Below are positions 1 through 64,000 of a stretch of 64,000 nucleotides of DNA, in pieces (position 1 is the first letter of the stretch; each line of letters starts with the position of its first letter). The notes below the pieces were generated by a model. The model had not been told where the DNA came from. It saw only the letters and a list, made by a program, of their open reading frames with translations, and made no database searches. The stretch covers positions 1 through 64,000 of the forward strand of contig JADFYO010000013.1 in NCBI GenBank assembly GCA_015233015.1, given 5' to 3'. Source of the DNA: Nitrospirota bacterium (GTDB lineage: Bacteria > Nitrospirota > Thermodesulfovibrionia > Thermodesulfovibrionales > Magnetobacteriaceae). The position numbers were made by a program, and so were the translations under genes.

Positions 1-113
1 AAAACGAAATGCTCCACGCTGGATACGAATGTTAAATAAATATGGATATGTAAGGAAGAAGGCATAGTATCATCGCAAAAAAAACTGTCAAGAGACGGTA
101 GGGGGAGGTGTGT

Positions 114-308
114 GTCCTAGCTCCGTAGGATTTTCACGGTAAAGCAGGAATCCAGTTTTTTTGCTGACAATAGTTAATTATAAAAGCATTATTATTTATT
201 TTATAATGTGTTGCATGATAGTTGTATCCATTATCTTAAGGGCTGGATTCCTGCTTTCGCAGGAATGACAGACTTATTAATATTACTCATATGGCTGCAA
301 CTTAGGAC
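114..308. repeat. Degenerate MITE-like inverted-repeat element
   Basis: The stretch before the first gene contains no ORF. It holds an inverted repeat (AAAGCAGGAATCCAG at 141-155 against CTGGATTCCTGCTTT at 243-257), a further hairpin at 247-266, and outer ends GTCCTA (114-119) and TAGGAC (303-308). The segment 283-305 (TTACTCATATGGCTGCAAC and following) nearly matches 52379-52401, the right end of a clearer inverted-repeat element. It therefore looks like a decayed relative of that element. The outer boundaries are uncertain. Confidence 0.45.
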
Positions 309-329
309 AAGCTTGAAGCAGGGGCGTGG

Positions 330-1181
330 TTAAAAAGTATCGCCTACTGAAATTGTCGTCCTGGCTTCGATGACGTATGCCGTTGAGGTGTTTTTCTGTG
401 AAGCGAGTATCTTTATCTTTCCGATAGGGGATATGGGTTTTGTAGTTGACATAACCGTGAACATATCTCCGGGCTTCAGACCGTCGTCTGTGCCTTTGTC
501 AACATAGAGGATCTGGTATTGGGCGCCTAGTAAGTGCAATGGTAAGACTTTCACTACCAAACCGTCGATGCGGGGCTTGAGAGTTCCGCTGTCCACCGGG
601 CGCTGAAAGACATAAGCAGGTATTATTGGCTGATTAAAAAGTATCTCTTTGGATGATTCCGTGATGATGCCCTTTCTATAACCGGCCTCCTGGCCTATTA
701 ACCGCAGCTGTCCAATAATTGTTATAAGCTTGCCCAGGGTGTCCCCGGTCTTTGGATGACTGACCTTATCACCTATCTCGACAATGAAGTAATTTGTGTA
801 TTGGTCGGCATATTCCTGGCTGATTTCCACATAGACATAGTCGTTCTTGCCGAAGAGCAGACGATCAAAGCCCGGTGCCGGGGCTGCCACTATTTTCCCG
901 TACACTTGCAGACTATCCGCGATAAACCCGCCCTCTTTGAACAGATACGTCTCTAAGGTATCATGGCTGCCGGGCTTAACTACAACCGTCCCTGTCTTTT
1001 TGCCGGCGGCATTTTTGTCTGGTTCATCGGCCTGCGTTTTGTCGGCGGCATTTTCCTGCGGGATATCAATCGGGATAACCCCGTCCGGGGACATGGCGAA
1101 GGCACCGTTACCGGCACACAGCAATAACACCAGCGCCGCAAACGGCGCCAAAAAACTAAACAGCAGCTTATAATTTACCAA
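330..1181 (-). CDS. Exported protein with FlgT-like C-terminal domain (LysM-protein relative)
   Basis: The 283-residue protein starts with a hydrophobic segment (about residues 8-29) ending in GAFA, which fits a signal peptide. A charged, low-complexity linker follows to about residue 65. The rest resembles the body of LysM-containing exported proteins of Geobacter and Nitrospirota. The C-terminal 80 residues (LYVDKGTDDGLKPGDMF and a final SVGDTF) look like the FlgT C-terminal domain, in which a GxxxGD turn is typical. No LysM motif is visible. The role is unknown; attachment to the envelope is inferred. It lies 20 bp downstream of the HU gene on the same strand and could be co-transcribed with it. 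Confidence 0.65.
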   Translation of the reverse strand: MVNYKLLFSFLAPFAALVLLLCAGNGAFAMSPDGVIPIDIPQENAADKTQADEPDKNAAGKKTGTVVVKPGSHDTLETYLFKEGGFIADSLQVYGKIVAAPAPGFDRLLFGKNDYVYVEISQEYADQYTNYFIVEIGDKVSHPKTGDTLGKLITIIGQLRLIGQEAGYRKGIITESSKEILFNQPIIPAYVFQRPVDSGTLKPRIDGLVVKVLPLHLLGAQYQILYVDKGTDDGLKPGDMFTVMSTTKPISPIGKIKILASQKNTSTAYVIEARTTISVGDTF

Positions 1182-1201
1182 TCTAATCTCGCTCTGAGAA
1201 A

Positions 1202-1480
1202 TTATTTCTTGTTTAGCGCTTCCTTGAATGCCAAGCCGGGGGCAAACTTAGGAACGCGGGCCTCAGGTATCTGAATGATATCACCAGATCTGGGATTACG
1301 GCCTTCTCTTGCCTTTCTCAACGAAACAGAAAAAGTGCCAAACCCTACGAGCGTTAGTTTCTGACCTTGTTTCAATGTGTCTATGATGGCCGCAATGGCT
1401 GCGTCAAGCGCCCTGGTGGCATCTGCCTTTGTTAAGTTTGCTTCCTTTGCCATTTTCTCTATCAGTTCCACTTTGCTCAT
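1202..1480 (-). CDS. hup: HU-family DNA-binding protein
   Basis: This 92-residue protein has the full HU/IHF length and fold. The N-terminal helices (KVELIEKMAKEA) are followed by the family signature GFGTFSV and the basic arm REGRNPRSGDII, and it ends in the usual lysine-rich tail. HU proteins bend DNA and compact the nucleoid as dimers. A Shine-Dalgarno-like GGAGG lies just upstream of the ATG. The nearest promoter-like sequence is more than 200 bp upstream (1707-1735), giving an unusually long leader. Identity is secure; whether it acts as homodimer or heterodimer cannot be seen. Confidence 0.95.
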   Translation of the reverse strand: MSKVELIEKMAKEANLTKADATRALDAAIAAIIDTLKQGQKLTLVGFGTFSVSLRKAREGRNPRSGDIIQIPEARVPKFAPGLAFKEALNKK

Positions 1481-1706
1481 ATACCATACCTCCAGTAGTT
1501 AGTCCAACCTAATAAACTTAGGTTCGATAAGTTAAACAGCCCTGCGTCTCATGCCTACGAAAGTGTGACGCACTATGCCTGTTTTTCCCTGCATCGCAGT
1601 ATTGCTCACCCATCGCACTATCAGGCACCACCACAGTATCAGGCACCCATCGCTCACCCCGATAAGTGCCGGCCTTTTGACAGCCTGGGCGGCGCGTCTG
1701 AGGGTA
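1481..1706 (-). other. Long untranslated leader of the HU gene
   Basis: No convincing gene lies between the HU start and the DsrH-like ORF. If the promoter at 1707-1735 is the one used, HU mRNA has a leader of about 220 nt. The leader contains repeated words (TATCAGGCACC twice near 1620-1650, CATCGC several times) and a small hairpin CCTAA-TTAGG near 1508-1522. A regulatory role is possible but not shown. Confidence 0.35.
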
Positions 1707-1735
1707 ATCATACTATAAATAATAATATAATGCAA
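1707..1735 (-). promoter_or_regulatory. Sigma-70-type promoter, probably for the HU gene
   Basis: On the minus strand a -35 box TTGCAT (1730-1735) and a -10 box TATGAT (1707-1712) are separated by 17 bp in an AT-rich stretch. It points toward the HU gene. Confidence 0.5.
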
Positions 1736-1819
1736 GAGATATTTTGCCCAATATAACGGTGACAGAAACAGACCAGGCCATTTCCACCCTGGCACAGTGC
1801 TCATCACATCGACACTATA

Positions 1820-1990
1820 TTACCACGTAATGATTTTGTCGCTTGCTGCTACCTCGCCGATTATTTTGTCATAGTCCTTATCTGTTCTCATGTCTATGAC
1901 TGTAACGTCGGCAAGCGTTTTCTGCACATCTATGATGGTCTTAGCCGTTTTGTCCGGCTCCTGTTTCAATAAAAATAAGACTTTAGCCAT
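1820..1990 (-). CDS. Small DsrH/TusB-like protein (56 aa)
   Basis: This short ORF encodes 56 residues beginning MAKVLFLLKQEPDKTAKT and ending DKIITW. An AAGGAGG-like ribosome-binding site precedes the ATG. The beta-alpha-beta start and alternating hydrophobic strands (KVLFLL, VTVIDM) resemble the N-terminal half of DsrE/TusB-like sulfur-relay proteins, but it is about half their length. It follows two DsrE-family genes by 23 bp and is the third small gene of the set, so it may take the place of DsrH/TusB. No cysteine is present, so it cannot itself carry a persulfide. Confidence 0.6.
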   Translation of the reverse strand: MAKVLFLLKQEPDKTAKTIIDVQKTLADVTVIDMRTDKDYDKIIGEVAASDKIITW

Positions 1991-2013
1991 TTTACCTCCT
2001 TTTATTCATTTCT

Positions 2014-2286
2014 CTAATAGGCAAGGATATTGTCATAGTCGAGGAGTTTTTTAGCGATGTCCTCAGTGCAACAATACTCAATTCCCTCGTAATCCCTGAT
2101 GTTTGTACATAACGCCAGCTCCATTTCCTTGATCATGTCGAGGTTCGTGTCGTTTTCCTCGCCAGGCTCTATTTTCCTGTCCAGAATGAATACATCTATT
2201 ACGTCGTCCATAACGGTTATGCCAACGCTCATTCTGAGGGCCTCGCCCTGTCTGTCTCTTACAAGCACTGCTATCTTCTTAGGCAT
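2014..2286 (-). CDS. DsrE/DsrF-like family protein
   Basis: The protein has 90 residues. It starts with a strand typical of the family (KKIAVLVRDRQGEALRMSVG), has a central strand DVIDVFILD, and ends with a cysteine-containing region (LCTNIRDYEG, EYCCTED). This pattern fits the DsrE/DsrF/TusC fold, in which sulfur is relayed between small subunits. It sits 15 bp after the preceding DsrE-like gene and 23 bp before the 56-residue gene, so the three are almost certainly one transcript. Family assignment rests on pattern recognition. Confidence 0.7.
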   Translation of the reverse strand: MPKKIAVLVRDRQGEALRMSVGITVMDDVIDVFILDRKIEPGEENDTNLDMIKEMELALCTNIRDYEGIEYCCTEDIAKKLLDYDNILAY

Positions 2287-2301
2287 ATAGTTCTCCTGTT
2301 G

Positions 2302-2598
2302 TTATATTAGTATTACTTTGTCGGCGTCCTGGTTCATGACGGCGTTCTGGTATTGGCTTCCAGCCGCGCAACCCTTTGGAATCTCGGTAACGTTCCTCAG
2401 CTTCGCGCTATGGTCACACAGGCTCATCGTCACACCTGTCAAGCTCATCAGCGCCACGATATCCTTGTCCTGAGAATGCCTCGTACCGTCGTCCATCATA
2501 AAAAGTATCACGTTCAATCCCTTTTTGACGGCTGCCTTTGTCAGGCCGATTATGTCGTCCTTATAACCGTCCCTTGTTATCAAAAACCCGATTGTCAT
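2302..2598 (-). CDS. DsrE/TusD-like family protein
   Basis: The likely start is the ATG giving MTIGFLITRDGY, because AGGAGG lies about 8 nt upstream; a longer reading from 2646 lacks such a site. The 98-residue product has the DsrE layout: an N-terminal strand, a helix (DDIIGLTKAAVKKG), a strand NVILFMMDDG, and a late cysteine (MSLCDHSAK) at the place where DsrE/TusD carries its active cysteine. A second cysteine (KGCAAGSQYQ) follows. In TusBCD/DsrEFH these proteins pass persulfide sulfur in the cytoplasm. Here the trio follows a secreted multiheme cytochrome instead of dsrAB or tus genes, so the substrate is unknown. Confidence 0.75.
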   Translation of the reverse strand: MTIGFLITRDGYKDDIIGLTKAAVKKGLNVILFMMDDGTRHSQDKDIVALMSLTGVTMSLCDHSAKLRNVTEIPKGCAAGSQYQNAVMNQDADKVILI

Positions 2599-2654
2599 TG
2601 TCTGATCCTCCTGTTTTACTTGTCCGGCCTGATTTGGCACAGACATTATGGTGT

Positions 2655-3794
2655 TTAAAAAATAAACTCCTTTTTGTATATTGTAAAGTTTGCATCGATT
2701 TCCTTATCTCCGGCATTTTTAAGCGCGGTAAGCGCGGGGTGACTTATTATCGCCTGAGATTGGAAAAGTCTGTATATCACCTCCACTATAATAGATTTAA
2801 CTCCGTCATTTGGAATCGGATAAGAAAACGCGCGCGTCCCGCCGCTCAAGAGCCTTCTGTCAAACGAGGTACCGCCTCCTGACGCCTTCATAAATACGGC
2901 ATTGCCGTCTTCGGAACTTTCCTTATCATTACTGAAGATGACCTGTTTTTTGGCGTCATAAGCCACCACCTTCAAATAGCTCATACGCATCGGCATCGAG
3001 GAAGGAAATGAGTGAGATGTATTGTTTATAACCTCTATGTCAAGGGTCTTACCCCCATTCCCTGTTTCATTGACCTTTGCGTTGACGCTTAGTGCCTTAA
3101 ACAGAGCTGTAATGTTGTGGCCGCCTCCCATTTCATGTGAGGCGTGGTCTGTCTTTGCCGATTCAATAGACGGCGGTCCTTCCTTTCTCTCCATATGGCA
3201 GCTGAGACAGTTGCTTTGGCCTTCCTCTTCAGTCAAACATATTGCGCTTTGACTTTCTACAGGGCTGTGGCAGCCCATACAGAGTTCACCGCCTGCAAAC
3301 ATCGGGTTTGCCGCAACGGCGTGAGGAGCCTTTTCAGGTTTGTTTGACGTGAGATACGCGCCGTCTTTATTGATTGTAAACAACCTTTTTCTGTCTTTCC
3401 CTCCGGTTATTGTCTCTGCCCTGTGGCAAAAGGCGCATCCAACGCCCTCATCCTCTCTCCAGAGGTTGCCGTTGGGTGTATCTGTCCCATTCATAAGCTC
3501 TTTGATATTTTCTGCCATCGGCATGTGGCAGGCCGCGCAGGGATAGCCGCCCTCTTTGCCGGCGTCTTTCATACTGCCGGTAAACTCCCCATACATCGCG
3601 CTGTGCGCCGGGTCTTTGTGTACGGACGATTTTGAGTGCATCGAACTCTCCCATTCTTTATATACCGCCGGGTGGCAGCCGCTGCACCGCCTGGATTTCT
3701 CATAAGGCGCAGCCCCTTGCGGAAAGTCGTGCGCCGCAAGCGCTGAAGAGAACATGACTACCGCAGCCACCATAAACACCACGATATTCCTCAT
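2655..3794 (-). CDS. Secreted pentaheme cytochrome c
   Basis: The 379-residue protein has a signal peptide (hydrophobic residues 3-19, cleavage probably after ALA near 20) and five CxxCH heme motifs: CSGCH 37-41, CAACH 86-90, CAFCH 120-124, CMGCH 172-176 and CLSCH 196-200. The spacing and the ADP-like PHAV/MxxxH context resemble cytochrome c-554-like electron carriers. The C-terminal 160 residues lack hemes and look beta-rich, with HSFPSSMPMRM at about 265-275. It probably acts in the periplasm or on the cell surface in respiration. Its start overlaps the stop of the heptosyltransferase gene by one base, and the DsrE-like trio follows after 56 bp. Confidence 0.9.
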   Translation of the reverse strand: MRNIVVFMVAAVVMFSSALAAHDFPQGAAPYEKSRRCSGCHPAVYKEWESSMHSKSSVHKDPAHSAMYGEFTGSMKDAGKEGGYPCAACHMPMAENIKELMNGTDTPNGNLWREDEGVGCAFCHRAETITGGKDRKRLFTINKDGAYLTSNKPEKAPHAVAANPMFAGGELCMGCHSPVESQSAICLTEEEGQSNCLSCHMERKEGPPSIESAKTDHASHEMGGGHNITALFKALSVNAKVNETGNGGKTLDIEVINNTSHSFPSSMPMRMSYLKVVAYDAKKQVIFSNDKESSEDGNAVFMKASGGGTSFDRRLLSGGTRAFSYPIPNDGVKSIIVEVIYRLFQSQAIISHPALTALKNAGDKEIDANFTIYKKEFIF

Positions 3795-4822
3795 TACGCG
3801 TCTCCTCCCTGGTCTTGCCTGACTTCCGGCTTGCCAGCTATTATTTCATAAACATGCTGAAAAGGTAAATCCCTCAGGCACTGCACTGTGGAACAATTTT
3901 TTTTGAAACACGCGCGGCACGGGATGTCCCGCCCTATGATGGTGTGTCCGCTGCCGTATGGGCCTGTCCTTTTGGGGTCAGTCGGGCCAAATACGGCAAA
4001 CACTGTAACTCCGAGCGCGGCGGCCATGTGCATTGGGCCGGTGTCGTTGGTGACCATAAAGCGCGCGTCTCCGATTAATGAGGCGAGGCCCTTGAGCGTC
4101 GTCCTGCCGGCCGCGTTGATGGCCATTCCCCCCGAATGCCCCACGACTTCCTCTGCAAGGGCATAGTCGCCGTGGGCGCCAACCACCACCGACGGAATGG
4201 AAAACCTCGCGGCAAGCAGTCCGAAGTTTCGCGCCGGCCAGCGTTTTGTGGCCCACGCAGCCCCCGGGACCATGACAATATACTGCCCCTTTTTCAGCTC
4301 ACGCGCCCAGTCCTCCTCCGTTGCCTCAAAAAGCAGTGGGAATTCTACCTCCACATCGCACACCCCGGCAAATCCGGCCATTTTCATATACCTGTCAACC
4401 GCGTGTATGTCCCTTCCACCTTCCACTCTGTGGGTATAAAAAATAGTGCTGCCTTCTCTGGCCTCCTTAAAGCCCACACGGGTTTGACACCGGGTGAGCC
4501 ATGTTATCAGGCCGCTCCGAAAAAGCCCCTGAAGGTCTATGACGAGGTCGTAGCGTTCTTTTTTCAGCGACGCCGCAAGCGAGGTTATCTCATTAAACGT
4601 ATTTTTAAACTCTGCCGGACGCTTCCATCTGTCTTTATGAATTACCCAGAGCCTTTCTATCATCGGATGTCCGTCAAGCAGCCCACTAAACCCCGACGCT
4701 ATGACCCAGTGTATAGACGCACCGGGATACGCCCTGTGAAGGGCGTTAAGCACGGGCAGGCTGTGGACCACGTCTCCAAGTGCACTAGGCTTTACGATAA
4801 GGATCTTTTTATATGATGCCAT
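3794..4822 (-). CDS. Glycosyltransferase family 9 (LPS heptosyltransferase)
   Basis: The 342-residue protein has the GT9 signature at both ends. The N-terminus ILIVKPSALGDVVHSLPVL is the standard start of heptosyltransferases, and VTNDTGPMHMAAALG followed by FGPTDPKRTGPYG forms the nucleotide-sugar pocket. A cysteine-rich tail (CRACFKKNC) is common in the WaaC/RfaC-like branch. It would transfer ADP-heptose to the LPS inner core at the cytoplasmic membrane. It heads the minus-strand run that includes the cytochrome and DsrE-like genes. Whether it is heptosyltransferase I or II is not resolved. Confidence 0.88.
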   Translation of the reverse strand: MASYKKILIVKPSALGDVVHSLPVLNALHRAYPGASIHWVIASGFSGLLDGHPMIERLWVIHKDRWKRPAEFKNTFNEITSLAASLKKERYDLVIDLQGLFRSGLITWLTRCQTRVGFKEAREGSTIFYTHRVEGGRDIHAVDRYMKMAGFAGVCDVEVEFPLLFEATEEDWARELKKGQYIVMVPGAAWATKRWPARNFGLLAARFSIPSVVVGAHGDYALAEEVVGHSGGMAINAAGRTTLKGLASLIGDARFMVTNDTGPMHMAAALGVTVFAVFGPTDPKRTGPYGSGHTIIGRDIPCRACFKKNCSTVQCLRDLPFQHVYEIIAGKPEVRQDQGGDA

Positions 4823-4885
4823 CGTTCATTATACCAAATCCTGATTTATAGGGGAGGGGTTATCAAACAATAATGTGCCTGATTA

Positions 4886-4909
4886 TGTCACATGTGACAT
4901 AATATGTCA
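4886..4909 (+). promoter_or_regulatory. Overlapping palindromes upstream of pilin 1 (candidate activator site)
   Basis: TGTCACATGTGACA (4886-4899, perfect palindrome) overlaps TGACATAATATGTCA (4895-4909, perfect palindrome around a central A). The second form recurs upstream of pilins 3 and 4. TGTC-containing repeats are known PilR targets upstream of sigma-54 pilin promoters in Pseudomonas. A PilR-type role is inferred. Confidence 0.5.
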
Positions 4910-4971
4910 GTACGGATTGGGAGTAAATCAGTCATATGGGTTAATTAACGGCTAATTGCACGGGGATTTTG

Positions 4972-4987
4972 TGGCATAATATTTGCT
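4972..4987 (+). promoter_or_regulatory. Sigma-54 (-24/-12) promoter of pilin 1
   Basis: TGGCATAATATTTGCT matches the -24/-12 pattern (TGGCAC, 5 bp, TTGCA-like) with exact GG-to-GC spacing. Transcription would start near 4999, giving a leader of about 150 nt. Confidence 0.7.
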
Positions 4988-5106
4988 ATATTATTGTGTG
5001 TCAGCCCATTTGACATATACCCATTTGACTTACTATTGTATTCTGGGTTACGATAGTGCTTGCTGGGATTGGTTTAAGACGTCTTGTTCTAAGACGTAAA
5101 ATATAG

Positions 5107-5121
5107 GCGGTTTTTAATCGC
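5107..5121 (+). other. Conserved leader hairpin, pilin 1
   Basis: GCGGTTTTTAATCGC can form a short hairpin in the pilin leader. Near-identical hairpins occur before pilins 3 (6675-6689) and 4 (7658-7670), about 40-60 nt upstream of the start codon. Confidence 0.4.
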
Positions 5122-5149
5122 TTAGCTTACTTTAGGGAGGTACATCCAA

Positions 5150-5710
5150 ATGTATAACGTGATTTCGGGGATGAAGGCAAGAGATGAAAGAGGTTTTACA
5201 CTGATTGAGCTATTGATTGTTATCGCGATTATCGGCATATTGACAGCTATCGCGGTGCCGGCGTTTCTGGGACAGAGAGAAAAGGCAAAGGTAAGGGCAA
5301 CTGAGGCCGGAGCTAAGGGTTCAGTGACAGATTTACAGGGATATCTCGACGCATATGTAGCCGGAGACCCCTATATAATAATCACTGCCGCAGACGGCAC
5401 CCAGGGTTGCTACGAATCCACCAACGCAACCAATACCGGCGCTTCATGTCTGTCCATTTACAACCAGGCCAGCACCGGTACATATCCCGCGTTCCCCGGT
5501 GGTATCACGACAGTTGTTTCCCACTTTGTCTCTCACCACACGTTTAAGGGAGACAAGAGTGCGTTTACCGGTTCGGCATTGTTCGTAACGACCGGTGCGA
5601 CAGATGGCCAGATCCTTCTAAGCCCGAGCGGAAGCCGCGCGGTCATTATTTTGGCCTATGCCACAAACTCCACATCTCCAATACTCAGCCAAATGGTTAC
5701 AACTCGTTAA
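5150..5710 (+). CDS. Type IV pilin, paralog 1
   Basis: The prepilin has 186 residues with a 15-residue leader ending in G15, cleaved before F16 by prepilin peptidase. The mature N-terminus FTLIELLIVIAIIGILTAIA has the invariant Glu at +5 and a hydrophobic helix that packs the pilus core. The globular part has one probable disulfide pair (C87, C100) and a threonine/serine-rich C-terminal half. GGAGG lies 11 nt before the ATG. It is nearly identical to paralogs 3 and 4, so it is likely a major pilin or a reserve copy. A sigma-54 promoter precedes it and a strong terminator follows at 5728-5758. Confidence 0.93.
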   Translation: MYNVISGMKARDERGFTLIELLIVIAIIGILTAIAVPAFLGQREKAKVRATEAGAKGSVTDLQGYLDAYVAGDPYIIITAADGTQGCYESTNATNTGASCLSIYNQASTGTYPAFPGGITTVVSHFVSHHTFKGDKSAFTGSALFVTTGATDGQILLSPSGSRAVIILAYATNSTSPILSQMVTTR

Positions 5711-5727
5711 TTCCTAAGACAAAGCGC

Positions 5728-5758
5728 GGGAGGGAGGCATTCTCCCTCCCTTTTTTTT
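5728..5758 (+). terminator. Rho-independent terminator of pilin 1
   Basis: A 9-bp stem (GGGAGGGAG with CTCCCTCCC) is followed by eight T residues. An almost identical copy lies behind pilin 3. Confidence 0.9.
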
Positions 5759-5835
5759 ACTGCCATCGGCTGCCCTTGGGCGGGCGTGTTTAGTTTATTA
5801 TCAGGATAGTAATGGTTTTTTAAGGAGAACATACT

Positions 5836-6381
5836 ATGTGGGTGCGGCCGGGAGATGTAAAGGGTTTTACATTAATTGAGCTGCTGATTGTTATTGCAAT
5901 AATCGGCATATTGACGGCTATCGCAGTCCCGGCGTTTCTGGGGCAGAGGGAAAAGGCAAAGGTACGGGCAACTGAGGCCAGCGCCAAGAGCATAGTTGCC
6001 GAGTTGCAAGGATATCTCGATTGCTACGTAGCTGGTGAACCCTATGTGATAATCACCGATGCAACAGGCACACAAGGGTGCTACGAAGCCGACGAGGCAG
6101 TCGGAACGGAGAAGGCCTGCGCAGCCGCTTTCAATCAGGCCAGCACCGGCACATATGCCTCATTCCCCGGCGGGCTGACAACGGTTATATCTCACTTTAT
6201 CTCCCAACACACTTTTAAGGGGGATAGGAGCGCGTTTTCCGGTCTTCCATTGTTCGTAACGGCGTCGGTATCAGACGGCCAGGTTCTTTTAAGTCCGTCT
6301 GGCAGCAGTTCCATTGTTATCCTCGCTTATGCCACAAACTACACGTCTCCGATATTCAGCCAATTAGTAACAGTCCGCTGA
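5836..6381 (+). CDS. Type IV pilin, divergent paralog 2
   Basis: This 181-residue prepilin has a short 10-residue leader (MWVRPGDVKG) before FTLIELLIVIAIIGILTAIA. It keeps the architecture of its neighbours but differs along the globular domain and carries an extra cysteine in YLDCYV. It has its own ribosome-binding site (AAGGAG) but no visible -24/-12 promoter, and the terminator of pilin 1 separates it from that gene. It may be a minor or differently expressed pilin. A fragment of its 3-prime end has been copied to 7346-7376. Confidence 0.9.
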   Translation: MWVRPGDVKGFTLIELLIVIAIIGILTAIAVPAFLGQREKAKVRATEASAKSIVAELQGYLDCYVAGEPYVIITDATGTQGCYEADEAVGTEKACAAAFNQASTGTYASFPGGLTTVISHFISQHTFKGDRSAFSGLPLFVTASVSDGQVLLSPSGSSSIVILAYATNYTSPIFSQLVTVR

Positions 6382-6398
6382 TTGCTGTTGCCATAATC

Positions 6399-6423
6399 TG
6401 TCACATGCTGACACAATGTGTCA
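6399..6423 (+). promoter_or_regulatory. TGTCA palindrome upstream of pilin 3
   Basis: TGTCACATGC followed by the perfect palindrome TGACACAATGTGTCA (6409-6423) lies 197 bp before the -24/-12 element of pilin 3. It matches the sites before pilins 1 and 4 and is a candidate PilR-type binding site. Confidence 0.5.
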
Positions 6424-6619
6424 GTGTTCCCTCTACTGTCAGAAACTCTTACGATTTAGGGTAAGCGCCGGGTGCAGACCTCTGAATATTGCATTATCGG
6501 GTACCCTTTAAATTTTTTCAGAAAAATCCCGATATGAGATTAAACTTTTTCCGGCGTCCATGTGTCTAAAATTTTTACAGTCTAATATAAATAAATGTGC
6601 TTTATCGCGAGCTTGTCTG

Positions 6620-6635
6620 TGGCATAAAATATGAT
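6620..6635 (+). promoter_or_regulatory. Weak sigma-54-like promoter of pilin 3
   Basis: TGGCATAAAATATGAT has the -24 element and correct spacing, but the -12 GC is changed to GA. It aligns with the intact promoter of pilin 4, so it may be a weakened copy. Confidence 0.45.
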
Positions 6636-6674
6636 AGGATATAATGGGCAGCAATGATTGCCTCATGAAATCAA

Positions 6675-6689
6675 ACGGTTTTTAACCGT
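6675..6689 (+). other. Conserved leader hairpin, pilin 3
   Basis: ACGGTTTTTAACCGT forms a perfect 6-bp stem with a 3-nt loop in the pilin 3 leader, 41 nt before the ATG. Equivalent hairpins precede pilins 1 and 4. Confidence 0.4.
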
Positions 6690-6730
6690 CAAATAGTGGA
6701 CGTATAAAACTTTACAGGAGGTACATCCAA

Positions 6731-7291
6731 ATGTACAAGGTGATTTCGGATATGAAGGCGGGAGATGAAAGAGGTTTTACACTGATTGAGCTACTGATTG
6801 TTATCGCGATTATCGGCATATTGACAGCTATCGCGGTACCGGCGTTTCTGGGACAGAGGGAAAAGGCAAAGGTAAGGGCAACTGAGGCCGGAGCTAAAGG
6901 TGCGGTGACGGACTTGCAGGGCTATCTCGACGCATACGTCGCGGGAGACCCGTATATAATAATCACTGCCGCAGATGGCACCCAGGGTTGCTACGAATCC
7001 ACTAACGCAGGCAATACCGGCGCTTCCTGTTTGTCCGTTTACAACCAGGCCAGCACGGGCACATATCCTGCGTTCCCCGGTGGTGTCACAACAATTGTTG
7101 ACCACTTTATCTCTCATCACACATTTAAGGGAGACAAGAGCGCGTTTACCGGTTCGGCATTGTTCGTAACGACTGGCGCGACAGACGGTCAGATCCTTTT
7201 AAGCCCAAGCGGAAGCCGTGCGATCATTCTTTTGGCCTATGCCACAAACTCTACATCTCCAATACTCAGTCAAATGGTTACCACTCGTTAA
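6731..7291 (+). CDS. Type IV pilin, paralog 3
   Basis: This 186-residue prepilin is almost the same as paralogs 1 and 4: a 15-residue leader, cleavage before FTLIE, an identical N-terminal helix and the same cysteine pair. Differences are single substitutions such as NAGNTGAS for NATNTGAS and VDHFISHH for VSHFVSHH. The start is set by GGAGGTACATCCAA before the ATG, a sequence conserved in copies 1, 3 and 4. It is followed by a copy of the pilin 1 terminator and then by a fragment of pilin 2. Confidence 0.93.
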   Translation: MYKVISDMKAGDERGFTLIELLIVIAIIGILTAIAVPAFLGQREKAKVRATEAGAKGAVTDLQGYLDAYVAGDPYIIITAADGTQGCYESTNAGNTGASCLSVYNQASTGTYPAFPGGVTTIVDHFISHHTFKGDKSAFTGSALFVTTGATDGQILLSPSGSRAIILLAYATNSTSPILSQMVTTR

Positions 7292-7308
7292 TTGCTGAGA
7301 CACAGTGC

Positions 7309-7339
7309 GGGAGGGAGGCATTCTCCCTCCCTTTTTTTT
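7309..7339 (+). terminator. Rho-independent terminator of pilin 3
   Basis: The GGGAGGGAG/CTCCCTCCC stem and T-run are a duplicate of the terminator at 5728-5758. Confidence 0.9.
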
Positions 7340-7345
7340 ACTGCC

Positions 7346-7376
7346 GATATTCAGCCAATTAGTGACAGTCCGATGA
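7346..7376 (+). pseudogene. Duplicated 3-prime end of pilin 2
   Basis: The 31 bp here match the last codons and stop of pilin 2 (6351-6381) with few changes, and the similarity runs on through the following spacer. It joins directly to the pilin 1-type terminator at about 7342-7345. It is a recombination scar, not a gene. Confidence 0.8.
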
Positions 7377-7403
7377 TTACTGTTGCCATAATCTGTCATC
7401 TAT

Positions 7404-7418
7404 TGACACAATATGTCA
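7404..7418 (+). promoter_or_regulatory. TGACA palindrome upstream of pilin 4
   Basis: TGACACAATATGTCA lies 198 bp before the -24/-12 element of pilin 4, nearly the same distance as at pilin 3. An extra TGTCA lies at 7394-7398. Confidence 0.5.
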
Positions 7419-7615
7419 GTGTTCCCTGATTGTCAGAAACTCTTACGATTTAGGGTAAGCGCCGGGAGGCGGCCTCTGACTATGGAATTGTCAGGTATCT
7501 TTCAGATTATTGCAAAATAATATTACATGAGATTAGACCGTTACCGGTTTCCATGTGCCTGAGAATTTTTCCGGTGGAAAATAAATAAACTGTGTTTTTA
7601 CACAAAACTGACCGG

Positions 7616-7631
7616 TGGCATAGAATTTGCT
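7616..7631 (+). promoter_or_regulatory. Sigma-54 (-24/-12) promoter of pilin 4
   Basis: TGGCATAGAATTTGCT matches the -24/-12 consensus with exact spacing. Transcription would begin near 7643, giving a leader of about 68 nt that includes the hairpin at 7658-7670. Confidence 0.7.
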
Positions 7632-7657
7632 ACAATTGATTGGCTGACTCAAACAAG

Positions 7658-7670
7658 CGGTTCTTAACCG
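7658..7670 (+). other. Conserved leader hairpin, pilin 4
   Basis: CGGTTCTTAACCG forms a 5-bp stem about 15 nt into the predicted mRNA. The loop base changes relative to copy 3 while the stem is kept. Confidence 0.4.
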
Positions 7671-7710
7671 TTAAATAGAGTACGCATGGAATTTTCAGGA
7701 GGTACATCCA

Positions 7711-8271
7711 ATGTATAAGACAATTTTCGGGATGAAGGCGAGAGATGAAAGAGGCTTTACGCTGATTGAACTTCTTATTGTTATCGCAATTATCGGCATA
7801 TTGACTGCTATCGCGGTACCGGCGTTTCTGGGACAGAGAGAAAAGGCGAAGGTAAGGGCAACTGAGGCCGGTGCTAAGGGTGCGGTGACGGACTTGCAGG
7901 GCTATCTCGATGCATACGTAGCCGGAGACCCGTATATAATAATCACTGCCGCTGACGGCACCCAGGGCTGCTACGAATCCACTAATGCAGGCACGACGGG
8001 CGCCTCCTGTCTGTCAGTTTACAACCAGGCCAGCGCGGGCACATATCCCGCGTTCCCAGGTGGTGTTACAACTATTGTTGATCACTTTGTCTCTCACCAC
8101 ACGTTTAAGGGAGACAAGAGCGCGTTTACCGGTTCGGCATTGTTCGTAACGACCGGTGCGACAGACGGCCAGATCCTTTTAAGCCCGAGCGGAAGCCGTG
8201 CGATCATTATTTTGGCCTATGCCACAAACTCTACTTCACCTATACTCAGCCAAATGGTTACTACTCGTTAA
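7711..8271 (+). CDS. Type IV pilin, paralog 4
   Basis: This 186-residue prepilin has the same leader length, cleavage site, hydrophobic helix and cysteine pair as copies 1 and 3. Small differences include NAGTTGAS and NQASAGTY. It has the best-preserved sigma-54 promoter in the array along with copy 1. A TPR-GT-C membrane protein follows about 100 bp downstream, behind a terminator-like hairpin, which hints at linked expression or a role in pilin modification. Confidence 0.93.
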   Translation: MYKTIFGMKARDERGFTLIELLIVIAIIGILTAIAVPAFLGQREKAKVRATEAGAKGAVTDLQGYLDAYVAGDPYIIITAADGTQGCYESTNAGTTGASCLSVYNQASAGTYPAFPGGVTTIVDHFVSHHTFKGDKSAFTGSALFVTTGATDGQILLSPSGSRAIIILAYATNSTSPILSQMVTTR

Positions 8272-8278
8272 TTCACAC

Positions 8279-8335
8279 AGGTGGGGCTGTTTCATTTTGA
8301 CGGGAAAAGGAGCTGTCCTTTCTCCCACCTTTTTA
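8279..8335 (+). terminator. Terminator-like hairpin behind pilin 4
   Basis: AGGTGGG pairs with CCCACCT around an inner AAAGGA/TCCTTT stem and is followed by TTTTATTTAT. It differs from the terminators of pilins 1 and 3. Confidence 0.65.
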
Positions 8336-8368
8336 TTTATTATAAGTAATGCACACGCCGGGTATTAG

Positions 8369-10141
8369 ATGAATCTTTTAAAGAATAACTCCGCACTCAG
8401 CGCGTTTTTTATTTCGTCTATTGTCTCTGCCGCGTTTCTTGGCGCCATTGCCTCGCTGTCCAATGGATTTGTTTGGGATGATATGCACATGGTGACTAAT
8501 CCTGTACTTATCGATACAAATTCGACCTACGGCTATTTCTTTAGTAAGGACATGTATTACCGGCCGTTTCTCCGGCTGTCTTTGGCCCTGGACTGGAGTC
8601 TGTGGCGGATGTCCCCGCTGGGTTATCATCTGATGAATATAATTTTACACGCGGCCAATTCTGTTTTAGTCTTTGTCGTGGCCGGGCGTCTTATGGCAAA
8701 GGAGTGGGACGGCGATATGCTGCCAGCGTTTTTTGCGGCTCTGGCGTTTGCCCTGCACCCCGTGCACGCCGACTCTATTGCGTGGATTTCCGGCAGGACT
8801 GATTTACTATCGACATTATTTTTTCTCCTCGGGTTTACAGGTTTCCTCATCTATCGCTGGGACGGCAATCTGAAGGGTATTGCGATATGCGCGGTGTTTT
8901 ATCTGTTTTCGATGTTCTCAAAAGAAAACGGGATTACGCTGATTGCGGTTGTGCTGGCCTATGGGCTTCTTACGAAGATGCCGTGGCGGCGGACCCTGCT
9001 GTCTGCCGCGATAATGCTCGCAGTTGTCGTAGTATATTTTATAATGAGGCAGGGCAGCGGTCTGAGCGACGTCATTATGAGGCCGGGAGAGCGGGGGGCA
9101 TATCTGGCGTCGTTGTCTTCATTGACAAAGTTCGCGTATACGCTTGTCTATGGAAGCGGATATTATATAGAGAAGCTGCTGCTTCCTCTGAATCTGAACC
9201 TGCTTCCGGCGATTCCTGACGGCGTCGGTTATGTGTGGCTGTTTTGTGCTGCTGTTGGGGTCTCCATTTTTTGTTTTATCAGGTGCGGCTCTTCTACGGC
9301 TTTTTTGTTATCTTGGATTGTCCTTACGATGCTCCCCTCGCTTTCGGTAATGTTTTCACAGGTAGCGGCGCCGTTGGGTGAGCGCTATCTGTATTTGTCA
9401 TCTGTGGGGTTTTCCATACTTACTGCGGTATTGTTTGCAAAGGTATTAAGCAGACGGGTCTTATTAATCGTGTTTATATTAATATCTACCGGGTATTTCA
9501 TATTAATCTACGAACGCGTCGGTGTGTGGCGGTCTGATTTGACACTCTGGTCAGACACGGTTAAGAAATCCCCGTCGTCTGCCGTTGCCCATACAAACTA
9601 CGGGATAGCCCTGATGCAGGAACAGGACATGGGGGGCAGCGAAAGGGAACTGTTTACCGCTCTCTCCATTGCGGATAAATCCAGAGAACAGGCCGCCCTC
9701 ATCTTAAACGCCCTGGCAAACATCGAGATTTCAAGAAAAGACTATACAAAGGCCACGGACTATCTGACTAGGGCCATTAATAATGACCCGGGCTGCACCT
9801 CCGCCTACAACAATCTCGGTTACGTTTATATGCAGAAGTCCGCGGCTCCCGGTATCGATGAACAGGAGGGAACTGAGGCGCTGAGGACGGCCATCTCGTA
9901 TTTCAATAGAGCCGTGGAACTTGCACCGTATCTTTCACTGACAAGGTTTAATCTGGGGCTTTGCTATTATTTGCTCGATGATTACGATAAGGCGGAGGTA
10001 TATTTTACAGAGACCGTTGACGCCGACCCCCTAAGCAAACTCGGCGAAAAGGCCGCATCCCTGTTGGCTTCCATCAGGCAGCGTAAAGAGGTCAATAATT
10101 ACTTAGGGCGGCGTCCTCTTGTATTAAGAAAAAAGCTGTAG
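8369..10141 (+). CDS. GT-C membrane glycosyltransferase with C-terminal TPRs
   Basis: The 590-residue protein has about ten membrane helices in its first 380 residues and TPR repeats after that. The first loop after TM1 has FVWDD (D37, D38), the acidic pair typical of GT-C enzymes that use lipid-linked sugar donors. YYRPF and HPVHADSIAWISGRTDLL are family motifs shared with TMTC-like and bacterial TPR-GT-C proteins. It would transfer a sugar at the outer face of the inner membrane. Its place between pilin 4 and pilin 5 suggests a pilin substrate, which is inference. Confidence 0.78.
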   Translation: MNLLKNNSALSAFFISSIVSAAFLGAIASLSNGFVWDDMHMVTNPVLIDTNSTYGYFFSKDMYYRPFLRLSLALDWSLWRMSPLGYHLMNIILHAANSVLVFVVAGRLMAKEWDGDMLPAFFAALAFALHPVHADSIAWISGRTDLLSTLFFLLGFTGFLIYRWDGNLKGIAICAVFYLFSMFSKENGITLIAVVLAYGLLTKMPWRRTLLSAAIMLAVVVVYFIMRQGSGLSDVIMRPGERGAYLASLSSLTKFAYTLVYGSGYYIEKLLLPLNLNLLPAIPDGVGYVWLFCAAVGVSIFCFIRCGSSTAFLLSWIVLTMLPSLSVMFSQVAAPLGERYLYLSSVGFSILTAVLFAKVLSRRVLLIVFILISTGYFILIYERVGVWRSDLTLWSDTVKKSPSSAVAHTNYGIALMQEQDMGGSERELFTALSIADKSREQAALILNALANIEISRKDYTKATDYLTRAINNDPGCTSAYNNLGYVYMQKSAAPGIDEQEGTEALRTAISYFNRAVELAPYLSLTRFNLGLCYYLLDDYDKAEVYFTETVDADPLSKLGEKAASLLASIRQRKEVNNYLGRRPLVLRKKL

Positions 10142-10232
10142 TTTTTTTTCAATCAATGTTTTATTATAATAGGTATATTCGGATGTGGCCGGTAAATGAG
10201 ACGCAGCCGGTAAACGACAACAGGAGGATTCG

Positions 10233-10709
10233 ATGAATATAATAACAACGATGAGCGAGGCCAACCGATTGAACAGGTCGCACGGGAAGGGATTTACCCT
10301 GGTCGAACTTCTGATAACGATGGCAGTAATAGGGATTCTCTCCGCCATTGCGGTCCCTATGTTCCTGGGACAAAGGGTAAAGGCGCAAAGGGCTGAGGCA
10401 GCCCAGAACATTCAGTCTCTGCGGCTTCTCATGGAGCAGTACTATAATGAAAACGGCTGCTATTACGCGCCATGCTCAACCCTGACCGACCAGGCGGTAA
10501 CGGGCGCCGCTAATATAATGACGTTTCTGCCCGCGTGGAAGCCCGGCAATACCAGCGGTCTGCTCTTTAACTACAGAATAGAGGTCAACACCAACCGGAC
10601 AACATATAACATTGGGGCAAACATGCAGCCTAATACCGTATCCACCGGGGCATCCTGCGCAAGCGGCGAGATTAAGATTGACAATAACAACAACAAGTGC
10701 GGCTTTTAA
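10233..10709 (+). CDS. Type IV pilin-like protein, paralog 5
   Basis: The 158-residue prepilin has a 20-residue leader ending in GKG and a mature start FTLVELLITMAVIGILSAIA with Glu at +5. The body differs from pilins 1-4: it resembles PilE-type minor pilins, with YYNENGCYYAPC, a GASC, and a C-terminal NNKCGF. Four cysteines could form two disulfides. AGGAGG lies just upstream of the ATG. It follows the TPR-GT-C gene by 91 bp and ends next to a palindromic repeat. Confidence 0.9.
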   Translation: MNIITTMSEANRLNRSHGKGFTLVELLITMAVIGILSAIAVPMFLGQRVKAQRAEAAQNIQSLRLLMEQYYNENGCYYAPCSTLTDQAVTGAANIMTFLPAWKPGNTSGLLFNYRIEVNTNRTTYNIGANMQPNTVSTGASCASGEIKIDNNNNKCGF

Positions 10710-10710
10710 A

Positions 10711-10765
10711 GATTAAAGACGAAGGGGGATAATCCCCCTTCACCCCTGTTGCCACCACCGTTTCC
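10711..10765 (+). repeat. Palindromic interspersed repeat, copy A (partial)
   Basis: This copy starts 2 bp after the pilin 5 stop with GATTAAAGAC and the perfect hairpin GAAGGGGGAT-A-ATCCCCCTTC, then CACCCCTGTT. The downstream half seen in other copies is shortened or diverged. It may double as a terminator. Confidence 0.8.
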
Positions 10766-10766
10766 C

Positions 10767-12458
10767 CTACCGGGGACTAAGACAGGTTCTCAGATTGTCC
10801 TGTGCTAACGAAAATAGCGGATTGAGCGTAAGAGATTGTTTGAAATACTCCACTGCTCTGCCGCACATCCCTTTATTCATGAATGCAATTCCTATGTTGT
10901 TATGGAGGATGTAGTCCATATCCCCGTTGATTCCTATTGCCTTGCCGCAAAGAGAAATTGCCTCATCATATCTGCCATTTTTAATCATAAGGTGAGAGAG
11001 GCCGATGTATGCTTCCGTATTTTGGGGGTCAATTTTTAACGCGGCATTAAAGCACTCCTCTGCCTCAACCGGGTGGTTAAGCCTTGTCAGTATCAGACCT
11101 TTCATTGAATGCCCCTCGCTGAAATATGGGTTTATCTCCAGTGATTTGTCTGCAAAGGGCAATGCCTCCGGGACCTTGTTATTGTTAAACAGGAAATGGG
11201 ATATGTTTTTATAAACAATGTAGTTGTCCTTTGTAACCGATATAGCTTGTCTGAAGATGGTTATGCTGTTTCTCCATGTTTTTATCTGAAACGAGGATAT
11301 GTACATAAGGGTGGCAATTGTGACAATAGCGGCTGTTATCATCGTTTTCGGTTTACCCCTGAGAATATCTGCCCCCCACCACACTATGATGATAAAAATC
11401 CCTGTCATCGGCAAATATGCGTAGCGGTCTGCGGTCAGGTGTCTTGCTATCTGAACAATCTGTGCTACAGGAATTAAGGTTACGATGAACCACAACCATC
11501 CGGCTGTGAACCAGGGTTTGTTCTTTCTTAATATAATGGCAAGCATAGTTACGGAGATAAGAGAGATTGCCGATATGAGAAATAGCCATACGGAGGGGGT
11601 GAAGTCGTAGGGATAAAAATATGCAAGATTGCGGGGAAGGAGTATTTTCGATACATATGTAACATACCCGATAGTGGAGTTGACCAGCCTTAATTTTATG
11701 GGGATAGCATCTGTACCCGATATGGCCCCTCCAACTTTTTGCGCATAAAATGCCACAAGGATAAAGATAGCAGAAATGATGAAAAAGGGGATTTTCTCGT
11801 AAATGCCGCTGCCTGGCCGCTTGGTCAGCCGCCCAAGCGGCCAGGCGTCCATTATCAAAAAAACCGCCGGAATGGTTACGATCATCTGTTTTGACATAAG
11901 TCCGGGTATAAAAAATGTGAATATCAGGAGGTATCTGACCCATGAAGGGTTTTTCGTATATCTGACGTAGGAGAGTATGGTAAGCATAAAAAACATTGAA
12001 CTTAACACCCCTTTCCTTTCGGCAACCCATGCGACAGTCTCCACGCTTAGGGGATGAAGCGCAAATGCAAACGATACTAAGGCACTCTTATATACCTCAC
12101 CGGTGGCCTCGCTAAGCGATAGAAAAAGTACTATGGCCGTAATTATGTGCAAGATCAAATTGACATAGTGGTGAATTCCGCTGTTTGAACCAAACAGCCT
12201 GAAACATAATGCGTGAGAGATGACAGTCAGGGGATGCCAGTTGCCGAGGATGATTTCAGTAAAGGCACTGCCCAGGGTCTTCAAAGACAACCCTGAGACT
12301 ATGATGGGATTAGAGAAGTAAACAGAATCGTCAACGATGAAAAAATCATATTCGCCGATTCCGCGATATAAAAACGCCGTCAGGACAACAAGCCCGACTA
12401 TGACAACGATGCGCGGAGGCGACCCTCGTTCATCCCAAGACCTGATTTTCATCCACAT
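10767..12458 (-). CDS. GT-C membrane glycosyltransferase with C-terminal TPRs
   Basis: The 563-residue protein has the same plan as the other TPR-GT-C proteins here. TM1 is followed by FFIVDDSVYF (D43, D44), then WHPLTVISH and HPLSVETVAWVAERKGVL. TPR units fill the C-terminal 170 residues (for example NTEAYIGLSHLMIKNGRYDE). It is most like the pair at 20224-23736. It is transcribed toward pilin 5. Three AGAATACCCTAA repeats lie directly upstream of its start. The donor and acceptor are unknown. Confidence 0.75.
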   Translation of the reverse strand: MWMKIRSWDERGSPPRIVVIVGLVVLTAFLYRGIGEYDFFIVDDSVYFSNPIIVSGLSLKTLGSAFTEIILGNWHPLTVISHALCFRLFGSNSGIHHYVNLILHIITAIVLFLSLSEATGEVYKSALVSFAFALHPLSVETVAWVAERKGVLSSMFFMLTILSYVRYTKNPSWVRYLLIFTFFIPGLMSKQMIVTIPAVFLIMDAWPLGRLTKRPGSGIYEKIPFFIISAIFILVAFYAQKVGGAISGTDAIPIKLRLVNSTIGYVTYVSKILLPRNLAYFYPYDFTPSVWLFLISAISLISVTMLAIILRKNKPWFTAGWLWFIVTLIPVAQIVQIARHLTADRYAYLPMTGIFIIIVWWGADILRGKPKTMITAAIVTIATLMYISSFQIKTWRNSITIFRQAISVTKDNYIVYKNISHFLFNNNKVPEALPFADKSLEINPYFSEGHSMKGLILTRLNHPVEAEECFNAALKIDPQNTEAYIGLSHLMIKNGRYDEAISLCGKAIGINGDMDYILHNNIGIAFMNKGMCGRAVEYFKQSLTLNPLFSLAQDNLRTCLSPR

Positions 12459-12509
12459 AGAATACCCTAATAGAATACCCTAAAAGTATAACCAAAAAGA
12501 ATACCCTAA
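12459..12509. repeat. Three AGAATACCCTAA repeats
   Basis: The 12-bp word AGAATACCCTAA occurs at 12459-12470, 12472-12483 and 12498-12509, that is at intervals of 13 and 26 bp. The set sits directly upstream of the minus-strand GT-C gene and behind the preceding gene. Operator repeats or a small tandem array are both possible. Confidence 0.6.
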
Positions 12510-12522
12510 AAGAAGGATACGG

Positions 12523-14649
12523 TCAATACGCGGAGAGCATTTTCTTAATATTGTGCTCCCACTCTGCCAGTGAGGCATTGTCCCGATTGTCTTGCAGAGG
12601 GAGTTTCTCGTAAGCGGACATAAAGAGCATGTGCGCCCTTTCGCCGTCGCCGTTTTCAAGGGCGAGAAGTCCGAGCATATAAAGATCGGAATAAGGCGTC
12701 TGGGGCGAGAATACGTCAACCGCCTTTGACAGTGCCCGATATGCCTCCCTATCCTCTTTCATTTTAAAACGGCACTCCCAGAGTTTCCTGTATATGGGAG
12801 ACTTTTTGTCATCAGGAGCGCGCCCTAAGGCGGCTGTGAACGACTTAAGCGCCCCGGCGTAGTCGCGGGTTCCTATGAGTGCGTCACCTCTTAAATAATA
12901 TCCCGACGGCAACCCGGGCGATGACTTAATAAGCCTTTCGGCGTATTGCCCTGCCTCCTCGTAGCTGCCCTCTGTTATTTTTATATGGGCGATTAACTGG
13001 TTTACGATATTGATATCCGGGTCTATCGAAGATATTTTATTCAACTCGGTAAGCACTGCGGAGGCGTTGTCTTTTGCAGGTATCTCGGGGGCAAACGGGT
13101 TTACGGCCTCTATCGAATATAATTTCACAACTTCAGGGTTGCTTGAGAAGAGGACCTCCGCGTCGTCGAAAAATACCGGTTTGTATTCCGGGAATTCCGC
13201 GATTATTCCTTTAAACGCGGCGTACTGCAGGGGTACGGTTATATAGGTTGGCCGGTAACGGGCGATGAATTTCCCGAAAACTATCTCGTCCTGAAAGCTC
13301 ATGTGGATATCATAAAAATCGAAGTCTGAAAATAAAAAAGGTACTTCCATGTCCATGGCTATTTTGTAGCGCGGATAAAGTTCCCACTGGAGATAGCCGC
13401 CGGCGTTGGGATGGTTCATGAGCGTACCATCGTCTGGCATATTCCTGACATGTTTCAGAAACGAGACGACGCCGTGGGGGAGGTCCCTCGACAGCACCGG
13501 CGCGTCCCTTAGTGTGCCGTGGACAAACATAAACGGCAGGGGCAGCAAGGCCGCGGCAATTACCCAATGCGGCAATCCCATCGGCCTTGCCGTACCGCCA
13601 TTATGCGGCAGAGCGTTTACCACCATAGGCATGACAAGGAGCGCAAATTCGCTCCTGAAGCGCGCCCCCTGCGTAAGAAGTATAACTGCGCCTCCCAGCA
13701 TGACGATATGGCTTAATCTGAGTTTTTTATATATCAGGCCGGCGATGACACAAAGTATCGTCAGGACAACCATTACAGAGAAAAGCGACTCATACGTCAA
13801 GCCATTGCCACTGACGTTGAAACTAAACAACTCCCCGGCAGACAGCCTTCTCAGTTCGTTTATATATATAGAGGCATATCGTGTATCTGTCAACGGCGCC
13901 GCAAGCAGGGCAGCCCCGTGCGGGGTCATATATACCGCCCCTATACAGGCCGCTGCTGACACTATCAGGACAAGTTCTTCCCTTGTGAATGGCGTTTGCC
14001 TTTTCAGGCGTCTTACATAGGCGTCAAACATATAAGCGCCTGAGATTAACATCATCACGGGATATTCGATGCCGTGCAGATTGACCCACAAAATGGCAAT
14101 GATGACAAGCCAATAAGACCGTTGCGGCCTGGCTTCATAGACATACACAAATGCAGCTATAAAGAGACAGCTAAAGACATGTGGCCTGCTCAGCAGACAC
14201 CGCGGCAGAAGCAGCATGATATAAAGCGTAAAGAGCATGACGAACAATGGCGTAACCCTGTATGTCATAACCCTGTTAAGTCTGGCGCGAAATAGCCCCC
14301 AAATAATTGCCGTAATCACGAAAAACAATATCGACCTGAGCGCTATAAGCCCGCCATATCCCAGCGCGTGGTAAATCTTATAACTGAGCAGTTGAAAAAG
14401 CCAGTAGTAGTTTGCCCTCAGGCGGGGCGGTGTAAGAAATGAAAAAAAAGAGCTATTGGCAATCTCGCCGGCCTCGGCAATATACCTGCCGCCGCTTAAG
14501 TGATACCACAGGTCGGTATCGCCGTTTATAATGGGCTGAGAGGACAGGGCAATAAACACGTAACCCAAAAACGTGGCGATATAAGCATAGCAGGCATATG
14601 ACCTCTGGACGGTCCGGGGGCTGCGCCCCTTAAATCTGTTCATTGGCAT
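12523..14649 (-). CDS. Large membrane protein with GT-C-like N-terminus and TPRs
   Basis: The 708-residue protein has many membrane helices up to about residue 400, a soluble domain, and TPR repeats in the last 170 residues. The first loop carries NGDTDLWYHL (D44, D46), an acidic motif like that of GT-C glycosyltransferases, though the rest is not close to the other TPR-GT-C proteins here. The start could be the first ATG or the one two codons later, preceded by AGGA. It probably forms a transcript with the gene at 10767-12458. Confidence 0.7.
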   Translation of the reverse strand: MPMNRFKGRSPRTVQRSYACYAYIATFLGYVFIALSSQPIINGDTDLWYHLSGGRYIAEAGEIANSSFFSFLTPPRLRANYYWLFQLLSYKIYHALGYGGLIALRSILFFVITAIIWGLFRARLNRVMTYRVTPLFVMLFTLYIMLLLPRCLLSRPHVFSCLFIAAFVYVYEARPQRSYWLVIIAILWVNLHGIEYPVMMLISGAYMFDAYVRRLKRQTPFTREELVLIVSAAACIGAVYMTPHGAALLAAPLTDTRYASIYINELRRLSAGELFSFNVSGNGLTYESLFSVMVVLTILCVIAGLIYKKLRLSHIVMLGGAVILLTQGARFRSEFALLVMPMVVNALPHNGGTARPMGLPHWVIAAALLPLPFMFVHGTLRDAPVLSRDLPHGVVSFLKHVRNMPDDGTLMNHPNAGGYLQWELYPRYKIAMDMEVPFLFSDFDFYDIHMSFQDEIVFGKFIARYRPTYITVPLQYAAFKGIIAEFPEYKPVFFDDAEVLFSSNPEVVKLYSIEAVNPFAPEIPAKDNASAVLTELNKISSIDPDINIVNQLIAHIKITEGSYEEAGQYAERLIKSSPGLPSGYYLRGDALIGTRDYAGALKSFTAALGRAPDDKKSPIYRKLWECRFKMKEDREAYRALSKAVDVFSPQTPYSDLYMLGLLALENGDGERAHMLFMSAYEKLPLQDNRDNASLAEWEHNIKKMLSAY

Positions 14650-14834
14650 TCCTGTACGACTTTATCGGCATCCTATACGATTTTATCTCATAGACCATCA
14701 TTTGTCAAACAATCGAATTGACTTCCCTCCGGGGTACTCCCATTTATATTGATATTTATGTTATTATATATGGTTACTATAGAGAAGAAGATTAGTCAGG
14801 AGGTGGACGTATCGACTCTAATCAAGAGTGTGCA

Positions 14835-16793
14835 GTGCGGCCTTTGCGCATAAGCGTGAGGGGTGTATTTGCAGGGGCGGTGTATTTTATATTAGCCGCA
14901 ATGGTTATAATGCAGATGGGTTGTGCCTTCAGGGCAAAGGGTAGCCAGGCTGATGTGCAGGCTAAGGCAAGCCAGCCTGAGGCGCAGACTAATCCAGCTC
15001 CCGACGCGCAGTCTGAACCGGCACGTGAGTTCGTTGAGGCAGTTCAGGCCGTAACGGCTGCCGACAATCAAACCACAGCTATAATACCCGCCGAAACTGA
15101 CCATGCGGCACCCGAAATAAAGCCCGCAACAAAAGAAGACCGGCAGGCCGCTGTCAAAGGAAAGGGGAAAAAGGCGCCGGTTCATAAGGCCAAAACCGCT
15201 GACGCTAAAGAACCGGAGTACCACTTTATGCTTGGCGCGATGGCAGAGGTTGGGGCCGATTGGGATAGGGCCTTGAAGGAATACCGCCTGGCCTTAAAGG
15301 ATGACCCGGACTCTCCATATCTGAAATTACAGATTGCTCAGATGTATATAAGGCAAGGCAGGATAGATGAGGCTGTTAAAGATGCCGGTGAGGTTGTCAA
15401 AAGAAATCCTGAATACATACCGGCATTAAAACTCCTTGGCGAGCTCTCCAATTCGCAGAAAAAAATTGGTGAAGCCATAGATATATTTGAAAAGGTAATA
15501 AGGCTGGCTCCTAATGATATGTCGGCATTTGTATTTTTAGGCGCCTTGTATTTATCGCAGAAGGACTATCCTAATGCGCTGAGGGTGTTGAACATATATG
15601 TCAACAGCGAAGACGGCAACACAATGGGGAACTACTACTTAGGGGTCATATATCTTGAGATGGGCGATACAGAAAACGCCGAAAAATATATAATGAAGGC
15701 GATACAGCAGGATCCATCTTTAGACAATGCCTATGTATATATGGGGGTAATAGAAGAAAAGAGGAACAACCCTGAGAAGGCGAGGCAGTATTACAAAGCT
15801 GCCGTCGATCTAAATCCTCAAAACGTAAAGGCGCGCGAGATGCTCTCCCGCGTTTATATACAGGACAAGGACTTTGGCAAGGCTATTAAGGAACTCAGAG
15901 AGCTAAGCAAAGAACTCCCGGAAAATCTTGAAATTCACTTCAAAATAGGGCAGATATATTTTGATGCGGAGGACTACAGTAAGGCAATCGAAGAGTTTAT
16001 GATTGTCAAGTCTGCAACGCCCGGCAACATCATGTCAATATACTACCTGTCCTTATGTTATGAGGCGATGAAAAAATACCCTGAGGCGATTGAGGAATTA
16101 AAGCAGATAATCAACATAGACCCTGAAAACACAAAGGCATTTTTAAGGCTGGGTTATATCAGCAGCGAAATAAAGGATTTTAACGCCGCCGAAAAATATT
16201 ATGAGGAGATACTGAGCTACGACAAAAGCAAGCCGGATTTCTTCAGGTATCCGGCTCTTGTATATTTAGGCGCCGGTGATTATGCTAAAGCCAGAGAGAT
16301 GTTGAACAGGGGAATAGCCAAATTTCCTGAAAACGATGAACTCCTGTTAGACCTTGCCGTAGCATATGAAAAGGAGAATAATTTTGACGAAATGGTTGCG
16401 ACTTTAAGAAAGGCTATAGAGATAAATCCAAAAAACTCCGAGACATTGAACTACCTTGGATATTCATACGCGGAGAGGGGAATAAATCTCGATGAGGCCA
16501 ACGATTTGATCAAAAGGGCATTGGAGCTTAAACCTGACAGCGGGGCTATTATAGACAGTCTGGGGTGGGTATATTTCAAGAAGGGTCTATATAATGAGGC
16601 ATTAAAGCAAGTCGAGAAAGCGGTTTTTTTGCTAAAAGACGATGCGGTGATATATGAGCACCTTGGCGACATATACGATAAGCTTGACATGTCGGACAAG
16701 GCAGTGCAGGCATGGCAAAAGTCGCTGAAATATTATAAAGACGAGGCCGGCCTTAAGGAACGGGTCGAGGAGAAAATAAATAAAAAGCGGTAA
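14835..16793 (+). CDS. TPR-repeat lipoprotein
   Basis: The 652-residue protein starts at GTG. A membrane segment (residues 9-28) runs into IMQMGC with C30 as the probable lipidated cysteine. A low-complexity Ala/Gln/Pro linker follows to about residue 120, and then about 14 TPR units cover the rest, ending with LGDIYDKLDMSDKAVQAWQ. Such proteins are scaffolds on the periplasmic side of the envelope. The reading frame ends inside the region where ispE must begin, so the two are probably co-transcribed and translationally linked. Confidence 0.82.
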   Translation: MRPLRISVRGVFAGAVYFILAAMVIMQMGCAFRAKGSQADVQAKASQPEAQTNPAPDAQSEPAREFVEAVQAVTAADNQTTAIIPAETDHAAPEIKPATKEDRQAAVKGKGKKAPVHKAKTADAKEPEYHFMLGAMAEVGADWDRALKEYRLALKDDPDSPYLKLQIAQMYIRQGRIDEAVKDAGEVVKRNPEYIPALKLLGELSNSQKKIGEAIDIFEKVIRLAPNDMSAFVFLGALYLSQKDYPNALRVLNIYVNSEDGNTMGNYYLGVIYLEMGDTENAEKYIMKAIQQDPSLDNAYVYMGVIEEKRNNPEKARQYYKAAVDLNPQNVKAREMLSRVYIQDKDFGKAIKELRELSKELPENLEIHFKIGQIYFDAEDYSKAIEEFMIVKSATPGNIMSIYYLSLCYEAMKKYPEAIEELKQIINIDPENTKAFLRLGYISSEIKDFNAAEKYYEEILSYDKSKPDFFRYPALVYLGAGDYAKAREMLNRGIAKFPENDELLLDLAVAYEKENNFDEMVATLRKAIEINPKNSETLNYLGYSYAERGINLDEANDLIKRALELKPDSGAIIDSLGWVYFKKGLYNEALKQVEKAVFLLKDDAVIYEHLGDIYDKLDMSDKAVQAWQKSLKYYKDEAGLKERVEEKINKKR

Positions 16794-17703
16794 ATCCCCT
16801 GCAGTCTCCCTGTCATATCCGGCAATTTCCCTGTCAGCCCCGGCAAAAATCAACTGGTTTCTCTGCGTAACGGGAAAGAGGGCAGACGGGTATCACGAAG
16901 TACGCTCCGCAATGCAGGCAGTGTCGCTATATGATACGATTATAATCGAACCCTCTGGCACATTCAAACTAACGTCTGACCTGAATATACCTCCTGAGAA
17001 TAACCTCGTCTATAAAGCGGCGAAGGTATTTTTTGCCCATATGTCCTCTGTTGCTCGGGCACACATTACATTAAAGAAGGAGATACCGGCAGCCGCAGGG
17101 CTTGGAGGCGGCAGTTCAGACGCCGCTCATACACTAGTTGGCCTTAACAAGCTGTTTGGCGGCATATTCACAGAAGAAGACCTTAAGTCAATGGCGGCTG
17201 AACTAGGCTCTGACGTACCGTTTTTTATTCACGGCAGTTTTGCCTTTGTAGAGGGCCGGGGCGAGAAGGTAACGCCTGTCGAAGTGAACTCCACCATCAA
17301 CCTTCTACTCGTACGCCCGCCATTTCCAATATCGACGGCTTGGGCATACGGACAATTTAAGGGAAGGGGATTCAGCCCCGTCTCGTCCTGTGACGAACTA
17401 AGAGACGGTCTTATAACCGCCTTAGAGTCATATGACTTCGGACGCTTGGCGGGATACATGAAAAACGACATAGAGAATGTATTGAAAGACGCATATCCTA
17501 TGATTCAGGAAATAGAGAATGCCTTATTGAAAGAAGGCGCGGCGGCGGCCATGTTAAGCGGCAGTGGCAGCGCAGTCTTCGGTGTATTCGAAGAAGAGGG
17601 AGGCAGAGACAAAGCAGCCCTGTCGCTTGCTCTGCGTTACCCTGATTGCCTGATAAAGAAAGCCTCAACCATTAATCATACAAGTCATGATTTCGCCCCA
17701 TAA
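16780..17703 (+). CDS. ispE: 4-diphosphocytidyl-2-C-methyl-D-erythritol kinase, non-canonical start
   Basis: IspE phosphorylates CDP-methylerythritol in the non-mevalonate isoprenoid pathway. The family N-terminus is readable in frame from about 16831 (SAPAKINWFLCVTGKRADGY), and the GHMP ATP motif PAAAGLGGGSSDAA follows near 17089-17130. The first in-frame ATG (16912) lies after the N-terminal motif and would truncate the enzyme. Between the upstream stop at 16777 and the motif there is no ATG, GTG or TTG. Candidates are ATA at 16780 (with GAGGAG 8 nt upstream), CTG at 16810 or 16828, and ATT at 16822. The coordinate given is the longest option. The 3-prime end overlaps a minus-strand gene by 32 bp. 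Confidence 0.85.
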   Translation: MKSGKSPAVSLSYPAISLSAPAKINWFLCVTGKRADGYHEVRSAMQAVSLYDTIIIEPSGTFKLTSDLNIPPENNLVYKAAKVFFAHMSSVARAHITLKKEIPAAAGLGGGSSDAAHTLVGLNKLFGGIFTEEDLKSMAAELGSDVPFFIHGSFAFVEGRGEKVTPVEVNSTINLLLVRPPFPISTAWAYGQFKGRGFSPVSSCDELRDGLITALESYDFGRLAGYMKNDIENVLKDAYPMIQEIENALLKEGAAAAMLSGSGSAVFGVFEEEGGRDKAALSLALRYPDCLIKKASTINHTSHDFAP

Positions 17704-18091
17704 AGATGATATGGAAGATATCTCGTTCCCTAATGCCAGCCATGCGGCCAGAATCGGAAAATCTAAAGACCATAACCTTTTCAACCTCTTCGGTAATTAA
17801 AGATGGTAATACTGCCTTCAGGGATTTGACAGAGATCCGTTCATATCCAAGGCCATCTTTGGGCTGATTACTAATCTTTTCCCACGTCAGCTGGGAGAGA
17901 TTCAGCAGAGTATCTGCAAAGGATGATTTTTCGTTTTTTTCACATTTACTCAGACAGAACCTTGCTCCTTTTTTCATATGTTGAAATGAGAAGAGTGGTA
18001 TACTATTGTTGTGATCAACACTTCCGGTATTCTTGATTTCAAAGCGGCTCCTCTTCCTGAAAGGGACTTTTTGGGTCTTAGTATTAGGCAT
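17672..18091 (-). CDS. Candidate toxin of a Panacea-type toxin-antitoxin pair
   Basis: This 139-residue basic protein is not recognised by family. Its last 25 residues (RMAGIRERDIFHIIFMGRNHDLYD) include an arginine, a histidine before a hydrophobic strand, and a final DLYD. Its start overlaps the preceding Panacea-domain gene by 8 bp, the usual tight coupling of toxin-antitoxin operons. Panacea antitoxins are known to pair with many unrelated toxins, so the toxin role is inferred from position only. Base composition is richer in A and T than that of neighbouring genes. Confidence 0.5.
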   Translation of the reverse strand: MPNTKTQKVPFRKRSRFEIKNTGSVDHNNSIPLFSFQHMKKGARFCLSKCEKNEKSSFADTLLNLSQLTWEKISNQPKDGLGYERISVKSLKAVLPSLITEEVEKVMVFRFSDSGRMAGIRERDIFHIIFMGRNHDLYD

Positions 18092-18530
18092 CGACCAAGT
18101 ATTTTTTCAAATATTCGGTCATATCATCGTGAGAGATAATCGTCTTTGCGCCTTTCTCATAAGCATTTTTCCAACATATATCGTTGTGAGAGAGTTCTTT
18201 TAGACGCGATGCAGAGAATTGACCAAATACTTCATATATCTCATTGAGAAATTCACTATCCTGTCTGTTTATTCTATTATAATCGAAATCTGTTGGAGCG
18301 GGAATCCCTCCTGCGCCATAGTCCTTATACTTGTTATAAAGGCTGGGGACAACCGGACCATATGTCCACGCTTCGATATCTTCATTAAATAGCGGCTGCT
18401 TGTTGGTAACAAGATATAATCCCTGAGCGTAATACATTAGTTTCTGGAGCTTAAGATTTGAGAGCAACTCCTCATCGTCTGCTGCTTTTGAAAGAAAATA
18501 ATCGGCTATATCAAAACATGAGTACATCAT
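18084..18530 (-). CDS. Panacea/SocA-like (DUF4065) antitoxin-domain protein
   Basis: The 148-residue protein has the DUF4065/Panacea hallmarks: NLKLQKLMYYAQGLYLV near residues 25-41, PLFNEDIEAWTYGPVVPSLY, and the C-terminal WKNAYEKGAK region. In Caulobacter SocA acts as a proteolytic adaptor for its toxin; other members neutralise toxins directly. Here it is the first gene of a two-gene unit. The start can be either of two adjacent ATG codons. The pair separates ispE from htrA and may have been inserted there. Confidence 0.82.
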   Translation of the reverse strand: MMYSCFDIADYFLSKAADDEELLSNLKLQKLMYYAQGLYLVTNKQPLFNEDIEAWTYGPVVPSLYNKYKDYGAGGIPAPTDFDYNRINRQDSEFLNEIYEVFGQFSASRLKELSHNDICWKNAYEKGAKTIISHDDMTEYLKKYLVDA

Positions 18531-18621
18531 AAATCTCCCACAAAGCGATCTGGCAACACAACATTATAAGAGGGAGGCAGCTCTTCGCCTCCCCACTTGC
18601 CTCCCCATTTGCCTGTATATC

Positions 18622-20112
18622 TTATTTCTTACCCGTGATTGTTACATATGAAAAAGCGCTGCCGCGATAGATGAGCAGCAGGATATCCTCATCTGCCTTA
18701 ATCGTGGACACAATGGCGTCATATTCTCTTACATTGTTGATGCGTTTTCTGTTGACTTCCTGAATGATGTCGCCTTGCCTCAGGACGTTATAGGCGGCGC
18801 TGTCGTCGGCGATATTTGTGACGATGACGCCGGAGACCTTAGCCGGGAAGTTAAAGCGTTCTCTGATGGCCGCGGTCATGTCCTGGACACTTACACCTTT
18901 TAATCTGTTAGTGAATTCTGACTGCGATGGCGACTCTGCCGGGGCTTGTTTAGCATCGGGAAGCTCACCGACCGTAACTTTGAAAGATATCGTCTTCCCT
19001 TCTCTGACAACATTGAGGTCGAGGGTGGTGCCTGGGGGGGTATTGGCAACTATATTCCGCAGCTGTCTCGTGTTGGAGGCATCCTTGCCGTCAAAGGAGA
19101 TGATGAGGTCGCCGCGTTTAATTCCTGCCTTTTCAGCAGGGCCGCCTTCGACTATATCTGCAATCAGAACGCCTTCTTTCTCTTTAAGTCCAAAGGATTT
19201 AGAAAGTTCGGGGGTCAGCGGTTGAATATTTACACCGAGCCAGCCGCGAATGACCTTGCCGGATTTGATGAGCTTGTCCATGACATTTTTAACCATGCTG
19301 CTTGGTATGGCAAAGCCGATGCCCTGATAGCCGCCGCTGGTGGAGAAGATAGCGGTATTTATCCCTGCCAGTTCTCCAGAGGCGTTAACGAGGGCGCCGC
19401 CTGAGTTTCCCGGATTGATTGGGGCGTCGATTTGAATAAAGTCTTCATAGTCGGCGATACCGACTTCCGACCTTCCCACAGCGCTGACAATGCCCATGGT
19501 AACGGTCTGATTAAGGCCGAAGGGGTTGCCGACTGCTATGACTATTTCGCCTACTCTCATCTTACTTGAGTCGCCCATTTTGATAACCGGCAGGTCATGG
19601 GCGTCAATTTTAATAACCGCAACATCGGTCTTGGGGTCAGCCCCAATTATCTTGCCCTTATATTCGGTCTTATCGGAAAGAATGACCTTTATCTCATCCA
19701 CATCTTTGACTACATGGCTGTTGGTAACGATATAGCCGTCTTCTTTTATGATAACGCCTGAGCCGAGCGCCCTGGACTCATACTTCTTAGGCATATGGAA
19801 TGGGGATTCGTCCCCGAAAAATCTCTTAAACATCGGGTCCTCGAAGAAACGGTTCATCTGGCTGTCCTTCGTATCGACGGTTTTTTGGGTGGATATATTT
19901 ACTACCGCAGGTTTAACTACATCGGCGACCTCGGCCATTGCGTTGCTCAGCTGCATAAGAACATCCCTGCTTTGTGGAGAGACCTCCTTAGCCTGTTTAA
20001 TTTGGGCAGACGATTGGTTTTGTATGTTAAAGTCAGACGCGATAACAAGTCCTGCGATTATCCCGCATACAATAAGCAGTACCCCGAAGATATTTTTTTT
20101 ACCGTTTAGCAT
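18622..20112 (-). CDS. htrA: HtrA/DegQ-type periplasmic serine protease
   Basis: The 496-residue protein has an N-terminal membrane anchor or signal sequence (residues 9-26), a trypsin-like domain, and two PDZ domains (about 290-380 and 400-490). The catalytic triad is visible as H133 in NSHVV, D163 in DPKTDVAVI and S237 in PGNSGGAL. It degrades or refolds damaged envelope proteins as an oligomer. AGGAGG is upstream of the ATG. It is divergent from the TPR-GT-C gene at 20224. Confidence 0.95.
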   Translation of the reverse strand: MLNGKKNIFGVLLIVCGIIAGLVIASDFNIQNQSSAQIKQAKEVSPQSRDVLMQLSNAMAEVADVVKPAVVNISTQKTVDTKDSQMNRFFEDPMFKRFFGDESPFHMPKKYESRALGSGVIIKEDGYIVTNSHVVKDVDEIKVILSDKTEYKGKIIGADPKTDVAVIKIDAHDLPVIKMGDSSKMRVGEIVIAVGNPFGLNQTVTMGIVSAVGRSEVGIADYEDFIQIDAPINPGNSGGALVNASGELAGINTAIFSTSGGYQGIGFAIPSSMVKNVMDKLIKSGKVIRGWLGVNIQPLTPELSKSFGLKEKEGVLIADIVEGGPAEKAGIKRGDLIISFDGKDASNTRQLRNIVANTPPGTTLDLNVVREGKTISFKVTVGELPDAKQAPAESPSQSEFTNRLKGVSVQDMTAAIRERFNFPAKVSGVIVTNIADDSAAYNVLRQGDIIQEVNRKRINNVREYDAIVSTIKADEDILLLIYRGSAFSYVTITGKK

Positions 20113-20185
20113 AAATCAAAACCCTCCTTTTATTTGACGGCATCTCCTTATATATGATTACACATAGAAGTCCGGCAAGTCAATA

Positions 20186-20214
20186 TTGATTATTTGCCGC
20201 ACATATGATAGTAT
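20186..20214 (+). promoter_or_regulatory. Promoter of the GT-C gene at 20224 (near-leaderless)
   Basis: TTGATT (20186-20191) and TAGTAT (20209-20214) are spaced by 17 bp. The ATG comes only 9 nt after the -10 box and no Shine-Dalgarno sequence lies between, so the mRNA would have little or no leader. Confidence 0.55.
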
Positions 20215-20223
20215 TGCCAGCGT

Positions 20224-21864
20224 ATGGGAAATAGATTATTGAGTGTTGTCCTGCTGTTAGCCGCGATTGCGGTTATTGCTTACAGCCCCGTTTTGAATAA
20301 CGATTTCGTTAGTTATGACGATTATAAATATACGACAGGCAATCCATTCATTAAAGACGGGCTTAGTGTTGAGGCTGTTAAATGGGCATTCAGCACATTC
20401 TATTTTTCTAATTGGCATCCAATAACGTGGATTTCCCACATGGCAGATATTTCGATTTATGGATTTGGGGCAAGGGGTCATCATTTAACGAGCCTGTTAA
20501 TTCACGCGATAAACGGAATTCTGTTATTCTTTTTGCTTTATTCGCTGACAAATAAAACTCTGGAGTGCGCAATTGTGGCGGCGCTGTTTGCCGTTCATCC
20601 CCTGAATGTCGAATCTGTGGCGTGGGTAGCTGAGAGAAAAAATGTTTTGTGCGCATTCTTTTGGCTGGCCACACTTATTGCTTATGTCAGCTATGTCAGG
20701 CGCCAGACGCTGGGGAGATATTTATTCGTGTTATGGCTTTTTTCGATGGCGCTGATGTCAAAACCTATGGCGGTTACTCTGCCGTTTACTCTTTTGCTTA
20801 TAGATTACTGGCCGCTTGGGCGTTTTAAATCTGGACAAACCGTCCTCAAAAACCATCCCACGGCAGGATTAGCTGCCGAGAAAATCCCCTTTTTTCTCCT
20901 TTCAGTTATCTCATCAGTTATAACCATATACGCGCAAAGGCAGGAGGGGGCGGTGATTTCTTTTGACAAACTACCACTGGCCACACGCGTTGTAAACGCT
21001 ATAATGTCATACGCGGGTTATATCGGGAAGATATTCGTCCCTCTGCGCCTGGCTGTGTTTTATCCATATGCAGAGGAAAAATCCCCCGTGGTCATCGTGT
21101 CAACCGCCCTGGTGCTCATCATGATCACCGGCTTTGTCATTATAAAGAAAAAAAATGCTCCATATCTCCTGATGGGATGGCTCTGGTATCTGGGGACGCT
21201 TGTGCCGGTTATTCAAATCATGCAGGTGGGGGCGGCCTCGATGGCAGACAGATACATGTACATCCCCGCTATTGGATTATTTATCATGATCGCATGGGGC
21301 ATGGCGGCCATAATATCCTTCAGGAGATTTGCCGCGGCGGCAGGCATTGCGGCCATTATCGCGTTAATGTTTATTACTGCGCGGCAGGCGGGTTATTGGA
21401 GGGATTCAGCAGCGTTATATACACACGCCCTCGATGTTACAGAAGACAACTATCTTGCACACAATAACTACGGCCAGGTGCTGATGAAACAGGGCAGGTT
21501 TGATGAGGCCATCGTGCAGTTCAAGGCAGGCCTCGAGATAATGCCGTCAAACGACGAGCTGAATTACAATATGTGGCAGGCCCTCTCGGCAAAAGGCACA
21601 CCCGATGACAAATATCTCCTTAATGCCGCCGCTATATGGTTTCATGGGGATATGGCCGCCCTGTATAAAAAGGCCGGCATCGGATACTTTAACAAAAAGA
21701 AATACAACGACGCCGTGGAATTTCTCCTGAAATCCCTGATGATTAACAAAAAGGACGCAGAGGGCTTTAATTATCTTGGAATGGCGTTACAGGAAACAGG
21801 CCAGCTCAAAGAGGCCGCTATGGCATTTAATAAGGCGGCGGCGTTAATAAAGGCAAAGGATTAA
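20224..21864 (+). CDS. GT-C membrane glycosyltransferase with C-terminal TPRs
   Basis: The 546-residue protein shows DFVSYDDYKY after TM1 (D32, D33), WHPITWISHMADI, HPLNVESVAWVAERKNVL and LIDYWPLGRF, all shared with its neighbour at 22027 and with the minus-strand gene at 10767. About ten helices are followed by TPR units from about residue 400. It would act on the periplasmic side of the membrane with a lipid-linked donor. It ends 3 bp before a palindromic repeat. Confidence 0.78.
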   Translation: MGNRLLSVVLLLAAIAVIAYSPVLNNDFVSYDDYKYTTGNPFIKDGLSVEAVKWAFSTFYFSNWHPITWISHMADISIYGFGARGHHLTSLLIHAINGILLFFLLYSLTNKTLECAIVAALFAVHPLNVESVAWVAERKNVLCAFFWLATLIAYVSYVRRQTLGRYLFVLWLFSMALMSKPMAVTLPFTLLLIDYWPLGRFKSGQTVLKNHPTAGLAAEKIPFFLLSVISSVITIYAQRQEGAVISFDKLPLATRVVNAIMSYAGYIGKIFVPLRLAVFYPYAEEKSPVVIVSTALVLIMITGFVIIKKKNAPYLLMGWLWYLGTLVPVIQIMQVGAASMADRYMYIPAIGLFIMIAWGMAAIISFRRFAAAAGIAAIIALMFITARQAGYWRDSAALYTHALDVTEDNYLAHNNYGQVLMKQGRFDEAIVQFKAGLEIMPSNDELNYNMWQALSAKGTPDDKYLLNAAAIWFHGDMAALYKKAGIGYFNKKKYNDAVEFLLKSLMINKKDAEGFNYLGMALQETGQLKEAAMAFNKAAALIKAKD

Positions 21865-21867
21865 AAA

Positions 21868-21970
21868 GGATTAAAGACGAAGGGGGATAATCCCCCTTCA
21901 CCCCTGTTTCTCGCACACGTTTTATCATCAAGTTTGGGCTGCCGCTCGTTGGCGGCTTCGGTACTCCGGC
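21868..21970 (+). repeat. Palindromic interspersed repeat, copy B
   Basis: This full-length copy has GGATTAAAGAC, the GAAGGGGGATAATCCCCCTTC hairpin, CACCCCTGTT, a short variable part, and a second hairpin GGGCTGCCGCTCGTTGGCGG ending in ACTCCGGC. It begins 4 bp after the GT-C stop codon. Confidence 0.9.
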
Positions 21971-21985
21971 ACGGTGACAGCGCAG

Positions 21986-22014
21986 TTGCCCTAAATCAGG
22001 CAAACTGATATAAT
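21986..22014 (+). promoter_or_regulatory. Promoter of the GT-C gene at 22027 (short leader)
   Basis: TTGCCC (21986-21991) and TATAAT (22009-22014) are spaced by 17 bp. The ATG follows 12 nt after the -10 box with no Shine-Dalgarno sequence. Confidence 0.55.
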
Positions 22015-22026
22015 ATTGCACACATC

Positions 22027-23736
22027 ATGGACAGGCATCGGCGATTAATTTATTTAATTATAATTATACTTATATCGGCCACATTCTTTTGTTACCTGCC
22101 GTTGAGATATAATGACTTCGTCACGTACGACGACTACGACTACATCGTCAGTAACACACAAATACAGTCGGGACTTAATATGGAAAACATAAGATGGGCA
22201 CTTACAACCTCATATTTTTCCTATTGGCATCCTCTTACGTGGATTTCCCATATGGCGGATATTGAACTTTTTGGCCTGAACCCCAGAGGACATCACCTGA
22301 TGAGCCTGTTCCTTCATATCGCCAACGCGGTGCTGCTGTTTCTAGGCCTACGGCTTATGACAGGAAGATTGTGGGAGAGTGCCGTTGTGGCGGCGCTGTT
22401 TGCGCTTCATCCGATGAGTGTAGATTCTGTGGCCTGGGCGGCTGAAAGAAAAAACGTCCTCTCGACATTTTTCTGGTTCTTAGTCCTTATTTTTTATGTT
22501 TATTATGTGCGCTCCCCCGTGTTGTGGAGATATCTCATAGTACTTGCAGCATTTATCATGGGACTTATGTCAAAGCCGATGCTTATTACGGTACCGTTTT
22601 TGCTGCTGCTTTTGGACTACTGGCCGTTAGGGCGGTATAAGGCGGGGGAATATGCGGGTTTAATAATAGAGAAGATTCCGCTTTTTATTCTTTCTGCCGG
22701 TTCTCTTTTGATAGCGGTTTTACCTCAGATGAAACTTGGGACGGTAATTCCCCTCGATACCTTGCCTATGGGCGCACGGGTAGTTAGGGCGGTAAACTCC
22801 TGTACAGGTTATTTGATACACATGGTAAGACCGGCGCGGCTTACTGTGCTTTATCCATACATCATGGTATGGCCGTGGTGGCAGACTGCCATGTCGGTTA
22901 TTTTTTTAGTGTCCGCCACTGCTGCAGCCATTGTTATGAGCAGAAAATACCCATATTTGCTTGTGGGATGGTTTTGGTATTGCGGCACATTGGTGCCGGT
23001 CTTGCAGGTCTTTCAGGTCAATGTATCTCCGATGGCCGACCGTTATACCTATGTCCCAATCGTGGGGATTTTCATTGCGATTGCCTGGGGGATGAGTGAT
23101 ATGTTAAAGAAAATTGCCTGTGGAAAAATATCCTATGGAAAGGCGGTATATTCAGCAGCCGTCATATTTATACTAGCCGTTTTAGGCGTCTTTACATGGA
23201 AGCAGACAGGGTATTGGAAGGATTCGGGAACGCTTTACAAACACGCTGTCGAAGTGACAGAGTTCAACTACATGGCATATAACAACTACGGTGTTTATCT
23301 GATGGAAAGCGGCAAAATAGACGAGGCACAGGTTCAATTTGAGAAGGGGCTTCAGATAGTCCCATATAACGACGAGCTAAACTACAATATGGGAGCGGTT
23401 CTTATCAGAAAGGGAAAAATTCAGGAGGCACAGCGTTATCTGCTTGGTTCGGCACGCATGTGGTATAAGGGCGACAGGACAGAGTTTTATAAACGGCTTT
23501 CGTCATCTTTAGTGGCAGAGAAAAAATACGCCGAGGCCGTCGAATATATAACGAAGATCCTTCTTATCAACCCGAAAGACATAGAAAACCTCAAACTGCT
23601 GTCTGAGGCGCTGGCGGGTATGCAGAGATATGGCGAGGCCCTGGGCGCGATAGAAAAGGCTATTAGTCTTTCGCCAAAAGACGCGGATTTATATCACAAA
23701 AAAGACATGATTATAAAAAAAATGCGGGAAGATTAA
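22027..23736 (+). CDS. GT-C membrane glycosyltransferase with C-terminal TPRs
   Basis: The 569-residue protein is a tandem paralog of the preceding gene. It has DFVTYDDYDY after TM1 (D35, D36), WHPLTWISHMADI, HPMSVDSVAWAAERKNVL and LLDYWPLGRY, followed by further helices and TPR units in the C-terminal third (SPKDADLYHKKDMI at the end). The pair may divide substrates or be the result of a recent duplication. It has its own promoter instead of reading through repeat B. Confidence 0.78.
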   Translation: MDRHRRLIYLIIIILISATFFCYLPLRYNDFVTYDDYDYIVSNTQIQSGLNMENIRWALTTSYFSYWHPLTWISHMADIELFGLNPRGHHLMSLFLHIANAVLLFLGLRLMTGRLWESAVVAALFALHPMSVDSVAWAAERKNVLSTFFWFLVLIFYVYYVRSPVLWRYLIVLAAFIMGLMSKPMLITVPFLLLLLDYWPLGRYKAGEYAGLIIEKIPLFILSAGSLLIAVLPQMKLGTVIPLDTLPMGARVVRAVNSCTGYLIHMVRPARLTVLYPYIMVWPWWQTAMSVIFLVSATAAAIVMSRKYPYLLVGWFWYCGTLVPVLQVFQVNVSPMADRYTYVPIVGIFIAIAWGMSDMLKKIACGKISYGKAVYSAAVIFILAVLGVFTWKQTGYWKDSGTLYKHAVEVTEFNYMAYNNYGVYLMESGKIDEAQVQFEKGLQIVPYNDELNYNMGAVLIRKGKIQEAQRYLLGSARMWYKGDRTEFYKRLSSSLVAEKKYAEAVEYITKILLINPKDIENLKLLSEALAGMQRYGEALGAIEKAISLSPKDADLYHKKDMIIKKMRED

Positions 23737-23795
23737 TAAAATGCGGGAGGAAGCGGCAGCTCATAAATAAGGCGGCATTTTACACGAACGACATT

Positions 23796-23825
23796 TTGAC
23801 AGAATTAGACACGCTTTAGTATAAT
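23796..23825 (+). promoter_or_regulatory. Sigma-70-type promoter upstream of the kinase at 23927
   Basis: TTGACA (23796-23801) and TATAAT (23820-23825) are spaced by 18 bp, about 100 bp before the kinase start. Confidence 0.6.
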
Positions 23826-23926
23826 GGTAAAATGGCGTGTTGTATAATCATAACTATGGCGGTCTTATTGGATTTGGGAAGGAACGGCGAGGCATTTTTT
23901 GTTCCACAGGCCGCTAAGAATTACAG

Positions 23927-26302
23927 GTGTCAATGAAAACCTTACAAAACAGAATACTGGCAAGCTTTCTTCCTCTGATTATAATTCCGTCTTTAATTAT
24001 AATGACAGTCAGCCTTATAATAATGGAAAGGCAGATTAGTGAATGTTTCGAATCGTTACTCACAAATGGCATCAGGGGAGTTGATGAGGAATTTGAGTCC
24101 ATAGAGCATCGATTTCTTAACATCGCCCGCTCGATAGCCGATGAAGAGGAAATAGTGAGTATGACCGGACATCAGGATGGAAATGCCCTGTCAGGCGTAA
24201 TGCCAAGAATAAAAACACTGTTAGGGGCAAGCAGCATCGGGGTCTTCAACCTGGAAGGAACAATGCTTGCCGGCGGGAACTTCAATGTCCCATCTGAACG
24301 TAAAAAAGACATGTATAAAGATATACTAGCACATGTACTGAAAGGAAAAGATGTAGCCGCCATTATGAAATCGGAAAAAGGAGTTGGGTTTACGGCCTTT
24401 ACTCAAATCAGGGCTAAAGAAAAACCGGTTGGAGTTTTAATGGTTTTCCGGCTTTTGGATTATGACTTATTGGTTAAAATGAAGGCTGCATTTGGGATAG
24501 ACATTATTGTTTATAACGGCGCTCTCCCGCAGGTAACTACTATTACTAAATCCAGCGTATTTACAGACCCTAATCTCAAGGCAGTGATTGCTGAGGTGAA
24601 TACCCGGCAAAGGCAAATCACCAAAGAGATGAAGCTTGGCGGGTTAGACTATTATGCCGCGGTCAAACCTATTAAGTATGAGATGGAGCAAATAGGAGTC
24701 ATGGTAGTTGCCGCATCGGGTGACAAGACATACAGAGAGAGGATGATACTAAAGATAGCCGCTCTGCCGTCTATCGCTTTCCTGTTATTAATTGCCTTCT
24801 ATATATCCCGCCGCGTGTCCTTAAAAATCGTAGGGCCTATTAAGCAATTGTGCAATGTTACGCGGGAGATCTCCGAAGGGTCTCTTTCCGTTATCGTGGA
24901 TATTAAATCAGGGGATGAGGTCGGCGTTTTAGCCGATTCTTTTAACAGGATGATCAACGAGATTAGAAAACACGAGGACAACCTCAACGAGCTTGTTGAG
25001 GAGAAAACCAGTGAATTAACAACTACTAACGCGGAATTGTTAAACGAGATGATAGAACGCAAGCGGGTGCAGGCGCAAAAAGATCTAAGCATGAATCTTC
25101 TGCAGAATATCGCCGACAATGTCCCCGGGGCGATATACCAGTTCAAATTGAATCTGGATGGAAGCTGTTGTTTTCCCTACGCCAGCGCAGCCTTCTATGA
25201 TATATACCGGATACACCCCGAAGAGGTCAGAGAAGATGCCTCAGTGGTATTCACCCGCCTTTACCCGGACTACTACTACGGCTTCAATTCTTCTATCCGG
25301 AAATCGGTCACAGACTGGAAACGATGGCAGCACGAAGGCCGACTAGTACTTGGCGACGGCACGATACGCTGGGTGCTTGGCGGCGCAATGCCGAAACAGG
25401 AACCGGACGGCTCAGTCACATGGCAAGGGTTCGTCATGGATGTCACCGAGCGCAAACTGATTGAAGAGCAATTAGTGGAGTTAAACAGGACACTGGGGCA
25501 GCGCGTAAAAGACGGAATCAACGAAATCGTATATCAGAAGCAACTTCTCGTTCAGCAATCGAAAATGGCGGCGATGGGCGAGATGCTAGGGCTGATAGCG
25601 CATCAGTGGAGGCAGCCTCTGAATGCCATAGGATTAAACGTGCAGGATTTGAAGGACGCGTATGACTTCGGAGAGCTTGATGCGAGAGCCATAGATAATA
25701 TTGTCGATGTAACAATGAACCAGGTAAACTTTATGTCTAAGACTATAGACGATTTCAGGAACTTTTTCAAGCCGTCAAAGACGAAACAACGGTTCGACGT
25801 GAAAAAGAACATAGAGGAAATCATCTCGATGTTTAGTCATGTGTTCAATAAAAACAATGTGGATGTTTCAATAATGGCTGCCGATGAAATATTATTATTT
25901 ACAGAGGGATACCCGAATGAGTTCAAGCAGGTGGTTCTCAACATCCTGAATAACGCAAAAGACGCCATCGTTTCTAACAGAGACAACGCGGCCCCGCCGC
26001 CACAAAAGCGCGGGAAGATAGAGATAACCATAGGAAATAATGAAGGCAGAGATAAAGTGATAATTAAAATACGGGACAGCGGCGGCGGCATTCCTGAAAC
26101 AATAATCGGCAAGATCTTAGAACCATATTATACGACAAAGGGAAAGGAAGGCACGGGACTTGGGCTGCATATGTCAAAAACAATAGTGGAGACGAATATG
26201 GGTGGCACCCTGTCCGTCAGAAATATTATGGAAGCGCCTGAAGGCGCTGAGTTTACAATAACTTTAGCAGTAACAGGCGGCGGCGATGAATTCACAGGAT
26301 AA
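23927..26302 (+). CDS. Membrane sensor histidine kinase (Cache-HAMP-PAS-HisKA-HATPase)
   Basis: The 791-residue protein has TM1 at about 10-33, an extracytoplasmic sensor domain of about 240 residues, TM2 near 275-295, a HAMP domain, a coiled coil, one PAS domain (about 400-515), and a kinase core. The phospho-accepting H559 is in AHQWRQPLN; the ATP-binding domain shows NILNNAKDA, DSGGGIP and GTGLGL. Start is GTG 23927 or ATG 23933. The last 71 bases are repeated at 30663-30733, and the epimerase gene start lies in the second copy. No response regulator is adjacent. Confidence 0.9.
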   Translation: MSMKTLQNRILASFLPLIIIPSLIIMTVSLIIMERQISECFESLLTNGIRGVDEEFESIEHRFLNIARSIADEEEIVSMTGHQDGNALSGVMPRIKTLLGASSIGVFNLEGTMLAGGNFNVPSERKKDMYKDILAHVLKGKDVAAIMKSEKGVGFTAFTQIRAKEKPVGVLMVFRLLDYDLLVKMKAAFGIDIIVYNGALPQVTTITKSSVFTDPNLKAVIAEVNTRQRQITKEMKLGGLDYYAAVKPIKYEMEQIGVMVVAASGDKTYRERMILKIAALPSIAFLLLIAFYISRRVSLKIVGPIKQLCNVTREISEGSLSVIVDIKSGDEVGVLADSFNRMINEIRKHEDNLNELVEEKTSELTTTNAELLNEMIERKRVQAQKDLSMNLLQNIADNVPGAIYQFKLNLDGSCCFPYASAAFYDIYRIHPEEVREDASVVFTRLYPDYYYGFNSSIRKSVTDWKRWQHEGRLVLGDGTIRWVLGGAMPKQEPDGSVTWQGFVMDVTERKLIEEQLVELNRTLGQRVKDGINEIVYQKQLLVQQSKMAAMGEMLGLIAHQWRQPLNAIGLNVQDLKDAYDFGELDARAIDNIVDVTMNQVNFMSKTIDDFRNFFKPSKTKQRFDVKKNIEEIISMFSHVFNKNNVDVSIMAADEILLFTEGYPNEFKQVVLNILNNAKDAIVSNRDNAAPPPQKRGKIEITIGNNEGRDKVIIKIRDSGGGIPETIIGKILEPYYTTKGKEGTGLGLHMSKTIVETNMGGTLSVRNIMEAPEGAEFTITLAVTGGGDEFTG

Positions 26303-26303
26303 G
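26233..26303 (+). repeat. 71-bp direct repeat, left copy
   Basis: This is the end of the kinase gene (AGCGCCTGAAGGCGCTGAGT to GGATAAG). It matches 30663-30733 with four mismatches in 71. Between the two copies lies the SiaABC/HD-GYP operon. Confidence 0.92.
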
Positions 26304-26422
26304 TGCGGAAGCCGCCAACAAGCGGCAGCCCAAACTCAGGGGATAATCCCCCGTCTTGGCGATAGATAAAACGTTGGCGGCAACAGGGGTGAAGGGGGAT
26401 TATCCCCCTTCGTCTTTAATCC
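26304..26422 (-). repeat. Palindromic interspersed repeat, copy C (expanded)
   Basis: This minus-strand copy carries both hairpins of the family plus an extra GGGGATAATCCCC palindrome and a variant middle segment. It begins directly after the left 71-bp repeat. Confidence 0.85.
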
Positions 26423-26462
26423 TCAGACTATTATAATGCGTTCGCCCTGAAAATCTGACTGC

Positions 26463-26514
26463 TTGACTTTGAAATGACAATTTTGGTAACTTAAACTGTG
26501 TCTTTTTTTCGGGG
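26463..26514 (+). repeat. Imperfect 52-bp repeat, left copy (possible IS-end relic)
   Basis: TTGACTTTGAAATGACAATT and the following GGTAACTTAA...TTTTTCGGGG are partly repeated at 30599-30651. The wording ending in TTTTTCGGGG looks like an insertion-sequence end, but no transposase is present. The next gene starts immediately after it. Confidence 0.5.
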
Positions 26515-28743
26515 TTGCGCTTTATGAAGATCAGGAATCTACTTATGCTTATAACAACTGTGAGCATCATAGTATCGATGGTGACTATCACATCGGTTGC
26601 GGTGTTTACAATTAAGAAGCAAGGGCAGGATGATATAAAGAAGTACGAGGCGGAAGAGCTGGCGAAAGTAAGGAATAACCTCAAGGATCTGGCGTACATG
26701 GCCTACGGTATCATAGAGAAGAACGACAAGACCGCTCATGACAAGAAGTTCCTCGAAAAGTACTACGGTCTGCGGCTGAAAGACGCTACAAGCATCGTCG
26801 AGCCGATTCTCCGGGCTAATGCCGCAAGGGTGAAAGAGGGGAAAGCGACTCTCTCTCAGGCGAAAAAGGATGCTGTCGATGCTATAAGCAGCATAAGGTA
26901 TAATAACGGTACCGGATATTTCTGGATTACCGACACGGCACTTCCCTATCCCCGCATGATTATGCACCCGACTTTGCCGGAGCTGGACGGCAAAGTCCTG
27001 AGCGACCCAAAATTCGACTGTGCCCTGGGCAAAAAGCAGAACCTTTTTCAGGCGATGGCAGAGGTTACACAGGCAAAAGGAGAAGGCTTCATTGACTATT
27101 TATGGCCGAAACCAACAAAAGATGGCCTGAGCGCTCAGGTGCCAAAACTTTCTTACGTAAAACTTTTCAGGGAATGGGATATTATTATCGGCACCGGTAT
27201 TTATGTCGATGACGCAGTTCAGGATGCCATGGAAACAAGCAAGAAAGACATAAGCAAAATAAGGTTTGATGGCGGGACCGGATATTTCTGGCTCAACGAC
27301 ACAACACTTCCCTACCCCCGTATGATTATGCACCCGATTTTGCCGGAGCTGGATGGGAAAGTTCTGAACGACCCGATATTCAACTGCGCCATGGGAAAAG
27401 AGAAGAACCTTTTTCAGGCGATGGCAGAGGCATGTGATAATAACGAGGGTGAAGGTTTTGTGGATTATAAATGGCCGAAACCTACAAAAGATGGCCCGAG
27501 CGAGCCTGTCCGGAAACTGTCCTTTGTAAAAGTATACAGGCCGTGGGGATGGATTATAGGTAATGGCGTTTATATCGACAACATAGAGGAAGAAACCGCC
27601 CGGAAGGCCATGTCGATTAATGACCAGGTCAGCAAGGTCATAAGAAAGTTCCTTGTGATCTCGGTAATCGTGCTTATCGCCGGTATAACAACAGCCATCC
27701 TTTTTGCGAAAAGTCTTACCGTGCCAATAAACAAGCTTGCCGACTCAATCAGAAAGATAAATAAAGAGGGCATATACTCGGGCGAATCTCCGGTGGCGGG
27801 CACTGTGGAAACCAAAGAACTGGGACAGATATTCAACAGTATGCTCACAGAACTAAGGAGAGGCGACGCAACAAACAAGGCTCTTCTGAATGAGTTGGCG
27901 GAGCATAACCGAACACTGGAGCAGAAGGTTGCCGAAAGAACGTCTGAGCTTCAGGCCACGCTTGCAGAGGTCAGGGCGGCCAACAATAAGATCCTCAAGA
28001 GCATCAGTTATGCAAAGATGATCCAGAATTCGCTTCTGCCGGATAGCGATATGCTTAAGGCGAACCTGCCGAACAGCCTGTTTTTATGGATGCCTAAGGA
28101 CATCGTCGGCGGAGACATATACTTTACCGAGATTCTCGATGACCATTATCTCGTCGCCATCGTGGACTGCACCGGCCACGGGGTGCCGGGCGCTTTTATG
28201 ACGATGATTGCATCGTCAACCCTGAAAAAAATAATCAACGAAGACCTCTGCAATGACCCCGGAGAGATACTGAAGAGGCTGAACCATGCGGTAAAATCAC
28301 TTTTATTAACCAACTCCGAACACGAACTCTTCGATGTCGGCATGGATGCCGCGGTATGTCTGATAAAACCACGAGAGAAGACATTGGAATTCTCCGGGGC
28401 TAATCTGCCGCTTTACTGCATCGGTAAAGACAAATTGGAGGTACTCAAAGGCGACAGGCAGAGCATAGGATACAAGGACTCGCCTTCAAATATCACATTC
28501 ACGACCGTAAGGATTGCGATATCAGACGATATGTCGTTTTATCTTTCGACCGACGGCTATATAGACCAGACAGGAGGCGATAACGGGTTCTCATTCGGCA
28601 AAAGGCGTTTCAGACTGCTTTTGCATGAGATATGCGGTAGCCCCTTCAGCGCCCAGCAGGAAATGCTTCTTAAAGCCTTCAACGAACATATCGGCGATAA
28701 CGAACGTCTGGATGATGTAACAGTTATAGGGTTTAGTATATAA
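26515..28743 (+). CDS. siaA: SiaA-like phosphatase (double Cache, HAMP, PP2C/SpoIIE)
   Basis: The 742-residue protein has TM1 (about 9-32), two tandem Cache_2-type sensor units (about 126-236 and 247-357, both with GTGYFW and LPYPRMIMHP), TM2 (about 380-400), HAMP, a coiled coil and a C-terminal PP2C-like phosphatase (about 495-742). Metal-binding acidic motifs are DIVGGDIY, VDCTGHGVPGA and DDVTVI. In Pseudomonas SiaA dephosphorylates SiaC in response to a signal. Start is TTG 26515 or ATG 26524. The next two genes are SiaB-like and SiaC-like, supporting the name. Confidence 0.85.
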   Translation: MRFMKIRNLLMLITTVSIIVSMVTITSVAVFTIKKQGQDDIKKYEAEELAKVRNNLKDLAYMAYGIIEKNDKTAHDKKFLEKYYGLRLKDATSIVEPILRANAARVKEGKATLSQAKKDAVDAISSIRYNNGTGYFWITDTALPYPRMIMHPTLPELDGKVLSDPKFDCALGKKQNLFQAMAEVTQAKGEGFIDYLWPKPTKDGLSAQVPKLSYVKLFREWDIIIGTGIYVDDAVQDAMETSKKDISKIRFDGGTGYFWLNDTTLPYPRMIMHPILPELDGKVLNDPIFNCAMGKEKNLFQAMAEACDNNEGEGFVDYKWPKPTKDGPSEPVRKLSFVKVYRPWGWIIGNGVYIDNIEEETARKAMSINDQVSKVIRKFLVISVIVLIAGITTAILFAKSLTVPINKLADSIRKINKEGIYSGESPVAGTVETKELGQIFNSMLTELRRGDATNKALLNELAEHNRTLEQKVAERTSELQATLAEVRAANNKILKSISYAKMIQNSLLPDSDMLKANLPNSLFLWMPKDIVGGDIYFTEILDDHYLVAIVDCTGHGVPGAFMTMIASSTLKKIINEDLCNDPGEILKRLNHAVKSLLLTNSEHELFDVGMDAAVCLIKPREKTLEFSGANLPLYCIGKDKLEVLKGDRQSIGYKDSPSNITFTTVRIAISDDMSFYLSTDGYIDQTGGDNGFSFGKRRFRLLLHEICGSPFSAQQEMLLKAFNEHIGDNERLDDVTVIGFSI

Positions 28744-28771
28744 TAGAAACGACTCAATAGGAGATGATACC

Positions 28772-29326
28772 ATGATTAAACTTCTGGATTTGAAAAAATA
28801 CCTCGATGACAAGGGTATTTTTCTGTACTTCAACGGGCGGATATCACATGATTTGCTGGTTCAACTGGGCGACACCCTGAAACAGAAGCTGAATAGGGAA
28901 GAGGTGGAATCGCAAACGGTTCTGAAAGTCTTTTCCATGTTTGTAGAGCAGATGCAGAACGTAGTGCGGTATTCCGTTTCCAGCGAAACAAACTGCCCCA
29001 CTTCTCCGGCAGATTTTCAGGTGGGCGTTGTGACAGTAGGATATGACGGCAATTATTATTTCGTGGCCAGCGGCAACAAGGTGGCTACAGCCGAGGTCAG
29101 CAGGATAAGGGAAAAACTTGAAAAGATCAGCTCGATGGATAAAGACCAGCTTAAGGCATATTATAAGGAAATGAGAAAGTCAGAGACCCCTGAGGACTCC
29201 GTCGGCGCTGGCCTGGGGTTTATAGAAATGGCCAGAAAAGCCGACAGACCGCTGGAATTCGAATTTTCCGAATTAAATGACAGGGAATCTTTCTTCTCAC
29301 TAATAACTCTAATAAGCAGGGGGTGA
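28772..29326 (+). CDS. siaB: SiaB-like protein kinase
   Basis: The 184-residue protein is of the SiaB family (DUF6272), an anti-sigma-factor-like GHKL kinase. The N-box-like stretch EQMQNVVRYS (about 57-66) and the glycine-rich GAGLGFIEMARKA near 148-160 fit its ATP site. In the known system it phosphorylates SiaC, opposing SiaA. AGGAG precedes the ATG. The gene follows siaA by 28 bp and precedes siaC by 3 bp. Confidence 0.85.
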   Translation: MIKLLDLKKYLDDKGIFLYFNGRISHDLLVQLGDTLKQKLNREEVESQTVLKVFSMFVEQMQNVVRYSVSSETNCPTSPADFQVGVVTVGYDGNYYFVASGNKVATAEVSRIREKLEKISSMDKDQLKAYYKEMRKSETPEDSVGAGLGFIEMARKADRPLEFEFSELNDRESFFSLITLISRG

Positions 29327-29329
29327 ACT

Positions 29330-29719
29330 ATGAAGGGACTTGCTATAGATGCTACAAAGAGCACTCCGTGGATTTATTTCGATCAGGAAAATAACATTCT
29401 GGAGATCAACGGAGAATCATATCCTGAAAATACATCGGAATTTTACGAACCTTTGTTTAAGTGGCTCGATATGCGCCTCGGCGAACTGCATGAGGAGAGC
29501 TTTACCATAAATATTGCCCTGAAATACTTCAACAGCAGTTCTTCGAAGATACTGATGAACCTGTTTGAAAGACTTGAAAAATATTCCGAAAGGGGTAAAA
29601 ATATCGCCGTGAACTGGATTTATGATAAAGCGGATGAAAGCTGCCTCGAATATGGAGAGGAGTTCAAAGAAGACCTGACAACTCTGAAATTCAATCTTGT
29701 GGAGAAGGCAGGAGGTTAA
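29330..29719 (+). CDS. siaC: SiaC-like partner-switch protein (DUF1987)
   Basis: The 129-residue protein belongs to the SiaC/DUF1987 family. The core LKYFNSSSSKILMNLF (about 64-79) corresponds to the conserved segment containing the phosphorylated Thr of SiaC; here serines occupy the site (S69-S72). When unphosphorylated, Pseudomonas SiaC binds and activates the diguanylate cyclase SiaD. In this operon the next gene encodes an HD-GYP protein, so that is the likely partner. Confidence 0.85.
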   Translation: MKGLAIDATKSTPWIYFDQENNILEINGESYPENTSEFYEPLFKWLDMRLGELHEESFTINIALKYFNSSSSKILMNLFERLEKYSERGKNIAVNWIYDKADESCLEYGEEFKEDLTTLKFNLVEKAGG

Positions 29720-29721
29720 AA

Positions 29722-30576
29722 GTGGCTGAAGACGCAATGTTTAGCGAAGAGGAGCAGGTGCTCATGCAGGCCGCGAAAGTGGCCGGGGATGAGCGTTATA
29801 AAGATTCGCCACTGCGTGACGAGTTCATGTATTTGGCTAACCAGTATAAGAGATTGCTGAGACAGGTCAGGCGGGTGATCAGCTTGAGCGATAAGCAGCA
29901 AAGCAGCCTGAGCTTCGAACTGGAGCTGGCCTTTGAAAGTTTTATCCGCACCCTGGTCACCACCATTGACGCTAAGCACAAATTCACAGCCGGACACTCG
30001 GCGCGCGTTACAGAATATGTTCTGTTTCTCGGCAACAAAATGGGCTTCAGCTTTGAAGACATGGAAGTGCTCAAATATGCAGGATTACTCCACGATATTG
30101 GTAAAATCGGCATTCCCGACGCAGTGCTGACTAAAAACGGACCGTTTTCGCCCGAGGAACGCCTGATAATGAATGGTCACCCGGCCCTGACGGGGCGGAT
30201 ATTGTCCGGCATCCGTCTGCCCCGTAATTTGCGTGAGGTTCCCCATATGGCGGAATGCCACCACGAGAAGATGGACGGTACCGGTTATCCTTACGGCCTG
30301 AAAGGAGAGGATATTCCGTTTTTCTCCAGAATCCTCGCCGTAGGCGATGTGTTCGACGCACTGACCTCACGTCGCGATTATCCAAAATACATCGATGGAA
30401 AAACTCTGAGCGCTGAGCCGATGTCCTTATATATGGCATTTGCAATCCTTGCGAAGGACCAGAACATTCATTTTGATCCAACCGTAGTGTCTGTAGTCCT
30501 TAATCACCGGACAGAATTTGAAACCATGTATCAATATCTGCACGCCAACCAGGCCGGCTGGTGGCTTGAGAGTTAG
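29722..30576 (+). CDS. HD-GYP domain c-di-GMP phosphodiesterase with N-terminal stalk
   Basis: The 284-residue protein starts at GTG, set by AGGAGG 7 nt upstream. Residues 1-75 form a helical stalk (YKRLLRQVRRVISLSDKQQ), followed by an HD-GYP domain with complete metal and substrate motifs: GHSARV (91-96), HDIGKIGIPD (124-133), NGHPALTGRI and HHEKMDGTGYP (180-190). These residues predict hydrolysis of c-di-GMP in the cytoplasm. No membrane segment or receiver domain is present. It is the last gene of the SiaABC operon, 2 bp after siaC, in the place of the usual SiaD cyclase. Confidence 0.9.
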   Translation: MAEDAMFSEEEQVLMQAAKVAGDERYKDSPLRDEFMYLANQYKRLLRQVRRVISLSDKQQSSLSFELELAFESFIRTLVTTIDAKHKFTAGHSARVTEYVLFLGNKMGFSFEDMEVLKYAGLLHDIGKIGIPDAVLTKNGPFSPEERLIMNGHPALTGRILSGIRLPRNLREVPHMAECHHEKMDGTGYPYGLKGEDIPFFSRILAVGDVFDALTSRRDYPKYIDGKTLSAEPMSLYMAFAILAKDQNIHFDPTVVSVVLNHRTEFETMYQYLHANQAGWWLES

Positions 30577-30598
30577 CTCTCCCAAGTGGTAAGCCCGG

Positions 30599-30651
30599 TT
30601 GACTTCGAAAAGACAAAAGGGGTAACTTAACTATGTGTCCACTTTTTCGGG
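30599..30651 (+). repeat. Imperfect 53-bp repeat, right copy (possible IS-end relic)
   Basis: TTGACTTCGAAAAGACAAAA and the following GGTAACTTAA...CTTTTTCGGG resemble 26463-26514 in the same orientation. It lies between the HD-GYP gene and the right 71-bp repeat. Confidence 0.5.
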
Positions 30652-30662
30652 TGAACATCAGC

Positions 30663-30733
30663 AGCGTCTGAAGGCGCTGAGTTTACAATAACTTTAGCAT
30701 TAACAGGCGGTGGCGATGAATTTACAGGATAAG
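30663..30733 (+). repeat. 71-bp direct repeat, right copy
   Basis: This is a copy of the kinase gene end at 26233-26303. It supplies the ribosome-binding region and first codons of the epimerase gene. Confidence 0.92.
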
Positions 30734-31744
30734 AAGAAAATACTGGTAACGGGAGGGGCTGGGTTCATAGGCTTTCACCTGTGTAAGAGACTGACTGAGC
30801 ACGGGTTTGACGTTGTGACTGTTGACAATCTCAACGACTACTACGATGTCCGGATAAAACACAACAGACTCAAGCTGCTTGAAAGTGCGGCGAATTTCCG
30901 GTTTGTCAGGATGGATATTGCTGACAGGGCGGCCATGGAGAATCTCTTTGCCGCAGAGAAATTCGATTATGTAGTAAATCTGGCCGCACAGGCGGGCGTC
31001 AGGTATTCTATAAAAAATCCACACGCCTATATTGAAAGCAACATCATTGGCTTTGCCAATATACTGGAAGGCTGCCGGCACAATAAAGTAAAACACCTCA
31101 TCTTTGCCTCGTCGAGTTCCGTATATGGGGCAAACACAAACATCCCTTTTTCAGTGCGCCACAATGTTGACCATCCCATGTCGCTTTATGCGGCGACAAA
31201 GAAATCTAACGAGCTGCTTGCCCACACGTATAGCAGCCTGTATGGGCTGCCTTGTACGGGGCTTAGGTTTTTTACCGTTTACGGCCCATGGGGGCGCCCG
31301 GATATGGCCCTGTTTCTCTTCATAAAGGCTATCCTCGAGGACAGGGCAATCGATGTCTTTAACCACGGCAATATGAGACGCGACTTTACCTATATTGACG
31401 ACATCGTGGAGGGCGTTTTCAGATTAATTGAACGCATCCCAACACCTAACCCCGCATGGAATGGCAAGAAGCCTGACCCATCGTCAAGTTATGCCCCATA
31501 CAAACTTTACAACATCGGCAACAATAAACCCGTCGGCCTGATGGAATTTATCGAAATAATCGAAACCACGCTGGGGAAAACGGCAAAGAAAAACCTCCTG
31601 CCAATGCAGCAAGGCGATGTTGCCGAGACATATGCCGACATAGACGAACTCACCAGAGACACAGGCTTTACACCTTCTACACCACTGGAGGCCGGAATAG
31701 GAAACTTCGTCGCGTGGTACAAGGAGTATTTTAATATCTCTTAA
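30716..31744 (+). CDS. NAD-dependent sugar epimerase (UDP-glucuronate 4-epimerase type)
   Basis: The ~342-residue extended SDR protein has the NAD-binding motif TGGAGFIG near the N-terminus, the catalytic YAATK (Y at about 154 of the ATG form) with SSSSVYG, and DNLNDYYDVRIK plus NPHAYIESNI, which are typical of UDP-glucuronate 4-epimerases. It would provide UDP-galacturonate or a similar sugar for surface polysaccharide. ATG 30716 is chosen; GTG 30710 is also in frame. The first codons lie inside the duplicated 71-bp segment. Its end overlaps the convergent FabZ-like gene by 14 bp. Confidence 0.88.
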   Translation: MNLQDKKKILVTGGAGFIGFHLCKRLTEHGFDVVTVDNLNDYYDVRIKHNRLKLLESAANFRFVRMDIADRAAMENLFAAEKFDYVVNLAAQAGVRYSIKNPHAYIESNIIGFANILEGCRHNKVKHLIFASSSSVYGANTNIPFSVRHNVDHPMSLYAATKKSNELLAHTYSSLYGLPCTGLRFFTVYGPWGRPDMALFLFIKAILEDRAIDVFNHGNMRRDFTYIDDIVEGVFRLIERIPTPNPAWNGKKPDPSSSYAPYKLYNIGNNKPVGLMEFIEIIETTLGKTAKKNLLPMQQGDVAETYADIDELTRDTGFTPSTPLEAGIGNFVAWYKEYFNIS

Positions 31745-32153
31745 TAATGTCTTTGTTAACCGAGGTGAGCGTTATCTCAGCCGAAGAGATAACCTCCCCC
31801 TCAACGCTGACCCTTGCCCTGAAGACGTATAAAGGGGGAAATTTCTTTGTCAGCTCTGACTCTATGATGAGAACATCGCCCGCTACCGCTGGTTTGATGT
31901 GGTGGGCGTCGTTTATCATTGTCAGAAACGCCATTTCTATTTCCTCCGCTTCGAGGATAAGCCCTGAGGCCTGGGCCATTGCCTCTACAAGCAGCACGAA
32001 AGGGAAGCTGCCTGAGGTACCGATAACCTCTTCGCCCGCTGTAACCGTTTTCAACGCCTTAATGCGCTGCCCCTTGTCTATGGTCAGCACCTTCTCGATA
32101 AATATGAATGGCGCGGCGTGAGGCAGCCGGTTAACTAATTCCTGTTTGTTCAT
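31731..32153 (-). CDS. FabZ-like hotdog dehydratase, altered active-site motif
   Basis: The 140-residue protein has the FabZ/FabA hotdog fold pattern: RLPHAAPFIFIEKVL at the N-terminus and LLVEAMAQASG in the central helix, with a plausible His (H12) and Glu. The usual FPGHPxMPG segment is replaced by GTSGSFPFVLL, so dehydratase activity is uncertain. It may be a 3-hydroxyacyl-ACP dehydratase variant used for a special acyl chain. It precedes neither fab genes nor lpxA here. Confidence 0.75.
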   Translation of the reverse strand: MNKQELVNRLPHAAPFIFIEKVLTIDKGQRIKALKTVTAGEEVIGTSGSFPFVLLVEAMAQASGLILEAEEIEMAFLTMINDAHHIKPAVAGDVLIIESELTKKFPPLYVFRARVSVEGEVISSAEITLTSVNKDIIKRY

Positions 32154-32185
32154 CTATTGATCCTATGTGTTGGCAGCCTCGGCCA

Positions 32186-33574
32186 TCACAACACATCCCA
32201 CATCGGGCCTCTTTTAATTCTCTTTCTGACAGCCTCGAGCGTTGAGACGTCATATCTTATATCCAGCGCTGGTACAACATGGTTTGGCCTGCCGTCTGCC
32301 CACTTCTGAAGCCGCGTTAAGAGCATCTCCGGCGGTGTATCGGGACTTAGATAAAACACCGGCTCAAGCAGCCCCTTATCCTTAGATATGATGCCGTCCT
32401 CTACCGCCCTCTTGCAGATAGGCGTACCGGGGTATATCCTGACGCCGGCAAGGGCGATGACAGCGCGCGGCCTTATCTTATCAAACAGTTTAAACGTCTC
32501 ATTCAATGTCGCTTCGTTTTCAGACGGGCCGCCAATTATAATATAATGGGCGTCGGGCATGTCAATCTTCCTGCATACAGAGGAGGCTTTGACTATATCG
32601 TCCGGCGTGAAATGTTTCATATAGGCATCGAGCGTTGTGGCAGAGCCTGCGTCTGAGCCGAACTCTATGCCGCTGCAACCGGCGCGTTTCATGAGCTTTG
32701 CAAGTGCTTCTGTGAAGCTGAATGGGGTTGCAAAACATGCCCACTTAATCCTGAGATTTTTCCTGATTATCCCCTCGCATATCTCAGTGGCGTGGGCAGC
32801 GGGGACGTTAAATATATCATCCACAAAAAACGCGTAATCTATTGCGTATCTTTCTTTCATTTCGGCTAATTCTGCGACAATCTCCTCCGGCTGCCTGAGC
32901 CTGAGACGGCTCCCCTCAAGCGAGGGATATGTGCAGTATGTGCACTTAAACGGGCAGCCGCGTTTGGATTGAACATTCCCCATGCCGCCGAACTGAAGAT
33001 ACGCGGCATTATTCAGAACAGTCCTGTCGGGCTGTGTCATTGCGCAGCTGTATGAGACGGGGTTTTGATGGAACGAACCGTTATCAATCATAGCAATGTT
33101 TGGGATTTCCCTGATATCGATGTTATTGCCGCCGCCGTTTCCAAGCGTTTTAACGAGACTGAGAAACGCCTGTTCTCCCTCGCCGGCAACGCCGAAATCA
33201 AGCGGCAAGTATCGCAGGATTTCCTCCGGGAAGATGGAAAACCCGGAACCTCCGGCAACAATGGGGACATTTGTAATCGTCCTGATGTATTTAACGATAT
33301 CGCGTATTCGGGGCATATAGAATATGCTTCGATTGTACGTGAGATTATCGACGTTTCTGATAGATATGCCTATGATGTCGGGGCAATAGCTGCCTATTTC
33401 ATCAGTCAGTGCCGCAAAATCGTCATCGACAAAACAAAGGTCGAGAATTCTGGCGTCAAAGCCGGCGGCGATCAGATGTCCGGCGACATAAGCAGCCCCG
33501 ATAGGGGCAACCGGATACGGCAGCCTTTCGTTATTTACAGAGATCAGGAGGACGTTTTTTATAGAACGGTTCAT
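32186..33574 (-). CDS. B12-binding domain radical SAM protein
   Basis: The protein begins with a Rossmann-like cobalamin-binding domain (VLLISVNNERLPYPVAPIGA, DIIGISIRN) and continues with a radical SAM domain whose cluster motif is CPFKCTYC, preceded by QSKRG. GGPSENEATLNETF and IYPGTPI are typical of the MiaB-like/B12 group. Such enzymes use cobalamin or its remnant fold to methylate or rearrange substrates. ATG 33574 (462 residues) is preferred; TTG 33625 is also open. A TATAAT lies 9 nt upstream of the ATG with no Shine-Dalgarno sequence, so a leaderless start is possible. The substrate is unknown. Confidence 0.82.
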   Translation of the reverse strand: MNRSIKNVLLISVNNERLPYPVAPIGAAYVAGHLIAAGFDARILDLCFVDDDFAALTDEIGSYCPDIIGISIRNVDNLTYNRSIFYMPRIRDIVKYIRTITNVPIVAGGSGFSIFPEEILRYLPLDFGVAGEGEQAFLSLVKTLGNGGGNNIDIREIPNIAMIDNGSFHQNPVSYSCAMTQPDRTVLNNAAYLQFGGMGNVQSKRGCPFKCTYCTYPSLEGSRLRLRQPEEIVAELAEMKERYAIDYAFFVDDIFNVPAAHATEICEGIIRKNLRIKWACFATPFSFTEALAKLMKRAGCSGIEFGSDAGSATTLDAYMKHFTPDDIVKASSVCRKIDMPDAHYIIIGGPSENEATLNETFKLFDKIRPRAVIALAGVRIYPGTPICKRAVEDGIISKDKGLLEPVFYLSPDTPPEMLLTRLQKWADGRPNHVVPALDIRYDVSTLEAVRKRIKRGPMWDVL

Positions 33575-33695
33575 GGCACAGGCATTATAACATTTTAGGG
33601 CGGTATAATTCCTCACGTGCGGCAAAGATAATGCAGGGCAAACGCATTATTTCAACAGTATGCAAGGGAGAGGTAACACATTTGAAGCTGCCCTG

Positions 33696-34088
33696 TCAAG
33701 CCGAAACCGCCCTCATCCCCAGACAAAACAAAATACTTTCGATCAGATGATTAGTGTCTATGGGTTTTATCGTGTTTCTGCATACCTTGTCGCTTGTGTG
33801 TAATTCGTCATTATAAGCGGTTGTAATTATAATCGGCATAGTGCCATCTATTTTCTGTATCTCAGCTATCATTTTCATCCCGCTCATAACAGGCATTTGG
33901 ACGTCGGTTATCACTAAATCGATAGTGTCTTTATTCGATATATAAATATCCAGACCTTCCCTGCCGTTAGCCGCTTCATAGACTTTGGCCACCCTTCTTT
34001 TTAGAAATCTGGCAAGCATAGTTCTTATGTACTCATCGTCTTCTGCGTATAGCAGCGTTATTGTTTTTAACACCGACTCATTAATCAT
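33696..34088 (-). CDS. Stand-alone response regulator (CheY-like)
   Basis: The 130-residue receiver has the acidic pair in YAEDDEY, the phospho-accepting Asp in VITDVQMP, a Thr in TTAYND and the Lys in TIKPID. It has no output domain. Its ATG overlaps the stop codon of the kinase gene in an ATGA arrangement, so the kinase at 34085-36463 is its likely partner. Output may be through protein-protein contact. Confidence 0.9.
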   Translation of the reverse strand: MINESVLKTITLLYAEDDEYIRTMLARFLKRRVAKVYEAANGREGLDIYISNKDTIDLVITDVQMPVMSGMKMIAEIQKIDGTMPIIITTAYNDELHTSDKVCRNTIKPIDTNHLIESILFCLGMRAVSA

Positions 34089-36463
34089 AGTTCTATCCTC
34101 AGTTCGCACCATCCATCGATATTTCCTATAGATATGGCGCCTTTCATATGTTTCTCGATTATTATCTTTGCCGTATAAAGCCCCATTCCGGTTCCTCTTG
34201 TCTTGTCCTTAGTCGTGAAATATGGATCAAACACCCTATTTTTTATATCGTCGGGAATCTCCCCGCCGTTATTTATAATGGTTATTACTTTCCTGCCTGT
34301 TGCGTTGTCCTTATATAATTTTATCCTGACTATGCCATTATTAAAATTCGTTCTTTCAAATGTGTCCCTGGCATTGGTCAGAATATTTAAAATTACATGG
34401 GCAAACTCACCAGGATAACCTTGTGTTGTCAAACTCTTGTCTAATTCCTTATCGATAATAATATCACGCTCTTTCACGTACCCCGACATAAGCGATTCCG
34501 CTTTGTTTATCTCGTCTGCTATGTTGAATTCCTTTTGTTCTTTTGTCTCGATATAGAAGTTCCTGAATTTATCTATCGTGTTCGATAACGATTTTATCTC
34601 GGTCATGGCAAGCTGTATATTATAATTCAGATATGCCTCATCTAATTCATTATGCAGATATGCGTCCTTTAGGTCCTGCACCGCAATTGCCGCTGCACAA
34701 AGCGGCTGCCTCCACTGGTGGGATATATTAACAAGCAGCTCGCCCATCGATAAATGCCGGGACTGCTCGTACATCAGTTGATCCGCAATCCGGTTTTTGG
34801 CAACCTCCTCATCTACTCTCTTTTGCAGGTTCAGGTTTTGCCGCCGTATCTCTTCCTGCATTCGTTTTCGTTCTGTGATGTCTCTTACGAATGAAAACAT
34901 TACGTTATCGTTCTTAATAAAATTAACGCTTACTTCGACATCAAAAATACTGCCGTCCTTACGCTTATGCACGGCTTCAAATCTGTCTCCCCCTGTCTCC
35001 GCTATGTGTATCACGCGTCTTTGTATTTCCTCCGGTGTTTCTATTGCCTCAATATCCCTTATTCTCATTTTGGTCATCTCTTCTTGTGTATATCCTGACA
35101 TATTGCAGTACGCTTCGTTTACCTGTATTATATTTCCTTCCATGTCCAGTACCCAAAATCCATCCATAGTCGTCGATAATATTGTCTTGTTTCTTTCTTC
35201 TAATTTTAATCTGTCTGTAATGTCGGTATGAACACAGACCCATACAGTACCGTGTTTGGTATGTTCAAAGGTTGACGTCGTTGCGTAGCACCAGAATGGC
35301 GTACCGTCTTTTTTAATCTTTTTAATCTCTCCCTGCCACTGGCCGCTCTCACTTATTACCTTCATTATTTTTTGGATTTTTTCCGTCGGGTCTATATCGG
35401 TTGGGGCGTTTGTAACATAGACATGCCTTCCTGTCAATTCATTATGTTCATATCCTGTCATTTCCTCAAATTTAGGGTTCGTATAAACTATTATTCCATC
35501 AGACGCCCTTGTAAGAAGCACGCCCTCTGACATATTATTCAGGATCTCATTCGACAGGTTTACCTGTTCTTCAGTGGCTTTACTTGCGGTAATGTCGTGA
35601 ATTGTCGAGCAGACGTAGGGTTTCCCTTGTATAGTGATAGGCCCGGTATATACCTCGACGTCTCTTATTTCACCTGATAATGTGCGATGGCGGGTTGATA
35701 AATAATTACGCCTTTTACCGATTACTTCCGAGACGAGTACCTTTAGTTTTTCTTCTGGCAGAGTTTGTATGTCTGATAACCGCTTTTTTAAGAATTCATC
35801 CTTTGAGTAACCATAAAACAGACATGCCTGTTCATTAACGTCTTTTAATTCCAACGTATCGGGATTAGTTATCAGGACAGGCATGGCTGTTCCATTGAAA
35901 ATACCCCTGTACCGGGCTTCACTTTCATGAAGCATCTTATCCTGACGTATATGAGAAATACCGAAGGATAAACTCTCTGTCAACTCCTGCAATAGCGCCA
36001 CCTCATCATGATTAAACGCGTTAGGTGCGGCCGCGTAGATGGTTAAAACGCCTGTCACTGTATCATTAATAATCAGCGGTAACGCAATAGACGACGCATA
36101 ACCTCTGCTGACGGCTTCTTCTCTCCATGGTATTAGTCTTTCATCTGTAGTTATATTTTGGCAAATTACAGGTTTTCCTGTCCGAGCTGATGCTCCCGTT
36201 GGTCCTAATCCTCTTTCTGTTTCACTCCACACGATTGCCGCTTTTTCTGTATAACCGTCATCAAAACCACACGATGATACAGGATACACACGCCTTTCCT
36301 TATCCTCTTCCTTATATCCTACCCATGCCATTCGATAACCTACGTCTTGAACGATTACCTTGCATATGTCTTTTATTAACAATAGTTCGTCATGATTTTC
36401 ACGAATTACCTTATTGCATCTTAAAAGGGCGTCTAATGCCCTCCCAAATCCATTCGATTTCAT
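34085..36463 (-). CDS. Soluble sensor histidine kinase (GAF, three PAS, HisKA, HATPase)
   Basis: The 792-residue protein lacks membrane segments. A GAF domain (about 20-170) is followed by three PAS domains (about 175-295, 300-425 and 430-545), a coiled coil, and a kinase core with H582 in SHQWRQPL, an N-box NILTNARDT, and GTGMGL. ATG 36463 is chosen because GAGGT lies 8 nt upstream; GTG 36484 is also open. The PAS and GAF domains indicate sensing of a cytosolic ligand or redox state. The H-box is the same as in the other two kinases in the window. Confidence 0.9.
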   Translation of the reverse strand: MKSNGFGRALDALLRCNKVIRENHDELLLIKDICKVIVQDVGYRMAWVGYKEEDKERRVYPVSSCGFDDGYTEKAAIVWSETERGLGPTGASARTGKPVICQNITTDERLIPWREEAVSRGYASSIALPLIINDTVTGVLTIYAAAPNAFNHDEVALLQELTESLSFGISHIRQDKMLHESEARYRGIFNGTAMPVLITNPDTLELKDVNEQACLFYGYSKDEFLKKRLSDIQTLPEEKLKVLVSEVIGKRRNYLSTRHRTLSGEIRDVEVYTGPITIQGKPYVCSTIHDITASKATEEQVNLSNEILNNMSEGVLLTRASDGIIVYTNPKFEEMTGYEHNELTGRHVYVTNAPTDIDPTEKIQKIMKVISESGQWQGEIKKIKKDGTPFWCYATTSTFEHTKHGTVWVCVHTDITDRLKLEERNKTILSTTMDGFWVLDMEGNIIQVNEAYCNMSGYTQEEMTKMRIRDIEAIETPEEIQRRVIHIAETGGDRFEAVHKRKDGSIFDVEVSVNFIKNDNVMFSFVRDITERKRMQEEIRRQNLNLQKRVDEEVAKNRIADQLMYEQSRHLSMGELLVNISHQWRQPLCAAAIAVQDLKDAYLHNELDEAYLNYNIQLAMTEIKSLSNTIDKFRNFYIETKEQKEFNIADEINKAESLMSGYVKERDIIIDKELDKSLTTQGYPGEFAHVILNILTNARDTFERTNFNNGIVRIKLYKDNATGRKVITIINNGGEIPDDIKNRVFDPYFTTKDKTRGTGMGLYTAKIIIEKHMKGAISIGNIDGWCELRIEL

Positions 36464-36489
36464 ATTCTTATACCTCTGTGCCACCGTTG

Positions 36490-36711
36490 TTATATAGTAA
36501 CAACTTCAACCCCGATTCTCTCTTTTACTATGTGTTCACCAGTGAGAATTCTATCAATCATTTCAAGTGTTTTTACATGAAAGTATCTTTCCCCGCATTC
36601 GGTACATACCTCCGCATCGACATTCTCTACGATATATAAATTCCCATGAAGCCAATGCTGCCTCCTCACTTTCTTACCGACTGTGTTACCACTGCAAAAT
36701 TCACAGATCAT
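36490..36711 (-). CDS. YgiT-type zinc-finger protein (MqsA-like antitoxin)
   Basis: The 73-residue protein has two CxxC pairs (CEFC at 3-6 and CTEC at about 36-39) that form the MqsA/YgiT-type zinc finger. The C-terminus is LTGEHIVKERIGVEVVTI. Such proteins are antitoxins of small DUF4258 or MqsR toxins. It overlaps the upstream DUF4258 gene by 4 bp. No DNA-binding HTH is present, so it is the short form of the antitoxin. Confidence 0.85.
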   Translation of the reverse strand: MICEFCSGNTVGKKVRRQHWLHGNLYIVENVDAEVCTECGERYFHVKTLEMIDRILTGEHIVKERIGVEVVTI

Positions 36712-36992
36712 CTTCCCTCCGTTACTACATATGTCGTAATTATTACAAGACTACTGTTTTCCCTAAATCTGCATACTACATGTACAGTTTCGCCATTCAA
36801 CATTAAACCTTCAATCCTGTATCTTGTCCCTCTGATGTCAGTCAGAAGTTTTCTCTCTAATCTGCCTTTCAGTATTACATTTTCGACATCCTCTCTTTCT
36901 AAACCATCATCAAACATTTCATCTTCAGCATGTGAAGATATATAATAATCCTTATCGATTACTTTTTGCCTAATTCTCTGCAATATCGACAT
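36708..36992 (-). CDS. DUF4258 protein (candidate toxin)
   Basis: The 94-residue protein begins with a helix and then DYYISSHAEDEMFDDG, the DUF4258 signature with a key His, and has the strands RYRIEGLML, TVHVVCRF and LVIITTYV. These proteins resemble RelE/BrnT-type RNases and often pair with YgiT zinc-finger antitoxins. The pair sits between two histidine kinase genes on the same strand with 3-27 bp gaps, so it may be co-transcribed with them. Confidence 0.8.
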   Translation of the reverse strand: MSILQRIRQKVIDKDYYISSHAEDEMFDDGLEREDVENVILKGRLERKLLTDIRGTRYRIEGLMLNGETVHVVCRFRENSSLVIITTYVVTEGR

Positions 36993-36995
36993 TTT

Positions 36996-39900
36996 TCATA
37001 TCTCTATTCTGAACTCCGCCCCGCCTTCGATATTTTTCACCATAAGCCGCCAGCCCATGTTGGTTTCGATTATCGTTTTTGACATATACAGGCCAATGCC
37101 CGTGCCTATGCCCGACGGTTTGGTCGTAAAGTGCGCGTTGAAAACCTTGTCTATTATATCTTCAGGGATACCGCCTCCGGTGTCGCTTATGGCGATTATC
37201 ATTTTTTCTCCACTGTCTTTGGAAATATTAATATCAATATGGTCCGCATCGCCAGACTGTCCCTTTCCCATGCGTTTTGAGAGTATCGCGTCTCTGGCGT
37301 TATTGATTATGTTTAAAATGACCTGCTTAAACTCGTTCGGATAGCCTGTTACATTATACGTGGAGACCGGCTCTTCAGATATTATGTCGATGAAAACACT
37401 GTCTTTCACAAAATACGTCAAGAACATTTCGACCAGCCCTTCTATTGCCTTTTTGATGTCAAACTGGACTTTCTCTTTGGATGGAAGTAAAAAATTGCGA
37501 AAATCACTGATCGTATTCGACATGAATTCTACATGTTGAATTATTGTTTTTTGCGATTTGCTTAAATAGTCGGCATCCAGTTCGCCATAGTAATACGCAT
37601 CTTTAAGGTCCTGGGCTGTAAGAGCGATAACGTTCAGAGGCTGTCTCCACTGGTGGGCTATCAGGCTGATCATCTCCCCCATCGCCGCCATTTTTGACTG
37701 CTGAGTGAGGAGCTGCTCGCCCTGTCGTCTTTTGTTTGTTTCCTCCATTACCCTCTTATTGAGTTCCTTGTTAAAGCGGCGGAGTTCGTCTTCCATGCGC
37801 TTTCGTTCGGAGATATTGCGCGCGGCGGCAAATACCCCTAAGACTTTGCCTGCCTCGTCCTTATACACAGAGGCATTATAAAGAACTGGTATAATGTTTC
37901 CAGTCCTGTGCCTGATGCTGAGTTCATAATCGCGTACCTCCCCGACATCGAACACTTTTTTATAGCCCAGTTCGGCCTTGTCCGGTTCGGTAAAATAGTG
38001 TGAGAAGTCTGTTCCTATGAGCGCTCCTCTGGACAGACCCGTAATATCCTCCGTTGCCGCGTTTACGTCGCTTATCTTGCCGTCATATGTAATGGTTACG
38101 AGCGGGTCTAAGCTCGTCTCTATAAGATTCCTGCTATAAAGGCCGGCAGCCTTTACGGAGTCTGTCAGTCGTTTGCGCTCAATATGCTGCCATAGTGCAT
38201 CCATTAATATCGTTAATTGATTAACGTCCGTTTGGGTATATTCCCCCTCCTTGTTTCCCATAACCGTTACCATGACTATTCTGTCACCTTCGAAGGTCGG
38301 CAGTAACAACAGGTTTTTCAGAGGAATATGGCCTTGCGGATATCCTTTTTTATCCAAAGTGGTCGTCTCATAATCGTTAACAATAACCGGCTTTCTCTGG
38401 CGTACCGCTTCAGCCCACAAGCCGGAGTGCTCTATCGGGAGACGAAAATCTCCTTTTTTAACGGCACATTCTTTCATTACGTTCAGAGAGTATGTGTTGG
38501 TTGTGTACTCAGTCTCATCATCGTTGTCGAACGACATAAAACCAATTGAGCTGCCTGTTAAATCGATACTCCTTTCAACAACAAAGTCCATAATTTCATT
38601 TATTGGGTTGTCTGCAAGCTGATTTAACTGAACCATGCACTCAAGGCGTTTTTCGTTAACCCTCCTGAGTTCCGACAGTTCCCTCTGATTTGTAATATCT
38701 TCCACAATCGCAAGATGGCAATCGGACGCTTCATCATCTACCCATAGAGATACAACGACAAGCCTTACCCATATGACAGAGCCGTTCTTACAAATATGCC
38801 TTATTTCCGTGATGAATTTATCAATTTCACCTTTCACAAGCCTTTTACTGGTAGCAAGGTTAGCCGCAAGGTCGTCAGGGTGTGTAATGGCTTGAGAGGT
38901 CAGCTTTGACAGTTCCTCCATCGAATATCCTGTGATGTTGCAAAATGCCTGATTAACCGCAACAAACCGCCCGAATTGCGATTCAACAATCGCTATGCCG
39001 ACTGGAGACTGCTCGAAAATTGCCCTCAACCTGACTTCGGATCGTTTTATTTGGTACTCTAATTCCTTGCGCTCTGTAATGTCCTCGGCGGTGCCGACGA
39101 GCATTTCGATCTTTTCATTGCCGTAAATAGGTGTAACGTTGATAATGACAATTCTTTTTTCAGCGTCTTTACATACTAACTCGGTTTCATAGTTTACCAC
39201 CTTTTCACCATGAATGGACGCCTTAATAAACTGTTCATTCACCTGCGGCAGCATATCGTTACCAAACAGCATCGAAAAAGGATGTCCTATTAACTCATCC
39301 GCCGAATATCCGGTAATAGACGATACTTTGCAGTTGACTAATAAAAAATTGCCGGTTAAGCCGATTGAAAAAACGGCATTTGTGGTGTTCTCTAAAACTT
39401 TCGCCAAAAAATCCCTTCTACGGTTCAGCTCCAAATGGCTCTCTCTTATCTCTCTGACCATTTTGTTGAAAGAGTACGCCAGCTGCCCAAGCTCGTCTTT
39501 AGAGTCTATCATAACCACGGTATCAAGCCTTCCCTGTCCTACTTCACAAGCGGCTTTTGTCAAAATAAGGATTGGGTGTGTCTGCCATCTTATAATAATA
39601 TTCGCAGCGATTAACGCCGCCGTAAGGTAACACAAGATAAGGACAATAACATAACGCAATTTAGTGTAATAAGGGACAAGGACTTCTGAATATTCACGCG
39701 TTACTGTTAAACCCCAGCCATTGGCCGTGTCTATGGGTATATATCTGTACGCCGCCAGCACCTTTACGCCCCTATAGTCCTTTCCAATAATCGTACCTTC
39801 CTGAGCGTCTAACGCGCGCGCCATTATTTCACTATTAACTTTGAACTTCAGTGGGACAGGGGCATCGCCGCCGGGAAGCTTATGTTTCAGATTTACAAGC

Positions 39901-40583
39901 AGCAGTCCGTCGCTGTTTGCAAGGACAGTCTCCGAGGTGTCTCCACGTTGGGTGTTATATGACAATGCCGCAATAAAATCAGACATGGCGACATTCATAA
40001 TAATGATATACCGTGGTTGAGAAGCTACATCGATAACATGGGATACAAAAAGGTCGGTATCGCCGTCTGTTGTATCGAAAGCAAAACAGATGTGATAACG
40101 GCGCGACTTCATTGCCCCTGTGAAGTAATATGCGTGGGAGACATCCCTCCCAATGTCTTTGCTCCTTGTGGACGCTATTATTATTCCGCTTTGGATATCG
40201 GCTACCTGAATATTATCGAAGATATTAAATGTCGTCCTGTAATCTTCCAGATATTGAATAAATTTATGATTTTCGGCAAGCGCCGCACCACTATACATAT
40301 ATGACTTTGTTAAATTACTGTTTACGAAGGTTTCGATGTTCGATGTAAATCTTAAAATCCTCCTGTTTATGTTTTCCTTTCTGGTATCCGCAATCTGGTT
40401 CAGGCTGGTAACGGCTTCATTAAATACCTTCTCATAATCGCTTTCTATCCCGGTAAACGGCACTCCTGTTAAATCGGTAAATATAAAAAAAGAAACCACA
40501 ACTATAACAATGAGAAGACTAATAAACAAGAACATCTTTGCCCTGATGCTGAGTGATTGTATATTAAGCGGCAGTTTTTTCAT
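36996..40583 (-). CDS. Large membrane sensor histidine kinase (Cache, HAMP, multiple PAS, GAF)
   Basis: The 1195-residue protein has TM1 (about 15-35), a dCache-type extracytoplasmic sensor (about 45-310), TM2 (about 310-335), HAMP, two PAS domains (about 390-510 and 515-640), a GAF domain (about 650-800), another PAS (about 805-925), a coiled coil and a kinase core with H977 in AHQWRQPLN, NIINNARDA, DTGGGIP and GTGIGL. Its start overlaps the stop of the substrate-binding protein gene by 4 bp (ATGA). That coupling suggests the binding protein delivers the signal to the Cache domain or acts in the same stimulus pathway. Confidence 0.9.
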   Translation of the reverse strand: MKKLPLNIQSLSIRAKMFLFISLLIVIVVVSFFIFTDLTGVPFTGIESDYEKVFNEAVTSLNQIADTRKENINRRILRFTSNIETFVNSNLTKSYMYSGAALAENHKFIQYLEDYRTTFNIFDNIQVADIQSGIIIASTRSKDIGRDVSHAYYFTGAMKSRRYHICFAFDTTDGDTDLFVSHVIDVASQPRYIIIMNVAMSDFIAALSYNTQRGDTSETVLANSDGLLLVNLKHKLPGGDAPVPLKFKVNSEIMARALDAQEGTIIGKDYRGVKVLAAYRYIPIDTANGWGLTVTREYSEVLVPYYTKLRYVIVLILCYLTAALIAANIIIRWQTHPILILTKAACEVGQGRLDTVVMIDSKDELGQLAYSFNKMVREIRESHLELNRRRDFLAKVLENTTNAVFSIGLTGNFLLVNCKVSSITGYSADELIGHPFSMLFGNDMLPQVNEQFIKASIHGEKVVNYETELVCKDAEKRIVIINVTPIYGNEKIEMLVGTAEDITERKELEYQIKRSEVRLRAIFEQSPVGIAIVESQFGRFVAVNQAFCNITGYSMEELSKLTSQAITHPDDLAANLATSKRLVKGEIDKFITEIRHICKNGSVIWVRLVVVSLWVDDEASDCHLAIVEDITNQRELSELRRVNEKRLECMVQLNQLADNPINEIMDFVVERSIDLTGSSIGFMSFDNDDETEYTTNTYSLNVMKECAVKKGDFRLPIEHSGLWAEAVRQRKPVIVNDYETTTLDKKGYPQGHIPLKNLLLLPTFEGDRIVMVTVMGNKEGEYTQTDVNQLTILMDALWQHIERKRLTDSVKAAGLYSRNLIETSLDPLVTITYDGKISDVNAATEDITGLSRGALIGTDFSHYFTEPDKAELGYKKVFDVGEVRDYELSIRHRTGNIIPVLYNASVYKDEAGKVLGVFAAARNISERKRMEDELRRFNKELNKRVMEETNKRRQGEQLLTQQSKMAAMGEMISLIAHQWRQPLNVIALTAQDLKDAYYYGELDADYLSKSQKTIIQHVEFMSNTISDFRNFLLPSKEKVQFDIKKAIEGLVEMFLTYFVKDSVFIDIISEEPVSTYNVTGYPNEFKQVILNIINNARDAILSKRMGKGQSGDADHIDINISKDSGEKMIIAISDTGGGIPEDIIDKVFNAHFTTKPSGIGTGIGLYMSKTIIETNMGWRLMVKNIEGGAEFRIEI

Positions 40584-41713
40584 TGAACTGCCTTTACATC
40601 GTAATGGAACTCATTAAGACTATATTTATCGGGTGTGTCAATGACCTCATAGATCAATTTCCTGTCAAAACTTCCGATGATTTTCTCAGTGGTCACGGCG
40701 GAGTCGATTTTCCCCTGATTCTTCATAAATCCAACAATCGAGGCAATCTGACCGTCCTTATTAAGACTCTTTTCGGGAATAACCGGAACGTCGGATTGCC
40801 ATGACAGATGTTTAATCATTATATCGGCAATCTGCTCCGGTGTTATCTTTAATTTATCACCAGAAAGAGAATATACATCAGCCTGTACCCACGCGGTGGC
40901 AAGAGACAGATTTCCCCTGCCGCTCTTTATCCATTTTATAGCCCTGATTTGAGCCGCCACTATCTGCCGCACCGCCTCGGGATGTCTTATAAAATACTCC
41001 TTTGAAAGAAAAAGATAACCAGTGGTCAAACTCCTGTGGATAACGACGGTGTCAGGATAGGTTATAAGGGCAAGGCTGACAGTCGGTTCAGTATCAGAAA
41101 AAGCGGCAATTGTTTTACTATGTAAAGCTGCCGCCATTTCTGTATGGTCAAGCGGAACAAGCTTAACGTCTTTTTCTTTAATTCCCTCATCGGACAATGT
41201 TCTCAGCAGGAAGTAATTGCCTGTGGAGCCAGGGATATAACCGATACGCTTACCGTTCAGGTTTTCTGTAAGCATGTACCGCCTCGCTACTATGGACGAG
41301 AACGACTGGTGCATTATGGCAGGGATAATGACGTCTTTTTTCGACGCCACGGTAATGACCGGCATATCCCCGGCAACACCGGCCTGCAAATCATCGCTGA
41401 GAAAGAATTTATTGACATCCCTTCCTGTTAAGAACACATAGAAGACAATCGTTATTCCCAGTTCCTTAAGTTTACGTTGCAAAATTAAATCCCTGCTCAT
41501 CACCGCAGTGATGACACCGCCAGGCAGGTAAAACGGCTGAACCCCGATATTCAGATAATTGTCTGATTTTATGAATTTATATTTTGAGTAATAGGCGGTA
41601 TCCTCTGGCTTGCTATCGGCGGCGTGTGCGGTATTGTGCGCAGACGATAATACAAGAGAAGCTATGATAATACAGGCAATATATTTAATAAGTTTCAAAT
41701 CCAAGGCCATCAT
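40580..41713 (-). CDS. Periplasmic substrate-binding protein (NMT1/THI5-like)
   Basis: The 377-residue protein has a signal peptide (hydrophobic residues about 10-27, then HAADS). The fold pattern matches SsuA/THI5/NMT1-type binding proteins: NIGVQPFYLPGG, LNGKRIGYIPGSTGNYFLL, and AAFSDTEPTVSLAL. These bind sulfonates, nitrate or pyrimidine-like ligands. No ABC permease or ATPase lies nearby. The only downstream partner is a Cache-type histidine kinase, so it is probably used for signalling and not transport. GGGAG precedes the first of two ATG codons. Confidence 0.85.
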   Translation of the reverse strand: MMALDLKLIKYIACIIIASLVLSSAHNTAHAADSKPEDTAYYSKYKFIKSDNYLNIGVQPFYLPGGVITAVMSRDLILQRKLKELGITIVFYVFLTGRDVNKFFLSDDLQAGVAGDMPVITVASKKDVIIPAIMHQSFSSIVARRYMLTENLNGKRIGYIPGSTGNYFLLRTLSDEGIKEKDVKLVPLDHTEMAAALHSKTIAAFSDTEPTVSLALITYPDTVVIHRSLTTGYLFLSKEYFIRHPEAVRQIVAAQIRAIKWIKSGRGNLSLATAWVQADVYSLSGDKLKITPEQIADIMIKHLSWQSDVPVIPEKSLNKDGQIASIVGFMKNQGKIDSAVTTEKIIGSFDRKLIYEVIDTPDKYSLNEFHYDVKAVQ

Positions 41714-41978
41714 GGCAACTCCCTCATCATGGAAACCCCCTTCTGTGTCAGACTGAAACCTTACCTTCGTTAAATTATAACATATGTTGACGCATTTTTG
41801 TAATGCTTAAACTTCTATGAAGACCCTCTAAACTCCTGCGTATCGACAAAACCGCAACAATGATGATATTATATCACAATGGGAACTCTCGAAAGAGTTT
41901 ATATCTTAGCGGAAATCATGTAAAGAAATATCGCTTAAGGCATATCTAACAGCAGGTCAGGAGGCAGACGACCGTCGG

Positions 41979-44969
41979 ATGAGCTTAAGAAAGAAATTCA
42001 TAACTATCGTATTAGCAGTATCCATTATACCTATATCCATAAGCGGGTTTGTCATCTATCACCACTGCAAGGTAAGTTTGATGAAATCTCTGGAGAATCA
42101 GCTGGAGGCATCGGCGGCTATGCAGGAGTCCAAAATAAATATATTATTCGACAGATTTTCCGACGATGTCAGGATGATTGCAAACAGGCCAAATCTGAAA
42201 TTGCAGTTCGACTTGTACGCCAGAAACAAGGATGTTCAATCGAGGGGCAATCTTCAGATGATATTGAACGAACTTATGGGCACTGTCCCGATATTTCATG
42301 AAATCTCGCTCACCGGTATTAACGGCGAGATTGTTTATTCGACTGATAACTCAAAAACAGGAAAGAAAATCGAGGATGAGAAGTTTTTGGCAAAGGCTTT
42401 GAACGGGTGCGGGATTATAGATACAATTGCGGGTAATGACAAGATGCCCGACGTCTGGTATGCCTGTCCGATGCTCATAGGGGACAAACCGGCAGGCGTT
42501 GTCAGCGCCATATTAGATGGAAAATTCATCACCGGCATTACAAGCGATTACACGGGGTTAGGCAAGACAGGCGAGACAGTGCTGGCAAAAAGAGACGAAA
42601 CCGGCGGCGCGTTATTTATAGTCCCTCTGCGCCACAACAAACAAGCCGCCTTTGTTCAGAAAATATCTAAAGATAACGCAAGCGTTCTTATAACTCAGGC
42701 ATTGCTTAGAAGGCAGCGCGTATTTACTTCTTATGTGGATTATCGTGGGGTAGAGGTAATAGGCATCACGCGTTATATAGAGAGGGCGGACTGGGGAGTT
42801 GTCGTTAAGGTTGATAAGTCGGAGTTTATGGAGCCTCTTGTCAGACTTAGAAACTTTTTAATCATAAGTTATCTCCTGCTGACAGGCTTTATACTGCTTA
42901 CTCTGACCTGGCTCGTTAAACATATAACCGGGCCGCTCACGCGTCTGACAGACATTGCCGCGCAAATTTCGGAAGGAGACATATCTCACAGGCTCAGCCT
43001 TCACTCCAATGACGAGATAGGGTTTTTATCCAGGACGTTTAACCATATGCTCGATACAATCAATGTTATACATACACGGTTAGAAGATAAATACACAGAG
43101 CTTAACGCCATAATCAATATGCTGCCCGGTGTTTTTTTCATATCCGACAAGGAAGGGACTATCCTCATGTGCAACGAAAATCTGATGAAAGCAACGGGAT
43201 ACCCGTCCGAAGAGATAAGAATGATGTCCGTCTTCGATCTTTTCACAGAAGATGCCCGCGCGATATTTCAGAAGGCACTTGCAGACGGTAAGGCAGATCA
43301 GGAGCTTTCGTTATTGACTAAGGACAAAATTAAAATTCCATACTATTTCATATTTTCGTTAATCCGGCACGACCACGATGAAGAGGTTGACATAGTATCG
43401 ATAGGCGTAGATATTACCGAACGCGTCCTGATGGAAAACGAACTTGTGGAATACCGGCAGCACCTGAAGACGCTTGTTGATAAAAAGACCTTAGAAATAA
43501 TTGAGATGAATGAGCAGCTGAGGGATGAAATAGGAAAACGTATCGCTAATGAAAACAAATTAAAAGATAAAGAGGATATGCTGCGCCTTATTACGGACTC
43601 TCTGCCTGCACTGATTGCTTATATAGACGCCGAATCCCGCTACCGCTTCGCCAACAAACTCTATGAGGACTGGTTTGGGTATTCCCGTACAGAGATTATA
43701 GGCAAGCGCAGGCAGGAAATCCTGGGGATGGACTATCACTATGCCACAATAGATAATATGATAACCGCGTTATCTGGACATAAGGTGCAATTTGACAACT
43801 CTATAACGCTGAAAGACGGCACCAGCAAGATTATAGCCGTCGAATATATCCCCCACTTCGACGAAAGGGATGGAAATGTCGACGGCGTATTTGCCCTGGC
43901 ACACGATATTACGGAACTGAAACATACCGAACTGGCACTAAAGGAAAGCGAAGACAGATTTCGCCGAATATTCGAGGACAGCCCGTTGGGGATAGCCGTA
44001 ACGAATAAGGACGACTATTTCATCAGGGTCAACAACACCCTGTGCCAGATGCTGGGATATACCGAAGATGAATTCAAAACGTTCACATATCATGAACTAA
44101 CCCACGAAGCCCACCTCGACAAGCACCATGATCTCTCAAAGCAGGTAAGAGACGCCCTTATACCCACATATAAAATGGAGAAACAATACGTCAGGAAAGA
44201 TGGAGAGGCCATTTGGGTAAACGTTACAGCCAAATTCATAAGGGATGAGTGCGGCGACCCCGTTTATGGGATTGCAATGGTGGAGAATATTTCCCATCGC
44301 AAGGAAATGGAAAGGGAACTTACTATATATACTGAGCAGCTTGAGACTGCGGTTGCGGAACGCACAAAGGACCTGATGAACAGCCTCGATAAGCTTCGCG
44401 CCAATACGAACGCGATAATAGAGGCTATGTGCGCCTCCGTAGAGGTCAGAGACCCTTATACAGCCGGACATCAGCGCAGGGTAAGCGAGCTGTCCCGCGC
44501 CATTGCGGAGGAAATGGGTCTGTCCGAAGAGCAGAAAGAAGGCGTGATGGTGTCGTCCTCTATACATGATTTGGGCAAGATATACGTGCCGTCTGAGATA
44601 TTAAGCAGACCGGGCAAGTTGAGGTCTGCCGAGTTTAATATTATCAAAGAACACTCGCAGACCGGTTACGATATATTAAAAGGCATAGAGTTTTCGCAGC
44701 CGATTGCAGAGATTGTATTGCAGCATCACGAGCGAATGGACGGTTCAGGGTATCCTCAGGGCCTCAAGGGAGAGGCAATACTGTTGGAAGCGAGGATAAT
44801 CTGTGTTGCCGATGTGGTTGAGGCCATGGCCAACCACAGGCCGTATCGTCCTGCGCTGGGGATAGATAAAGCCATTGGCGAGATAACAAAAAACAGTGGT
44901 ATTATATATGACAGCGATGTAGTTGCGGCATGTGTCGCGGTGTTTGAGAAAGGTTTTAGATTTAAATAG
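41979..44969 (+). CDS. Membrane HD-GYP sensor protein (Cache, HAMP, PAS, HD-GYP)
   Basis: The 996-residue protein has TM1 (about 8-27), a Cache-type sensor domain (about 35-290), TM2 (about 295-316), HAMP, three PAS domains (about 380-490, 530-645 and 655-775), and a C-terminal HD-GYP domain. Catalytic motifs are GHQRRV, HDLGKIYVP, EHSQTGYDIL and HHERMDGSGYPQGLKG. It would degrade c-di-GMP in response to an external signal. AGGAGG lies 14 nt before the ATG. It is divergent from the binding-protein/kinase pair and ends at a palindromic repeat. Confidence 0.92.
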   Translation: MSLRKKFITIVLAVSIIPISISGFVIYHHCKVSLMKSLENQLEASAAMQESKINILFDRFSDDVRMIANRPNLKLQFDLYARNKDVQSRGNLQMILNELMGTVPIFHEISLTGINGEIVYSTDNSKTGKKIEDEKFLAKALNGCGIIDTIAGNDKMPDVWYACPMLIGDKPAGVVSAILDGKFITGITSDYTGLGKTGETVLAKRDETGGALFIVPLRHNKQAAFVQKISKDNASVLITQALLRRQRVFTSYVDYRGVEVIGITRYIERADWGVVVKVDKSEFMEPLVRLRNFLIISYLLLTGFILLTLTWLVKHITGPLTRLTDIAAQISEGDISHRLSLHSNDEIGFLSRTFNHMLDTINVIHTRLEDKYTELNAIINMLPGVFFISDKEGTILMCNENLMKATGYPSEEIRMMSVFDLFTEDARAIFQKALADGKADQELSLLTKDKIKIPYYFIFSLIRHDHDEEVDIVSIGVDITERVLMENELVEYRQHLKTLVDKKTLEIIEMNEQLRDEIGKRIANENKLKDKEDMLRLITDSLPALIAYIDAESRYRFANKLYEDWFGYSRTEIIGKRRQEILGMDYHYATIDNMITALSGHKVQFDNSITLKDGTSKIIAVEYIPHFDERDGNVDGVFALAHDITELKHTELALKESEDRFRRIFEDSPLGIAVTNKDDYFIRVNNTLCQMLGYTEDEFKTFTYHELTHEAHLDKHHDLSKQVRDALIPTYKMEKQYVRKDGEAIWVNVTAKFIRDECGDPVYGIAMVENISHRKEMERELTIYTEQLETAVAERTKDLMNSLDKLRANTNAIIEAMCASVEVRDPYTAGHQRRVSELSRAIAEEMGLSEEQKEGVMVSSSIHDLGKIYVPSEILSRPGKLRSAEFNIIKEHSQTGYDILKGIEFSQPIAEIVLQHHERMDGSGYPQGLKGEAILLEARIICVADVVEAMANHRPYRPALGIDKAIGEITKNSGIIYDSDVVAACVAVFEKGFRFK

Positions 44970-44970
44970 T

Positions 44971-45032
44971 ACAGAAGCCGCCAAATGGCGGCACAGGGGT
45001 GAAGGGGGATTATCCCCCTTCGTCTTTAATCC
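44971..45032 (-). repeat. Palindromic interspersed repeat, copy D (internally deleted)
   Basis: This minus-strand copy joins the GCCGCC hairpin directly to the CAGGGGTGAAGGGGGATTAT part, lacking the middle segment of other copies. It starts 2 bp after the HD-GYP stop. The stop codon of the small ORF at 45026 lies in it. Confidence 0.85.
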
Positions 45033-45211
45033 CTGGGATGAGTAACCCCTCCGATCATCCTTTTAAATATTGAAGACAGTTTAAACTGCGGAAGAAACCT
45101 GCGTTCGCAAAACGGTTTAGATGTCTCTTCCTGCGACAGCCTCTTGCTTATTTCAATTATCAATGCCCCAATAAAATACGTCCCAAAGATCAGAGAAAAC
45201 ACCTTAAGCAT
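45026..45211 (-). CDS. Small membrane protein (61 aa), uncertain
   Basis: The likely start MLKVFSLIFGTYF has GGGGGA 5 nt upstream. One hydrophobic helix (residues 3-20) is followed by a basic tail (QFKLSSIFKRMIGG). It is not similar to anything recognised. It overlaps repeat copy D at its end, which could mean the gene was truncated or its stop was replaced by the repeat. Confidence 0.35.
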   Translation of the reverse strand: MLKVFSLIFGTYFIGALIIEISKRLSQEETSKPFCERRFLPQFKLSSIFKRMIGGVTHPRD

Positions 45212-45322
45212 CGCGTCCCCCATTACCCGATTTTTTTGCTGATATTGCCTCGCTTTTATGGTATCACACCTATACGGTAAAAGTATGCAAATAAATAATA
45301 TATATGGTAGAATTTCCTCGCG

Positions 45323-46789
45323 ATGTCAGAAGAGAACTCAGATAAGCTTTACACAGGCTGTTATATTGCAGTTGTCCTCGCGGCGGTTACTCTAAGGATA
45401 TATAAGGCGTACTATACAGGCATAATTTATGACGAGGCCCTTACGTATTTCAGATTTGCGCGGGATTTCAACAGTGCTGTTTCAAACTATTCGACGACAA
45501 ACAATCACCTGTTGAACTCGGTTTTTATATATCTGTCGGTCAAGGTCATGGGACAAACCGGCATGTTCATTGGTGTGCCGGCCATAAGGCTTCCAGCGGT
45601 GTTTTTTGGCATTGTTTATGTGGCGTCGGTTGCGGTTACTATAGAGGCCGCGTTAAGAAACAAAACGATAAAGATACTCGCACTTGTGGCCTGCCTCTTT
45701 AATTACTTCATATTCGATTTAAGCATTCTGGCAAGGGGATATGCTATAGCCCTTGGAGCCGTCTATATGGAGCTGATGCTAATTGTCTTATATCCACGAT
45801 ACAGGGACAGGTCGATGGTCATCCTGTTCAGCGCCCTGAATTTTATCGCGTTAGGCGCGATGTTGACCAGTTTATACACTATTGTGCCTCTGAATATTGC
45901 CTTCCTTGCCGTGATATACCATACTAACGCGCGTCAAGTATCTGACAAGGCATTTGAGAAGGCCTTTGAAATGGGAAGCATGATTATGTGCTACTCTTCT
46001 TTTGCGCTTGCCGTGCTGTATTATAAAGTTATCATAACAATCGTCTCGGCGTCCGCAAAGAACAGTGAGATAAACGAAGCCCCGGTAACTATCCTGAAAT
46101 CGTTGATAACAGAGGGGCTTTTTTCAAAATGGCGATTTCAGGTGCCACATCTGCCTGATATTATGCTGTCGGCAATGCTGTGTCTTGCCGTACTGTTTAT
46201 ATTAAATATAGTAGTAAATAAAAAGACTGTAACACCGGCGGCTATTATTATTATGTCCGTGCTGGCGACGTCTTTTCCTCTGGCTTACATAGCAAATAAG
46301 ACGGGGGGATTGTCGCTTGGCTTTACGCGTAACCATGTGTTCTGGCTGCCCCTGATTGTCTTAACTGCCGGCATAATTATGGAAGGGGCGTTGGCCTTTT
46401 TAGTGAAGGCCGGAGTTGGTGTTTTGACCTCGTCGATTATTTTAATCGCGGTTATAATGACAGCAGGGCCTCTCATGTCATTACACGCCGTAACCACATA
46501 TGACTGGAAGCCGCAGAGCGTTGTCGGCCCGCTGCTCAGGGAATTAAGAAAAACAGACGCCGCGAGGCACTGGAAGGTTGGATTTTCCGATAAACTGGAG
46601 TTTAATCTTTATCCATACTACTTTTACAACAATGAAGTATATAGGATAAACGATTCAGACGTCTCAGTGTATCATATTTCCGAAAAAAATCTATCCGCCG
46701 TAAGTGCGTACAAATATGATCTGTTCAAAGAATTCGATTGTGTCGTGGTGCTTGCCGGACCGGCTCAACCGGCCGGAAGGCCTCGATAG
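45323..46789 (+). CDS. GT39-like membrane glycosyltransferase without TPRs
   Basis: The 488-residue protein has about 11 membrane helices. The first loop has GIIYDEALTYF (D37, E38), followed by NNHLLNS, which is the arrangement of ArnT/PMT-type GT-C enzymes. No TPR tail is present. It would use a polyprenyl-phosphate sugar donor at the periplasmic face. The -10-like TAGAAT lies 9 nt before the ATG with no Shine-Dalgarno sequence. Its substrate is unknown; LPS or protein are both possible. Confidence 0.75.
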   Translation: MSEENSDKLYTGCYIAVVLAAVTLRIYKAYYTGIIYDEALTYFRFARDFNSAVSNYSTTNNHLLNSVFIYLSVKVMGQTGMFIGVPAIRLPAVFFGIVYVASVAVTIEAALRNKTIKILALVACLFNYFIFDLSILARGYAIALGAVYMELMLIVLYPRYRDRSMVILFSALNFIALGAMLTSLYTIVPLNIAFLAVIYHTNARQVSDKAFEKAFEMGSMIMCYSSFALAVLYYKVIITIVSASAKNSEINEAPVTILKSLITEGLFSKWRFQVPHLPDIMLSAMLCLAVLFILNIVVNKKTVTPAAIIIMSVLATSFPLAYIANKTGGLSLGFTRNHVFWLPLIVLTAGIIMEGALAFLVKAGVGVLTSSIILIAVIMTAGPLMSLHAVTTYDWKPQSVVGPLLRELRKTDAARHWKVGFSDKLEFNLYPYYFYNNEVYRINDSDVSVYHISEKNLSAVSAYKYDLFKEFDCVVVLAGPAQPAGRPR

Positions 46790-46827
46790 GTATGGAATTA
46801 TCGTTGGCAGGCAAGGTAATAAGATAT

Positions 46828-47037
46828 TTAACCGCCGGCAGGCTGTTTGTGAAGATGCTGCTCAATTGCCTCGGCAATTGCCGCCAACGATCCCTTGACC
46901 GTTTTCCCCTGGGATACCACACCAACATCGCTGCACTCAACATTAAATCCTGCCGTTGACATGTCCGTACGTATTGTCACGACAAAAGCCTTTCCATCGA
47001 CTGTAACCGTGCTTGTTCCGCATATTGCCATGACCAT
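46828..47037 (-). CDS. HicB-like small protein, uncertain
   Basis: The 69-residue reading frame from MVMAICGTSTVTV has the order of a HicB-type antitoxin fold: two strands (AFVVTIRT, FNVECSDV), then GVVSQGKTVKGSLAAIAEAIEQHL, like the GCxxQGxTxEEAlxxixEAI motif. No HicA toxin is next to it. It lies between the GT39-like gene and lpxC. It could be a decayed orphan antitoxin. Confidence 0.4.
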   Translation of the reverse strand: MVMAICGTSTVTVDGKAFVVTIRTDMSTAGFNVECSDVGVVSQGKTVKGSLAAIAEAIEQHLHKQPAGG

Positions 47038-47127
47038 AGTATATATGAAATACAGGTGATAAATCAATAGTGTCAATAGTTATATTCAGATAGATTGCAG
47101 GCGCGAAGATTAACAGGTCGTGGGCGG

Positions 47128-48021
47128 CTATGAATAGCTGTAGCTGAATGCCGGATAAGGTGCTTTCTCTACCTGATCGCTTACGACTTCCCAGCAGTCG
47201 GAACACGCCAGAAGCTTGTTTATGAACTTTACGTTCATCTTATGACCGGACTTGTCCGCCACAATATGCCCTTCTATGGGAAGGCCAACCAGAGAGAAAT
47301 CCCCGATGCTGTCGAGGATTTTATGCCTGACGCACTCGTCCTTAAACCTAAGCCCGGAGTTGTTGACAATGGAGGTTTCGCTGAAAATGACGGCATTGTC
47401 GAGCGAGCCGCCTTTGGCAAGTCCGTTAGCCCTGTAATACTCGACATCTTTGAGAAATCCAAACGTCCTTGCCGGGGCAATTTCTTTAAGAAACGAACCC
47501 CTGTCAAGGTCAAAGGACATTAACTGCTCGCCAAGAAAGTGATTTTTGAAGAATAATCTGAAGGTTATCTTTCTTCCATCATAGGGATATGCCGCCACTT
47601 TGCCCTGGTCGTCTTCGAGGAAGACCGGCTGCAGGATTTTTATATAAGGCATTACCTTTTTTTGTCTTTTTATGCCGGCGCCCAAAATCAGCTGCGTGAT
47701 TTCAATGGCGCTTCCGTCAAGTATGGGAATCTCAGGGCCTTCAACCTCAATTGTCAGATTGGTGATGCCCGTAGCCGAAAGCACTGCTAAGAGATGTTCG
47801 ACTGTACGCACCTTCATTCTGTCGTTGCCAATGGTAGTAGCGTATGTGGTATCGACAACGGTGCTTATGTTGGTTGACATGGATGATTTCTTGCATGGCC
47901 TGTAAAATACGATACCCGTATCCACAGGCGCCGGATGAAGCGTTACCTTGCAGTACGCGCCGGTGTGAAGCCCGACACCCTGAAAGTTTATACGATCTTT
48001 TATAGTCCGTTGTGATCTCAT
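47128..48021 (-). CDS. lpxC: UDP-3-O-acyl-N-acetylglucosamine deacetylase
   Basis: LpxC catalyses the committed zinc-dependent step of lipid A synthesis. Counting from the longest reading, the zinc ligands are H79 in RTVEHLL, H236 and D240 in RHKILDSIGD; H263 in SGHKMN is the catalytic acid, and E78 the general base. ARTFGF is also conserved. The full length is about 297 residues from ATG 48021; TTG 48030 is three codons upstream. It shows the organism makes an LPS outer membrane. Confidence 0.97.
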   Translation of the reverse strand: MRSQRTIKDRINFQGVGLHTGAYCKVTLHPAPVDTGIVFYRPCKKSSMSTNISTVVDTTYATTIGNDRMKVRTVEHLLAVLSATGITNLTIEVEGPEIPILDGSAIEITQLILGAGIKRQKKVMPYIKILQPVFLEDDQGKVAAYPYDGRKITFRLFFKNHFLGEQLMSFDLDRGSFLKEIAPARTFGFLKDVEYYRANGLAKGGSLDNAVIFSETSIVNNSGLRFKDECVRHKILDSIGDFSLVGLPIEGHIVADKSGHKMNVKFINKLLACSDCWEVVSDQVEKAPYPAFSYSYS

Positions 48022-48133
48022 AACTTGCAATATTTAATAGCAAATTATGTGCCAGATGTAAACCCGCTTAGAATGTGGAACTTATATCACAATATGTATA
48101 AAAAAAGTTGGCATTGTGGTATAAAAGACACAG

Positions 48134-49516
48134 CTATACTTCGCCGCCTACCACGATATCCGGAATCCTTATCGTCGGCAGCGCGTCAGATACAGGCACT
48201 CCCTGGCCGTCCTTTCCGCATGTGCCTATTGCAAACCCAATGTCTGAGCCTATAAGGTCGATTGAGTTCAGGACTTGGGGGCCGTTTCCACAGAGGGTTG
48301 CACCTCTGACGGGGTCAGATATCTGACCGTTTTTGATTAAATAGCCCTCCTGAACGTCAAAGACAAAGTTGCCGGTAACGGTATTGACCTGCCCGCCTCC
48401 CATCTTCCTGACAAACAGGCCGTCGTGTGTGGCCCTCAGTATTTCGGCGGGGTCAGCCTTGCCCGGGGCGAGGAACGTATTTGTCATTCTTGGAATGGGA
48501 CGGCTGCGGTAGCCTTCCCTTCTGCCGTTGCCGGTGGATTTAACGCCGTCTTTTATGGCATTGAGTTTGTCGTACATATAGGCGGTCAGAATGCCGTCTG
48601 AGACGAGGATGTTTTTCTGAGCCTCGGCGCCTTCGTCGTCTATCCTGAATGAACCGCGCTTGCCGGGCAGGGTTGCGTCGTCTATGACGGTAACAGAGGG
48701 GGCTGCCACCTGAGTGCCGAGTTTATTTGAATAGACAGACAGGCCCTGTCCTGCCAAATCGGCTTCGAGACCGTGGCCTATGGCCTCGTGTATCATTGTG
48801 CCGCCGGCCTCGGAGGAAATGACAACAGGCATCCGCCCGCCCTTAATGCGCCTTGCCCCAAGCATTAACACCGCCCTCCCTGCCGCCCTTTCGGCCAGGC
48901 TCTCGACTGAGTTTTCGTCAAACAGCTCAAAGCCGGTAAAGCCGCCAAGCGCCTCATAGCCGGTCTGTATGACGCCGCCCTCTTCGGCAATGACCGATAC
49001 CGCAAAAAGTGTCTGCACACGTTCGTCTTCAACAAGCACGCCCTCTGAGTTGGCTATCGTCACCAGCTGCACGAAATCGCTGTATGTGACGCTTACCTGG
49101 CGAACTCTCCTGTCAAATGTCCTTGCCCGTTGGTTTGCCGAGCGGATTAATTTGATTTTGTCCGTTATTGGGATATTATCAGGTCTTTTTTTAATAATAA
49201 ACCCTGTTTTTGGCCTGATTTTCTCAAGATTTAACAAGGTATTTATGGATTTGGTCTTTACCGCCCTGCTGAGGGAGGAGGCCGTCTCGAGGAGTGTGTC
49301 TCTTGTGAGGTCGTTTGTATAGGCGTAAGCTGTCTTATCGTCATAGACGATTCTAATGCCGATACCGCGTTCTATGCCGGTTGTTATCTTTTCAATCTTA
49401 TCGTCCTCCATCTGAATTACAAGCGGGGTCCTGTCCTCGAGAAATATATCGCCGTAGCTGCCTCCTCTGGACATGGCGGTTTTAATAAGGTCGTTGAAAA
49501 TTTCCTCTGTCAGCAT
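48134..49516 (-). CDS. tldD: Metalloprotease TldD
   Basis: The ~460-residue protein carries the TldD/PmbA zinc motif HEAIGH (residues 245-250 of the longest reading), with a C-terminal GTCGKDGQ segment and the upstream VVISSEAGGTMI. TldD works with TldE to cleave peptides and is often involved in maturation of ribosomal peptides. ATG 49516 has AAGGAG at a good distance and is preferred over 49522. No tldE/pmbA is in the window. Confidence 0.93.
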   Translation of the reverse strand: MLTEEIFNDLIKTAMSRGGSYGDIFLEDRTPLVIQMEDDKIEKITTGIERGIGIRIVYDDKTAYAYTNDLTRDTLLETASSLSRAVKTKSINTLLNLEKIRPKTGFIIKKRPDNIPITDKIKLIRSANQRARTFDRRVRQVSVTYSDFVQLVTIANSEGVLVEDERVQTLFAVSVIAEEGGVIQTGYEALGGFTGFELFDENSVESLAERAAGRAVLMLGARRIKGGRMPVVISSEAGGTMIHEAIGHGLEADLAGQGLSVYSNKLGTQVAAPSVTVIDDATLPGKRGSFRIDDEGAEAQKNILVSDGILTAYMYDKLNAIKDGVKSTGNGRREGYRSRPIPRMTNTFLAPGKADPAEILRATHDGLFVRKMGGGQVNTVTGNFVFDVQEGYLIKNGQISDPVRGATLCGNGPQVLNSIDLIGSDIGFAIGTCGKDGQGVPVSDALPTIRIPDIVVGGEV

Positions 49517-49604
49517 TGACATCTCCTTTGCATTTATTCGAACAATAGTATAAAATTATTATACAAGAACGATTTTAGGAAAAGGAACGGGTTAGACAAA
49601 AGAG

Positions 49605-50390
49605 ATGCCGGAAATTGGAATAATCGGAGGAAGCGGCGTATATCGGATGCCGTCGGTGGAGCTGTTAAGGGAAGAGGTGGTGGATACCCCTTACGGCGCC
49701 CCCTCTGACGTATATAAGATATTGAGGATTTCGGGTATAGAAGTCGCGTTTTTAGCCCGCCACGGCGGCGGTCACGCCATACCACCACATAAGGTCAACT
49801 ACCGCGCCAACATCCGGGGCTTTAAATCTCTCGGCGTAAAGAGGCTCTTGTCACTGGGGGCAGTGGGCGGGATTAATCCGGTCATAAGTCCGGGCACCAT
49901 TGTGGTTACCGACCAGATAATCGATATGACCACCGGCCGGGCGTCAACGTTTTATGACAAAGACGAAGTCTATCACGTCGATTTCAGCGAACCGTTCTGC
50001 CCTGAACTCAGGGCGGCGTTCATAGAAGCGGCAGGGGCGATAAATCTGCCCGTCCTGCAGAGGGGCACGTATGTGTGTACAAACGGGCCGCGGTTTGAAA
50101 CGAGGGCGGAGATAAGATATTATTCTATTATAGGGGCGGATGTTGTTGGGATGACGGCAATGCCGGAGGCTGCCCTTGCCAGAGAGGCGGAGATATGCTA
50201 CGGTACGCTTGCAACGCTGACAAACTACGCCGCCGGCATCGGCAGAGAGAAACTAACTACGACAGAAGTCATAGAGACGATAAATAAATCCTCGATAAAC
50301 TTAAACGCCATGCTTCAAAAGACTGTTTCCCTGATAACAGCACAAAGAAACTGTCCATGCAAGGACGCCCTGAAAGACGCTAAGATATAG
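49605..50390 (+). CDS. mtnP: Methylthioadenosine (or methylthioinosine) phosphorylase
   Basis: The 261-residue protein has the purine phosphorylase type 2 layout: IGIIGGSGVY with phosphate-binding Ser/Gly, the ARHGGGHAIPPHKVNYRAN block, FETRAEIR, and VGMTAMPEAALARE with the substrate Met/Asp region. It would cleave MTA released by polyamine synthesis. TNYAAG after the substrate site can mark adenine versus hypoxanthine preference, which cannot be decided here. speD and mtnA nearby support an MTA salvage role. Confidence 0.88.
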   Translation: MPEIGIIGGSGVYRMPSVELLREEVVDTPYGAPSDVYKILRISGIEVAFLARHGGGHAIPPHKVNYRANIRGFKSLGVKRLLSLGAVGGINPVISPGTIVVTDQIIDMTTGRASTFYDKDEVYHVDFSEPFCPELRAAFIEAAGAINLPVLQRGTYVCTNGPRFETRAEIRYYSIIGADVVGMTAMPEAALAREAEICYGTLATLTNYAAGIGREKLTTTEVIETINKSSINLNAMLQKTVSLITAQRNCPCKDALKDAKI

Positions 50391-50442
50391 AATACGGCAA
50401 GTGCTTATAAAATTATTTTATTAACTTATAATAATAATCAAT

Positions 50443-50472
50443 TTGACTTTATTCTACCCCCCCCCCCATAAT
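50443..50472 (+). promoter_or_regulatory. Promoter with 11-C tract in its spacer
   Basis: TTGACT (50443-50448) and CATAAT (50467-50472) flank an 18-bp spacer that ends in a run of C from 50457 to 50467. Slippage in the tract would change the spacer length and promoter strength. It would drive the receiver gene at 50556. Confidence 0.55.
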
Positions 50473-50555
50473 ACATTCGGTGCGATATTGTCGCGCTGCG
50501 GTGAAATATAGCGGTTAACCGCGTCTGCAAGTTTGCCATAATCAGGAGGCGTAAA

Positions 50556-50957
50556 ATGACGGCAAAGACACCTGATACGAAGGGAAAGACAATACTGTAT
50601 GCCAATTGTGAACAGGGCATGGCGGACTATATTTCTGGCATATTAAAGGGTCGTTATAATGTAATAATCACTTGTGACGCGGTTGAAACACTTAACATAC
50701 TGCAGGGTGAGCAAGACATAGCGGTAGTTATTTCTGACCTTCCGGTTGCAATCTCGGTGGCACTGTTTGCAGAGATTAAGACAATCAGGCCACACTGCAA
50801 GGTAATGCTGTTAACATCGCATCTGGATGTCGATGCGGCCAAACATGCCATCGAGCAAGGGGCTATAAATAAATACCTGACCAGACCGTGGAACAAAAAA
50901 AGATTGCAGCGGCAGTCGATGAGCTGGTTAAGGCGTATAACTCCGCCTAAGGATTAA
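50556..50957 (+). CDS. Degenerate CheY-like receiver protein
   Basis: The 133-residue protein has a receiver fold with D61 in VISDLP, T87 in LLTS, and a conserved YLTRPW end. Two key positions differ from an active receiver: the acidic pair is replaced by ANCE (only E19), and the Lys that contacts the phosphate is R110. It may be regulated in another way, or be active with altered lifetime. AGGAGG lies 7 nt before the ATG. The final codons and stop are inside palindromic repeat copy E, so the C-terminus may have been rewritten. Confidence 0.8.
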   Translation: MTAKTPDTKGKTILYANCEQGMADYISGILKGRYNVIITCDAVETLNILQGEQDIAVVISDLPVAISVALFAEIKTIRPHCKVMLLTSHLDVDAAKHAIEQGAINKYLTRPWNKKRLQRQSMSWLRRITPPKD

Positions 50958-51053
50958 AGACGAAGGGGGATAATCCCCCTTCACCCCTGTTCTCGCACAT
51001 GCTTTATCATAGAGTTTGGGCTGCCGCCCGTTGGCGGCTTCGGTACTCCGGCT
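50951..51053 (+). repeat. Palindromic interspersed repeat, copy E
   Basis: This full-length copy overlaps the last two codons and stop of the receiver gene. It includes both hairpins and ends with ACTCCGGCT. Confidence 0.9.
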
Positions 51054-51121
51054 AACGGCTATTGTGACACAGAGAAGAAAACCCCTTGCCGTAGTTTTTT
51101 TTCAGCACCTGTAATTTGCTA

Positions 51122-51151
51122 TTGACAAAACAATATCATTAAAGGTACTAT
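51122..51151 (+). promoter_or_regulatory. Sigma-70-type promoter of speD
   Basis: TTGACA (51122-51127) and TACTAT (51146-51151) are spaced by 18 bp, about 57 bp upstream of the speD start. Confidence 0.6.
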
Positions 51152-51208
51152 CTGTGTCCACGTGGGATATGATTCCCTGTGATTTTTTACTGTCAGGAGG
51201 GTAGGGAA

Positions 51209-51616
51209 TTGCATGCTTTAGGTACTCATCTTTTAGTGGAATTAAGGGATTGCAAGCCAGGCTATATTTCAGACGTAAGGCAGGTGACCGACGCGATGGT
51301 CGGCGCGGCAAAGGCAGCAAAGGCAACAATTGTAGATGTGTCCTTCCACGAGTTCAATCCTTTCGGCATTAGCGGTATGGTGATTATTGCCGAATCTCAT
51401 CTGTCCATCCACACGTGGCCGGAGTATAATTATGCCGCAGTGGATATTTTTACCTGTGGAGATGTCATAAATCCAGGCGACGCCGCCAGATATTTAATTG
51501 AGCGTTTCGGGTCGTCAAATCCATCTATTGTAGAGGTTAAAAGGGGTTTAATTTCTACAAAAGACATAAAGCTTCCTCATAAAGTATTTGAGCATGAATT
51601 TGAGTGTGTTTCGTGA
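51209..51616 (+). CDS. speD: S-adenosylmethionine decarboxylase proenzyme
   Basis: SpeD makes decarboxylated SAM for spermidine synthesis. The proenzyme cleavage site is ESHLSIHTWPE, where the Ser becomes the pyruvoyl group; FTCGD is also conserved. The start is TTG 51209 because CAGGAGGG lies about 7 nt upstream and the family N-terminus is HALGTHLLVEL; an ORF from 51179 lacks this. The product has 135 residues, typical of the short bacterial class. SpeE is not in the window. Confidence 0.93.
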   Translation: MHALGTHLLVELRDCKPGYISDVRQVTDAMVGAAKAAKATIVDVSFHEFNPFGISGMVIIAESHLSIHTWPEYNYAAVDIFTCGDVINPGDAARYLIERFGSSNPSIVEVKRGLISTKDIKLPHKVFEHEFECVS

Positions 51617-51685
51617 TCACAGCGGCGTAATATACACATTCAATACATTGTTTTAGCAGGTTTTGCGGGGAAAATGGGCTATTTT

Positions 51686-51725
51686 GCGTTGGCTGGTTGA
51701 TTCTACTCTATGTTTCAACCAACGC
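51686..51725 (+). other. Hairpin in the leader of the small exported protein gene
   Basis: GCGTTGG (51686-51692) pairs with CCAACGC (51719-51725), with GTTGA/TCAAC inside. It lies 37 nt upstream of the gene at 51762. Nothing else is visible in this gap. Confidence 0.4.
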
Positions 51726-51761
51726 GTTCAATAGAGAAAATACATTTCATGGAGGTGTGCT

Positions 51762-52025
51762 ATGCGAAAAGTAACGGTTATTCTGTTTCTTGTTGCGTTT
51801 GTTATGACAGCCAGCCTGGCATTTGCCGATGCTGACGATACCAAATGGATTGCCCAGTGTATCAAGGACAACAAGAAGGAAGGCGCAAAGGAAGAGGTTG
51901 TTTATAAGTATTGCGAATGTATGAACAGTAAAATGGACTCCAATGAAACAAAATCCATTAGCCAGTGGGAAAAATCGCACCCTAAAGAAATGAAAGAGTG
52001 CGAGGATAAGGCCGGCTGGAAATAG
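51762..52025 (+). CDS. Small exported four-cysteine protein
   Basis: The 87-residue protein has a clear signal peptide (residues 4-22, cut after AFA). The mature part is helical and charged, with four cysteines (C33, C51, C53, C80) that could form two disulfides. GGAGGTG is 6 nt upstream of the ATG. The family is not recognised. A strong terminator follows at 52093-52135, so it is transcribed as a single gene. Confidence 0.75.
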   Translation: MRKVTVILFLVAFVMTASLAFADADDTKWIAQCIKDNKKEGAKEEVVYKYCECMNSKMDSNETKSISQWEKSHPKEMKECEDKAGWK

Positions 52026-52092
52026 TTAAGCGGTATATGAGCATAAGTGCAATTAAGCCAGTATCAGGTGACTGAAGATTCAGTTATGTTGG

Positions 52093-52135
52093 GCGGGGCG
52101 TTTCGGGGCGTTTCACAGAGCGCCCCGCTTTTTTT
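52093..52135 (+). terminator. Rho-independent terminator
   Basis: GCGGGGCG (52093-52100) pairs with CGCCCCGC (52121-52128) and is followed by seven T residues. Confidence 0.9.
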
Positions 52136-52170
52136 ATTTTGAAAAAGCGTGACCCCATGGCCGGCACCTT

Positions 52171-52404
52171 ATACCAAGTTGCGTTCATAGAAGTAAGAAA
52201 ACTTGAATCATCCTGAGCTTGTCGAAGGATGCTCCTTTATTTCGCATTTCTCCATAAATCAATAATCCTTCGACAGGCTCAGGATGATTCTTTTATCAGA
52301 ATGATTGTTACCTTGAGTACCTAACAACGACGAATAACGCCTATGCGGCTCAGGATGATTCTTTTATCAGAATGATTGTTACTCCTATGGATGCAACTTA
52401 GTAT
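52171..52404. mobile_element. MITE-like element with 26-bp terminal inverted repeats
   Basis: The left end ATACCAAGTTGCGTTCATAG (52171 on) matches the reverse complement of the right end (52379-52404) with four mismatches in 26. Inside lies a large hairpin with 26-bp arms (52205-52230 and 52265-52290, one mismatch) of the widespread CATCCTGAGC type, and a perfect 35-bp direct repeat (52276-52310 and 52347-52381). No ORF is present, so a non-autonomous element is likely. Its right end touches the stop codon of the minus-strand gene at 52404. Confidence 0.75.
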
Positions 52405-52679
52405 TAATGGACTTTCTTTGCCGGCGTATGTTCTTTGTTCAGGGTTGTGTTGTCTGGCTGTGAATGTTGAGCTTCATATTTGGCGGTTATCGCGGTAAGC
52501 AGGTTTTTTGTCGCATTGTGGTTGACATGCTCGACGATGAACATATACCATCCCGCCAGCATCACGATTATTAATATGATAAGCGGTAGGTCTTTAAAGT
52601 GTTTGTCCTGAGCAGGTTTCTTATGACTGCGTTTCTTTATTTTTTCGAGGTCGAGTTCCAGCCTTGTCTTATCGCTCAT
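52404..52679 (-). CDS. Small single-pass membrane protein
   Basis: The 91-residue protein has a charged N-terminus (about 30 residues), one membrane helix ([19 protein letters not shown], about 31-50) and a soluble tail rich in Asn, Thr and Lys. It overlaps the AMMECR1-domain gene by 4 bp and is probably the last gene of its operon. No family is recognised. Its stop codon lies at the edge of the MITE-like element. Confidence 0.65.
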
Positions 52680-53200
52680 TTGTATCTCCTTACCTCAAAC
52701 CGGAGGATTTCGACATTGTTGTCCTCCAGATGAATACCTGCCTTAGACTTTGTTATTTTCAATTGTTCTTCCACAGTATCCACCCCTTCTAAGGCCGGCA
52801 GGAGAAGTCCCCTTCTATGGCCCTGCGAAACGATTACGCCGTATTTATTACAGTCCAGTTCGGAGACGTCGTTAACTTTCTCAGGAGGTGATAGTATATC
52901 CACTGAATATGTTATTTCGTCGAGTTCACCGGGGGTAACGGGTAAAAAACGCGGGTCTTGTGTGGCGGCGGCTATGGCGTTTCTGATTATCTCGGTGGCG
53001 GCGTTTTCTGTTGTTGGGGCGAAGGTTCCTATGCAGCCTCTCAGGCGGCCTTTTATTTTCAGAGATACAAAGACGCCCGCCCGCTCATTCATTTCGCTTT
53101 GTGCAGGGTCAACCGGCGGGGCGATAACCTCACGCCGTCTGACGTAGTGCTCGACGGCCTCTTTTGCGAGGCGTGTTAATTGGCTCAAGGGCGTTTCCAT
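52676..53200 (-). CDS. amrA: AmmeMemoRadiSam system protein A (AMMECR1 domain)
   Basis: The 174-residue protein has the AMMECR1 signature [10 protein letters not shown] near residues 53-62 and [16 protein letters not shown] near 78-93. The Memo and radical SAM partners of the system are absent from the window. It may contribute to RNA or protein modification, but its reaction is unknown. It follows the prenyl synthase by 19 bp. Confidence 0.88.
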
Positions 53201-53219
53201 AGTCGCGCCACCCCCATTA

Positions 53220-54221
53220 TTACTTGTTTCTGCTTAAGGCGTACTCTGCCATAACGATAAGGTCGTCTTTTTCCCTGCAATCGCCGAATACTGACAGCTC
53301 CGCCTTGGCCTCTGCCACAATTTCTTTTGCCTTATCCATTGTCTTTTCGATTACATCATATTTTTTGAATAGTGCGAGTACCTTCTTCAAATCCCTCTCG
53401 ATCTGCCCGTCATTGTCCGGCATGTCCTCGTCCGGAGTTGAGTCGATAATGGCGGTCAGCTCTTCCTTTTCGAGCGCGTTTGCCGATTGGAGGAGATAAA
53501 TCAGCGGGAGGGTTATCTTCCCCTCGTGGAGGTCTCTGCCGAGTTTCTTGCCAAGGTTTTCCTCGTCTGCCTTAAAATCCAGTATATCGTCGTATATTTG
53601 AAAGACTGTACCGCTTTTCAGGCCATAGCTTGCCAGTGCATTGATTTTGTCATCAGGAAGGCCGCCAAGAATTGCCCCTATTCTGCATGAGGCGGAGATC
53701 AGGGCACCGGTCTTGCTCTCGACAATACGTATATAGTCCTCTTCGGTTATCTCCGGGTCTGCTATTTTTTGCAGCTGGAGTATCTCGCCTTCCGACATCT
53801 TGGCTACGGCGTAGGAAATTGCCTCCATTGTCTTTAGATTCTGCTGGCTTACGGCCATTCTGAGCGAGTTGGCATAGAGAAAATCGCCGACAAGGATAAC
53901 AATCTGGGTACCCCATATGGAATGTGACGTGGGCTTGCCGCGTCTTACGCCTGCCCCATCTACCACATCGTCATGGAGGAGCGAGGCCGCGTGTATCGAT
54001 TCTATTACGCCGGCAAAGACATATCTGCTATCGCCGCCGTAGCCCGAGAGAGCCGCGCTCATCAGCAGGTACATGGGACGAAGCCTCTTGCCCCCGCCGC
54101 CTATCAGGTGTCTGCCTATGTCGGGGATGACCACGATGTCGCTGCTGAATATTCTTGCGATTTCGGCCTCTACGCGTCTTAAATCTTCTTCATAGTGTTT
54201 GAATATGCTCTCGGCATTCAT
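53220..54221 (-). CDS. Polyprenyl diphosphate synthase
   Basis: The 333-residue protein has both Asp-rich motifs of trans-prenyltransferases: [17 protein letters not shown] near residues 77-93 and [21 protein letters not shown] near 210-230. It would elongate isoprenoid chains using IPP, probably for a quinone side chain. The residue pattern before the first motif fits an octaprenyl or longer product, but length cannot be assigned. Its start overlaps mtnA by 4 bp. Confidence 0.93.
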
Positions 54222-55282
54222 TGTGTTTTACCTTTTGGGTCAAGCTTGTGAATATCTTCGGGCCTGAAGGCACCCTTTTCTGTCAGTATCAATGTTACAT
54301 ATTTGGCCGGAGTTATGTCGAATGCCCTGTTTATAACTTTAACGCCTTTGGGGGCAATTTCGCAGCGTCCAAATACGTTTGTCACCTCGTGCGATGGACG
54401 CTCCTCTATGGGGATATCGTCACCTCTTTCAATCTTAAAGTCGATGCTGCTTAATGGGGCGGCCACGTAAAACGGTATGTTGTGTTCCTTTGCCAGTACT
54501 GCCACTGAATATGTCCCTATCTTATTGGCAACATCGCCGTTTTTCGCCGTCCTGTCCGTACCGACGATGCAGAGGTCTATCTCGCCTCTTCGCATAAGCT
54601 CTCCTGCGGCGTTATCAGCTATCAGCGTAACGGGTATGTTGTCCTGCATCAGTTCCCATGCCGTAAGGCGCGCGCCCTGAAGAATGGGTCTTGTTTCATC
54701 GGCTATGACCAAGACCCGCTTGCCCTGCGCTATGGCCGTACGAATAGGGGCGGTTGCCGTGCCGTAACCACCGGTTGCCAGCGCTCCGGCGTTGCAGTGT
54801 GTCAGGACGGTAGCGCCGTCTTTTATCAAATCCGCTCCAACGCGCCCGATGGCCTTATTAATCTCGATATCTTCGTTGAGAATGATAACGCCCTCTTTTG
54901 CAATCATATCTTTTATGGCGCTTACCGGCAGATGTTTATTTGTTTCAATAAGACGCTCTATCCTCTCTGCCGCCCATTGGATATTTACGGCGGTCGGCCT
55001 GCTGTTAAGGAAATCGTCGATTGCTGTACTTAGCCGCGAGCTGAATTCCTTCACATCAGACGCCGAAATGGCACTTGCCGCAAGGGCAATCCCCATAGCC
55101 GCCGCAATCCCAATAGCGGGGGCGCCTCGTATTGCAAGCGTCTTGATGCAATCCACTACTTGCCGGTAATCAGTGCACTCTACATACGAGACGGTGTGGG
55201 GAAGGAGCCTTTGGTCAAGGATCATGACCTGTGAAGCCGGCGCATTGCCAGAGCCGCCTATCCATTTTATCGTATCTATCAT
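54218..55282 (-). CDS. mtnA: S-methyl-5-thioribose-1-phosphate isomerase
   Basis: The 354-residue protein carries the MtnA motifs: TLAIRGAPAIG near residues 48-58, catalytic C163 in THCNAGALAT and D243 in IVGTDRTAKNGDVANKIGT. It isomerises methylthioribose-1-phosphate to the ribulose form in methionine salvage. GGAGAATG precedes the ATG. mtnP upstream supplies its substrate; the later salvage genes are not in the window. The run mtnA, prenyl synthase, amrA, small membrane protein forms one minus-strand operon. Confidence 0.95.
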   Translation of the reverse strand: MIDTIKWIGGSGNAPASQVMILDQRLLPHTVSYVECTDYRQVVDCIKTLAIRGAPAIGIAAAMGIALAASAISASDVKEFSSRLSTAIDDFLNSRPTAVNIQWAAERIERLIETNKHLPVSAIKDMIAKEGVIILNEDIEINKAIGRVGADLIKDGATVLTHCNAGALATGGYGTATAPIRTAIAQGKRVLVIADETRPILQGARLTAWELMQDNIPVTLIADNAAGELMRRGEIDLCIVGTDRTAKNGDVANKIGTYSVAVLAKEHNIPFYVAAPLSSIDFKIERGDDIPIEERPSHEVTNVFGRCEIAPKGVKVINRAFDITPAKYVTLILTEKGAFRPEDIHKLDPKGKTQ

Positions 55283-55401
55283 TTATACATTCTCCAATGC
55301 CGTTATAATCGATCTCTTGACCATCTCTATTAGCCTGTCTATACTATACTATTGGCATAACTAACATAAAGAGGGGCCGCGCATTTATTGTACTATATCT
55401 G

Positions 55402-56663
55402 TCAGATTTTTTTCCTTTTTCTTTTTGCCGACGGTGGCAGCATCTGATCGATTATATCGTCAACGGTAACCAGCCCTATCATTTGCAGGGAGTCGTCCAG
55501 CACGGGAATGGCTACTATATTATATTTAGAGATCATGGCGGCGACCACGTCCTCGTCGTCTTCGGGGCGGAGGGACTTAATATTTGTCTCCATGATGGCG
55601 CCCAATTGGAGTTCGGGTCGTTGAGAAACAAGTCCTTGAGCGTGATAACCCCAACCATGCGTTCATTTTCTCCGCAGACGTAGATATGGTAAATGGTATC
55701 GATGTCTTTGGCGTCTTCTCTGAATTTTTCTATAGTTGCCGCAATTGTTGTGTCTTCGGGGTAGATGAGATATTCTGTATTCATAAGGCCGCCCGCGGTG
55801 TCCTCCTCGTGGCAGAGGAGTTCGGCGATGTTGTCGGCGTCTTCTGGTTCGATAGTGCCGAGGATTTCCTGCGCCTGGGTTGCCGGCAGGTCGTTGAGAA
55901 TATCAGCGGCGTCGTCCGGGGACATCTCTTCGATGATGTCTGCGGCCTTTTCGGTGTCCATGCCTGAGAGGATTTCAAGCTGCGTCTCAGGTTGAAGTTC
56001 CGGCAGGGTTTCCGCGGCGGATTCGACGTCAAGCCTGCAAAAAAACGACGCGCCCTCTTCTCTGGAGACGGAGTGGATTATATCGGCCAAATCCGCGGGA
56101 TGCACCTTTGAGAGCATTTGTTGGGACATAGTCAGGGAGATAGAGGTAAGGCGCGGGCTGAGGGGCTGCAGGTAGTCCCACCTGATAAGATTAAATGGCA
56201 GGGGGATTCTGAATAACCGCAGGAAGTTCTCCCCCTTTTTTTCCATGCCGAAGCGGCGTAAGATACCTCTCATGCCGATATCGATGCCGACAAAGACGGC
56301 CTGACCTTTATACCCTTCGATTTTAATATCGTTGACGCGAACAACCTTTGCCCCGTTAATATCGACGATTTGTTTATCAAGAATATCGCGAACGGCAAGC
56401 AGGTCCTCGTCACAGAGTTCATAACGCGGGAGATTATCTTTAGTTAGATTAGTGGTGATGATTCTCCTGTTGAAAACGGTGAGTGTTTCATAGTCGAGGC
56501 GATAGAGTGTCTTTTTCTTTTCGATGATAACAGATTCAAGGTCAGGGAGGGTAATACCCTTGACCACGACAATATCTTTGATACTGCCCAGGTCTTCGCC
56601 TTTCTGGTCAAAGACCGGCTTTTTGAGTATCTCACTTAAAAAAATCTCACCAACAAGAGGCAT
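55402..56663 (-). pseudogene. MgtE N-terminal/CBS domain protein with one-base frameshift
   Basis: The first frame encodes two PRC-barrel-like parts, an MgtE-N superhelical domain (DPADLADI-like repeats: EKAADIIEEMSPDDAADILN) and the first CBS domain, ending in LKDLFLNDPN. The second CBS domain (IMETNIKSLRPEDDEDVVAAM to the KRKRKKI end) continues in another frame. The join lies near 55608-55611, and the total length, 1262 bases, is one short of a multiple of three, which fits a single-base deletion. There is no membrane domain, so it is not a transporter by itself. A sequencing error is possible. Confidence 0.75.
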
Positions 56664-57001
56664 ATAGAAACCCGCCTTGAATAAAATTCAACATAATACG
56701 TATAATAGCATAGCGCGATGGGATAATTTCAACAAGAATGGAGAAAAAAAGGGGCAATAAATGAGCTTTGCGTGACAAAAGCCGCATGATACGGTTGAGT
56801 GGGTAGTGAAATACCAATAGTATGGAGTTCAGTACCATAAAAAAAGCCGATAAGGCGCGATGAGAAATAGCAATTACGTTGTAAAACAAATGTTTGAGGT
56901 TGGTTGGACGTACTGGCATGGTATTTGCAACGTTATAGCTGATGCGTGACCTAAGAACGATCACAAGTGCCTACTGATGCTTTGACAGCAGAGGGGAAAA
57001 G
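56664..57001 (+). other. Intergenic region before the NACHT gene
   Basis: No supported gene lies here; the minus-strand frame through it has no family pattern. It contains the sigma-54-like element at 56914-56929 and the ribosome-binding site of the NACHT gene (GAGGGG). Confidence 0.6.
56914..56929 (+). promoter_or_regulatory. Sigma-54-like promoter upstream of the NACHT gene
   Basis: TGGCATGGTATTTGCA matches the -24/-12 pattern with exact spacing, as in the pilin promoters. Transcription would begin near 56941, about 60 nt before the ATG. Confidence 0.6.
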
Positions 57002-60001
57002 ATGTCGACGAAAGATATTTACTTAATATTTGCAGCAATACTGTTGGCTCTATTATCAATAGTTACATACGAATCATGGGTACCTAAAAAGGATATTATG
57101 ACCTCTATTAGAAATTGGGTCAGATATCTACTGGGACTTTATTTTATACAGTTTATTGTTTTGATATTCACTGTCTCTCCTTCCACTCAAAGTCGAATAG
57201 TGTCATTTCTCCGTAATAATGGATTATCAACGCAAAGCAACCTGCTTGTTTTCACAAGTGGACATAACACATTATTTATCATATATGTTCCTATCGTAAT
57301 AATATTATTAATGGGAATATTGATTCGATACGATCGTGAAAAGAATTCTACTCCTGCCGGTAATGGTAAATCGGCTAATAATATCGCCAGGTATTGCGAA
57401 ATATTAAGCAGTCACCTTATACATCTTGATACGGAGTTGGATCCTAAAGATAATAAATTCATTCATATAGAAGCCGCAGTAGATGAGCAGACTGGTAATA
57501 AAAAAATCAAAAAAGTAATCGATATGTTAAAAGCTGTCTATAATAATAAAATGACTGATGTGTTTTTATTATTAGGCGAGCCGGGTTCAGGGAAAAGCAT
57601 AGCACTCAGAAAACTCAGCAAGGAGCTACTACAGAAGGCTTCTGGCACTGAAGTTATTCCATTATATATTAACCTGAGAGAATGGAATATTGACAAGCAC
57701 AACTACGATATAATTGAGAAGAAATGGAAGGTAGATAACACTGGAGATCTATTAAAAGAATTTATTGTGAAAAATCTAAATGAACGAGGTTCGTCGTCTG
57801 ATAATACTATTACTCGTGAAGACTACACAGAGTTATATAAAAAAGGCAGGCTTTTTTTTGTGTTAGATTCATTTGATGAAATACCATCAGTTTTAGATGT
57901 ATCAGAAACATCATGGCTAATAGGATCGCTATCAGAAATAATTTTTAAATACATATCAGACCTAAATAACAGGGGAATCGTGGCGTCTAGATTTCACAGA
58001 ATGCCTACTTACAGACCGCCTAAAGAATTAAATAAAATTGTAACAAGACTTGAAATACTACCACTGACAGATCGAATGATTAAGGACTATCTAAACAAGT
58101 ATCAAACAGATAATAAACTTAGCACCGATCTATTTAGTAGCCGTCCTGATTTGGTACCTGCAGCACGCAATCCATTTACGCTATCATTACTTGTCTATTA
58201 TATTAATGAAATGAAGAAGTTACCTGACTACCAAAAAGATTTGTATTCAAACTTTGTGAATATGCGGATTACAAACTGCCCTAGAGTTAAATCTCTTCAA
58301 TTGAGTGAAGTTAATGAATATGCTGCCAAAATAGCGGATGCTATGGTTAATCGAACAGAGGTTGGACTGGAAATTTCAATTGACGATCTGAAGGAGAAAC
58401 TGGCGCCAGCTGTAGTCGACAAAACGAAAGAAGCCGAGATAACTGGATTAGATAAGGCAATATCAATATTGGTTGATAGCAAGTTATGCCGAACTGGCAT
58501 CGACAAGAATGGAATGTTTAGTTTTGTTCATAGAAGGTTTAACGAGTATTTTTTAATGTGGTCTTTATTAGAAGGAAAAAGCTGTTTGAGTGATATAGAA
58601 GGAAAAAGCTGTTTGAGTGATCCCATCAAGTTGATTGCAGAGGATATTAACTGGGCAAGAGATGCCCTTGTGTTATATTGTGAAGCAGGAAATGAAACAG
58701 AGGTAAGCAGTATAGCTATCGGCTGCTGGAAAGAAATTGAAAAGGTCACCGATGAACAGTCAGAGCCGTTTAGTCCTCAATACATCAGGGCTTTCAACTG
58801 TTTACGTTTTCTCAAGGATGCATTCATAAACAGACCTAATTGTATTTCAACATTTCAAACAAAATTAACCGATTTTATTATGTGTCTAATAGAAAGTTAT
58901 AGAGTTGACATAATATCTACAAAATTAGCCGTTGAAGCGGTAGGACTGTTAAAACAAAAGGACTTGGAAACAGCTATATTAATGGCAATGGAATTTGATA
59001 GTCCGTTGATTAATGATACAGCACTAAAAGCATGTCGTCATTTAACGACAATAAGCCCTGCATTAGAAAGCCGATTAATAAGATATGTATATGAAATCGA
59101 TATAATTAATTATATATATTTATTTTTCAAAGAACTCACATTTTCATTAAATCTATCTCCAGCTTTAGTAAAAGTGAGAAACCATAGCATTCTGAATATT
59201 ATTGATCTAAGCCTTTTCCTTGCAGCTATCATAGGTTTTGCTGCGTATTATCATCCTGAAAGTGCTGTGATGTTTATTTTAGTCAACCTGCTCTTATTTG
59301 GGCTGTATGAGCTTGAACCATCAGGAATTTACAGATCACATCAGCTAATGTTAACCATAGTATCGTTTTCATTTAACACAGCAAGGTTTTGTTTTGCTTT
59401 ATATTACGGAATGTATATGTTAGTTGAGGGCAGCTATTATTCATTATTCATATTGGTGTTCACGTTGCCAATTAAAAGAATGTTGGTATTCGGTGATAAA
59501 CACAACGATAGATTGTCAGATAGCAGAAAAGATAAGAAAAAGAATGATATTAAATATATAAAACACTTATCTTTATGTATCGCAATGTCAGTTATTGCTG
59601 AGATTATAGTCTCTTATTTATATTTATCAAAAACATATAGCGTTAAGCTTATGAATGGATATGTATTCGTACTGATACTAATAGATGGCGCGCTACTAAT
59701 ACCACTAGTATTCATTCCTGAATGTAGAAGAAATAAATCCCGTAAAAGGGATAAAAAACGCTTTGATGAAATCAAAGGCGAACGAAATAATACCCGTAAA
59801 GATATTTCTGATAGTTTCTGCTCATTTGAGACGTCTGAATACCGGCTGGAATATTTAAAACATCTAAAGAACAATAATATAAATCCCGGCAAAATAATCA
59901 ATGATGACAATCCATGGCCTGGCGGAAAGATCCCGAACTTTGACGATGAAGCCAGTACGAGCCTTGCGAAGCTTGAGATGAAGTGGAATGGTTGGGCTTA
60001 G
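57002..60001 (+). CDS. Membrane-embedded NACHT-domain ATPase
   Basis: The 999-residue protein has two or three N-terminal membrane helices (about 6-24, 41-60, 92-108), a STAND/NACHT ATPase and four or more C-terminal helices. Walker A is GEPGSGKS (192-199); Walker B is LFFVLDSFDE (284-293). A winged-helix-like part (VHRRFNEYFL) and a helical region follow. Bacterial NACHT proteins are often phage-defence sensors; whether this one is cannot be shown from sequence. It is richer in A and T than its neighbours, suggesting acquisition. A 26-bp stretch is repeated once in frame at 58569-58621. Confidence 0.85.
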   Translation: MSTKDIYLIFAAILLALLSIVTYESWVPKKDIMTSIRNWVRYLLGLYFIQFIVLIFTVSPSTQSRIVSFLRNNGLSTQSNLLVFTSGHNTLFIIYVPIVIILLMGILIRYDREKNSTPAGNGKSANNIARYCEILSSHLIHLDTELDPKDNKFIHIEAAVDEQTGNKKIKKVIDMLKAVYNNKMTDVFLLLGEPGSGKSIALRKLSKELLQKASGTEVIPLYINLREWNIDKHNYDIIEKKWKVDNTGDLLKEFIVKNLNERGSSSDNTITREDYTELYKKGRLFFVLDSFDEIPSVLDVSETSWLIGSLSEIIFKYISDLNNRGIVASRFHRMPTYRPPKELNKIVTRLEILPLTDRMIKDYLNKYQTDNKLSTDLFSSRPDLVPAARNPFTLSLLVYYINEMKKLPDYQKDLYSNFVNMRITNCPRVKSLQLSEVNEYAAKIADAMVNRTEVGLEISIDDLKEKLAPAVVDKTKEAEITGLDKAISILVDSKLCRTGIDKNGMFSFVHRRFNEYFLMWSLLEGKSCLSDIEGKSCLSDPIKLIAEDINWARDALVLYCEAGNETEVSSIAIGCWKEIEKVTDEQSEPFSPQYIRAFNCLRFLKDAFINRPNCISTFQTKLTDFIMCLIESYRVDIISTKLAVEAVGLLKQKDLETAILMAMEFDSPLINDTALKACRHLTTISPALESRLIRYVYEIDIINYIYLFFKELTFSLNLSPALVKVRNHSILNIIDLSLFLAAIIGFAAYYHPESAVMFILVNLLLFGLYELEPSGIYRSHQLMLTIVSFSFNTARFCFALYYGMYMLVEGSYYSLFILVFTLPIKRMLVFGDKHNDRLSDSRKDKKKNDIKYIKHLSLCIAMSVIAEIIVSYLYLSKTYSVKLMNGYVFVLILIDGALLIPLVFIPECRRNKSRKRDKKRFDEIKGERNNTRKDISDSFCSFETSEYRLEYLKHLKNNNINPGKIINDDNPWPGGKIPNFDDEASTSLAKLEMKWNGWA

Positions 60002-60350
60002 ATAAGAAGGATACTCCGGTAACAATGTAGCACTGTATACGACTGAGGCTAAAATTATTAACCAATAGGAATGACATTTCTACTTTGCTGTGACATGTTA
60101 CCGTTTTTTCCCCTTGACATTTCTTCTTTTCATATGACAGACTAATTTCGGCGTAGGGATTCACATGGTTAGACACGCTTTAATGCGGGATTAAAAGGCG
60201 CGGTTCACTTTGTGGGAGATATAGTCATGGTTACGTTAGGCGGACATTCGAAACACTCACCACCACCCAATCACTCGTACTTTGATGTCGAAGGCTTCAT
60301 TTATGAAGTGTCGATTTATATTCAAAATATTGTAGGGAGGAGCAGTATCT
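60002..60350 (+). other. Gap between the NACHT gene and the YeiH-like gene
   Basis: This stretch holds a 43-codon ORF at 60227-60358 and, before it, only short ORFs without a recognisable pattern. The words TTAGACACGCTTTA near 60169 also occur at 23804-23818 in the promoter of the kinase gene. Confidence 0.5.
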
Positions 60351-60358
60351 ATGAATGA
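60227..60358 (+). CDS. 43-codon upstream ORF overlapping the YeiH-like gene
   Basis: ATG 60227 is preceded by GGGAG at about 9 nt. The 43-residue product (MVTLGGHSKHSPPPNHS at its start) is rich in His and Pro early on. Its stop overlaps the first codons of the transporter gene (ATCTATGAATGA), so translation of the two could be coupled. It could be a leader peptide. It is not similar to a known family. Confidence 0.35.
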   Translation: MVTLGGHSKHSPPPNHSYFDVEGFIYEVSIYIQNIVGRSSIYE

Positions 60359-62096
60359 AAAAGCTGCTGGCATTAGCGAAGACTGGTTGTCGTTGTTTCT
60401 TGGTATCTTCATTTTCATGGTGTCTTTAGGTTTGTTTGTTGGGTCCGATCTCCTGGGATGGGGCATCAGTACAAAAATCTGGACTGACCCCACTAAGGCT
60501 ATGTCCACCGTCTCTTCAAAGTTTCAACCGGTAAAAGGTGAAATCGCAAAAATCGACGGCCATAAACTTACCCTTAAACTCGCCGACGGTAAAGAGGCAG
60601 TCGTTACCGCCGAAGGCGACGTCGCCAGTCTTAAAGCCGGCGATACATACGAGAAAAAAGGCATTTCCGGCATGACCGCCCTGTTTCTTACGTATGCCGC
60701 TATGCTCATCGTTATGCTCGTCGGGGCAAGGTTAATGGCCATTAATGTGGGTAAATTCGCCGTCGGCTTCACCGTTTTATTCTGGCTTAGTTACCTGTGC
60801 TGGTTCACCGGGCATTATGCACATATTGCGGCTACAAAAAATCAGCTCGCCGGGTTTAAAATCAGCTGGGCATTGAGCCTCACCCCTGAGGCCGGTTTTA
60901 TTGTAGCGCTCATCGTCGGTCTTCTTGTGGGGAATTTCTTTCCAAAACTCTCTGAGACGCTGAAAGAGGCGGCAAGGCCGGAGTTATATATCAAGACCGC
61001 CATCGTTATCATGGGCGCTATGCTCGGCCTCAAGGCCGCTGAGTCCTTTACGCTGGCATCGGCTGTATTATTCAGAGGATTTTGCGCCATCGTAGAGGCA
61101 TATCTCATCTACTGGGCGGTAGTATATTACGTGGCAAGAAGGTACTTTAAGTTCAGCCCCGAATGGGCGGCGCCGTTAGCCGCTGGTATATCAATATGCG
61201 GCGTGTCGGCGGCTATAGCGGTAGGCGGCGCTATAAGGGCGCGTCCAATTGTGCCTATCATGGTATCTTCACTTGTCGTCATCTTTGCCGTTGTGGAGAT
61301 GTTAATCCTGCCGTTTGCCGCACAGATATTCCTGTGGAGCGAACCGCTGGTCGCAGGCGCATGGATGGGCCTTGCAGTCAAGACAGACGGCGGCGCAGTA
61401 GCAAGCGGCGCTATAACCGACGCCCTCATACGTGCAAAGGCGCTGGAGATGGCCGGCATAAAATACCAGGAAGGCTGGATTACTATGGCCAGCACGACGG
61501 TTAAGATGTTCATAGATATATTCATTGGCGTATGGGCATTCGTCCTCGCTATCGTCTGGTGTACAAAGGTAGAATGTAAGCCCGGCGAAAAGGTTAGGGC
61601 CGTGGAAATATGGCAGAGGTTCCCTAAATTTGTCATCGGCTATGTGGCGACATTCTTACTGCTCCTGTTCATATGCTTCCCATCGACAAAGGCAATTGCG
61701 CCGGTTGACAGCGAAATAAAAAAACTGACAACTGAGATCGCTTCGCTGGAAAAGAAACTGGTGGCAAATCCCGCAGATGAGGCGGCAATAAAAACTCAAA
61801 TAGGACACTCTAAAGATCTTATTAAAAGTCTGAACAGCAGCGTTAAAGAGCAGAAGGATATGCTCTCAAAGGCAAAACTTGCCACCGACGAGAGTAACAC
61901 CTTCAGGGTTATGTTCTTTGTCCTGACGTTTTTCAGTATCGGCTTGGTCTCTAACTTCAAAAAGCTGTGGGAAGAGGGAATTGGCAGACTCGCCGCAGTG
62001 TATGTAATATGTCTGTTTGGGTTTATCATATGGGTAGGACTGTTCATTTCATGGTTATTTTTCCATGGAGTAAAACCACCGGTAGTTATAGGTTGA
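60351..62096 (+). CDS. UPF0324/YeiH-like membrane transporter with extra domains
   Basis: The 581-residue protein resembles YeiH/UPF0324 putative sulfate exporters: AGISICGVSAAIAVGGAI near residue 277 is the family hallmark, followed by PIMVSSLVVIFAVVEM and LAVKTDGGAVASGAI. It has about ten to eleven helices. Two additions are not typical: a beta-rich insert near residues 55-100 (GEIAKIDGHKLTLKLADGKE) after TM1, and a charged coiled coil near 460-515 before the last helices. GGGAGGAG precedes the ATG. It is probably co-transcribed with the 53-residue gene that follows. Confidence 0.8.
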   Translation: MNEKAAGISEDWLSLFLGIFIFMVSLGLFVGSDLLGWGISTKIWTDPTKAMSTVSSKFQPVKGEIAKIDGHKLTLKLADGKEAVVTAEGDVASLKAGDTYEKKGISGMTALFLTYAAMLIVMLVGARLMAINVGKFAVGFTVLFWLSYLCWFTGHYAHIAATKNQLAGFKISWALSLTPEAGFIVALIVGLLVGNFFPKLSETLKEAARPELYIKTAIVIMGAMLGLKAAESFTLASAVLFRGFCAIVEAYLIYWAVVYYVARRYFKFSPEWAAPLAAGISICGVSAAIAVGGAIRARPIVPIMVSSLVVIFAVVEMLILPFAAQIFLWSEPLVAGAWMGLAVKTDGGAVASGAITDALIRAKALEMAGIKYQEGWITMASTTVKMFIDIFIGVWAFVLAIVWCTKVECKPGEKVRAVEIWQRFPKFVIGYVATFLLLLFICFPSTKAIAPVDSEIKKLTTEIASLEKKLVANPADEAAIKTQIGHSKDLIKSLNSSVKEQKDMLSKAKLATDESNTFRVMFFVLTFFSIGLVSNFKKLWEEGIGRLAAVYVICLFGFIIWVGLFISWLFFHGVKPPVVIG

Positions 62097-62116
62097 TTTA
62101 AGGAGGAATTTATAAT

Positions 62117-62278
62117 ATGGCAGATGATCCGAAATTTTCCGAGGAATTAAAGAAGATGGAATATGAGCCGCTTTCCCCTGTAGAGAATAAGCTCATAGCA
62201 TGGAGCCTTGGGGTTGGTGTTGCGGCTCTAGCGTTTTTCTACTGGTTAAGCAAGACGTTCTTCCCGGGCGGCCACTAA
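62117..62278 (+). CDS. Small single-pass membrane protein (53 aa)
   Basis: The 53-residue protein starts MADDPKFSEELKKMEYEPL and ends in a membrane helix (LIAWSLGVGVAALAFFYWL) with FFPGGH. AGGAGG is 10 nt before the ATG. It lies 20 bp after the YeiH-like gene and before a strong terminator, so it is probably a small partner subunit of the transporter. No family is recognised. Confidence 0.7.
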   Translation: MADDPKFSEELKKMEYEPLSPVENKLIAWSLGVGVAALAFFYWLSKTFFPGGH

Positions 62279-62286
62279 AAAAAATG

Positions 62287-62325
62287 ACTGCCGCATACGG
62301 TATCTCAGTATGCGGCAGTATTTAT
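62287..62325 (+). terminator. Rho-independent terminator
   Basis: ACTGCCGCATAC pairs perfectly with GTATGCGGCAGT over 12 bp, followed by an AT-rich run (ATTTATT). Confidence 0.85.
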
Positions 62326-62375
62326 TAAAAAGTAATTGACTGTGCTTAGGGTTTTGTGCTATCCTTATAATAGCA

Positions 62376-63170
62376 ATGAGAAAAATAGCAATTTTCTTTT
62401 CACTATTAGCTGCCGCCGCAATAATGCTGTTTTTTACGCCTTACGACGCCGCCGCCATGAACGGCTGCGATACGAACTGCGCAACCTGCCATAAACTTGA
62501 GAAACAAGAGGCCTCCGAAATCGTCAAAGAGCTTAATCCCGGCCTCGCCGTAGAAGATGTTCAGCTTTCCCCCTCAAAGGGCCTTTGGGAGATAGTCGTC
62601 AAGTCCAAGGCCGAACCAAAAGGAGAAAAGGTTATCCTGTATCTTGATTTCTCTAAAGGCAACATGTTTATCGGAAAATTAATCAAGTTGAAAACGAAAG
62701 AAAACCTGACCGAAAAGCGCAACATGGAGCTAAACAAAGTAGATTATTCGGCCATACCCATCAAAGACGCCCTCTTTTTGGGCGATAAAAACGCCAAACA
62801 CAAGGTTATAGTCTTTACCGACCCCGATTGTCCCTACTGCAAAAAACTTCACGATGAGATAAAAAAAGTGATCGCCAAAAGACAGGATATAGCGTTTTAT
62901 ATACTCCTGTATCCTATAACTAAGCTTCATCCCGACTCCCTGAAAAAATCAAAGGCGGTAATGTGCGCGAAATCTCTCCAGCTTCTCGATGACGCATTTG
63001 ATAAGAAACCGCTTCCTGAGCCTTCATGCAGTGCGAAGTCTGTCGATGAGAACATCAGGATAGCCGAGGGACTTGGCCTTACCGGCACGCCTGCCATAGT
63101 TTTCCCCGATGGTGTGCTGATAAGAGGCGCTATGCCGGCAGAAGAAATCCTCCGTTTGATAGATAAGTAA
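62376..63170 (+). CDS. DsbC-like thioredoxin-fold protein with N-terminal CxxCH
   Basis: The 264-residue protein has a signal peptide (about 5-27), then CDTNCATCHKL with a heme-type CATCH motif (C35, C38, H39). A dimerisation-like part (about 45-110) and a thioredoxin fold follow, with the active site CPYC (152-155), a cis-Pro loop TGTPAIVF and extra cysteines (VMCAK, PSCSAK). The layout is that of DsbC/DsbG isomerases. A TATAAT lies 4 nt before the ATG without a Shine-Dalgarno sequence. It may act on cytochrome c apoproteins or metal-binding proteins, which is inference. Confidence 0.82.
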   Translation: MRKIAIFFSLLAAAAIMLFFTPYDAAAMNGCDTNCATCHKLEKQEASEIVKELNPGLAVEDVQLSPSKGLWEIVVKSKAEPKGEKVILYLDFSKGNMFIGKLIKLKTKENLTEKRNMELNKVDYSAIPIKDALFLGDKNAKHKVIVFTDPDCPYCKKLHDEIKKVIAKRQDIAFYILLYPITKLHPDSLKKSKAVMCAKSLQLLDDAFDKKPLPEPSCSAKSVDENIRIAEGLGLTGTPAIVFPDGVLIRGAMPAEEILRLIDK

Positions 63171-63178
63171 TACCTACA

Positions 63179-63285
63179 GATTAAAGACGAAGGGGGATAA
63201 TCCCCCTTCACCCCTGTTCTCGCACATGCTTTGTCATCGGGTTTGGGCTGCCGCTCGTTGGCGGCTTCAGTACTCCGGCTAAAGG
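63179..63285 (+). repeat. Palindromic interspersed repeat, copy F
   Basis: This full-length copy starts 9 bp after the DsbC-like gene, with both hairpins and ACTCCGGCTAA at the end. It lies just upstream of the zur promoter. Confidence 0.9.
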
Positions 63286-63293
63286 CTTACGTG

Positions 63294-63323
63294 TTGACAA
63301 ATGCAACCTCGTTGCAATATAAT
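63294..63323 (+). promoter_or_regulatory. Leaderless promoter with embedded operator, zur-znuA
   Basis: TTGACA (63294-63299) and TATAAT (63318-63323) are 18 bp apart. The spacer contains the palindrome TGCAACCTCGTTGCA (63302-63316), a probable binding site for the encoded Fur-family regulator. The ATG follows 7 nt after the -10 box, where transcription normally starts. Confidence 0.65.
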
Positions 63324-63330
63324 CTCCCCT

Positions 63331-63768
63331 ATGAGACAAGAAACACTTGCAGCTCTGAAAGACAAGGGCTTTCGTCTGACTAAGATCAGAAAATTTATTG
63401 TAGAGATATTTTACTCCAGCGAGGCCGTGCCCATATCTGCCCCTGAACTCAGGACGCGTCTTTTAGCCCAAAACGTAAAAGCAAATAAGACTACGGTCTA
63501 TCGCGAACTGGACTTTCTGTCTGACCAGGGCATAATCGTGGAAATTAATGCTGGCGACGGCAAGAAGCGGTATGAACTGCAACGCCACGGTCATCACCAC
63601 CACATCTTGTGTCTGAGGTGCAGCGCCGTTGAGTGCGTAACCATCGAAAACTGCGCGCTGGAAGACCAGCTCAACAGCGTTGATCTGAAGAATTTTAAGG
63701 TAACCGGCCATGCGTTGAATTTTTTTGGCCTGTGTGAGGGGTGCCGCCCATATACGGAGTGCCGATGA
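63331..63768 (+). CDS. zur: Fur-family regulator, probably Zur
   Basis: The 145-residue protein has the Fur-family plan: a winged helix (GFRLTKIRKFIVEIF, TTVYRELDFLSDQGI) and a metal-binding part with HGHHHHILCLRCSAVEC and a C-terminal FFGLCEGC, giving two CxxC zinc sites. The ATG at 63331 is chosen because the promoter places the transcript start next to it; a longer reading from 63301 would cover the promoter. Its stop overlaps the znuA start, supporting the zinc-uptake regulator assignment over Fur or PerR. Confidence 0.85.
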   Translation: MRQETLAALKDKGFRLTKIRKFIVEIFYSSEAVPISAPELRTRLLAQNVKANKTTVYRELDFLSDQGIIVEINAGDGKKRYELQRHGHHHHILCLRCSAVECVTIENCALEDQLNSVDLKNFKVTGHALNFFGLCEGCRPYTECR

Positions 63769-64000
63769 AACATTATATGCGGGCTGTGTCTGCCGCTGTG
63801 TTATTATTCTTTATATTCCAGGCAGACGCAATCGCCGCGATTAAGGTCGCGGCGTCGTTTTATCCCCTTGCCCACTTCGCCAAACAGGTTGGGGGCAGCC
63901 TCGCCGATGTGGCAACTATAGTCCCCGCCGGGGTTGAGCCGCACGAATTCGACCCTGCACCAAAGGACATCAGACATATTTATGCCTCACGAGTGTTTAT
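63765..64000 (+). CDS. znuA: Zinc ABC transporter substrate-binding protein, partial
   Basis: The gene begins in the overlap with zur (CGATGA) and runs off the window end; 78 codons are visible. A signal peptide (to about residue 24) precedes IKVAASFYPLAHFAKQVGG, the usual start of ZnuA/MntA binding proteins, and GVEPHEFDPAPKDI carries the first metal-binding His (H54). The operon context with a Fur-type regulator favours zinc. Confidence 0.9.
   Translation, partial: MKHYMRAVSAAVLLFFIFQADAIAAIKVAASFYPLAHFAKQVGGSLADVATIVPAGVEPHEFDPAPKDIRHIYASRVF

Follow-up and report, generated by a model that had tools for sequence, protein, structure and literature searches.

A SiaABC partner-switch operon from Nitrospirota with a stalked HD-GYP phosphodiesterase as its predicted target

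What does a SiaABC partner switch control when the gene behind siaC encodes an HD-GYP protein instead of the GGDEF protein SiaD? This question is raised by a four-gene operon on the plus strand (26524-30576) of the 64,000-nucleotide stretch of Nitrospirota DNA analysed here (the window), in which siaA-like, siaB-like, siaC-like and HD-GYP genes follow each other in this order with intergenic gaps of 28, 3 and 2 bp. The last gap lies between the siaC stop at 29719 and the GTG start of the HD-GYP gene at 29722, and this start is preceded by the sequence AGGAGG. A siaABC set with an HD-GYP gene 2 bp behind siaC had been proposed from a sequence-only reading and was confirmed, the families with Pfam, NF038262 and 6k4e. 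The features of the locus are the following:

26233..26303, +, left copy of a 71-bp direct repeat (94%), coinciding with the 3' end of the upstream kinase gene
26524..28743, +, siaA-like gene: double Cache sensor, HAMP, PP2C/SpoIIE phosphatase (Pfam, 6k4e match, PP2C motifs)
28772..29326, +, siaB-like gene: GHKL-type SiaC kinase (NF038262, DUF6272, N-box)
29330..29719, +, siaC-like gene: STAS-like phosphoprotein (PF09345; 6kko, 6kkp and 6k4f chains)
29534..29536, +, Ser69 codon of siaC, aligning with the phosphorylated Thr68 of P. aeruginosa SiaC (alignments)
29722..30576, +, fourth gene: stalk-HD-GYP protein of 284 aa, predicted cyclic dinucleotide phosphodiesterase (HD_5, AlphaFold2, Foldseek)
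29734..29976, +, predicted N-terminal SiaC-docking stalk, residues about 5-85, with a helix at 32-85 (stalk profiles)
29887..29901, +, SDKQQ, predicted docking motif, residues 56-60 (alignment with SiaD S82-D83-R84-Y85-Q86)
29953..30486, +, HD-GYP catalytic domain (HD_5 match, ligands, GYP)
30663..30733, +, right copy of the 71-bp direct repeat, overlapping the start of the epimerase gene

The first three genes resemble those of the SiaABCD system of P. aeruginosa (PMC8457831, PMC7647112, PMC7278518), with which the operon shares a membrane sensor PP2C, the GHKL kinase SiaB, a SiaC phospho-site at the start of helix 2 and a fourth gene with a helical SiaC-binding stalk, which in the window is predicted. 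The siaA reading frame is open from TTG 26515, and ATG 26524 is the likelier start. Its product matches dCache_2 (3.1e-70), HAMP and SpoIIE/PP2C (5.5e-21); its PP2C domain, in which the GGD, DCTGHG, STDG and DD motifs are all present, matches the solved SiaA phosphatase 6k4e at 3.9e-48. The SiaA equivalog model NF038263 covers only the C-terminal half and falls below its cut-off (283 of 700 bits), so that, judged by its domains, the window SiaA is of the same kind as that of NF038263 with a different sensor, a double Cache (dCache_2). SiaB belongs to the NF038262 SiaB family kinases (191.6 bits, cut-off 85), also matches DUF6272 (9.3e-44) and has the N-box E59QMQN. SiaC matches PF09345 (9.1e-44) and the solved chains 6kko, 6kkp and 6k4f (4e-18), and its Ser69 aligns with Thr68, the phospho-site of P. 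aeruginosa SiaC (PMC7647112). By homology, Ser69 would be phosphorylated by SiaB and dephosphorylated by SiaA. The presence of Ser in place of Thr, to which the sequence-only reading had drawn attention, was thus upheld, but it is not distinctive: Ser occupies this site in 110 of the 113 SiaC sequences sampled, and it was dropped as a mark of this operon.

The fourth protein differs from SiaD in its output domain, HD-GYP in place of GGDEF. HD_5 (1.9e-36) is its only Pfam match, with neither a receiver nor a membrane domain, and the AlphaFold2 model (mean pLDDT 89.9) places a continuous helix, residues 32-85, leading into the HD-GYP domain, as expected from the earlier description of a helical N-terminal stalk. 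The ligands H92, H124-D125, H153, H180-H181 and D209 (H..HD..H..HH..D pattern) and the GYP motif are intact. Following the definition of HD-GYP domains and the criterion for two- versus three-metal sites in PMC8177086, a two-metal (dinuclear) site is expected, since the position of the third-metal ligand (PmGH Glu185) is occupied by Phe. The claim that all metal motifs are present therefore holds for the H..HD..H..HH..D ligands and does not extend to the third-metal Glu, which belongs to the trinuclear subgroup only. PmGH, PA4781 and V-cGAP3 share the catalytic fold and metal motif with the window protein but, unlike it, none of them is matched by the SiaC-docking stalk profile.

To compare the helical N-terminus with SiaD, a stalk HMM was built from 12 siaC-adjacent GGDEF proteins, containing 0 HD-GYP sequences, and searched against 3,739 ORFs of siaC loci. 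This GGDEF-only profile found the window HD-GYP stalk at E=5.4e-14; the stalk proteins as a group scored at 8e-7 or better, and the best non-member ORF at 0.38. Furthermore, a mixed profile of 21 stalks searched against the PDB gave SiaD 7e6g as its sole significant match (1.8e-6), at both SiaC-binding repeats. In the SiaD stalk, S82 and Q86 bond T68 of SiaC and neighbouring SiaC residues touch Q86 and D83, the contacts of S82, D83 and Q86 being N67, T68 and S69 of SiaC (PMC8457831). These three stalk residues are identical in the alignments with the window protein (Ser56, Asp57 and Gln60 of SDKQQ). Contacts beyond the core motif are partly kept, with SiaD R74, R80 and D91 replaced by Gln, Ser and Phe in the motif alignment; the SiaC side of the interface retains the equivalents of N67, S69, M75, E110 and D114, with Glu in place of D79. 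A Tyr and an Asp are invariant across the stalk alignment. SiaD has two SDxxQ docking motifs and its SiaC a Thr, whereas the window stalk has one and its SiaC a Ser. From these profiles and alignments, the N-terminus of the window HD-GYP protein and the stalk with which SiaD binds SiaC are homologous; the window protein is not a SiaD, having HD_5 and no GGDEF, but it is predicted to be docked like one.

The distribution of the stalk points in the same direction. Profile searches of this genome revealed a single SiaC, 26 GGDEF domains, 27 HD_5 matches and a single stalk; with stalk profile A2 the window HD-GYP protein scored 1.2e-24 and the second-best protein of the genome 0.35. No stalk was detectable by profile search on any of the 26 GGDEF domains. 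Since the sole stalk adjoins the sole siaC, this SiaC has no competing GGDEF partner of the recognisably stalked kind; a GGDEF partner encoded elsewhere, which the sequence-only reading had set as the refuting case, was thus not found in stalked form, although SiaC may also have a partner that lacks such a stalk. Among 396 genomes of the phylum, SiaC was present in 7, and the stalk in 5 of these 7 and in 0 of the 389 others, although the SiaC genomes come from one family and are not independent counts. All 7 stalk genes of the 5 genomes lie directly behind a siaC. The proposed search for siaABC followed by HD-GYP genes elsewhere was also positive: the four-gene unit is kept in three Nitrospirota genomes with differing neighbours (the window, L012 and L018), and a stalk-HD-GYP protein also occurs in a member of Desulfobacterales (L052), so that the variant is rare but not unique. 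In the class of the latter, a search with the stalk alone found it in 29 of 291 genomes; at the 27 new stalk loci, of which 2-3 kb were read, siaC was found in 20 and siaB only in 2 more. An Arcobacter HD-GYP protein (L093) was rejected as a member, its N-terminus failing to match the profile of the stalk (E 9.8); an SDKRQ motif is all that it has in common with the stalk proteins, and it may be an independent recruitment.

Could the likeness of the stalks be a chance resemblance of two coiled coils? Coiled coils are prone to false matches, and a single-sequence phmmer search of the PDB with the window stalk reached SiaD at E 0.9 only, among designed helices, a weak result for which profiles were needed. 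However, with the GGDEF-only profile more than five orders of magnitude lie between the members and the roughly 3,700 other ORFs, no other HD-GYP or GGDEF protein of the genome scored with the stalk profile, and the invariant Tyr and Asp would exceed what a generic coiled coil requires, all of which makes chance extremely improbable. A SiaC with some other target, the HD-GYP gene being merely co-transcribed, is a different matter: two genomes of the same family (G382 and G172) contain siaABC and no stalk gene, indicating that a partner of SiaC need not have a recognisable stalk. This explanation appears quite improbable for the window, where the HD-GYP protein bears the docking motif and no other stalk protein is present in its genome, where the four genes stay joined in three differing neighbourhoods, and given that, of 27 stalk loci located by a search that made no use of SiaC, 20 have siaC within about 1.5 kb. 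Stalk homology, contact motif and co-occurrence with SiaC thus support the earlier proposal that SiaC would act on the HD-GYP stalk and not on a GGDEF protein, and we hold with good confidence that the operon encodes a SiaABC partner switch acting on a cytoplasmic HD-GYP phosphodiesterase.

The binding and catalytic activity that we infer for this target would give the following circuit. SiaB would phosphorylate SiaC on Ser69, and the membrane protein SiaA would remove the phosphate upon perception of its signal by the periplasmic double Cache domain. SiaC in its unphosphorylated state would then dock on the HD-GYP dimer, at the S-D-x-x-Q motif of the helical stalk; with one docking site per HD-GYP chain, a 2:2 complex is expected, versus 2:4 with SiaD. 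Docking would set the geometry of the coiled coil and hence the activity of the HD-GYP domain, most likely switching it on and lowering c-di-GMP. In P. aeruginosa, phosphorylation of T68 blocks the binding of SiaC to SiaD, and SiaD, inactive as a pentamer, becomes an active dimer when SiaC docks (PMC8457831).

The sign of control and the substrate are the parts of this circuit on which other readings bear. Since an HD-GYP enzyme can be active on its own, docking might inhibit it. In that case unphosphorylated SiaC would hold the HD-GYP dimer inactive through the same docking, and activation of SiaA would raise c-di-GMP by sparing its breakdown, as in the P. aeruginosa outcome. Stalk homology is silent on sign, and the free enzyme may be active by default; against this, docking of SiaC activates in the one solved case (PMC8457831), and the other outputs that share the stalk (GGDEF, class III cyclase, histidine kinase) need dimers, which would fit a dimer-forming activator. 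We regard inhibition as unlikely, although it deserves to be taken seriously, and, if docking is granted, activated hydrolysis as the more probable sign by analogy with SiaD. Regarding the substrate, the closest PDB entry by sequence alone is the 3'3'-cGAMP phosphodiesterase V-cGAP3, which has a similar segment (YTAGHS/FTAGHS) and also lacks the third-metal Glu, and some HD-GYP enzymes prefer cGAMP (PMC8177086). Hydrolysis of 3'3'-cGAMP or pGpG in place of c-di-GMP is nonetheless improbable. The top Foldseek structure match of the model is PmGH, a c-di-GMP enzyme (4mcw, 1.3e-11). In addition, Ser at the guanine-reading position marks the cGAMP-making Hypr enzymes (PMC6456294), and it was present in 0 of the GGDEF domains of this genome in which that position was readable, in a survey limited to GGDEF-type synthases; its absence favours c-di-GMP, which on these comparisons is the likelier substrate of the activated HD-GYP enzyme that we propose.

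The surroundings of the operon give an indication of its origin. The 71-bp direct repeat flanks it on both sides, the epimerase gene in four congeners (82-88% identity) has no operon beside it, and the neighbours of the operon in L012 and L018 differ from those in the window. The operon was likely inserted as a block, either mobile or recombined, although no mobile element could be recognised. The upstream Cache histidine kinase gene (23927-26302) was considered as a member of the system and rejected, as it is absent beside the operon in L012 and L018.

Comparable circuits have been described with other outputs. In HptB-HsbR-HsbA-HsbD and BgrSTUWV-BgrR, as cited in PMC8457831, a STAS-type protein also gates a c-di-GMP enzyme, but these systems act on diguanylate cyclases via classical STAS proteins, with no HD-GYP target in the account given there. 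In the literature searched, a single paper names DUF1987. It suggests that proteins with this domain modulate adjacent proteins generally, and the passages covered mention neither an HD-GYP protein nor a class III cyclase nor a kinase as the output. A 2022 survey cites SiaABCD as a case in which PP2C/kinase signalling merges with that of c-di-GMP. Among titles and abstracts of openly accessible papers, nothing closer was found that pairs partner switching with HD-GYP. Docking of SiaC is otherwise described, in the searchable literature, only as the activator of one Pseudomonas diguanylate cyclase.

Here the stalk is present on an enzyme predicted to work in the opposite direction to SiaD; relatives carry it on cAMP/cGMP-type cyclases and several kinases, and the HD-GYP protein of the window is a rare output among those of a modular docking system for SiaC. 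We think it likely that the SiaC stalk is a general docking module and SiaABC an interchangeable phospho-input cassette for at least seven enzyme classes, and that the window contains its erasing form, through which c-di-GMP would fall in response to the same signal. If this is true, SiaABC would be a modular input wired to the making of c-di-GMP, to its erasing or to other pathways, the stalk would provide candidate targets for many unannotated siaABC operons as well as a natural design for switchable enzymes, and not every siaABC operon should be annotated as biofilm-promoting. Since the outputs mostly work as dimers or are tuned by dimerisation, a dock that sets a coiled coil would explain why they are exchangeable. 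Across bacteria, the stalk outputs found beside siaC were GGDEF, HD-GYP, class III cyclase (Guanylate_cyc), SpoIIE PP2C, Pkinase (Ser/Thr), histidine kinase (simple or hybrid) and CheA-like Hpt-HATPase-CheX proteins. On a SiaB+SiaC tree of 71 systems, a quick tree with weak deep branches, the output class requires at least 16 changes versus a minimum of 5. The clearest output swap, from the sequence comparison, is that between the window and a Riflebacteria system (L036): SiaA, SiaB and SiaC are 78%, 78% and 71% identical, and the fourth protein shares 43% identity over a 69-residue stretch of the stalk only, followed by a class III cyclase.

Analysis of the regions bordering the siaABC-HD-GYP operon of the window revealed the existence of a 71-bp direct repeat (94% identity between copies), with one copy on each side of the operon:

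26233-26303, repeat copy forming the 3' end of the kinase gene that lies upstream
30663-30733, repeat copy at the start of the epimerase gene

The epimerase loci of congeners were found to lack the siaABC-HD-GYP operon.

In contig C122 of genome G400 (about 45500-47460; loci L105 and L108), the two genes flanking a single siaB-siaC pair encode stalk proteins, one with a GGDEF and one with a histidine kinase output, an arrangement in which one SiaC may drive a two-output switch. Further stalk fusions were identified in other loci:

L054 6476-7975, class III cyclase and GGDEF domain on one stalk protein chain
L118 1483-2949, the same domain combination
L078 3508-4701, fusion of the stalk with a Hanks-type Ser/Thr kinase, gene behind siaC

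The first two proteins could possibly produce two messengers from one chain under one SiaC, and the third might place a kinase cascade downstream of the partner switch.

The window contains a second HD-GYP domain (44439-44921, inside an ORF roughly 1019 aa long), which was not matched by the stalk profile. No stalk protein was detectable genome-wide in G382 and G172, two members of the same bacterial family as the source of the window, which harbor siaABC operons (L014 and L015). Two other proteins are encoded behind siaC:

L093 3981-4790, Arcobacter HD-GYP
L090 3536-4489, Helicobacteraceae kinase

Their helices contain SDKRQ or SDRQQ motifs and gave no match to the stalk profile; these sequences may represent minimal or independently arisen docking motifs.
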